Assembly (NCBI GenBank): GCA_902546375.1
Contig: CACCJO010000008.1
Location: 1 to 32,643 of the forward strand
Reading direction: 5' to 3'
Length of the DNA stretch: 32,643 nucleotides
Origin: an uncultured Pelagibacteraceae bacterium
Lineage (GTDB): Bacteria > Pseudomonadota > Alphaproteobacteria > Pelagibacterales > Pelagibacteraceae
A program made the translations under genes and the position numbers. How positions within the stretch are numbered: the first letter of the stretch is position 1; each line of letters begins with the position of its first letter. This document shows, in pieces, positions 1 through 32,643 of this stretch. The notes beneath the pieces were generated by a model that was given only the letters and a program-made list of their open reading frames with translations, searched no databases and was not told where the DNA came from.

Positions 1-164
1 TTAAAAGTGAAGTTAAATTGAAAAATATTAAAATCATTGAACTTACTAAAACTAATTATAGGTTATTATTGGGACCATTTAATGATATACACTCACTCAA
101 AGACTCATTTGAAAAAATGAATTCTTTATATTTTGAAAATCTAGAAATAATTAAAGATGCTTAA
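1..164 (+). CDS. rlpA: SPOR-domain protein, C-terminal end (RlpA-like), partial
   Basis: The window opens inside a reading frame that runs from base 3 to the TAA at 162-164. The last ~53 residues end in a stretch of the type YRLLLGPFNDIHSLKDSF, which fits the SPOR domain that binds denuded septal peptidoglycan. In alphaproteobacteria an RlpA-type lytic transglycosylase with a C-terminal SPOR domain commonly sits directly before the D,D-carboxypeptidase gene, as here. The stop overlaps the next start by 8 bases (ATG at 157), so the two are co-translated. The catalytic part lies outside the window, so the RlpA name rests on the SPOR tail and gene order; another SPOR protein is possible. Confidence 0.6.
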   Translation, partial: KSEVKLKNIKIIELTKTNYRLLLGPFNDIHSLKDSFEKMNSLYFENLEIIKDA

Positions 165-1308
165 AAGAATTTTTATCATTATCTTATTATATTTATCATT
201 AATTTTTTCTGTTAATGCAAATATTGATATAAAAGCTAGAACAGCAATATTACAAGATTTCTTATCTGGAGAAATTTTATACGAAAAAGATCCAGATAGA
301 TCAATTTATCCAGCTTCAATGACTAAGATAATGACATCAATAATTGCTTTTGATTTAATAAAATCAGGTGATCTATCTTTAGATGATAAATTTATAATTT
401 CTGAAAAAGCTTGGAGATTATCAACCGCAGGTTATTCATCTATGTTTATAATGGTTGGTGATGAAGTTTCTGTAGAGGATTTATTATTAGGTATAATCAT
501 TGCATCTGGTAATGACGCATGTATAGCACTTGCTGAAGGAATAGCTGGTACTGAGGAAGAATTTGCAATCTTAATGACATCTAAAGCAAAAGAACTAGGT
601 ATGGAAAATACAAATTTCGCAAACTCATCTGGTATTAATGATCCAGACAATTATTCAACTGTTAGAGATATTTTGATTATGTCTACCTATTTAATAAAAG
701 AACATCCAAAATATTATGAGTGGTTTGCAGAAAAAGAATTTACTTGGAATAGAACAGGAGGTGATCCAATTACACAAGGTAACAGAAATCCTCTTCTTTA
801 TAAAAATATTGGCGCCGATGGTATTAAAACAGGTTACTTGGCTGTTGAAAAATATTCGTTAGCATCGTCAATTAATAGAAAAGGGAGAAGATTAATAGCT
901 GTCGGAAGTGGATTTGAAACCAAAAGTTCAAGATCAAGAGAAAGTTCAAGGTTATTAACTTATGGATTAACAAATTTTGATCTAGTTGAGATAAATAAAG
1001 CTAATAAACCTATTGATAAAGTAGAGGTGTGGCTTGGTAAACAAAGCTATGTAGAAGTGCATGTTGATACTGATATTTATAAAACAATCAAAAAAGCAAA
1101 AAAGAGACTATTAAAGATATCCATAAAATATGATGGACCAGTAGAAGCACCAATTAAAAAAAACCAAAAAATTGGAACTTACAGAGTTGTATATGACCAG
1201 GAATTGATAGGTGAATATGATCTATTAGCATCTAACGATGTTCAAAAAGTAAATATTTTTACTAGATTAATTAAATCATTAAATTATTTAATCTGGGGCG
1301 ATGTCTAG
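157..1308 (+). CDS. dacC: D-alanyl-D-alanine carboxypeptidase (PBP5/6 type)
   Basis: Periplasmic penicillin-binding protein that removes the terminal D-Ala from peptidoglycan pentapeptides. All three serine-peptidase S11 motifs are present: SMTK with the nucleophile S54 and K57, SGN at 117-119, and KTG at 224-226. A hydrophobic signal peptide covers about residues 1-21. The last ~100 residues form the beta-rich PBP5 C-terminal domain; a final hydrophobic stretch near LIKSLNYLIW could be the membrane-anchoring helix. At 383 residues it has family length. It overlaps the upstream SPOR gene and the downstream tmk by 8 bases each. Confidence 0.95.
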   Translation: MLKRIFIIILLYLSLIFSVNANIDIKARTAILQDFLSGEILYEKDPDRSIYPASMTKIMTSIIAFDLIKSGDLSLDDKFIISEKAWRLSTAGYSSMFIMVGDEVSVEDLLLGIIIASGNDACIALAEGIAGTEEEFAILMTSKAKELGMENTNFANSSGINDPDNYSTVRDILIMSTYLIKEHPKYYEWFAEKEFTWNRTGGDPITQGNRNPLLYKNIGADGIKTGYLAVEKYSLASSINRKGRRLIAVGSGFETKSSRSRESSRLLTYGLTNFDLVEINKANKPIDKVEVWLGKQSYVEVHVDTDIYKTIKKAKKRLLKISIKYDGPVEAPIKKNQKIGTYRVVYDQELIGEYDLLASNDVQKVNIFTRLIKSLNYLIWGDV

Positions 1309-1915
1309 AAAACCTGTTATTGTTTTCGAGGGTATTGAGGGAAGTGGTAAGACTCATCATTTAAATAAAATTTCAAAATATCTAAAAAAAAGAAAACTTT
1401 CTTTTATCAAGATTAGAGAACCAGGAGGAAGTTTAAATTCAGAAAAAATAAGAAAATTGATACTTAATAAAAAATCTAATTTTAATAAAATTACGGATTT
1501 ACTGCTTTATTTAGCCTCTAGAAGTGAAAATATCAATCTACTAAGAAAATATTATAAAAAAAGAATTATCCTTATAGATAGATTTGTTGACTCAACTATT
1601 TCATATCAACATTATGGCATGGGTGTAAATTTAGATTTAATAAATAGTATAAACAAACATATTTTATCAAACTTTAAAGTCTCCTTTACTTTTTTAAACC
1701 TAGTAAATCATAAAAATATGGTTAAGCGACTTAGATCAAGAAAATCTACTAATAGGTATGATAATTTTAAAAAAAATTTTTACAATAAAGTTCAAAAAGG
1801 TTTTATAAAACTTTCAGATAAGAATAAAAGAAAATATCAAATAATTGACTCTAATTTAGATATTAAGTTGAATGAAAAATTAGTTTTAAAGAAAATTGAA
1901 AAATTGATAAAATGA
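1301..1915 (+). CDS. tmk: thymidylate kinase
   Basis: Phosphorylates dTMP to dTDP with ATP in the cytoplasm, feeding dTTP synthesis. The P-loop GIEGSGKT lies at residues 11-18, preceded by the usual FEG. The substrate-binding segment LIDRFVDSTISYQ, with the DR pair, follows near residue 90, and REPGG near residue 40 is the conserved TMP-binding loop. Length (204 residues) is typical. The tmk-holB-metG-tatD-MBL order is a widespread alphaproteobacterial cluster. The start overlaps dacC by 8 bases and the stop overlaps holB by 4. Confidence 0.95.
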   Translation: MSRKPVIVFEGIEGSGKTHHLNKISKYLKKRKLSFIKIREPGGSLNSEKIRKLILNKKSNFNKITDLLLYLASRSENINLLRKYYKKRIILIDRFVDSTISYQHYGMGVNLDLINSINKHILSNFKVSFTFLNLVNHKNMVKRLRSRKSTNRYDNFKKNFYNKVQKGFIKLSDKNKRKYQIIDSNLDIKLNEKLVLKKIEKLIK

Positions 1916-2841
1916 GCTTAAGTCCAATAAATCAAACTAATTTGTTTTCACTCGATAACTATCTCTTAGAATTTATAGAACTTTATAAGAAAAAAAAATT
2001 ACCTACAAAAATTTTACTTAGTGGTGACAAAGGTTTGGGTAAGTCAACTTTAGCATTTCATTTAGCAAACTATATATTGTCCATTAACGAAGAACATCCC
2101 TATATTGTTAAAGAATCTAAGATTAATCCTGACAACAAATATTATAAACTTGTAATAAATGGATCAAATCCCAACTTATTGTTAGTTGATATTTTAAGTG
2201 AAAAAAAAAACATTGATATTAATCAAATTAGAGAATTAATTAATAACTTAAATAAATCATCTTTTAATACTAAGGAAAGATTTATAATTATAGATAATAT
2301 CGAAACATTAAATATTTCCTCTATTAATGCTCTTTTAAAAGTTTTAGAGGAACCACCACCAAACACTTATTTTATATTGATAAATAATGACAGATTTATT
2401 TTACCGACTTTAAAATCTAGATGTATCAATTTCAAAATATCTTTAGATCACAAAACTTCGATCTCGGTTATTAATAAGATTTTAGATGATGATGTTATGA
2501 AATTTATTAATAAAGATTTGATAAACTATTATTTAACACCAGGACAAATATATTATTTAATTGAATTTTTTAGATTACAGAAACATGATCTTAAGAATTA
2601 TGATTTAAAAAGTTTTATTAAACTTGTTATTAGAGATAATTTGTATAAAAAAAATACCTTAATTAGAAATATAATATTTGAATATTTGGAGTTTTATTTT
2701 CGAACAAAAGTAAAATTGGCAAAATCAAGAACTTTTGAATATTATGATTATTTTTTAAAGAGAATAAATGATACTAAAAAATTTAATTTAGATGAAGAGT
2801 CTTTATTTATGGAATTTGAATATAAAATTTTAAATGGATAA
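1912..2841 (+). CDS. holB: DNA polymerase III delta' subunit
   Basis: Clamp-loader subunit, AAA+ fold. The P-loop GDKGLGKS is at residues 38-45. The segment NALLKVLEEPPPNTYFIL followed by LKSRC matches the SRC sensor region shared by DnaX and HolB. No cysteines occur in the region after the P-loop where many delta' proteins carry a four-cysteine zinc module, so that module is absent. At 309 residues it is slightly short for the family. Translationally coupled to tmk (4-base overlap) and to metG (8-base overlap). Confidence 0.88.
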   Translation: MSLSPINQTNLFSLDNYLLEFIELYKKKKLPTKILLSGDKGLGKSTLAFHLANYILSINEEHPYIVKESKINPDNKYYKLVINGSNPNLLLVDILSEKKNIDINQIRELINNLNKSSFNTKERFIIIDNIETLNISSINALLKVLEEPPPNTYFILINNDRFILPTLKSRCINFKISLDHKTSISVINKILDDDVMKFINKDLINYYLTPGQIYYLIEFFRLQKHDLKNYDLKSFIKLVIRDNLYKKNTLIRNIIFEYLEFYFRTKVKLAKSRTFEYYDYFLKRINDTKKFNLDEESLFMEFEYKILNG

Positions 2842-4375
2842 AAATTTTTATATTACTACTCCAATATATTACCCATCTGGAAGACCTCATATGGGACATG
2901 CATATTCAAGCATTATAGCTGACTTTTTTGCACGATTTAAATCAATTGATGATTATAATGTTCATTTTTTAACTGGTACGGATGAGCATGGTTTAAAGAT
3001 ACAAAGATCAGCTGAAAAAGCCGGCAAGGATCCTAAGGAATTCTGTGATCAAATAAGTCAAACATTTAAAGATCTTTCAAAAACTTTAAATTTATCCAAT
3101 ACAGATTTTATAAGAACTACTGAGGATAGACATAAAAAAACAGTCCAGCATCTCTGGTCTCTTCTTGAAAAAAATGATGATATTTATTTATCAAATTATT
3201 CTGGGTGGTATTCAGTCTCAGATGAAGCTTTTTACAATGAAGATGAAATAGAAGAAATAGAGGGAAAAAAAATTGCAAAATTATCAAAATCTACCGTTGA
3301 ATGGATAGAGGAGGAGTCATATTTTTTTCGACTTTCTAAATGGCAAAAACCTTTATTAGAATTTTATGAAAATAATCCAGATTTTATATTGCCTGAGTCT
3401 AGAAAAAACGAGGTAATAAGTTTTGTAAAAAGTGGTCTTAAAGATCTTTCTGTAAGTCGTAAAACTTTTAAATGGGGAATTCCAGTTCCTAGTAATGATA
3501 AACATATTATTTACGTATGGCTCGACGCATTAACAAATTATTTAAGTGCTTTAAATTATCCAGATACAAATGATGAACTTTTTAAAAAATTTTGGCCAGC
3601 ATCTATCCATTTAATTGGTAAAGATATTCTAAGATTTCATGCAGTTTATTGGCCTGCTTTCCTTTTAGCTGCTAAAATTAAGCTACCAAAAAAAGTTTAT
3701 GGACATGGTTGGATATTATCTGGTGAAGAAAAAATGTCAAAATCTAAGGGAAACATTTTAGATCCATTAAAGATTATTGAAGAATACGGTTTAGACCCTT
3801 TAAGATATTATTTAATTAAAGAAGTTTCATTTGGAAACGATGGTAATATTTCTCAAGATAGACTTGAGGATTGTATAAATAGCGACTTAGCAAATAATTA
3901 CGGTAATTTATGTCAAAGAGTAACTGCATTTGCGATGAAAAATTGTGATGGAAAAATTCCTGCAAAAATTGATTTTCAACCAGATGATTTAAAAATATTA
4001 AATAAATTTAAAGAAAATTTAGATACAATAAGGTCAAAAATAAATGATCAAAATATAAATTTTTATATAGACTTCATTGTTAATTCACTATTTGAGGCAA
4101 ACAAATATTTTAATGATCAAGAGCCATGGAAAAAAAAGGATAATTTAATTAGGTTGAATACTATAGTTTATACAACATTAGAAATAGTTAGGAAAATTAG
4201 CTTTTTACTTTATCCAATTATTCCTGAAACATCATTGAAAGCATTAAAAATTTTTGATTTATCAGAAAAAGATATCAAATTAAAAACTATTTCTAATAAT
4301 GAATTTATTATTAAAGGTAATATGATAAATAAGATAGATATATTAATTAAGAAAATAGAAAAACAAGATGATTGA
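2834..4375 (+). CDS. metG: methionyl-tRNA synthetase
   Basis: Charges tRNA-Met with methionine. The class I signature appears as HMGH at residues 19-22, after TTPIYYPSG, and as KMSKS near residues 299-303 (EEKMSKSKGN). TGTDEHG and the IHLIGKDILRFHAVYWPAF block are further family landmarks. No CxxC zinc-knuckle pairs are seen in the connective-peptide region. The protein stops at 513 residues, so it lacks the C-terminal EMAP-like tRNA-binding domain of the longer bacterial enzymes. It sits in the middle of the tmk-holB-metG-tatD cluster, with 8-base overlaps on both sides. Confidence 0.97.
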   Translation: MDKNFYITTPIYYPSGRPHMGHAYSSIIADFFARFKSIDDYNVHFLTGTDEHGLKIQRSAEKAGKDPKEFCDQISQTFKDLSKTLNLSNTDFIRTTEDRHKKTVQHLWSLLEKNDDIYLSNYSGWYSVSDEAFYNEDEIEEIEGKKIAKLSKSTVEWIEEESYFFRLSKWQKPLLEFYENNPDFILPESRKNEVISFVKSGLKDLSVSRKTFKWGIPVPSNDKHIIYVWLDALTNYLSALNYPDTNDELFKKFWPASIHLIGKDILRFHAVYWPAFLLAAKIKLPKKVYGHGWILSGEEKMSKSKGNILDPLKIIEEYGLDPLRYYLIKEVSFGNDGNISQDRLEDCINSDLANNYGNLCQRVTAFAMKNCDGKIPAKIDFQPDDLKILNKFKENLDTIRSKINDQNINFYIDFIVNSLFEANKYFNDQEPWKKKDNLIRLNTIVYTTLEIVRKISFLLYPIIPETSLKALKIFDLSEKDIKLKTISNNEFIIKGNMINKIDILIKKIEKQDD

Positions 4376-5129
4376 TTCACATTGCCACCTTGATCATGAA
4401 CCGTTACTTAGTGATCTTTCAAATGTACTCAAAAGATCCAAGGACGTTGGTATTAAAAAGTTATTAACTATTTCCACATCTTTTAAAAGTTTTTCTAGAA
4501 TTAAAGATATAGTCAATAAAGATGAGATCATATATGGAACAGTTGGCATACATCCACATGAAAGTGACAATAATACAATAACTAAGAATGAAATAGTTAA
4601 AAGCCTTAAAGAAAACCCGAAGATAATTGGTGTGGGAGAAACAGGACTAGATTATTATTACAATAACAGTGATAAAGAGAAACAAATAACTAGTTTTAAA
4701 ACTCATATTGAAGCGGCAATAGAGTATGACGTTCCTATTATTGTTCATTCAAGAAATGCTGAGGATGATACTTTTAAAATACTTAGTGAATATAAAGAAT
4801 ATAATCCCAAAATTTTAATGCATTGTTTTACTGGATCAAAAAAATTTTCAGAAAAACTCCTAACATTGAACTCATATTTTTCTGCTAGTGGAATTATTAC
4901 TTTTAAAAACTCAATTGATCTTCAAGAAACTTTTAAATCTTTACCAATAGATAAAATTTTAATAGAGACCGACAGTCCATATTTGGCACCAGTTCCAAAT
5001 AGAGGAAAAAAAAATGAGCCTGCTTTTATTGATTTTACAGCAAATAAACTCTCTGAGATAAAAGAAATTTCCAAGTTAGAGTTAGTAAATAAAACTACAG
5101 ATAATTTTAATAGATTATTTTTTCAATAA
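4368..5129 (+). CDS. tatD: TatD family metal-dependent deoxyribonuclease
   Basis: Cytoplasmic TIM-barrel hydrolase of the TatD/YcfH family; members are 3'-5' DNases acting in DNA quality control. The N-terminal metal ligands are in DSHCHLD (H5, H7), followed by TVGIHPHE, GETGLDYYY, IVHSR, MHCFTGS and the C-terminal IETDSPYLAP, all standard. Length is 253 residues, close to the usual ~260. It overlaps metG by 8 bases and is followed 6 bases later by the MBL hydrolase, its usual alphaproteobacterial neighbour. Confidence 0.93.
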   Translation: MIDSHCHLDHEPLLSDLSNVLKRSKDVGIKKLLTISTSFKSFSRIKDIVNKDEIIYGTVGIHPHESDNNTITKNEIVKSLKENPKIIGVGETGLDYYYNNSDKEKQITSFKTHIEAAIEYDVPIIVHSRNAEDDTFKILSEYKEYNPKILMHCFTGSKKFSEKLLTLNSYFSASGIITFKNSIDLQETFKSLPIDKILIETDSPYLAPVPNRGKKNEPAFIDFTANKLSEIKEISKLELVNKTTDNFNRLFFQ

Positions 5130-5135
5130 TATTTT

Positions 5136-5906
5136 ATGAAATTTATAATTCTTGGCTGTGGAAGTTCAATGGGTGTTCCAAGAGCAGACGGTTTTTTTGG
5201 GAATTGTGATCCAAAGAATAAAAAAAATTATAGAACAAGATGTTCAGCTTTATTAAAAACTTCAGATGAAAATATTTTAATAGATACCTCTCCAGACTTA
5301 AGACAACAATTGTTACGTCATAAAATATCGAAAATTGATAAAGTTTTTTATTCACATATTCATAGTGATCAGACACATGGAATCAACGATCTTAGAATTT
5401 TTTATATTAAAAACAGAAAACCAATAAATGTTTATGCAGATTTAGATACATCTAAGTATTTAAAAAAAAGTTTTTCATATTGTTTTAATAGTTATTCTAA
5501 AGAATATCCTGCAACTTTGAAATTAAACAGATTAAAAAATAATCATTTAATTTTAAATCGAAAGAGAAAAATAAACGTTAAATCTATTAAGGTTAAGCAT
5601 GGGAAAGTAAAATCAAACTGTTTTATAATCAATAAAAAGTTAGCTTATATAAGCGATGTTAATAAGATTTATAATAAAGATTTTAGATTCTTTAAAAATT
5701 TAAAATATTTAATTATTGATTGTTTAAGATATGATTTTCATCCATCTCATTTTAACTTGGCTTCAACTTTAGATATAATTAAATTTTTCAAACCAAAAAA
5801 ATCAATATTAACTAATCTACATATTGATTTAGATTATAATATTCTTAAAAAAAGATTGCCTAAAAATGTAGTGCCTGCTTATGATGGTCTTTCAATAAAT
5901 TTTTAA
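5136..5906 (+). CDS. MBL-fold metallo-hydrolase, PhnP-like
   Basis: Metallo-beta-lactamase-fold hydrolase related to the PhnP phosphodiesterase group (COG1235 type). Landmarks are LGCGSSMGVPR at the N-terminus, LIDTSPDLRQQLL, the metal motif HIHSDQTHGINDLR, YISDV, the DCLRYDFHPSH segment and LTNLHIDLDY near the end. The metal motif reads HxHxDQ at residues 74-79, where many relatives have HxHxDH, so one zinc ligand is replaced. The substrate is unknown. It is the last gene of the plus-strand operon; its final 15 bases overlap the end of the converging gpx gene. Confidence 0.8.
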   Translation: MKFIILGCGSSMGVPRADGFFGNCDPKNKKNYRTRCSALLKTSDENILIDTSPDLRQQLLRHKISKIDKVFYSHIHSDQTHGINDLRIFYIKNRKPINVYADLDTSKYLKKSFSYCFNSYSKEYPATLKLNRLKNNHLILNRKRKINVKSIKVKHGKVKSNCFIINKKLAYISDVNKIYNKDFRFFKNLKYLIIDCLRYDFHPSHFNLASTLDIIKFFKPKKSILTNLHIDLDYNILKKRLPKNVVPAYDGLSINF

Positions 5907-6446
5907 AGTTTCTTCTATTTTTTGTATTATCTTTTGTGACATAGGTTTAGTTAATGACGAAAATGTATCTTCAACTTTTCCCTCTGTATTAATTAAAATT
6001 TTATAAAAATTCCATTTTGGAACTGCTGATTTTCCATGGTTTTCTTTAGCCCATTTAAAAATCTCATGTGCATTTTCACCTCTTACATCTGTAATAGCAG
6101 TAAGTGGAAAACTAATGTCAAAGTTTACCTCGCAAAATTCTTTAACATCTTTATCTGATTTTTTTTCTTGATTAAATGAATTTGAGGGGACTCCAAGTAC
6201 GATCAATCCCTTTGATTCATATTTTTCCCATAATTTTTGTAAGCCTTCATATTGTTTTGTAAAACCACAATAACTTGCTGTATTAACTACCAAAACAGCT
6301 TTATTCTTATATTTATCCAAATTTATTAGTTCTCCTGTAATGCTATTAATTCGCAAATCATAAAAAACTTTTTTGTAATTAGCTGATGCAAAATTTTTAA
6401 AAAAAAACATAATAAATACTAAAACTATAAATATTAATTTTTTCAT
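5892..6446 (-). CDS. glutathione peroxidase family protein, exported
   Basis: Thiol peroxidase of the GPx family that reduces hydroperoxides. The peroxidatic cysteine is C60 in NTASYCGFTKQYEGLQ. The other landmarks are GVPSNSFNQE, with the catalytic asparagine/glutamine region, and KWNFYKIL with the conserved tryptophan. A clear signal peptide covers about residues 1-22 (ends FASA), so the protein acts in the periplasm, perhaps like BtuE-type enzymes. Length 184 includes the signal. It is read toward the plus-strand MBL gene and overlaps it by 15 bases. It lies 7 bases downstream of nhaA and is probably co-transcribed with it. Confidence 0.9.
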   Translation of the reverse strand: MKKLIFIVLVFIMFFFKNFASANYKKVFYDLRINSITGELINLDKYKNKAVLVVNTASYCGFTKQYEGLQKLWEKYESKGLIVLGVPSNSFNQEKKSDKDVKEFCEVNFDISFPLTAITDVRGENAHEIFKWAKENHGKSAVPKWNFYKILINTEGKVEDTFSSLTKPMSQKIIQKIEETLKIY

Positions 6447-6453
6447 TTATAAA

Positions 6454-7626
6454 TTACTTATTGGGAGTAAGTAATATCAAAAAGTAACCAAATAAAGTGG
6501 ATAATAATGACCCGGTTAATACACCTATTTTTACACCATCCATATACTCCATGTTTTCAACAAAAGCTAAATTTCCTACAAAAAGACTCATTGTGAAGCC
6601 AATACCAGTTAACACACCTACGCCATAAAAATTATACCAACTTGTGTTATTTGGCATTTGAGCAATTTTTGTTTTAATAGCAACATATGAAAAAACAAAT
6701 ACACCTAATTGCTTCCCTAAAAACAACCCTAAAACTATTCCCAATGGTACTTTATCTAGTAAAGAACTAAGAGATAAACCCTCTAATGAAACACCAGCAT
6801 TCGCAAAAGCAAATAAAGGCATGATACCAAAAGCAACATAAGGGCTTATTGCATGTTCAATTTTGATTAATAAAGAAAAATCTTTTTCTTTTTTTCGATG
6901 AGGAATTGTCATCGCTAGCAAAACACCTGCGATTGTTGCATGTATTCCTGAATTATGAGTAAAATCCCAAAGAAAAATACCAATAATTAAATAAGGTAAG
7001 AATTTTTTAATGTTAAATTTATTTATAACTAGCAAGATTAAAAAGGCTAACAACATTAGACTTAAATATTTAATACTTAAGTCTCCTGAATAAAATAAAG
7101 CTATAATTACTATAGCACCCAAATCATCAATAATCGCAAGAGCAGTCAAAAAAACTTTTAATGATAAAGGCACCCTTTTTCCTAATAAAGATAATACTCC
7201 AAGTGAAAAAGCGATATCTGTAGCAGAGGGTATTGCCCATCCATTCATAGTTTCGCTATCACCAAAATTGATAAATACATAAAATAATGCAGGTACTAAC
7301 ATTCCACCAACTGCTGCAATTATTGGGAGTAGGGCTTGTTTTATATTAGAAAGTTCACCTTGTAAAAATTCTCTTTTTATCTCAAGAGTGACAAAAAAAA
7401 AGAATATTGCCATTAAAGCATCATTTATCCAATGAAGAACAGATAATTTTAATCCAAAATCATTTATACCAATGAATAAATATTGATTTAATGTTGAAAA
7501 ATATAATTCTGATAAACCTGAATTACTTATTATTAATGCAATTATTGCTGCAAATAATAAAACTAAACCACTAGCGGCTTCAAGCTTAAAAAACCAAATA
7601 AAGGGTTTGGATAAATAATTAATCAT
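6454..7626 (-). CDS. nhaA: Na+/H+ antiporter NhaA
   Basis: Inner-membrane sodium/proton antiporter for pH and Na+ homeostasis. The 390 residues are almost entirely hydrophobic helices. SATDIAFSLGVLSLLG holds the unwound-helix TD pair (T136-D137). LAIIDDLGAIVI holds the adjacent aspartates D167-D168 that correspond to the E. coli D163/D164 ion-binding pair. The start codon directly follows the stop of the zinc-ribbon gene with no spacer, so there is no room here for the nhaA leader RNAs known from some marine bacteria. Confidence 0.96.
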   Translation of the reverse strand: MINYLSKPFIWFFKLEAASGLVLLFAAIIALIISNSGLSELYFSTLNQYLFIGINDFGLKLSVLHWINDALMAIFFFFVTLEIKREFLQGELSNIKQALLPIIAAVGGMLVPALFYVFINFGDSETMNGWAIPSATDIAFSLGVLSLLGKRVPLSLKVFLTALAIIDDLGAIVIIALFYSGDLSIKYLSLMLLAFLILLVINKFNIKKFLPYLIIGIFLWDFTHNSGIHATIAGVLLAMTIPHRKKEKDFSLLIKIEHAISPYVAFGIMPLFAFANAGVSLEGLSLSSLLDKVPLGIVLGLFLGKQLGVFVFSYVAIKTKIAQMPNNTSWYNFYGVGVLTGIGFTMSLFVGNLAFVENMEYMDGVKIGVLTGSLLSTLFGYFLILLTPNK

Positions 7627-8073
7627 TTAATTAAGATCTTTAGCAAAAAGTATTACATCTCTCAAGGTTTCAAATAAATTATATAATACGAGTTCTAAAT
7701 TCGGGAAAATATTGCTTAATGGACTCTTGAATGTGTCTAATACAATTATAATTGCAATAAAAGTTACTATAGAAACAATTATATAACTTAAAAATTTTCC
7801 AAAGGTAAAATTATATTTTGGTTTATATTTGACTAATTCTGAACCTGGTTTTATAGGTGCTTCGGATAATGATTTATCAACATTTTCATCTTTATATAAA
7901 ATCTTTTTTTGTTTAACAGGCTTATCAATTAACGGCTCAGTTTGTTCGCTAACATTTTTATTAAAGAACCATGTTTGATCACATGATCCGCATTTTAATA
8001 ATCTGCCTTTTTCTGGAATTAAGTTTTCATCTACTTCGAATTTTTTTTCACCACATGGACAAATTATTATCAT
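7627..8073 (-). CDS. zinc-ribbon domain membrane protein (MJ0042-type finger)
   Basis: The N-terminal ~35 residues form a short zinc ribbon with cysteines 5, 7, 28 and 31 (CPC then CGSCDQTWFF), matching the MJ0042/zinc-ribbon-5 finger common at the N-terminus of alphaproteobacterial membrane proteins. A charged linker follows, then one transmembrane helix at about residues 93-115 and a short C-terminal tail. The topology suggests a cytoplasmic finger and a periplasmic tail. Function is unknown. It is the first gene of the nhaA-gpx unit and is transcribed away from tRNA-Pro. Confidence 0.75.
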   Translation of the reverse strand: MIIICPCGEKKFEVDENLIPEKGRLLKCGSCDQTWFFNKNVSEQTEPLIDKPVKQKKILYKDENVDKSLSEAPIKPGSELVKYKPKYNFTFGKFLSYIIVSIVTFIAIIIVLDTFKSPLSNIFPNLELVLYNLFETLRDVILFAKDLN

Positions 8074-8129
8074 TAGCTTTATATAACAGATTCTGATTAA
8101 AAATCCCTTGTTTTACACATCTTTATACA

Positions 8130-8157
8130 TTGAAAAAATAAATAACTACTGTATTAG
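8130..8157 (+). promoter_or_regulatory. putative promoter of tRNA-Pro
   Basis: TTGAAA at 8130-8135, a 16-base spacer, and TATTAG at 8152-8157. Transcription would start near 8164, three bases before the mature tRNA. Seen by eye only. Confidence 0.4.
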
Positions 8158-8166
8158 TACTTCATT

Positions 8167-8243
<77 letters not shown>

Positions 8244-8249
8244 CCTATT

Positions 8250-8531
8250 ATGAAAAAAGCAAAAATTTATAAACCTAATAAAACAGCTATGCAATCTGGC
8301 TTAGGTAAGATTGACAAATGGGTTTTGGAATTTAAAACTAAAGATCCTACAAGAAATCCATTAATGGGATGGGAAAGTTCATCCGACACTTATACTGAAT
8401 TAAAATTAGAATTTACCAGCAAAGATCTAGCGATTACTTATGCAAAAAAAAACAAAATTGATTTTGAAATAATAGAACCTAAAAAAAGAAAAATAGTGAA
8501 GAAATCTTATGCAGATAATTTCTTAAATTAG
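8250..8531 (+). CDS. NADH dehydrogenase accessory subunit, NDUFS4-like
   Basis: Short 93-residue protein of the 'ETC complex I subunit conserved region' family, homologous to the mitochondrial NDUFS4 (18 kDa) subunit and found with complex I in alphaproteobacteria. Recognisable parts are IYKPNKTAMQSGLGKIDKWV, NPLMGWESSSDTYTELKL (the conserved GW block) and the helix of LAITYAKKNKIDFEI. It is thought to act on the peripheral arm near the NADH module. The ATG lies six bases after the tRNA-Pro CCA with no Shine-Dalgarno, so processing of the tRNA would leave an almost leaderless mRNA. Four bases separate it from the next gene. Confidence 0.88.
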   Translation: MKKAKIYKPNKTAMQSGLGKIDKWVLEFKTKDPTRNPLMGWESSSDTYTELKLEFTSKDLAITYAKKNKIDFEIIEPKKRKIVKKSYADNFLN

Positions 8532-8535
8532 ATTT

Positions 8536-9534
8536 ATGTTTAAATTTTTTACAGATAAAAGATGGCATTTATGGAGTATTGGAGGTACAATATTAATTCT
8601 TGCTGCTACGTGGTATCAAGTACAATTAGATGTAAGAATTAATGAATGGTTTGGTGAGTTCTATGATACTCTTCAAAAAGCATTGGCAGAACCAGGTGCA
8701 GTTACCGAGAAAGAATTTATTGCTTATCTTTTTACATTTGCAAAAATTGCAGCTGTCTATATCTTAGTGGTTATATTTAGTGATTATTTTACCAGTCATT
8801 GGACTTTTAGGTGGCGAACAGCCATGGCTGATTTTTATCATGATAAATGGAATTTTGCTTCATCGATAGAAGGTGCATCTCAAAGAGTTCAAGAGGATAC
8901 TCTTAAATTTGCTAGAATAATGGAAGGCTTAGGTGCAGAACTTTTAAGAAGTGTAATGACATTAATTGCATTTACTCCAATTTTGTGGGGATTATCTAAA
9001 AGTATTACTGTGTTGCCATGGATAGGTGAGGTTAATCATGCTTTAGTTTGGGTAGCTATTATCTCTGCTTTAGGTGGTACTTTTATACTCGCTGCTGTAG
9101 GAATTAAATTACCTGGAATTGAGTATGATATTCAAAAAGAAGAGGCTGCATATAGAAAAGAATTGGTTTTAGGTGAAGATTTTAAAGAAAATGCACAACC
9201 TATGAGAATTGATAATTTATACGGTGGTGTTAGAAAGATTCATTATAAAATGTATTTTCATTATCTTTATTTTAACGCTGTTAAATGGAGTTACTTGCAA
9301 GGAATGGTAATTGTTCCCTACCTAGCACTAGCACCAACAATTGTAACTGGTGCAATTACTTTAGGTTTTGTCCAGCAAATTATAAGAGCTTTTGGAAGGG
9401 TAGAGACTTCACTTCAATATTTAGTAAGAAGTTGGCCTATTATTGTTGAACTGATTTCAGTCTGGAAAAGACTTAATGAATTTGAGAATAAACTAAAATA
9501 TAATACAGAAAACACATCTAAAGAAAAAATTTAG
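8536..9534 (+). CDS. sbmA: SbmA/BacA-like transporter
   Basis: Inner-membrane protein of the SbmA/BacA family, which imports peptides and related compounds using the proton gradient. Characteristic segments are WYQVQLDVRINEWFGEFYD near the N-terminus, HWTFRWRTAMADFY, the YLYFNAVKWSYLQGMVIV helix and FGRVETSLQYLVRSWPIIVE at the C-terminus. About seven hydrophobic helices are visible. At 332 residues it is shorter than E. coli SbmA (406). There is no ABC ATPase domain. In SAR11 the physiological substrate is unknown. The stop codon shares its last base with the GTG start of glpX. Confidence 0.85.
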   Translation: MFKFFTDKRWHLWSIGGTILILAATWYQVQLDVRINEWFGEFYDTLQKALAEPGAVTEKEFIAYLFTFAKIAAVYILVVIFSDYFTSHWTFRWRTAMADFYHDKWNFASSIEGASQRVQEDTLKFARIMEGLGAELLRSVMTLIAFTPILWGLSKSITVLPWIGEVNHALVWVAIISALGGTFILAAVGIKLPGIEYDIQKEEAAYRKELVLGEDFKENAQPMRIDNLYGGVRKIHYKMYFHYLYFNAVKWSYLQGMVIVPYLALAPTIVTGAITLGFVQQIIRAFGRVETSLQYLVRSWPIIVELISVWKRLNEFENKLKYNTENTSKEKI

Positions 9535-10484
9535 TGGCTTTAAATAAAGAATTAATAAAAGATATAGTAACAATTACTTCAAAAGCAGCTATCTCTTGTT
9601 ACGAATTTATTGGAAAAAATCAAAAAAAAAATGCTGATAAAGCTGCAACAGACTCCATGAGAAATGAAATTAATAAATTATCTATTAATGGAGAAGTAGT
9701 TATAGGTGAAGGTGAATTAGATAAAGCTCCTATGTTATATATAGGTGAAAAATTAGGCTCTGGTAGAAATTTGAATATTGATATAGCAGTCGATCCTGTA
9801 GAGGGAACAAATTTTGTTGCCAAAAATCTTCCTGGAGCATTATCAGTAATATCTATTGCAGAAAAAGGGAATCTTTTTAATGCTCCAGAAACCTATATGG
9901 ATAAAATTGCAGTTTCAAATAAAATACCTTTTGAAGCAACTGATTTAGACTTTCCAGTTGAAAAAAATATTAAAAATATAGCTGATTCTTTAAACAAAGA
10001 TTTAACAAATATTACTGCTTGTCTATTAGATCGACCAAGGCATAAGAAAATTATCGATCAATTAAAAAAAATGAATGTAAATATGAAATTAATTTCTGAT
10101 GGTGATGTATCTGGAGCATTAATGGTAACTGATGATAAATATGATGTAGACATTTTTTTGGGTATAGGGGGAGGTCCTGAAGGAGTTTTAGCTGCCTCGG
10201 CTATTGATGCATATAACTGCAAATTTCAGGGAAGATTTATTTTTGATAATGAGAAAGATATAGAAAGAGCTAAATTAATGGGTATTGAAAATTTAAACAA
10301 AAAATATGATTTAAATGAAATTATTAAAGGCGACTCAATTTTCTGTGCGACAGGTATTACATCGGGTGATTTAGTGAAGGGTATAAAACTCGAAGATAAT
10401 AAATATATTACCCAAACTTTGGTTACACATAAAAGCTCAAATACTCGTAAAATTGTTACAAGAGAAGACACTATAAAAACTTGA
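9534..10484 (+). CDS. glpX: fructose-1,6-bisphosphatase, class II
   Basis: Gluconeogenic phosphatase, fructose-1,6-bisphosphate to fructose-6-phosphate. Landmarks are IGEGELDKAPMLYIGE, the metal-binding AVDPVEGTN, SDGDVSGALM and GIGGGPEGVLAASAI. Length (316 residues) is typical of GlpX. The start is GTG at 9534, using the final G of the sbmA TAG. No upstream ATG fits, and the family N-terminus (residues like ITSKAAISCYEFIGK) begins soon after. It is the last gene before tRNA-Glu and the accessory region. Confidence 0.95.
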   Translation: MALNKELIKDIVTITSKAAISCYEFIGKNQKKNADKAATDSMRNEINKLSINGEVVIGEGELDKAPMLYIGEKLGSGRNLNIDIAVDPVEGTNFVAKNLPGALSVISIAEKGNLFNAPETYMDKIAVSNKIPFEATDLDFPVEKNIKNIADSLNKDLTNITACLLDRPRHKKIIDQLKKMNVNMKLISDGDVSGALMVTDDKYDVDIFLGIGGGPEGVLAASAIDAYNCKFQGRFIFDNEKDIERAKLMGIENLNKKYDLNEIIKGDSIFCATGITSGDLVKGIKLEDNKYITQTLVTHKSSNTRKIVTREDTIKT

Positions 10485-10494
10485 TAAATATAAT
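10465..10494 (+). promoter_or_regulatory. putative promoter of tRNA-Glu
   Basis: A perfect -10 TATAAT at 10489-10494, preceded after 18 bases by AAGACA (10465-10470, weak -35). The start would be near 10501, about 19 bases ahead of the mature tRNA. The -35 lies inside the end of glpX. Seen by eye only. Confidence 0.4.
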
Positions 10495-10519
10495 ATTTTA
10501 CAATAAAAGATCCAAATTT

Positions 10520-10594
10520 GGTCCCTTCGTCTATCGGTTAGGACACGTGGTTTTCATCCTCGAAAGAGGGGTTCGATTCCCCTAGGGACCGCCA
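10520..10594 (+). tRNA. tRNA-Glu (anticodon TTC)
   Basis: Cloverleaf with acceptor strands GGTCCCT (10520-10526) and AGGGACC (10584-10590), discriminator G10591 and encoded CCA at 10592-10594. The anticodon TTC is at 10553-10555 and the T-arm is AGGGG-TTCGATT-CCCCT. The anticodon stem CGTGG/CCTCG contains one T-T mismatch (10548 with 10560). A protein-coding ATG begins two bases after the CCA. Confidence 0.97.
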
Positions 10595-10596
10595 AA

Positions 10597-10848
10597 ATGC
10601 CATATTTTGTTTATTTAATTATCACTAAAAATAAAGATAAAAAAAAGGTTTCTTACGTTGGTTATACAGGAAACTTAAAAAAAAGACTAAATTTACATAA
10701 CTCTGGTAAAGGAGCGAAGTTTACAAGAGGAAAAAAATGGAAGTTAGTTTATTATAAAAAATACGACTCAAAATCTGATGCAATGAAAAACGAGTACAGA
10801 TTAAAAAAAAATTATATATTAAGAAAAAAATTAATTAAAAATAAATGA
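10597..10848 (+). CDS. GIY-YIG nuclease superfamily protein (YhbQ/UPF0213 size)
   Basis: Small 83-residue stand-alone GIY-YIG domain. FVYLI stands for the GIY strand and SYVGYTGNLKKRLNLHN for the YIG strand, with the following arginine and histidine. FTRGKKWKLVYY and the helix KNEYRLKK, with the catalytic glutamate, complete the fold. Relatives range from the YhbQ family to UvrC and homing nucleases; stand-alone forms have no agreed function. The ATG starts two bases after the tRNA-Glu CCA and the stop forms an ATGA overlap with the next gene, so tRNA, nuclease and glycosyltransferase probably share a transcript. Confidence 0.82.
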   Translation: MPYFVYLIITKNKDKKKVSYVGYTGNLKKRLNLHNSGKGAKFTRGKKWKLVYYKKYDSKSDAMKNEYRLKKNYILRKKLIKNK

Positions 10849-12974
10849 AAATTTCCATATTACTTCCTTTAAAAGAAAATTTCTCACCATCATATGCAGG
10901 TGCTGTTTCATTATTCATAAATGATACTTTGACGTCAAGCAAATTTAGGAAAGATATTACTGTTTTTGGATATACAAACTACAAAAAAAAATTTAGTCAA
11001 AGATATTTCAATATCGATATTAAAAAAAATTTTTTTTCAAGTCAAAATAAAGAATATGTAAAAAAATTTATTGAAATAGAAAAAAAAAATGACTCTCAAA
11101 TCATAGAATTACATAACAGACCAATTTATTTAAAATATCTGGTGAATGATTTAAAGAAGAGAGACTATATTCTATATTTTCACAACGATCCTCTTACAAT
11201 GTCTGGATCAAAAAGTATCAAAGAAAGATCATTTTTATTGAATAATTGTTATAGGATAGTTTTTAATAGTAACTGGTCTAAAAAAAGATTTTTACAAAAA
11301 ATGAAATCTGATGCAATTAATAGTGAAAAATTAATTGTAATTAATCAGTCAGCCTCCAAAAATAAAATAAATTTTGATAAAAAAAAAAAGTTGATAACAT
11401 TTGTTGGTAAACTCAACAGATCTAAAGGATACGATCTTTTTGGTAAAGCAGTTTTAAGAATATTAAAAAAGTACAAAGATTGGTCAGCTTATGTAATTGG
11501 AGATGAACCAAGAGATAAACTTGATTTTAAACATAAAAGATTAAAAAATTTTGGATTCAAAGAACATAAAGAAGTCATAAAGATTTATAAAGAAACAAGT
11601 ATAGCTGTAGTTTGTTCAAGGTGGGATGAGCCTTTTGGCAGAACAAGTTTAGAAGCTGCAGCAAATGGTTGTGCTGTTATCATTAGCAACAGAGGTGGTT
11701 TACCAGAAACTATTACTAATGGTAGAATACTTAAAAAATTAAATGTTAATGAAATTTATAAAAATATTGAAGATTTAATTAAAAATTCATCTATTAGAAA
11801 AAAATATCAAAAATTATCTTACAAAAACTTTTATTTATCGCATGAACATGTTTCTGACCAAATTGATAAGGTTAGAAATAATTTAATAAAAATAAGCAAA
11901 CCTTTTTTATCTACCTCACAATCAAATCTTAGAATATTGCATATTACTAATTTTAATGAGAGGCATAACGGCCGACTTTTCTTTAATACTGGAAGAAGAT
12001 TAAATAACGGCTTCATTAGACTAGGACATAGTGTTTTAGAATTTAGTGATAGAGATATTGTTAGTCGAGGTAAATCTTTAAAAGATTTTTATGGGTCAAA
12101 TACCTTGAACGATAAATTGATAAAAACTTGTTATCATTTTAAACCAGATTTAATAGTTTTGGGACATGCAGACATGATATCTAAAGATATTCTATATAAT
12201 CTCAAAAAAGATTATTCTAATCTTAAAATAGCACAATGGTTTCTTGATCCTTTAAACAAAAATGGTCCTGATTTTCAGAAAAATAAAAAAAGAATTTTAG
12301 ACAAGGTTGATGTAATAGACTCAAATTTTTTAACTACTTCTCCCGATGCATTGGGCTTTTTATCGAAAGAAGAAATGAATTATTTCATACCGAATCCATC
12401 AGATCAATCAATGGAAACACTCGATAATTTTAAGAAAGATTGCTCAAATGATGTTTTTTTTGCTCTAAGTCATGGAGTGCACAGAGGTCAATTAAAAAGC
12501 AGATCTACTGATGATAGAGAAAAGTTCATAAAATCTTTAATCAACAAATGTAACAATATCAGATTTGATATTTTTGGTATGGACAATATCCAACCAATTT
12601 GGGCTGACCAATATTTCAAGAATATATCTAATTCAAAAATGGGTCTTAACTTAAGTAGGGGAACGCCAATAAAATATTATAGTAGTGATAGAATTACTCA
12701 AATTATTGGCAATGGTTTAGTTACATTAATTGATGAAAAAACTTGTTATGGTGATTTTTTCGACGATACAGAGATGGTTTTTTATAAAAATATAACAGAT
12801 TTATCTGAAAAAATTGAGAAAATTTCAGAGGATGAAAAGTTGCGCAAATCAATTGGACAAAAAGGTAAAACTAAATACATGAAATATTTTAACTCAACGC
12901 TTGTGGCAGATTTTATTATTAATAAGACATATGAAATAAATGGCACAAAAAAGTATTTATGGCATAAACCATAA
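10845..12974 (+). CDS. two-domain glycosyltransferase (GT4 + CgeB-like)
   Basis: A 709-residue protein with two glycosyltransferase B-type halves. The first (about 1-350) is GT4: FVGKLNRSKGYDLFGKAV, VIGDEPRD and the nucleotide-sugar-binding segment CSRWDEPFGRTSLEAAANG followed by GGLPETI. The second (about 360-709) begins LRILHITNFNERHNGRLFF and ends in a CgeB-like domain: GMDNIQPIWADQYF, LNLSRGTPIKYYSSDRI, a C-terminal helix. The likely role is surface polysaccharide or glycan assembly; donor and acceptor are unknown. It has no signal or clear membrane span. It sits between a GIY-YIG gene and a GT2 gene, typical of a strain-variable surface-glycan region. Confidence 0.8.
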   Translation: MKISILLPLKENFSPSYAGAVSLFINDTLTSSKFRKDITVFGYTNYKKKFSQRYFNIDIKKNFFSSQNKEYVKKFIEIEKKNDSQIIELHNRPIYLKYLVNDLKKRDYILYFHNDPLTMSGSKSIKERSFLLNNCYRIVFNSNWSKKRFLQKMKSDAINSEKLIVINQSASKNKINFDKKKKLITFVGKLNRSKGYDLFGKAVLRILKKYKDWSAYVIGDEPRDKLDFKHKRLKNFGFKEHKEVIKIYKETSIAVVCSRWDEPFGRTSLEAAANGCAVIISNRGGLPETITNGRILKKLNVNEIYKNIEDLIKNSSIRKKYQKLSYKNFYLSHEHVSDQIDKVRNNLIKISKPFLSTSQSNLRILHITNFNERHNGRLFFNTGRRLNNGFIRLGHSVLEFSDRDIVSRGKSLKDFYGSNTLNDKLIKTCYHFKPDLIVLGHADMISKDILYNLKKDYSNLKIAQWFLDPLNKNGPDFQKNKKRILDKVDVIDSNFLTTSPDALGFLSKEEMNYFIPNPSDQSMETLDNFKKDCSNDVFFALSHGVHRGQLKSRSTDDREKFIKSLINKCNNIRFDIFGMDNIQPIWADQYFKNISNSKMGLNLSRGTPIKYYSSDRITQIIGNGLVTLIDEKTCYGDFFDDTEMVFYKNITDLSEKIEKISEDEKLRKSIGQKGKTKYMKYFNSTLVADFIINKTYEINGTKKYLWHKP

Positions 12975-12975
12975 A

Positions 12976-13815
12976 ATGATTTCAATCGTAATACCAACTT
13001 ATAATAATTTAGATTACTTAAAACTTTGTTTAAAGAGTTTAAAAAAAAATTCTTCCTTTAAACATGAAATAATAATACACATCAATGAAGGTTCAGATGG
13101 TACATTAAATTTTGTCAAAACTAACAATTATAAATATACAATCTCAGGTGAAAATATTGGTTTATGTTCTTCAATAAATAAAGCTGCAAAATTAGTTTCT
13201 AATCGATATATCCTTTATAGTCATGATGATATGTATTTTTGTCCTAATTGGGATAAAGTTTTATTAGATGAAGTTAAAAGTTTAAATCATGACGAATTCT
13301 ATCTATCTGGCACTATGATTGAGCCTAACTCTGGTCATATAGTTTGTGATTTTGGAATTGATCTAGATAGATTTAAAGAAGATGAGCTATTATCTAAATA
13401 TAATGATATTAATTTTTATGATCATCAAGGCTCTCATTTTGCTCCACATTTAGTTTCAAAAAAAATGTGGGATAAAGTGGGTGGTTTTAGTGAGGAATTT
13501 AACCCTGGTATAGGTTCTGATCCAGATTTTAATATGAAATTATGGAAGGAAGGGGTGAGAATATTCAAGGGTCTAAATGATTTCAAAGTTTATCATTTTG
13601 GTTCATTAACAACTAGGAAAAAAAAAAATTTTATTCAAAATAGGGGGGATAAGACATTTTTAAGAAAATGGGGAATTACAACGAAGTTTTTTAAAAAACA
13701 TTATTTAAAATCAAAAACTAAATATAATGGACCATTGAAAGAACCTAGTATAACAATTGAATATATATTTGGTCTTTTGTCTTGTAAAATACAATCTATA
13801 TTTTTACTTTATTAA
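12976..13815 (+). CDS. glycosyltransferase family 2
   Basis: GT-A-fold glycosyltransferase of about 279 residues. The N-terminal ISIVIPTYNNLDYLKLCL is the standard GT2 nucleotide-binding strand. ENIGLCSSINKAAKL and SHDDMYFCPNWDKVLL carry the aspartate pair expected to bind the metal-UDP-sugar. GGFSEEFNPGIGSDPDFNMK is the usual acceptor/catalytic region. The ATG at 12976 is preferred because it directly precedes the conserved strand and leaves one base after the previous stop; an in-frame ATG at 12940 would add 12 unconserved residues and overlap the previous gene. The C-terminal end overlaps the converging recombinase gene by 20 bases. Confidence 0.85.
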   Translation: MISIVIPTYNNLDYLKLCLKSLKKNSSFKHEIIIHINEGSDGTLNFVKTNNYKYTISGENIGLCSSINKAAKLVSNRYILYSHDDMYFCPNWDKVLLDEVKSLNHDEFYLSGTMIEPNSGHIVCDFGIDLDRFKEDELLSKYNDINFYDHQGSHFAPHLVSKKMWDKVGGFSEEFNPGIGSDPDFNMKLWKEGVRIFKGLNDFKVYHFGSLTTRKKKNFIQNRGDKTFLRKWGITTKFFKKHYLKSKTKYNGPLKEPSITIEYIFGLLSCKIQSIFLLY

Positions 13816-14749
13816 GTGCATTATTTTTAAATATATTAGCTTCTTTAATATATCTTCTAACCATTTGTGTTGTTTTATGACCCGTCATAGCCATTATACT
13901 TCGCTCATCTGCACCAGACTCAGCAGCTACTGTTGCGAAACCTGACCTTAAACTATGGCCAGCAAAATTTTTGTTTTCTATACCTGCTAAATTTAAATAT
14001 TCTTTTATCAATAAAACTACAGATTGATCGGTTAACCTTTTATCCGTCAATAAGGAACCTTTAGTAAATCTTCTAAAAATAGGTCCAGACTTAATTTGAG
14101 AAACCTCTAACCATCTTTTTAAATTCATAACGGGGCAGTAAATTTCATTTGTGAAATAGGGTAGGCCCTTTATCATTCCTTCACCAAATTGATCAGTTTT
14201 AGATTTTTTAATATAGATTTTAAGGCCCTCCGGTACAAATTCTAAATCTTCATGGTCAATAGAAATGAGCTCTGTTCTCCTAAATCCACCTCCAAAGCCA
14301 ATAAGTATTATTGATTTGTCTCTTAGTTTTTTAATTTCATTAACTTTTTGTTCATCTATTACATTAATAATCAATTTTAAATGATTGATTAATAATGGTT
14401 TTTTACCTTTCTGAATACTACCTTTGACCCTTCTTATACCCATTAAATTTTCTACTATGATTGGATGTTTTGTGTCTAGATAATGCCCTTTCAACTTGTG
14501 AACCATACTTATTGAAACCAATCTTCTTCTTAAGGTGCTTATTTTTGAATTTTTAGAAAGGTGAGTGAGGTACAAAGAAACTATCTTAGGTTCAGTTGGC
14601 AACGAATTTAAGGAATGCTTAGCACAAAAAGCTCCAAAGTCTTTGAAATCAGACTTATAAGCTCTCAATGTGTTATTTGCCTTAGAGCTCTTTAAATTGT
14701 TTAACGTTGCCTCATGTAGCGATTTTAGGTCTGTGGTTAACTCACTCAT
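13796..14749 (-). CDS. tyrosine recombinase / site-specific integrase
   Basis: Complete phage-integrase-family recombinase, 317 residues. The N-terminal SAM-like core-binding domain is about residues 15-105 (NTLRAYKSDFKDF, LSKNSKISTLRRRL). The catalytic domain carries the full set: R157 (GGGFRRTEL), a beta-hairpin lysine near 184, H265xxR268 (HSLR), H291 (TGHKT) and nucleophile Y300. So it should be active. The start codon lies two bases from a 37-bp inverted repeat resembling a recombinase core site, and its likely promoter overlaps that repeat. XerC/D-like in size and without an N-terminal arm-binding domain, so directionality may not depend on arm sites. It converges on the GT2 gene. Confidence 0.9.
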   Translation of the reverse strand: MSELTTDLKSLHEATLNNLKSSKANNTLRAYKSDFKDFGAFCAKHSLNSLPTEPKIVSLYLTHLSKNSKISTLRRRLVSISMVHKLKGHYLDTKHPIIVENLMGIRRVKGSIQKGKKPLLINHLKLIINVIDEQKVNEIKKLRDKSIILIGFGGGFRRTELISIDHEDLEFVPEGLKIYIKKSKTDQFGEGMIKGLPYFTNEIYCPVMNLKRWLEVSQIKSGPIFRRFTKGSLLTDKRLTDQSVVLLIKEYLNLAGIENKNFAGHSLRSGFATVAAESGADERSIMAMTGHKTTQMVRRYIKEANIFKNNALNKVKI

Positions 14750-14751
14750 AT

Positions 14752-14788
14752 TATTACTATTGATAACAATTAATTATCGTTAGTAATA
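14752..14788. repeat. dif/att-like inverted repeat next to recombinase gene
   Basis: Two 15-base arms, TATTACTATTGATAA (14752-14766) and TTATCGTTAGTAATA (14774-14788), are inverted copies of each other at 13 of 15 positions and flank the 7-base spacer CAATTAA. This is the geometry of a tyrosine-recombinase core site (two binding arms around a 6-8 bp crossover). It begins two bases upstream of the recombinase start codon. It could equally be an operator through which the recombinase or a regulator controls the promoter that overlaps the right arm. I found no second copy in this window. Confidence 0.6.
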
Positions 14789-14811
14789 TATCAAGTGATT
14801 TATAATGTCAA
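14783..14811 (-). promoter_or_regulatory. putative recombinase promoter overlapping the inverted repeat
   Basis: On the minus strand a perfect -35 TTGACA (14811-14806) is followed after 17 bases by TATTAC (14788-14783), or after 15 bases by TATATT (14790-14785). The -10 lies in the right arm of the inverted repeat, so occupation of the site should block transcription of the recombinase. The -35 shares a base with a plus-strand TATAAT at 14801-14806 that may serve the small membrane-protein gene. Confidence 0.5.
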
Positions 14812-14830
14812 TAGTTTAAATTATAAATTT

Positions 14831-15007
14831 ATGGGTTCAATTGATGGTGAAATTCCAGCTGTATGGTTTTTGATAAGCTCAATTGGTTTTATTATTTTGA
14901 GTTACATTCAATATAGAAATACTGGTAAAAGTATTAACACAATTTTTTTAAGCATAATGGCCATTTTATTTTTATTTAGTTATTTTATATTGCTTTTTAA
15001 AACCTGA
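14831..15007 (+). CDS. small membrane protein, unknown function
   Basis: A 58-residue frame beginning MGSIDGEIPAVWF with two predicted transmembrane helices, about residues 9-25 (VWFLISSIGFIILSYI) and 37-55 (IFLSIMAILFLFSYFILLF), joined by a short polar loop. The ATG at 14831 is preferred to a GTG at 14795 because the first helix follows it directly. A TATAAT at 14801-14806 could drive it. No family was recognised. Lying next to a recombinase, a two-helix protein could be a toxin, a holin-like protein or simply an uncharacterised SAR11 protein; the sequence does not decide. Confidence 0.5.
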   Translation: MGSIDGEIPAVWFLISSIGFIILSYIQYRNTGKSINTIFLSIMAILFLFSYFILLFKT

Positions 15008-15096
15008 TTTATCCCCACTATTCACAAGGAAATGAGAAAAATAAAAGAATCGCCTAAAAAGTGATACATTTTAAAATCAGTATTTGTTAAATTAAT

Positions 15097-15102
15097 TATG
15101 AA
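15097..15102 (+). promoter_or_regulatory. possible -10 element of the structured RNA
   Basis: TATGAA at 15097-15102 would place a start at about 15107-15109, exactly where the base composition jumps from about 18% G+C (15061-15100) to about 52% G+C. No convincing -35 was seen. Confidence 0.3.
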
Positions 15103-15106
15103 TTAA

Positions 15107-15278
15107 GGGGCAACTCTTAACTGGCCAATTGGAGAAAAGCCGAGAGGTACAATTCCAGGGGGCAGAAAGCTTCACAAAGCATCGCTGAACATGTGGAGCG
15201 GGAGGCATGGCGGTAGCGCATCAACGACGTGCCAAAACAACTGTTCTTTGCACCCTTAAAAGTGCAAGGAAACAGGGG
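15107..15278 (+). ncRNA. unidentified G+C-rich structured RNA or leader upstream of ogt
   Basis: By hand count 90 of 172 bases are G or C, far above its surroundings. Four consecutive hairpins can be drawn: 15121-15158 (CTGG-CC-AATTG with CAATT-CCAG); 15169-15199 (GCTTCACA with TGTGGAGC, 8 bp with one GU); 15204-15233 (GGCATG with CGTGCC); and 15241-15275 (13 bp with one bulged A, loop CCTTAAAA). CGCT in loop 2 (15183-15186) can pair with AGCG in loop 3 (15215-15218). The fourth hairpin ends within the AGGGG that precedes the ogt ATG. It does not match tRNA, tmRNA, SRP, RNase P or the common riboswitches as I know them. It could be a cis-acting leader of ogt, a free small RNA, or mobile-element DNA structure. 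Confidence 0.6.
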
Positions 15279-15287
15279 TTTTCAATA

Positions 15288-15563
15288 ATGATACTCAAAG
15301 GAACTAAATTTCAATTAAAAGTTTGGAAATATCTTAAAACCATCCCTAAAGGTGAGGTAAAAACCTACAAACAAGTAGCTATTAGCATAAAAAGCCCTAA
15401 ATCAGCTCGTGCTGTCGCTAACGCTTGCGCTAAAAACCCATATGCTCCAAAAATACCCTGTCATAGAGTGATTAGATCAGATGGAGCTCTTGGAGGATAC
15501 TCTGGAAGAGGTGGAATAAAGCAAAAGCTTAAATTACTTAGATCTGAAAAAGCAGCCATTTAG
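15288..15563 (+). CDS. ogt: methylated-DNA-[protein]-cysteine S-methyltransferase, short form
   Basis: DNA repair protein that removes alkyl groups from O6-alkylguanine by irreversible transfer to its own cysteine. The active site is IPCHRVI with C58. TKFQLKVWKYLKTIPKGEV is the entry to the domain, YKQVAISI and ARAVANACAKNP the helix-turn-helix with the arginine finger, and GGYSGRGGIKQKLKLL the C-terminal helix. At 91 residues it holds only the C-terminal domain, like the ATL/Ogt-minimal forms. The ATG at 15288 is preferred; in-frame codons upstream to 15207 lie in the structured RNA and are not conserved. AGGGG at 15274-15278 may serve as ribosome site. Base composition is richer in G+C than most neighbours. 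Confidence 0.9.
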   Translation: MILKGTKFQLKVWKYLKTIPKGEVKTYKQVAISIKSPKSARAVANACAKNPYAPKIPCHRVIRSDGALGGYSGRGGIKQKLKLLRSEKAAI

Positions 15564-16022
15564 CCTTATTTTAGGGATTTTTTATGTTAAAAAACCCAAT
15601 AAAATCAACATTTTTTATCTTTTTTCTATATTTTCTCTTAAAAATCATAATTCACCCTTTAGTTGTACCATGGATAAGCTTACGCTTAAAATAGACCCCT
15701 ATTTGGCCGTTTAAATGCTATATTCAATTAGTGCATCGCTCTAATATCTAACTATATCAACGTTTTTAGAACACCTCATTTTTTTAAGATTTCCCTTTTT
15801 CTTATGTACAAAAAGCCCCTATTTTTAAAGATAATCTAATATTTTTAAGATTTATCTGAAAATTTAAGCACTGAAACTGAAGTCAACTATGTTTTACAAT
15901 TATAATATCCATTTATATTAAATTTTTGTTAAATTTTAGATTTTATAAAAAATAATAATTACAATAGTTTACAATGTAAAATTAATGTAATACTTTATAT
16001 ATTAGTAAATAAATAATACCTA
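15564..16022. other. 459-bp gene-poor spacer between converging genes
   Basis: Lies between the 3' ends of ogt and the EamA transporter, so neither gene needs a promoter here. It contains a hairpin GGG-A-TTTTTT/AAAAAACCC at 15574-15597 that could slow polymerase after ogt but lacks a following T run, two CCCCTATTT words (near 15697 and 15819), and the palindrome TTTACA-A-TGTAAA at 15968-15980. A possible 36-residue hydrophobic frame, 15584-15694 (+), starts MLKNPIKSTFF; I cannot support it as a gene. No RNA gene or pseudogene was recognised. Confidence 0.7.
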
Positions 16023-16874
16023 TTATTTAATTTTTTTAACTATATTCTCTCTCCTAGATATATAGATACCGCTTAATACAATAATAAATAATCCTAAAAA
16101 AGTCCAATTATCTGGGAAATCACTAAAGAAATAATAACCTATAATTATGTTAGTAATGATCTCAAAGTAGCTAAATGGGGCTAATTTAGATGCATCAGCG
16201 TATTTAAGAGATAAAATTAAAAATAGATGCCCAATACATGCAAAAATACCTATGGCAGCCATCATAGACCACTGATTTAAAGTAGGGCTAACCCATACAA
16301 ATGGCATTACCGTAGAAACTATTATGGCCCCTACTACACCAGTTAATAACAGAGTTAATAAAGGATTATCTGAAGTACTTAATTTACGAGTAATTATTAA
16401 ATAAAACCCATACATTATTCCAGTTCCAAGAGCCGCTATGCTTGCTAAGTTTATTTCTACAAACCCAGGTCTTATAACCACTAATGAACCTATAAATCCA
16501 ATAATTACAGCAGACCATCTTCTAAAACCAACCTTTTCTCCTAAAAAAATTGGAGAAAAAGCAGTAACAATCAAAGGTGCAACAAAAGCTAAAGTTAATG
16601 CTTTTGCTAATGAAATCACTGAGATTGCATAAAAAAAACAGATATTAGCTGTTAAAAGAATTATACCTCTTATAAATTGTAATTTTGGTTTATCTGTCCA
16701 AACCAGATTTTCTCTAAAAAAGAAAAACATAATTGGAAGAGTAAAAGCAACTGTAAAAAAATACCTTGCCCATGTAATTTGTAAAACAGGAAGGTCTGCA
16801 CTTAAATACTTAGCAAATCCATCCATAATTGGAAGCATTACCCACGCTAAAAGATTGAAAGTTATAGCCTTCAT
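16023..16874 (-). CDS. EamA/DMT-family transporter
   Basis: Drug/metabolite-transporter superfamily permease with about ten transmembrane helices in two EamA repeats (residues ~5-135 and ~145-275). Landmarks are ITWARYFFTVAFTLP, the helix-4 segment ISLAKALTLAFVAPLIV, GFIGSLVVIRPG closing repeat 1, and the equivalent LKYADASKLAPFSYFEII in repeat 2. Substrate cannot be read from sequence; family members export amino acids, nucleobases or other metabolites. It lies 18 bases downstream of another permease and is probably co-transcribed with hom. Confidence 0.88.
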   Translation of the reverse strand: MKAITFNLLAWVMLPIMDGFAKYLSADLPVLQITWARYFFTVAFTLPIMFFFFRENLVWTDKPKLQFIRGIILLTANICFFYAISVISLAKALTLAFVAPLIVTAFSPIFLGEKVGFRRWSAVIIGFIGSLVVIRPGFVEINLASIAALGTGIMYGFYLIITRKLSTSDNPLLTLLLTGVVGAIIVSTVMPFVWVSPTLNQWSMMAAIGIFACIGHLFLILSLKYADASKLAPFSYFEIITNIIIGYYFFSDFPDNWTFLGLFIIVLSGIYISRRENIVKKIK

Positions 16875-16892
16875 GAACTTAAAGGATATAGA

Positions 16893-17789
16893 TTAATTAA
16901 AGTATTTTAAAGCAAAGAATACAACAATTGGAATAGTTATAAAGGACATTAAGGTTGAAACAACTATTGTACTAGCAACACTATCAACAATTTTTTTTGG
17001 TGAATACATGCTGCCAACTAGATAATTCAATATTGCGCTGGGCATTGCGCTTTGAATAAGTAAAACACCTGCAGCCAATCCAGACAAATCAAAATTATAA
17101 ATCACAGCAAATGCTATTAAGGGTCCTATTATTACCCTACATAAGGATAAAATAATTGAGTTTTTCAATGAAAATCTAAATTTAGTAAGAGCAATGCCTA
17201 ATGACATTAAAACTAAGAAAATTGTTGCGTATGTTAAAAGGAATGTTGTGTTCTCAAGAAATAAAGGTGTGTCAATTTCAAAATATAAAAAAAAAACAGA
17301 TATAATAATAGCATACACAGGTGGACTTTTAATTAAAATATCAAAAGAAAAGGTTTTTTTTGCTAAAAAAACACCTAGCGTAAAATGGAACAAAATTATG
17401 ACAGAAGCTATAGCAGAAGCAACACCAAGACCTTGAGTGCCATATGCAAAAAGGCAAATTGGAACACCCATATTACCGGTATTTGGTAGAATTAATGGAG
17501 GAAGCTCCATACTTAAATCCTTTTTGAGAAAAAAAAGAAGCAAAAGTCCAATAATTGCAAAACCAGCAATCATTATTATAGCATAAATAAAATAATGAAT
17601 AAAAATATCTAAAGTAATTCCAGTTGTTGTTACTGTATAAAAAATCATTGCTGGTGTACCAATGTTGCCAGCAAAATTTGTTATAAAATTAGTATCGAAT
17701 TTAGGGTTTTTCTTACCAAGATAATAACCAACGCCAATAATAAAAAAAACAGGAAAAATAACTTCAAAAATTTTAATATAAATTTCCAT
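16893..17789 (-). CDS. AEC-family transporter (auxin efflux carrier type)
   Basis: Ten-helix membrane carrier of 298 residues. VFFIIGVGYYLGKKNP at the N-terminus, NFAGNIGTPAMIFYTV, PLILPNTGNMGVPICLFAYG and the C-terminal LLIQSAMPSAILNYLVGSMY are the conserved AEC blocks with the helix-breaking glycine/proline positions. Bacterial members transport carboxylates such as malate or malonate; the substrate here is unknown. Its ATG overlaps the hom stop by one base (TAATG), so it belongs to the argC-lipoprotein-hom unit. Confidence 0.88.
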   Translation of the reverse strand: MEIYIKIFEVIFPVFFIIGVGYYLGKKNPKFDTNFITNFAGNIGTPAMIFYTVTTTGITLDIFIHYFIYAIIMIAGFAIIGLLLLFFLKKDLSMELPPLILPNTGNMGVPICLFAYGTQGLGVASAIASVIILFHFTLGVFLAKKTFSFDILIKSPPVYAIIISVFFLYFEIDTPLFLENTTFLLTYATIFLVLMSLGIALTKFRFSLKNSIILSLCRVIIGPLIAFAVIYNFDLSGLAAGVLLIQSAMPSAILNYLVGSMYSPKKIVDSVASTIVVSTLMSFITIPIVVFFALKYFN

Positions 17790-19081
17790 TAATTATATAG
17801 TCTAATTAATGTTGGAAATCTTAAAATATTTCTATTCTTTCTAAATATTGATAAACAATTTCTAGCATTTTTTTCTGAGGTTTTATGAGTAATTATGACA
17901 ATAGTAGCTGAATTTTTTTTTTTATCAGGTGTTTGTATTATTCTTTTTACAGATATTTTATATTTAGCCAGTCGATTAGTTATAGAAGAGAGGACACCTT
18001 GCTTATCTTTTACTTCAAATCTTAAGTATAAAGAATTTGAGTAGTCATCATTATTAAAAGCCTTTACAGCTTTTCTTTTGTTTGAGGAAATTCCAAAAGG
18101 ATATTTTATATTTCCTCTAAGAATAGACAATAAATCAGATAATAAAGATGATGAAGTAGGTCCTGGTCCTGCACCCTCCCCTTGAAGTATGCTCTCACCA
18201 ACAGGCTTTCCCTCCGTAATAACAGCGTTCATAACACCATTTACATTACCTATGTATGTGTCTTTACCAACTAAACACGGATGAACAGTTTCAAATAAAC
18301 GATTATTTATCATTTCACATATACCGAGTAACTTAATTCTAAGATTTAATTGATTTGCAATTTTGATATCTTTTAAATCAATATTTTCTATACCTTCCAT
18401 AATACATTTGTGATGGGAAATTTGATTATTGAATGCAAGAGCTGATAAAATCCTAACTTTTGCAAAAGCATCAAACCCATTCAAATCTAATTTAGGATTA
18501 CCTGGTTCAGCATATCCAAGTTCTTGAGCTTTTTTTAAGACTTTATCAAAAGTCTCATTTGAATTTTCCATCTCAGTTAGAATATAATTAGTTGTTCCAT
18601 TTAAAATTCCGTAAACTTTTTTTATTTTGTTTGTAGCCAAACCCTCTTTAATTGTTCTAAGTATTGGAATTCCTCCAGCAACAGAGGCTTCAAATTCTAA
18701 ATTTACATTATTCTTCTCTGCTAATTTAGCTAATTCATTACCGTGTTTTGAAATTAAAGCTTTATTTGGTGTAATAACATTAATCTTATTCTTTAACGCC
18801 AACACAACAATTTTTTTTGAAATTCCATCAGATTGGCCAATAGACTCAAATAAAATATCTATCTTTTTTTCTTTTAAAATTTTGAGAGGATTAGTATAGA
18901 AGATTTTCTTATTAATATTGTACTTTCTTTTTTTATTTTTATTTTTTGCAGAAATTGCAACGATATTTATCTTTTTTCCTGTTTTTATTTCTATTTCATT
19001 TTTTTTTAACCTTAATTCGTTGTAAAGATAAATGCCTACTTGACCCAAACCAACAATTGCAATGTTAACTATTTTATTCAT
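17789..19081 (-). CDS. hom: homoserine dehydrogenase
   Basis: Reduces aspartate semialdehyde to homoserine, the branch point to threonine and methionine. NIAIVGLGQVGIYLYNEL is the NAD(P)-binding strand; VAGGIPILRTIKEGL, LNGTTNYILTEM and AEPGNPKLDLNGFDAFAKV are the catalytic-domain motifs. An ACT domain follows at about 345-430 (SLYLRFEVKDKQGVLSSI), the usual site of threonine feedback inhibition. Length of 430 matches monofunctional enzymes. It sits 8 bases inside the end of a small lipoprotein gene. Homoserine made here can feed the metY step encoded about 2.3 kb away. Confidence 0.96.
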   Translation of the reverse strand: MNKIVNIAIVGLGQVGIYLYNELRLKKNEIEIKTGKKINIVAISAKNKNKKRKYNINKKIFYTNPLKILKEKKIDILFESIGQSDGISKKIVVLALKNKINVITPNKALISKHGNELAKLAEKNNVNLEFEASVAGGIPILRTIKEGLATNKIKKVYGILNGTTNYILTEMENSNETFDKVLKKAQELGYAEPGNPKLDLNGFDAFAKVRILSALAFNNQISHHKCIMEGIENIDLKDIKIANQLNLRIKLLGICEMINNRLFETVHPCLVGKDTYIGNVNGVMNAVITEGKPVGESILQGEGAGPGPTSSSLLSDLLSILRGNIKYPFGISSNKRKAVKAFNNDDYSNSLYLRFEVKDKQGVLSSITNRLAKYKISVKRIIQTPDKKKNSATIVIITHKTSEKNARNCLSIFRKNRNILRFPTLIRLYN

Positions 19082-19235
19082 CTATATTTGGATAATCACT
19101 GTTATCTACGTAAACTTTTAAATTTGATTTAAATTCTTCAAAATTTAGATCTTTTGAAAAATTTATCTTTTTCTTAGTTTGAACAGGAGCACAAGAAATA
19201 ACTAGTAATAAAATCAATAATGGTAATTTTTTCAT
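19074..19235 (-). CDS. 53-residue putative lipoprotein
   Basis: A frame of 53 residues starting MKKLPLLILLLVISC. The n-region lysines, hydrophobic core and VISC form a type II signal peptide with the lipidated cysteine at residue 15. The mature part is only about 39 residues, polar, ending in an acidic stretch. The start makes an ATGA overlap with the argC stop and its own end overlaps the hom start by 8 bases, which is how real genes are joined throughout this window. Many proteobacteria carry comparably tiny lipoproteins beside amino-acid genes (LptM/YifL type); I do not assign this one to that family. Function unknown. Confidence 0.7.
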   Translation of the reverse strand: MKKLPLLILLLVISCAPVQTKKKINFSKDLNFEEFKSNLKVYVDNSDYPNIDE

Positions 19236-20254
19236 AATAATCCCTCACTAATTTTATAACCAAATTTCAAATTCATATTTTGAACCGCTTGACCTGCTCC
19301 TCCTTTAATAAGATTGTCAATGGCCGATAAAATTATTATCTTATCTTTAAATTTAGTTTTGCAGACAGAAATAAAGCAATAATTAGTATTCATAACGTCA
19401 TTTGTGCTAAGAAAAGAGTTAACACTCTTTACTTTTACAAATTTATTCTTTTTATGAAATTTTTTCAAAATATTTTGTACTTTATTTAGAGTAATGCCTG
19501 GTTTTAAATCCAAATAAATAGTACTCAAAATTCCTCTAAACATTGGAATAATATGGGGTGTAAATGTAAAATTAATTTTTGAAGAAGTATAATTTTTTAA
19601 TTCTTGTTGAATTTCAGAATTATGTCTATGAAACCCTACACCATACGCACTAAGAGACTCGTATAAATTCTTGTTTTTAAATTTTTTATGTACACCTCTT
19701 CCCGCTCCAGAATATCCAGATTTTGAATCTATAATTATACTTTTTAAGTTAACAGATTTTCTTTTAACTAATGGTATAAGTGGTAAAAGTATCGAAGTTG
19801 GATAGCAGCCAGGACATCCGATAATACTGAATTTTTTAACTATTTCCCCTGTTATTTCAGGTAAAGCATAAATACTATTTTTTATATTATTTAAGGCTTT
19901 ATGTTTTTGTTTATACCACTTTAAATATTCAGAATCTTTTTTTAATCTAAAATCTGCAGCTAAATCAATTAAAGTATTTTTCTTTAATAAATCTTTTGAG
20001 ATTTCTTGAGCTTCTCCATTTGGTAGAGCAGTAAATATAATATCAACATTACTTAAATTTTTTTTATTATATTTTGTAATTTTTGGTAACTTTTTTGACC
20101 TAAATGAATTATCATAAGATGAAATATTCTTTCCAACAGAGGAATTTCCACATAGATACTTTATATTAATATTCTTGTGTTTAATTAATAATTTAATTAA
20201 TTGAATACCGATATAACCAGTAGATCCAGCAATTAGTACATTAAGCTTAGGCAT
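19232..20254 (-). CDS. argC: N-acetyl-gamma-glutamyl-phosphate reductase
   Basis: NADPH-dependent reduction of N-acetylglutamyl phosphate in arginine synthesis. The dinucleotide-binding GSTGYIGIQLIKLL lies at the N-terminus. The catalytic cysteine is C150 in GCPGCYPTSILLPL. SKSGYSGAGRGV, HRHNSEIQQEL and TPHIIPMFRGIL are family blocks, and the C-terminal DNLIKGGAGQAVQNMN closes the Rossmann fold. Length 340 is that of the long type. It lies 33 bases after rpsI on the same strand, an order (rplM-rpsI-argC) seen in alphaproteobacteria. Confidence 0.96.
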   Translation of the reverse strand: MPKLNVLIAGSTGYIGIQLIKLLIKHKNINIKYLCGNSSVGKNISSYDNSFRSKKLPKITKYNKKNLSNVDIIFTALPNGEAQEISKDLLKKNTLIDLAADFRLKKDSEYLKWYKQKHKALNNIKNSIYALPEITGEIVKKFSIIGCPGCYPTSILLPLIPLVKRKSVNLKSIIIDSKSGYSGAGRGVHKKFKNKNLYESLSAYGVGFHRHNSEIQQELKNYTSSKINFTFTPHIIPMFRGILSTIYLDLKPGITLNKVQNILKKFHKKNKFVKVKSVNSFLSTNDVMNTNYCFISVCKTKFKDKIIILSAIDNLIKGGAGQAVQNMNLKFGYKISEGLL

Positions 20255-20287
20255 TTTATATTATAACAGTTAAAAGTTAAAAAAGAA

Positions 20288-20725
20288 TTATCTTTTAGAA
20301 AATTGAAAGCTTCTTCTAGCTTTTTTACGTCCAGGTTTTTTTCTTTCAACCGATCTGGAGTCTCGGGTGGTCAATTTTTCGGTTTTAAGTGTAGATTTCA
20401 GTTTTTCATCAAATAAAACTAAAGCTTTAGAAATGCCGTGAACCATTGCCCCTGCTTGTCCTGTTGGTCCTCCACCTTTTACACTGCACTTTACATCATA
20501 TTCTGTTGCTTGATTTATAAGTTCAAAAGGTCTAACTATTTGCATTTTATGATTATCACTTGAAAAATAATCACTAAAAAGTTTACCATTTACGTAAATT
20601 TTACCTGAGCCTTTTTTTAACCAAACTTTAGCTATTGAAGTTTTTCTTCTTCCAGTTGCGTACTTACTATCTTTGAAGTCCAGCTTTATTTTAGGGGCTT
20701 TAGCTGATGTTTGAGTATTTTCCAT
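20288..20725 (-). CDS. rpsI: 30S ribosomal protein uS9
   Basis: Small-subunit ribosomal protein. The core begins YATGRRKTSIAKVWLKKGSG and ends in the conserved basic tail KKPGRKKARRSFQFSKR, which reaches the P-site tRNA. Length 145 includes a short N-terminal extension common in alphaproteobacteria. One base separates it from rplM upstream. Confidence 0.98.
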   Translation of the reverse strand: MENTQTSAKAPKIKLDFKDSKYATGRRKTSIAKVWLKKGSGKIYVNGKLFSDYFSSDNHKMQIVRPFELINQATEYDVKCSVKGGGPTGQAGAMVHGISKALVLFDEKLKSTLKTEKLTTRDSRSVERKKPGRKKARRSFQFSKR

Positions 20726-20726
20726 T

Positions 20727-21185
20727 TTAATTTCGTACTATGTTTTTAGAGTTTAATTTATCCAATTGTATTACTTTAGGATTTTGAGCTGTATGAGGAT
20801 GATCATTTCCAACATATATTTTCAATTTAGTAAGTTGTTTTTTTCCCAACACTCCCCCTGGAAGCATTCTTTTTACTGCAAGTTTTAGAGCTTCGCCTGG
20901 TTTTTTTTTAGCAAGATTTTCTGGTGTAGTTTCTTTTATTCCACCAGGATGACCTGTATGTCTGAAGTATTTTTTATTTTGAAATTTATTTCCAGTGAAT
21001 TTGATTTGTTCGATATTTTTAACAACTACAAAATCTCCATCATCCATATGTGGAGTGAAAGTTGTTTTGTTTTTACCTCTAATAATTTTTGATATGATGG
21101 TTGCTAGTCTGCCTACTACAGCATTTTTAGCGTCTATTTCATACCAATTAGATGATAATTGATCTTTTTTAAGGAATTTTGTCAT
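20727..21185 (-). CDS. rplM: 50S ribosomal protein uL13
   Basis: Large-subunit ribosomal protein, 152 residues. Landmarks are WYEIDAKNAVVGRLAT, GDFVVVKNIEQIKFTGNK, RHTGHPGGIKE and the KRMLPGGVLGKKQL segment followed by YVGNDHPHTAQNP. It is first in the rplM-rpsI unit. A good promoter lies so close that the mRNA leader would be only about four bases, and no Shine-Dalgarno is visible ahead of the ATG. Confidence 0.98.
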   Translation of the reverse strand: MTKFLKKDQLSSNWYEIDAKNAVVGRLATIISKIIRGKNKTTFTPHMDDGDFVVVKNIEQIKFTGNKFQNKKYFRHTGHPGGIKETTPENLAKKKPGEALKLAVKRMLPGGVLGKKQLTKLKIYVGNDHPHTAQNPKVIQLDKLNSKNIVRN

Positions 21186-21195
21186 TGTGCGTGGA

Positions 21196-21223
21196 TTAAT
21201 ACTATTAATAAGATCAAAGTCAA
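21196..21223 (-). promoter_or_regulatory. putative rplM-rpsI promoter
   Basis: Minus strand TTGACT (21223-21218), 16-base spacer, TATTAA (21201-21196). A start near 21189 would give a leader of about four bases before the rplM ATG. Confidence 0.5.
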
Positions 21224-21236
21224 ATTGATATTTTTA

Positions 21237-21264
21237 TTGTTTTAAGGCTTTTTTTTGTTATATT
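21237..21264 (+). promoter_or_regulatory. putative metY promoter
   Basis: TTGTTT (21237-21242), 16-base spacer, TATATT (21259-21264). Transcription would begin at about 21270, at the first strand of the SAM-II-like aptamer. It is back to back with the rplM promoter. Confidence 0.45.
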
Positions 21265-21266
21265 AA

Positions 21267-21310
21267 TAATGCCGATTTGTTCCTATTGCGGGCTTACAGC
21301 TAAAGAGGAA
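21267..21310 (+). promoter_or_regulatory. SAM-II-like riboswitch (first of tandem)
   Basis: H-type pseudoknot. Stem 1 pairs TAA(T)GCC (21267-21273, one bulge) with GGCTTA (21291-21296); stem 2 pairs TTCCT (21280-21284) with AGGAA (21306-21310). ATTTG (21275-21279), ATTG (21285-21288) and AGCTAAAG (21298-21305) are the conserved ligand-pocket segments of SAM-II. An alternative fold pairs CCGA-TTTG (21272-21279) with CAAACTCGG (21320-21328), which would break the aptamer and could act as the expression switch. It precedes metY, a methionine-synthesis gene, the expected target. Confidence 0.85.
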
Positions 21311-21328
21311 ATCATCATACAAACTCGG

Positions 21329-21384
21329 TAGGCATTTGAACTATATTGTGCGCCTAGCATGAAGCTAAAGCACTAAAAAAGGAG
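21329..21384 (+). promoter_or_regulatory. SAM-V riboswitch (second of tandem)
   Basis: Stem 1 pairs TAGGC (21329-21333) with GCCTA (21352-21356). Stem 2 pairs GTGC (21348-21351) with GCAC (21370-21373). ATTTG (21334-21338) and AGCTAAAG (21363-21370) repeat the SAM-binding pocket words. The Shine-Dalgarno GGAG (21381-21384) follows at once, so ligand binding should hide it. Published work on Pelagibacter describes exactly this arrangement: SAM-II acting on transcription, followed by SAM-V acting on translation. Confidence 0.85.
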
Positions 21385-21388
21385 TAAA

Positions 21389-22717
21389 ATGAGTAAAAAA
21401 AGAAATAATCCTGAAACCATTGCCATACATGGTGGTGATTACAGAAGTGACCCAGCAACTAATGCTGTTGCTGTACCAATATATAGAACAACGTCATATC
21501 AATTTCAAAGTACTGAACATGCAGCAAATTTATTCGCATTAAAGGAATTTGGAAATATCTACACTAGGATTATGAATCCAACTAATGATGTTTTAGAGAA
21601 AAGAATTGCAGCATTAGAAGGTGGATTATCTTGTGTAACGGTTTCATCAGGGCAAACAGCTTCGAGTTTTGCAGTTCTAAATGTTGCTCAATCAGGTGAT
21701 AATATTGTTAGTTCTACGGATCTTTACGGCGGAACAGTTTCATTATTTACACATACGTTAAGTAAACTTGGGATTGAAATTAGATATGCTGATCCAAGTG
21801 ATCCTAAAAACTTTGAGAAGGCAATAGATGATAGGACTAGAGCTTTTTATGGTGAGACATTACCTAATCCATATTTGAGAGTGTTCCCTATCAAAGAAGT
21901 TTCTGATATTGGAAGAAAATATAATATTCCATTAATAATGGATAATACTGCTGCGCCAATAATATGTAAACCAATAGAACATGGAGCGGCCGTCGTTATA
22001 CATTCATTAACAAAATATATTGGTGGACATGGAACTGCTGTTGCTGGAAGCATAGTTGATAGTGGTAACTTTGACTGGACCGCAGATCCTAAAAGACAAC
22101 CTTTATTCAATGAGCCTGATGCAAGTTATGGAGGTGTTGTTTGGGGGAAAGCTGTACCAGAATTAACCGGAGCTAATGTGCCTTTTGCAGTCAGAGCAAG
22201 AGTTTGTTTGCTTAGAGATTTAGGTTCAGCTTTAGCACCAGATAATGCTTTTGCAATAATTCAGGGATTAGAAACCGTAGCTCTAAGAATGAAGCAACAT
22301 TGTGAAAATGCTAAAAAAGTAGTTAATTTTTTAAAAAAACATAAAGATGTTACTAAGGTTATATATTCCACTGAACATGAGAAGAAAATAGCTGATAGAG
22401 CTAAACAATATCTTAAGGGTGGAAATGGACCTATGGTTGGTATTGAACTTAAAGGTGGTATTGAGGCTGGAAAAAAATTTATTGAATCTTTGAAAATGTT
22501 CTATCATGTAGCAAACATTGGTGATGCAAGAAGTTTAGCCATACATCCTGCTAGTACTACTCATAGTCAATTAAATGAAAAAGAGTTAGCTGCATCAGGT
22601 GTAACCCAAAGTTATGTTAGACTTTGTATAGGTATTGAGCACATTGATGATATCATTGATGATTTAGATCAAGCTTTGAATAAATCATCGAAAGGAAGCT
22701 TGAAAGCAGTTAGTTAA
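21389..22717 (+). CDS. metY: O-acetylhomoserine sulfhydrylase (MetY)
   Basis: PLP enzyme of the Cys/Met metabolism family, joining sulfide to an acyl-homoserine to make homocysteine. The PLP lysine is in HSLTKYIGGHGTAVAG (about residue 209), preceded by the cofactor aspartate in MDNTAAPIICKPIEHGA. The long insert with DASYGGVVWG and the FAVRARVCLLRDLGSALAP block distinguish the 430-445 residue MetY type from the shorter MetB/MetZ. Expression should be repressed by SAM through two riboswitches in its leader. The 3' end overlaps converging ctaA by 8 bases. Confidence 0.93.
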   Translation: MSKKRNNPETIAIHGGDYRSDPATNAVAVPIYRTTSYQFQSTEHAANLFALKEFGNIYTRIMNPTNDVLEKRIAALEGGLSCVTVSSGQTASSFAVLNVAQSGDNIVSSTDLYGGTVSLFTHTLSKLGIEIRYADPSDPKNFEKAIDDRTRAFYGETLPNPYLRVFPIKEVSDIGRKYNIPLIMDNTAAPIICKPIEHGAAVVIHSLTKYIGGHGTAVAGSIVDSGNFDWTADPKRQPLFNEPDASYGGVVWGKAVPELTGANVPFAVRARVCLLRDLGSALAPDNAFAIIQGLETVALRMKQHCENAKKVVNFLKKHKDVTKVIYSTEHEKKIADRAKQYLKGGNGPMVGIELKGGIEAGKKFIESLKMFYHVANIGDARSLAIHPASTTHSQLNEKELAASGVTQSYVRLCIGIEHIDDIIDDLDQALNKSSKGSLKAVS

Positions 22718-23726
22718 ATTTTGTATTTAAATAAAAAAAATAAATACTTGAGCTAACCAAGAAAATTGAACTTATTTGGTGCATAGATGCAACGTAAATC
22801 TGTGCACCGTATAATACTGTGAAAATACCTAATATAATTTGAAGAATTATAAATATTCCCAAATAATTAATAGGTTTATATAAATCATACATCTTGTTCC
22901 TATAAATCTTGTAGAAAATTAAAATGTAAAAAATTCCAATTAAATAAGCTAAATTACGATGTATAAATTGCACTAATGAAGGATCACTTAGAGCTGCAAA
23001 TTCAAATAGATTATTGATATTATTATCATTAGGAAAATAAGTATCACCCATCAGTGGCCATGAATTATAGATTTTGCCAGCATCCATACCGGAAACAAAA
23101 GCACCAATCGAAATTTGTAAAAAAACTAAAATTAAAAAGAACAAAGGAATGAATACGTTTAGTTTATTTGTTATTTTTCTTGATATGTTAATTTTTAAAT
23201 AATTCCAATAAATTAAAGATAAAATCAAAAAAGCCACAAATAAATGTAAGGATAATCTAAAGTGACTTACATCCACTCTATCAACTAATCCACTACTAAC
23301 CATATACCAACCGATGAAACCCTGAAAACATATGAGAAAAAAAATGAAATATAGATTTAATAATTTAGTGATCTTTATTTTAAAAGAAAAATAAATTAGT
23401 GGTATTAAATATCCAAGACCAATTAATCTTCCAAGAAATCTATGTGCCCATTCCCACCAAAAGATAACCTTAAATTCACTTAAAGTCATATTATAGTTTT
23501 GTAATTTAAATTCAGGAATTTGTTTATAAAGATTAAAATAAACAATCCAATCGTTCTGATTAAGAGGTGGAAAAAATCCAGAAAATAATTCCCACTCTGT
23601 TATTGAGAGACCTGAATCAGTAAGTCTTGTTAAACCACCAACTATTATCATAAAAGATATAATCCAAAACATAACAATTAACCAAATTGATAGCTGATTA
23701 TTAATTTCTGTATTTGTTGTATACAT
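22710..23726 (-). CDS. ctaA: heme A synthase (COX15/CtaA)
   Basis: Inner-membrane monooxygenase converting heme O to heme A for cytochrome c oxidase. About eight transmembrane helices in 338 residues. The four conserved histidine motifs are visible: WEWAHRFLGRLIG, SHFRLSLHLF, FIHRNLAYLIG and SMHQISS. The N-terminal VGGLTRLTDSGLSITEWELF is diagnostic of the alphaproteobacterial/mitochondrial type. A 43-base divergent gap separates it from the chorismate mutase gene. Confidence 0.95.
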   Translation of the reverse strand: MYTTNTEINNQLSIWLIVMFWIISFMIIVGGLTRLTDSGLSITEWELFSGFFPPLNQNDWIVYFNLYKQIPEFKLQNYNMTLSEFKVIFWWEWAHRFLGRLIGLGYLIPLIYFSFKIKITKLLNLYFIFFLICFQGFIGWYMVSSGLVDRVDVSHFRLSLHLFVAFLILSLIYWNYLKINISRKITNKLNVFIPLFFLILVFLQISIGAFVSGMDAGKIYNSWPLMGDTYFPNDNNINNLFEFAALSDPSLVQFIHRNLAYLIGIFYILIFYKIYRNKMYDLYKPINYLGIFIILQIILGIFTVLYGAQIYVASMHQISSIFLVSSSIYFFYLNTKFN

Positions 23727-23769
23727 GTGGGGATAAATATAATAATTTTCCTATTATCCAAATATATAA

Positions 23770-24060
23770 ATGTCGCCTTTAAAAAGAAAAAAACTTAATA
23801 AGATAAGATTAATGCTAGATAAATTAGATAATTCATTAATTAAACTAATAAAACAAAGAACTAATCTTGTAAATCAAGTTTTAAAACTTAAGGATAAAAA
23901 AAAAGAAATAATCGATAACAAAAGAATCAAAATAATTTTAAAAAATGTAAAAAAAAAATCTCTTGCAAATAAAATAGATCCTAAAATTACCAATCGTATC
24001 TGGAAAAATATGATATGGTCTTACATTGATTACGAAAAAAGAAATTTTAAAAAAAAATAA
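23770..24060 (+). CDS. chorismate mutase, AroQ type
   Basis: All-helical 96-residue domain converting chorismate to prephenate on the way to phenylalanine and tyrosine. The pattern LDKLDNSLIKLIKQRTNLVN carries the usual active-site arginine (RT), followed by LKLKDKK and the basic second helix, then ITNRIWKNMIWSYIDYE as helix 3. It is a single stand-alone domain, not fused to prephenate dehydratase. It ends immediately before the converging rpmG stop with no bases between them. Confidence 0.85.
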   Translation: MSPLKRKKLNKIRLMLDKLDNSLIKLIKQRTNLVNQVLKLKDKKKEIIDNKRIKIILKNVKKKSLANKIDPKITNRIWKNMIWSYIDYEKRNFKKK

Positions 24061-24252
24061 CTACTTACTGTGAGGGGGCAGTTTTTTTTCAACAAAAACT
24101 TCGTGCTTTCTAGTGCTCGGGTTATATTTACGAGCTGAGAGTTTAACTTTTGCTTTTTCACCACCCGCTGGTTTTTTTACATAATAAAAAAATGGGCTGT
24201 CTGGTTTATTTTCAGGAACCAACCTAACTTTTACGTGTGTTTTTTTTGCCAT
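24061..24252 (-). CDS. rpmG: 50S ribosomal protein bL33
   Basis: Small basic ribosomal protein: MAKKTHVKVRLVPE, FFYYVKKPAGG, KLSARKYNPSTRKHEVFVEK. No zinc CxxC pairs, so it is the zinc-independent type. At 63 residues it is slightly longer than the usual ~55. Its start overlaps the stop of the MerR-type regulator by one base. Confidence 0.95.
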   Translation of the reverse strand: MAKKTHVKVRLVPENKPDSPFFYYVKKPAGGEKAKVKLSARKYNPSTRKHEVFVEKKLPPHSK

Positions 24253-24635
24253 TATTTATAATTTTTTAAATTTTTAACAATTTTAGAAATTTTTAAAACT
24301 TTATTTTTAAAATTGTTAGTCCTTATAGAATTATTTGAAATTTCGTCAAGATTTAAAGTATCATTATTATTTGAATTATCTAGGATTTTTCTAACTCCAT
24401 TAATAGTCATGCCTTGGTCTTTAAGAAGAAATTTTATTTTTTTTAAAATATCTATAGTCTTTTGATCATAATATCTTCTATTAGAGTTTAATAATTTTGG
24501 TTTAACTTGCTTGAACTGTGTTTCCCAAAATCGAATAGTGTGTGTAGAAAAAACTCCTTTATTTTTTGACTTTAACTCTAAAATTTCAGCTACTTCTCCT
24601 ATTGTTTTGTAAGCATTCTCAGATTTATTAGTCAT
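24252..24635 (-). CDS. MerR-family transcriptional regulator
   Basis: Helix-turn-helix regulator of about 127 residues: YKTIGEVAEILEL, HTIRFWETQFKQVKP and RRYYDQKTIDILKKIKFLL are the MerR DNA-binding domain, followed by LKDQGMTINGVRKIL. The rest is a short low-complexity asparagine-rich tail with no effector domain. The ATG at 24635 is chosen because it precedes the conserved domain directly; a longer in-frame start at 24737 would overlap ihfA by over 100 bases. Regulators of this kind follow ihfA in many alphaproteobacteria. Target genes unknown. Confidence 0.85.
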   Translation of the reverse strand: MTNKSENAYKTIGEVAEILELKSKNKGVFSTHTIRFWETQFKQVKPKLLNSNRRYYDQKTIDILKKIKFLLKDQGMTINGVRKILDNSNNNDTLNLDEISNNSIRTNNFKNKVLKISKIVKNLKNYK

Positions 24636-24924
24636 TTTTATTGTTAATAAACTCCTTAAATTCTTTTGAAGGTTTGAATAAGACAACATCTCTACTTGAA
24701 ATAATTTTAGGTTCTCTAGTTTTAGGATTTCTACCAACTCTTGATCTTTTTCTTCTTATGGAAAAAGTTCCAAATCCTGATAATTTGAGTTTTTTTTCTT
24801 CTTTCAAGTTAAGTATTACTGTTGACAGAAAATCATTAATCATATTTTCAGATACTAGTTTTGAAAAACCCAACTGCATATAAATTTGGTTGATTAGGTC
24901 TTTTTTAGTTAAATTTATTCTCAT
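24628..24924 (-). CDS. ihfA: integration host factor alpha / HU-family DNA-binding protein
   Basis: DNA-bending protein of the HU/IHF family, 98 residues. LTKKDLINQIYMQLGF begins the dimerising helices, KLSGFGTFSIRRKRSRVGRN the beta arm, and the intercalating proline lies in GRNPKTREP. The position plsX-(fabH)-ihfA-merR supports the IHF alpha name over HU. It begins two bases after the end of plsX and overlaps the MerR gene by 8. Confidence 0.88.
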   Translation of the reverse strand: MRINLTKKDLINQIYMQLGFSKLVSENMINDFLSTVILNLKEEKKLKLSGFGTFSIRRKRSRVGRNPKTREPKIISSRDVVLFKPSKEFKEFINNKND

Positions 24925-24926
24925 TT

Positions 24927-25928
24927 TTAAATATTAAACTTTATTTTTTCTATTAAATTTCCTTTAACGATTTTATTACAAACATCTAAAGAGTTTGAAA
25001 AGCCTTTAAAGTCTGTGCCACCATGACTTTTAACTACCGGTGAGTCTAAACCTAAAAAAATTGCACCGTTATATAGTCTTGGATCTAGTCGGTTTTTAAA
25101 TTTTTTCAAATTATAATAATTTAATATCGAAGAAATTTTTCCTAAAAGTGAACCAGTCATTGCTTTTTTTAATTCTTTAACAATGAAATTTGCAGTTCCC
25201 TCTGCTGTTTTTAGAGCTATGTTTCCAGTAAATCCGTCTGAAATTATCACATTTATTTTACCATCCATAATTTGATTACCTTCAATATATCCAGCAAAAT
25301 CATAATTCTCTGATTTTTTGTTACTTAATATTTTAAATGTTTCTTTGATAGTTTCATTTCCTTTAAGTTCCTCTGAGCCTATATTTAATAAACCAATATT
25401 GGGTTTTTTATCTGGGTATAAAGATGTGTAAAGGGATGCACCCATAATTGAAAAATCAAATAAATTTTTGGAACTACATTCAATATTTGCACCTAAATCT
25501 AATACAACACTCATCCCATTTTTGTTTGGCCATAAAGCTGATAATGCAGGTTTATCAATATCCTGGATCATCTTGAGATTTAATTTTGCAATTACCAATA
25601 AAGCTCCAGTATTACCTGCAGAAATCACAATATCTGCCTCATTTTTTTTAACACTTTCTATTGCTAACCACATACTTGTATCTTTGCCTTTTTTTGCTGC
25701 CTCTAAAGGACTATCTGTACTCAGTACAAAATTCTCGGTATGAATTATCTCATAATATTGATTGTCAATTTCATCTTTAATTAATGAAAATATCTTATTT
25801 TTATCACCAAAAATTTTGAAAAAATTTCTTTTATTGTTTTTGTGATTGTGAATAATGCCATCAATAACTTTTTTAGGTGAATTATCTCCACCCATTGCAT
25901 CAACTGCAATTTTTATCAAATCAGCCAT
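24927..25928 (-). CDS. plsX: phosphate acyltransferase PlsX
   Basis: Makes acyl-phosphate from acyl-ACP for phospholipid synthesis; a soluble, membrane-associated enzyme. Landmarks are AVDAMGGDNSPKKVIDG at the start, SPLEAAKKGKDTSMW, SAGNTGALLVIAK, LDLGANIECSSKNLFDFS, GNEIIKE-like GNETIKETF and VISDGFTGNIALKTAEG. Length 333 is normal. It follows rpmF, its usual partner, 18 bases upstream. The fabH gene that normally follows plsX is absent here. Confidence 0.96.
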   Translation of the reverse strand: MADLIKIAVDAMGGDNSPKKVIDGIIHNHKNNKRNFFKIFGDKNKIFSLIKDEIDNQYYEIIHTENFVLSTDSPLEAAKKGKDTSMWLAIESVKKNEADIVISAGNTGALLVIAKLNLKMIQDIDKPALSALWPNKNGMSVVLDLGANIECSSKNLFDFSIMGASLYTSLYPDKKPNIGLLNIGSEELKGNETIKETFKILSNKKSENYDFAGYIEGNQIMDGKINVIISDGFTGNIALKTAEGTANFIVKELKKAMTGSLLGKISSILNYYNLKKFKNRLDPRLYNGAIFLGLDSPVVKSHGGTDFKGFSNSLDVCNKIVKGNLIEKIKFNI

Positions 25929-25946
25929 TACTTAATATTAAATTAT

Positions 25947-26129
25947 TTAATCTTTGGGGTCTATAACTTGACGGCCTTTATACATACCAGTTTTTAAATC
26001 TAAATGGTGAGATAATCTATATTCACCTGATTTTTTATCTTCAACAACATTCTTAGCCGAAAATTTCATATTTTTAGCTCTTCTCATTCCAGTCCTTGAA
26101 GGAGTTTGTTTACGTTTTGGAACTGCCAT
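25947..26129 (-). CDS. rpmF: 50S ribosomal protein bL32
   Basis: [20 protein letters not shown] is the diagnostic bL32 N-terminus, followed by the [16 protein letters not shown] segment of the cysteine-free type. 60 residues. It precedes plsX, the most conserved bacterial neighbour of rpmF, and lies two bases after the upstream chaperone gene. Confidence 0.98.
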
Positions 26130-26131
26130 AA

Positions 26132-26593
26132 TTATTGGTTAATTACACTTTTTAAATAAGAATTCAAAGTATTTTTTGATAAATTTAAATAGTAATTATT
26201 GAAATAATCTGCCAATTCTTCAATATTTTTAAAATTTTCCAAAAATTTAGATATAATTTCTCTCTTTTTGATATCCTCTAAATCATCCCAGAAATGAATA
26301 TCAGAAACAATAGCATGAAAAACATTAATATAATCTTTCATTTTTTTATTAATAGATTGATCACCATATCCAATTTCTCTTATACTTAATTCTAGCTGTC
26401 TGAAATTAAAATCATATATTTCTTGTAATTTTTTTTCATTTTCTTCAGATTTGAACACTTTTAAAAAAAAGGCAAAATGGAATAAAAAAACTAGTAACCT
26501 ATCATTAAAACTATCTTGTTTACCAAGGCTTTTATAAAGTGTTTTATTTGTAGTTAATTTAATTAATTTGTTATAAAAATGTATATAATTCAT
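26132..26593 (-). CDS. ubiquinol-cytochrome c chaperone family protein (CBP3-like)
   Basis: 153-residue helical protein of the CBP3/UQCC1 family, which assists assembly of cytochrome b in the bc1 complex. Visible family blocks are [36 protein letters not shown] and [16 protein letters not shown]. In alphaproteobacteria this gene usually lies beside a divergent bamE/omlA and before a YceD-type gene and rpmF/plsX; here the YceD gene is missing. The ATG at 26593 is preferred to the GTG three bases earlier. Only three bases separate it from the divergent bamE start. Confidence 0.8.
26584..26589 (+). promoter_or_regulatory. -10 element, probable leaderless bamE promoter
   Basis: A perfect TATAAT ending eight bases before the bamE ATG (26597). 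A normal start site would fall at or one base before the A of the ATG. No clear -35; upstream bases are A/T rich. Confidence 0.45.
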
Positions 26594-26596
26594 CAC

Positions 26597-27064
26597 ATGA
26601 AAATCTTTATAATTATTTTAGCAATTTTCTTAACTAGTTGTAAATTAAATAAAGTTGTCAATCATCACGGTATTCATAATCTAGAAGCTAAAAGTCAAGA
26701 ATTATTAATAAACCAAACTAATATAAACCAAATAAAAAGTTTATTAGGTCCACCATCATCAACAAGTTATTTTGATGAAGATATTTTAATATATCTAGAA
26801 AGAAAAACCTCTAATTCAAAATTATTAAAACTTGGAAAGAAAAAATTAATTGCAAATAATGTTTTATTATTAGAAATAGATAATAGAGGAATGTTAATTA
26901 ATAAAGAATTTTTGGATCAAGATGATCTTAATAAACTTAAATTTACAAATAAAACAACTAAGACAATTGCTGACCAAGAGTCTTTTGTGTCTAGAGCATT
27001 ATCTGGTGTGATTACTAAAATTGATGATCCTCTTGGTAAAAAAAGAGGAACATTAGGCCGGTAA
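26597..27064 (+). CDS. bamE: outer membrane assembly lipoprotein BamE (SmpA/OmlA)
   Basis: Lipoprotein of the BAM complex. The signal IFIIILAIFLTSC gives a lipidated cysteine at residue 15. Then come the BamE core, INQTNINQIKSLLGPPSST with the conserved LGPP turn, DILIYLERKT, NNVLLLEIDNRGML, and a ~50-residue C-terminal extension ending RGTLGR, as in alphaproteobacterial OmlA. The ATG at 26597 directly precedes the signal peptide; one 18 bases earlier would add six residues. It converges on hppA with a single base between the two stop codons. Confidence 0.85.
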   Translation: MKIFIIILAIFLTSCKLNKVVNHHGIHNLEAKSQELLINQTNINQIKSLLGPPSSTSYFDEDILIYLERKTSNSKLLKLGKKKLIANNVLLLEIDNRGMLINKEFLDQDDLNKLKFTNKTTKTIADQESFVSRALSGVITKIDDPLGKKRGTLGR

Positions 27065-27065
27065 T

Positions 27066-29171
27066 CTAACCAGCAATTACAGCTAACAATAATAGTGCAA
27101 CAATATTTGTTATCTTAATCATCGGATTTACAGCTGGTCCAGCAGTATCTTTATAAGGATCTCCAACCGTATCACCGGTAACTGCAGCTTTATGAGCTTC
27201 TGATCCTTTGCCTCCATGATTACCATCCTCAATATATTTTTTTGCATTATCCCATGCACCACCACCTGCGGTCATAGAAACTGCAACAAAAAGTCCGGTT
27301 ATGATTACACCAAGTAACATTGCACCAACTGCTGCAAGAGCAGCAACTTGTCCCCCAATAGAAAGAATTATAAAATACAATACCACTGGTGAAAGAACTG
27401 GCAATAATGATGGTATAATCATTTCTTTTATTGCAGCGACTGTTAATAAATCTACTAATTTAGCATAGTCGGGTTTTTGTTTTCTTTTCATTATACCTGG
27501 GTATTTTTTAAATTGTCTTCTCACTTCAACAACTACAGCGCCACCCGCTCTACCCACAGCCTGCATTCCCATTGATCCGAATAAGTATGGTAACATACCA
27601 CCAATTAATAATCCAACAACAACATAAGGGTTTGATAAATCAAAAGTAACCACAATACCTTCTAATGCAGATCCTGCCTCTTTCGAAAAATGTTTTATGT
27701 CCTCTGTATAAGCTGCAAATAAAACTAGAGCACCTAAACCTGCAGAACCGATAGCATAACCTTTAGTTACAGCCTTTGTAGTATTTCCAACTGCATCCAA
27801 TGCATCAGTAGTTTTTCTAACCTTCTTGTCAAGATTTGACATTTCAGCGATACCACCTGCATTATCTGTTACTGGTCCATATGCATCTAACGCTACAACC
27901 ATTCCAGCTAATGCCAACATTGTTGTAACAGCAATAGCAATTCCAAAAAGTCCAGCAACTGAATTAGTAATTAAAATTCCTGCAACTATAATCAAAGCAG
28001 GTATCGCAGTCGCCTCCATAGATACAGCTAATCCTTGAATTACATTAGTACCATGTCCTGTTGTAGATGATAATGCCACTGATTTGACGGGTCTATATCC
28101 TGTTCCAGTATAATATTCAGTGATCCATATTAGTAAACCTGTAATTATAAGACCAATCACACCACAATAATATAAATCCTTACCATTAAAGGTTTTGTCA
28201 TTTATTGTATATTCATTAGAAAAACCAATCACATAATCAGTTACTGGCCAAAGAATTAATAATGAAGCTATAGCAGATACTATAAAACCCTTATATAGAG
28301 CATTCATTACGTTATTATTTTTTCCTAGTTTTACAAAAAAAGTTCCAATAATAGATGTGATCAAACATGCAGCACCAATTGTCAAAGGGTAAACCATCAT
28401 ATTTAAATCTCCCATGAAAAAAATGGATGAGAGAACCATTGTAGCAACAATAGTAACAGCGTAAGTTTCAAATAAATCTGCAGCCATACCAGCACAATCT
28501 CCAACATTATCACCAACATTATCTGCAATAACAGCAGGATTCCTTGGATCATCCTCTGGTATTCCTGCCTCTACTTTACCAACTAAATCTGCACCAACAT
28601 CAGCACCTTTTGTAAAAATTCCACCGCCTAATCTTGCAAAAATTGAAATTAAGGATGCACCAAATCCTAATGCAACAAGTGCATTTACAATCTCTCTCTC
28701 ATCAACTTCAAATTTTAGTAATAAAAAATAATAAACTGCTATTGCTAATAAAGCTAAACCTGCAACTAACATTCCTGTGACAGCACCAGATTTGAATGCA
28801 ACAGAGAGACCCTCTGCTAAACCTTTTCTTGATGCCTCTGCAGTTCTGACATTGGCTTCTACTGAAACCAGCATACCAACATAACCAGCAATCCCTGATA
28901 AAGCGGCGCCAATTAAATAGCCAAGACCAACAAGAGGACTAAAGGCAATACTAACAATTACCAAAACAACAACACCAACAATAGCTATAGTTTTATATTG
29001 TCTTGCTAGATATGCTTTTGCTCCAATTTGAATGGCTGAAGCGATGTCTTGCATTTTTGAATTTCCTGCACTTGAATTAAGAATATTCTTTCCAGTTAAA
29101 TATCCATAAACGATAGATAATAAACCTGCTATAATTGTGTATACTAAAATAGTTTCTGCTGTTGTGTTCAT
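27066..29171 (-). CDS. hppA: membrane-bound H+-translocating pyrophosphatase, K+-independent type
   Basis: Integral membrane pump that couples pyrophosphate hydrolysis to proton export. 701 residues with about 16 transmembrane helices. The substrate site is in [20 protein letters not shown] and [35 protein letters not shown] and the C-terminal [15 protein letters not shown] with [15 protein letters not shown] complete the catalytic aspartates. The lysine in [10 protein letters not shown] marks the K+-independent subclass (alanine in K+-dependent enzymes). It may recover energy from PPi released by biosynthesis. A 77-base gap separates it from thiL. Confidence 0.97.
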
Positions 29172-29248
29172 ATAAACCCTAAGTTATTGGTTGTTAAATT
29201 TTTAAGCCGGACAATACAAAAAAGAATGAAAAAGACAACGATTAACTT

Positions 29249-30208
29249 TCAGAATTGGTGAATATAACCTTTATTTTTAGCCTCAATTTGCTTATTTTTT
29301 ATATTTATAATCTTAGATTTATTTTTACCAGATATAATCTTACCAATTTTAGTAATCTTTATACCTGTATTATTAGATATTCTTTTTATGATTCTTGATT
29401 TAATTGGATTAGCTGTAAAAAGTATCTGGTAGTCATCACCTCTAGATGTAATATCAATTTTTCTCAATTTTTTAATCTCAATCAATTGACTTAAGGTGTT
29501 TGATACAGGTATTTTTTTTTCAAAAATATGAAAGGAGACACTTTGTCTATTAATCATTTTTTTTAAATCATCAATTAATCCATCTGAAATATCAATTGAA
29601 GTATTTGCTAGTTTTAACAAACTATTTATGAACTTTAATTGAAGATCGGGTTCATAATATTTTTTAATAAAATATTTAGATATTTTTTTATTTACTTGGA
29701 TTTTACCTTTAAGTATTTGAAGACCAATAAAACTATCTCCTAAATTTCCAGTTACATAAATATCGTCGTTTAATTGAGATTTATTCCTATAAACTATACT
29801 TTTTGAATAACCTAATGAAATTATTGTAAAACTTAATTTATTTGAAAAAGTTGTATCTCCTCCACACAAACTAATATCATATTTCTTTTGTTCTTTTTTA
29901 AGTGATTTTAAAATTTTTAATAAATTTTTTTTTGAAAAGTGTTTTTTATTACCAGATCCAGAAATAAAGTAAAATTTTGGTTTAACACCCTTGCAAATCA
30001 AATCTGATATTGATGATCTCAGGATTTTTTTAATTACAAGATCAGGAAATTCAAAATCTACGAAATGAGTATTTATATTGTAAGTATCAACAGAAATAAC
30101 TGTTTTTTTTGACTTATCAAAAAAAACGTCATCATTTAAACCAAGGGCAGATTCGTTATGCTTAGATAACTTAGAAAAAAAATTATTTACTAATTCAAAT
30201 TCTTCCAT
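29249..30208 (-). CDS. thiL: thiamine-monophosphate kinase
   Basis: ATP-dependent phosphorylation of thiamine monophosphate to the active diphosphate. It belongs to the AIR-synthase/ThiL fold: LNDDVFFDKSKKTVISVDTY holds the N-terminal acidic metal ligands, KKILRSSISDLICKGVKPKF the conserved SDL block, SLCGGDTTFSNKL the GGDT motif and ANTSIDISDGLIDDLKKM the C-domain Asp motif. Length 319 is normal. It overlaps nusB by 14 bases and closes the riboflavin-nusB-thiL operon. Divergent from typical ThiL in several positions but all motifs are identifiable. Confidence 0.9.
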   Translation of the reverse strand: MEEFELVNNFFSKLSKHNESALGLNDDVFFDKSKKTVISVDTYNINTHFVDFEFPDLVIKKILRSSISDLICKGVKPKFYFISGSGNKKHFSKKNLLKILKSLKKEQKKYDISLCGGDTTFSNKLSFTIISLGYSKSIVYRNKSQLNDDIYVTGNLGDSFIGLQILKGKIQVNKKISKYFIKKYYEPDLQLKFINSLLKLANTSIDISDGLIDDLKKMINRQSVSFHIFEKKIPVSNTLSQLIEIKKLRKIDITSRGDDYQILFTANPIKSRIIKRISNNTGIKITKIGKIISGKNKSKIINIKNKQIEAKNKGYIHQF

Positions 30209-30605
30209 TTTTAGATCTCAATTTTTTTCCTAAATCATCCAATAGAGCATTAAGATATTTTGTTTGAGAGTCCTCGAGAAAAAAATTAGATGAATTCAGA
30301 TATTCTTTAATAATAATATTTATTGATAAATTTGGTTTATACATAAATTCATAAGTTGCGGCTTTAAGAATAGTTTGAAAAATTTTATCTAACTTCTTAA
30401 AAATAAACTGATCCCCAAGTTTGTTATTCAACTCATCCAAAATAAGATCATTTCTTTCAATAGTGCCCAAAACAATATCTTTAATAAATTTTTTAAACCT
30501 ATGTTTAGGAAAATCTAAATCATTATCTTCATTATAAAATTTCCCATAAAGTTTTTGAATAATGATTACTCTAGGATTATTTTTAGGCTTAAAGTAATTC
30601 TTCAT
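30195..30605 (-). CDS. nusB: transcription antitermination factor NusB
   Basis: All-helical RNA-binding protein that acts with NusE/S10 in rRNA antitermination. Family features are VIIIQKLYGKFY near the start (usual AVQALYQ), LDEELN-like LILDELNNKLG, AATYEFMYKPNLSINIIIKE (equivalent to the ALYEL...VPxxVAINE block) and KYLNALLDDLGKKL (equivalent to FVNGVLD). Length 136. It lies between ribH and thiL, a widely conserved position, with a 4-base overlap on the ribH side. Confidence 0.88.
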   Translation of the reverse strand: MKNYFKPKNNPRVIIIQKLYGKFYNEDNDLDFPKHRFKKFIKDIVLGTIERNDLILDELNNKLGDQFIFKKLDKIFQTILKAATYEFMYKPNLSINIIIKEYLNSSNFFLEDSQTKYLNALLDDLGKKLRSKNGRI

Positions 30606-30991
30606 TTTTGTGATAATACTGAAAACACAGCGTTTGCAGCTTCAGCACCTTTGCTTTTTCTAGCTTTTGCTTGTTTCATGTTTAAACAAGTAATTATACC
30701 ATTACCAACTGGTTTTTTTTGACTTACAGATATATCCATTATTGCATTAGTGGATGCTTGCGAAATAAAATCAAAATGAGGTGTTTGACCTTTTATTACA
30801 CAGCCTAAAGCCAAAAATGCATCAAATTTTTTTGAATTTTTTGATATTGTAATCGGGATTTCAAAAACACCTGGAACCCTAATAATCTTTACACGGTTTG
30901 ATCTGGGTATATTTCTCAAAGCACTTTTAAGTAAACCATCACTTATATCTTTATAATAATTAGCTAAAACAATTAGAATTTTTTTATTCAT
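30602..30991 (-). CDS. ribH: 6,7-dimethyl-8-ribityllumazine synthase
   Basis: Penultimate enzyme of riboflavin synthesis. Landmarks are LIVLANYYKDISDGLLKSAL, RVPGVFEIPI, ALGCVIKGQTPHFDFISQ with the catalytic histidine, KPVGNGIITCLNMKQA and RKSKGAEAANAVF. At 129 residues it is shorter than the usual ~150, having lost N-terminal residues. It overlaps ribB by one base and nusB by four. Confidence 0.95.
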   Translation of the reverse strand: MNKKILIVLANYYKDISDGLLKSALRNIPRSNRVKIIRVPGVFEIPITISKNSKKFDAFLALGCVIKGQTPHFDFISQASTNAIMDISVSQKKPVGNGIITCLNMKQAKARKSKGAEAANAVFSVLSQK

Positions 30992-32091
30992 TATATCAAT
31001 TCCTGTTTCTTAATTTTAATTCCATACCCATCAAGTCCAATAACTTTTTTTAAAGATCTAGTTATTAATATCATATTTTTAATTTTTAGATCTTTGATTA
31101 TTTGAGCTCCAATTCCATAATTTTTAATTGATTTATCATTTCCCTTTTTGATAAATTCTTTGTTCTTATATTTTTTTAATGTCTGGGTTACCGAACTTAA
31201 ATTTGAGTCTTTTATAAATACTAAAACACAATTTTGGTATTTTTTAAAATAATTTAGAGTTTTATTAAATGAATTTGGCAACTTTTGGTTTATAAGATAA
31301 TTTTGAACAATATTTGATGAAATTACTCTTACTCTTGGAGTGATACCCCTTTTGATTTTACCCTTTACAAGAGCAAAGTGTTCTGCACCATCTAATAAAT
31401 TTTCATAAATTCTAATTTTATATTTTTGGTTTTTGACACTAATTTGACTTTGCTTTTTTAATCTTATTAGTTTTTCTTTTTTTAACCTATAAGCTATTAA
31501 ATCTTCTATTTTTCCAATTTTAAGCTTATGCTTTTCTGCGAAATCAAATAGATCTTGGCCTTTAGCCATTGTGCCATTTTCGTTCATAATTTCACAAATG
31601 ACTGCTGAATTATTTTTTTTTGCGAGTTTTGATATGTCAACAGAGGCTTCTGTATGACCTGCTCTTACAAGAACCCCACCATCTTTAGCAATAATTGGAA
31701 AAATGTGACCAGGAGATACTATATCCTTTTTACTAACATTTTTTTTTGATGCGATCTTAATTGTTTTAGCTCTATCTTTTGCAGATATACCTGTTGTAAT
31801 CCCCTTCTTTGCTTCTATTGAAATTGTAAAAGCTGTTTTATTTCTCGATTGATTTACAGGAGACATTAAAGATAAATTTAATCTTTTAGCTTGTAAACTG
31901 TCCAGTGCTAAACAAATTAAACCACGACCATGTTTTGCCATGAAATTGATATTTTTTGCTGTTGAGTCTGATGATGAAATCACTAAATCACCCTCATTTT
32001 CTCTTTTTTCATCATCAACTAATATGAACATGCCTCCTTTTTTAGCGACACTTATTATTGTTTCTATAGGTGCAAAATTATTTTTTTTCAT
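30991..32091 (-). CDS. ribB: 3,4-dihydroxy-2-butanone-4-phosphate synthase with degenerate GTP cyclohydrolase II domain
   Basis: The N-terminal ~200 residues are a complete RibB: DDEKRENEGDLVISS, MAKHGRGLICLAL, GISAKDRAKTIKIA, GGVLVRAGHTEASVDISKLA and CEIMNENGTMA. It makes dihydroxybutanone phosphate from ribulose-5-phosphate. The C-terminal ~165 residues keep the RibA outline (EHFALVKGKI, RVRVISSN, KNYGIGAQIIKDLKIKNM) but lack the C-x10-C-x-C zinc ligands and the GDVFGSxRCDCG segment, so cyclohydrolase activity is not expected. This is the RibBX arrangement of proteobacteria. A separate ribA must exist elsewhere. It overlaps ribE by 14 bases. Confidence 0.93.
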   Translation of the reverse strand: MKKNNFAPIETIISVAKKGGMFILVDDEKRENEGDLVISSSDSTAKNINFMAKHGRGLICLALDSLQAKRLNLSLMSPVNQSRNKTAFTISIEAKKGITTGISAKDRAKTIKIASKKNVSKKDIVSPGHIFPIIAKDGGVLVRAGHTEASVDISKLAKKNNSAVICEIMNENGTMAKGQDLFDFAEKHKLKIGKIEDLIAYRLKKEKLIRLKKQSQISVKNQKYKIRIYENLLDGAEHFALVKGKIKRGITPRVRVISSNIVQNYLINQKLPNSFNKTLNYFKKYQNCVLVFIKDSNLSSVTQTLKKYKNKEFIKKGNDKSIKNYGIGAQIIKDLKIKNMILITRSLKKVIGLDGYGIKIKKQELI

Positions 32092-32643
32092 AAAAATAAT
32101 TTCTAACGTATTTAGACAAGATATCTATCTCAATATTTACTAAATCATATTTGTTGAGTTTTGATAAGTTAGTTTCTTTATAGGTATGTGGAATTATCCA
32201 AATTTGAAAACCTTTTTTAGTTACTTTTGAAATTGTAAGTGATATTCCATTTATACAAATTGAAGCCTTTTCAATAAGATGTTTTCTTTCTTTTTTGGGT
32301 ATCTCAAAGTCAAAAATAAATGATTTATCAATTTTTTTTATACTTAAAACTTTCGCAACTGTATCAACATGACCTTGGCAAATATGTCCTGAAATTTTTG
32401 TTCCATACTTTAGTGGTAGCTCTAAATTAATTATATCTTCATTCTTTATATATTTAAATTTAGATCGGATTATCGTTTCTTTTGAAAGATAAAACTCCAT
32501 CAATTGTGATTTATAAGAAATTAATGTTAAACATACACCATCACAGGCTACCGATAATCCAATATCTTTTTTAGATACTCTAAGATTGCTTTTTATAAAA
32601 ATATTAATACCTTTGGGCCTTTTGACGATTTTTTTAATTATAC
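32078..32643 (-). CDS. ribE: riboflavin synthase alpha chain, partial at N-terminus
   Basis: Makes riboflavin from two lumazines. The open frame continues to the window edge, so the true start lies beyond 32643. Visible blocks in order are SNLRVSKKDIGLSVACDGVC, LTLISYKSQLMEFYLSKETI, LELPLKYGTKISGHICQGHV and DTVAKVL, which belong to the first lumazine-binding domain and the GGHxVQGHVD link, then CINGISLTISKVTKKGFQIW and IPHTYKETNL of the second. It leads ribB, ribH, nusB and thiL in one minus-strand operon. Confidence 0.92.
   Translation of the reverse strand, partial: IIKKIVKRPKGINIFIKSNLRVSKKDIGLSVACDGVCLTLISYKSQLMEFYLSKETIIRSKFKYIKNEDIINLELPLKYGTKISGHICQGHVDTVAKVLSIKKIDKSFIFDFEIPKKERKHLIEKASICINGISLTISKVTKKGFQIWIIPHTYKETNLSKLNKYDLVNIEIDILSKYVRNYFYEKK

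Follow-up and report, generated by a model that had tools for sequence, protein, structure and literature searches.

A copy of the small RNA IMES-2 in front of ogt in a SAR11 genome: anatomy of the locus, conserved fold and changing neighbours

The locus and the identity of its structured RNA

The DNA analysed here, referred to as the window, is a stretch of 32,643 nucleotides from an uncultured Pelagibacteraceae bacterium (assembly GCA_902546375.1, contig CACCJO010000008.1). The features of interest, which include a tyrosine recombinase gene, an island of high G+C content preceded by several short conserved elements, and an ogt gene, are listed in Table 1. An initial annotation of this DNA described a structured island of about 52% G+C over 172 bases (15107-15278), and this description holds, as the island has a G+C content of 52.3%, in comparison to 27.9% for the whole window, and is the highest among all 172-base windows, the next non-overlapping one having 45.9%. 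The preceding flank is A+T-rich, as had been stated; however, the G+C content of the 40 bases in front of 15107 is 12.5% and not about 18%. The folding energy of the island (-56.6 kcal/mol) is below that of all 756 windows in a tiling at every 86 bases of both strands. None of 200 dinucleotide shuffles folds as well as its plus strand (z -2.71), and for the minus strand no unusual folding is seen in comparison to shuffles (z 0.20).

Table 1. Positions of the features of the window that are discussed in this work
Feature	Position	Strand	Remarks
Tyrosine recombinase (PF00589)	13799-14749		Below XerC/XerD cut-offs
70-aa ORF, GTG start	14795-15007		No Pfam match; between recombinase and IMES-2
Two tandem DnaA-box-like 9-mers, TTATCCCCA CTATTCACA	15009-15026	+	Upstream of RNA gene
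Conserved upstream box, consensus near TCAACTAAAAAGTGATA	15050-15066	+	About -50 to -34 from predicted start
Putative extended -10 element TGTTAAATT, consensus TGnTAnnnT	15085-15093	+	Alignment column pattern
IMES-2 RNA (RF02035), helices P1-P5	15096-15235	+	Full-length model match
P1 hairpin, 7 bp, GNRA-type tetraloop GCAA	15103-15120	+	100% of cells paired; 5/7 pairs with double change
P2/P3 bulged hairpin, GNRA-type tetraloop GAGA	15121-15165	+	11/15 pairs with double change
P4 hairpin, 8 bp	15169-15199	+	8/8 pairs with double change; loop 15182-15186 is 5' kissing side
P5 hairpin, unpaired G.A position	15204-15233	+	5/9 pairs with double change; loop 15215-15219 is 3' kissing side
Intrinsic-terminator-like element	15241-15282	+	Bulged stem 15241-15275, GGG, then four T
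ogt-type methylated-DNA cysteine methyltransferase	15288-15563	+	PF01035, E 3.2e-32; TIGR00589, 100.3 bits
Second conserved low-G+C element	15650-15770		Between ogt and EamA gene; also in genomes without IMES-2
SAM-V riboswitch (RF01826)	21321-21387		81.7 bits; precedes Cys/Met metabolism PLP enzyme gene

The island is a copy of IMES-2, an already catalogued small RNA that is an orphan of SAR11, the most abundant group of ocean bacteria. The match to the IMES-2 model extends over positions 1-141 of 141 with a score of 142.6 bits (E 2.8e-37), the gathering score of this family being 54.7 bits, and the next-best Rfam family within 15000-15400 reaches 15.4 bits, which is under its own cut-off. 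The initial annotation had regarded the RNA as unidentified and belonging to no recognised class, while naming an Rfam scan as a check and coverage by a known family as an outcome that speaks against this view; such a family does cover the island. The four consecutive hairpins that it reported exist, but their borders differ, as 15103 is the start of the first helix and 15096 that of the Rfam match. The reported 8-bp hairpin corresponds to P4 (15169-15176 with 15192-15199), and the 13-bp hairpin with a bulge is the stem of the terminator-like element, this fourth hairpin falling outside the Rfam model, which ends at 15235.

In an alignment of 84 distinct genes with their flanks, conservation begins well upstream of P1, and takes in the 9-mers, the TCAACTAAAAAGTGATA-like box, TGnTAnnnT, P1-P5, the hairpin and the T run, in this order. 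The 9-mers are termed DnaA-box-like due to their resemblance to TTATNCACA, which we take to be the consensus of such boxes. With no mismatch, the pattern of the 9-mer pair was found in 3 of the 10 genomes searched (G000, G209 and G090), always at the IMES-2 gene; the pair is degenerate, and in G004, G110 and G322 the copy at the IMES-2 gene deviates from the pattern by more than 2 mismatches. The core AAGTGAT of the upstream box is conserved in the 84-gene alignment, and all four perfect copies of the box among the 10 genomes are located at IMES-2 genes. The 2-mismatch copies of the box, and likewise the mismatched copies of both upstream patterns, are no commoner in these genomes than those of the reversed pattern, and the window's own copy of the box has 2 mismatches to the search pattern. 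The putative -10 element is not among the six promoter-like sites given by a promoter scan, a number which is near chance (shuffle mean 4.0). The fourth hairpin looks like an intrinsic terminator. A terminator scan did not call the hairpin of the window, where the T run consists of only four bases, and by a crude measure the longest T run is 3-4 in 21 of the 121 members of the family that were collected.

We have also considered whether the core is part of a coding gene. An ORF of 118 aa (15207-15563) enters the RNA, but it represents ogt read upstream into it. Among 20 ogt ORFs, 13 have 89-94 aa, 6 have 116-120 aa and a contig end truncates the remaining one, and since most of them are of the shorter length the upstream extension is not conserved. 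All three plus-strand frames of the 141-base core are interrupted by stop codons in each of the 121 members, and a coding gene, which the initial annotation had allowed for as an insertion, was rejected.

Two other features of this region were observed. The element between ogt and the EamA gene has, in an alignment of 23 loci, a consensus near CACCCTT.AGTTG.AC ... GG.CGTTTAAA...TATATTC...TGCAT, of which the GTTTAAA-TATATTC-TGCAT part is vaguely similar to what we presume to be the consensus of a dif recombination site, with the tyrosine recombinase gene nearby. The recombinase possibly represents a single-recombinase Xer system. In a set of genomes chosen mainly for the absence of IMES-2, the 13 genomes from the genus of the window showed one tyrosine recombinase match each in 6 cases and none in 7, and 4 of 5 genomes from another family had two weak matches.

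Covariation in the helices and in the P4-P5 contact

Five helices with covariation make up the fold of IMES-2, together with a contact between the loops of P4 and P5 that also covaries, and this fold is retained as the neighbouring genes change. The view that the island is a functional structured RNA, for which the initial annotation proposed an alignment of homologous loci, is borne out by compensatory changes in every helix. In a model-fitted alignment of 68 genes from four genera, 29 of the 39 helix pairs change on both sides, and when the 3 of 5 pairs in the contact are added, compensatory change is seen in 32 of 44 pairs. In this alignment 94.3% of the cells are paired, versus 33-41% in the slid controls, none of 500 shuffles is as high on any measure, and the covarying pairs pass through G-U intermediates, as is the case in RNA. 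A MAFFT alignment of 52 genes from the genus of the window gave a similar picture, with 93.2% of the cells pairing (30-38% when slid) and changes on both sides in 22 of 47 pairs, inclusive of the 8 of the contact. Both alignments are thinned sets from the 121 loci, from which close copies were excluded, and a MAFFT alignment including genus g5, in which P1 was shifted by two bases, was left out of these counts. RNAalifold, unaided, predicts the same helices, with both-side changes in 19 of 36 pairs.

The conserved bases of the core are concentrated in this architecture, as nearly all of them belong to helices, tetraloops or the kissing contact. In 52 of 52 genes from the genus of the window, the P1 loop has the sequence GCAA. 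The P3 loop varies to GCAA, GCGA and GAAA in other members of this genus; its GNRA form is kept there and in genes from the genera g282 and g283, but differs in genus g5.

A possible loop-loop contact had been suggested by the initial annotation. This contact is supported by covariation, with the reservation that its percentage of pairing is clear but the double-change counts alone are not. In the 68-gene alignment, 96.8% of the contact cells are paired, versus 3-63% for slid positions, and 3 of the 5 pairs show double change, with no pair having a change confined to one side. None of 500 shuffles reaches the number of double-change cells, but 19 reach the count of double-change pairs and 227 that of further pair types. 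When the contact is slid by +1, equally many double-change cells are seen (13, in 2 pairs), yet only 30% of the cells pair. In the 52-gene MAFFT alignment, an eight-pair contact is 90.3% paired (4-52% slid) and shows double change in 2 pairs and 6 cells, values for which 8 and 2 of 500 shuffles are as high; slid by +1, it shows 3 pairs and 16 cells with double change. We accept the contact because the changes in the two loops match by lineage, where GCGCU/AGCGC is replaced by UCGCU/AGCGA, GCACU/AGUGC or GUACU/AGUAC. The window's own copy forms four of the five core pairs, with a U.C mismatch in place of the remaining one.

Distribution among genomes and genomic sites

Using the wider model R2 with strict filters and 10 candidates scored per genome, IMES-2 was detected in 140 of the 297 genomes that belong to the order, where it is limited to four of eleven genera, all from one family, and in each of the 140 positive genomes there is one match only. 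It is present in 75 of the 150 good genomes of the order and, within the genus of the window, in 100 of 201 genomes and 14 of 29 good ones. Due to its absence from half of the good genomes, IMES-2 is dispensable. In the genome of the window, which is 72% complete, a single match is found, and across 385 genomes of the class there were three positives, viz. this genome and two of genus g5 from the same family. An 18-base pattern from P1/P2 occurs in at least 120 stretches in named contigs; of the 80 examined, 77 are IMES-2 according to R2, all labelled as SAR11 (Pelagibacteraceae, Pelagibacter or Pelagibacterales), and the remaining three contigs (two from Clostridia and one from Bacteroidia) are not IMES-2. 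Model R2 gave no real match in the complete genomes G012, G431 and G521, and model R1 found nothing in the loci L024, L026 and L027. The possibility that divergent copies are hidden in the negative genomes was rejected, as the only R2 matches in 12 negatives of the same genus and 7 genomes of another family were two of 12-13 bits, which look like chance. An origin from viruses, which the initial annotation had mentioned in the form of a phage insertion, also found no support, since a phage collection contained no IMES-2 match and, although the pattern scans of viral contigs gave 3, 7 and 0 hits, IMES-2 was present in 0 of 10 such contigs (best score 10.2 bits).

The 121 loci occupy three unrelated sites: 105 are at the ogt site, 14 behind mnmA and 2 between an SNase gene and a convergent SRAP gene, the last being those of genus g5. 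Among the first 86 loci, 80 have both the recombinase and ogt, two (L057 and L065) are behind mnmA and two are from genus g5; the other two are cut by a contig end, L064 having ogt with the end upstream and L017 the recombinase with the end downstream. Of the further 35, 23 have the recombinase and ogt, and all 12 from the genera g282 and g283 are behind mnmA. In a comparison of 17 genes, related upstream boxes and a downstream hairpin accompany IMES-2 at all three sites. The 9-mer pairs at the mnmA and SNase/SRAP sites are related to those at ogt, the upstream box occurs in varied versions at all three, and the hairpin is formed in 17 of 17 genes folded, its sequence being unrelated between the sites. 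A neighbour of DNA-repair type is seen at two of the sites (ogt and SRAP), with mnmA at the third, and this may be due to chance.

Sites with ogt and the recombinase but without IMES-2 are found in G022, G012 and G024. In G012 (L027) and G024 (L026), another ORF, which is GNAT-like by eye, fills the place before ogt. On a tree of 90 recombinase proteins, the three IMES-2-negative loci need three changes, two of which are forced by starred branches, this being a quick tree with an incomplete careful search in which 42 of 87 inner forks are weak. The need for three changes makes it likely that IMES-2 was lost more than once or that the site was replaced. A constant place in the chromosome was considered and rejected: in G612 the ogt-recombinase site is near the sampled cumulative GC-skew maximum, but the IMES-2 gene of G322 (303 kb) is far away from it.

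Interpretation of the IMES-2 gene and comparison with known systems

Based on the anatomy described above, IMES-2 in the window would be a free-standing gene of about 190 bases with its limits near 15100 and at about 15282; it would be transcribed from a putative promoter of its own and end at the putative terminator just before ogt, and its RNA would act in trans. This, rather than a leader of ogt, is indicated because IMES-2 is found at three unrelated sites and the upstream boxes and the hairpin come along with it. For the mode of action, a compact protein-binding RNA, broadly like 6S or SRP RNA, may be preferred to antisense pairing, since the conserved core bases are structured and no Hfq was found, although this part has less support; the protein partner is a guess, and the RNA could instead act through its own fold. 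Taken jointly, we consider it probable that IMES-2 is a free-standing gene with its own promoter and terminator, whose compact RNA acts in trans by binding protein. DnaA, or some other factor with affinity for the tandem 9-mers, may influence its expression. A more far-reaching proposal, in which IMES-2 is a replication-linked regulator with a promoter read by DnaA and a kissing-loop RNP core, exerting global regulation in those SAR11 lineages in which Hfq and 6S RNA are lacking, is in our view distinctly unlikely.

The reading of the initial annotation, that the RNA is by nature the leader of ogt, corresponds to a cis-regulatory element with a riboswitch-like aptamer and a terminator. Ogt does lie downstream on the same strand in 104 of the 121 loci, its start is 44-62 bases past the end of the model in 79 of the first 81 loci (242 and 245 in the other two), and in the window the T run stops five bases before the ogt start codon, as in an attenuator. 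However, the position before ogt is not constant, as the neighbours differ in 16 of the 121 loci: at the 14 mnmA loci and the two of genus g5, in the latter of which the next gene is convergent, ogt was not detected downstream, and ogt also occurs without IMES-2 in the three genomes noted above. Further, the terminator-like hairpin that stands before ogt is exchanged for unrelated sequence at other sites with the RNA being kept, which indicates that there is no conserved anti-terminator pairing. As the neighbouring gene changes, a riboswitch is disfavoured, and we regard a leader function as very unlikely; ogt is a neighbour that lies outside the RNA gene, and the short distance from the T run makes some read-through into it possible as a local consequence. 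Still less credible, and in our judgement highly improbable, is that IMES-2 forms part of a mobile element or a recombination site served by the adjoining tyrosine recombinase. The recombinase is upstream in 104 of the 105 ogt-site loci, the exception (L064) being cut by the contig end, and the patchy occurrence at three sites is also in keeping with such a role, but no recombinase is present beside IMES-2 in the stretches read at the mnmA and SNase/SRAP sites, the pairs covary with G-U intermediates as in RNA, and no genome has more than a single match.

An antisense sRNA acting in trans on mRNAs by base pairing would agree with the size, the conserved upstream sequence and the terminator-like hairpin with its T run, and targets could be contacted by two unpaired parts, viz. 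the 7-column 5' leader and the segment joining P5 to the terminator. Against this, no unpaired run of 7 columns occurs inside the fold when the kissing core is counted as paired, the organisation is tertiary, and Hfq was found in 0 of 20 genomes of relatives, as against 5 of 14 control genomes, with the genome of the window being only 72% complete. This explanation is rather unlikely. The replacement of 6S RNA in SAR11 by IMES-2 as an RNA polymerase decoy draws on the fact that 6S RNA (RF00013) was found in 0/61 genomes of the genus and, at E up to 1, in 0/20 genomes of two genera (partly overlapping sets), though the controls in Caulobacter, E. coli and others were positive. However, IMES-2 does not have a long hairpin with a central open bubble, which is the hallmark of 6S RNA, and in the complete genomes G012, G431 and G521 neither 6S RNA nor IMES-2 is seen. 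Because IMES-2 is unlike 6S RNA and half of the good genomes do not have it, it is not simply a stand-in for 6S RNA, and there is only a very small chance that the decoy explanation is correct.

IMES-2 was reportedly first described by Weinberg and colleagues in Nature in 2009. Our literature search, with most subscription papers outside its coverage, found no functional study of this RNA. In the available part of a work on 'Cand. P. ubique', tmRNA, SRP RNA, RNase P and riboswitches are listed and 'IMES' is absent (PMC2704228), as it also is from the available part of an analysis of the SAR11 strain HIMB5 (PMC6429828), and in a further work, likewise available in part, IMES-2 is named among matches possibly derived from environmental contamination (PMC6962438). 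To this the present work adds where the gene probably begins and ends, the three sites at which it occurs, the covariation of the contact, its presence as a single copy with a patchy distribution, and the finding that the relatives tested gave no match to Hfq or 6S RNA. The free-standing anatomy together with the covarying contact speak against reading IMES-2 as an ogt leader, and genomes with and without IMES-2 provide natural comparison sets for testing its function.

In comparison with known systems, the RNA of the window has the same helices on the same strand as Rfam IMES-2, but the Rfam structure line contains neither the terminator nor the P4-P5 contact. 6S RNA is also free-standing and of similar size, but differs from IMES-2 in its architecture, and 15000-15400 contains no match to its model at E up to 10. 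The SAM-V riboswitch, of which the window contains a copy, is similarly structured and occurs in marine bacteria, SAR11 among them; however, it precedes a Cys/Met PLP enzyme gene and is classed as cis-regulatory, whereas IMES-2 has no constant downstream gene.
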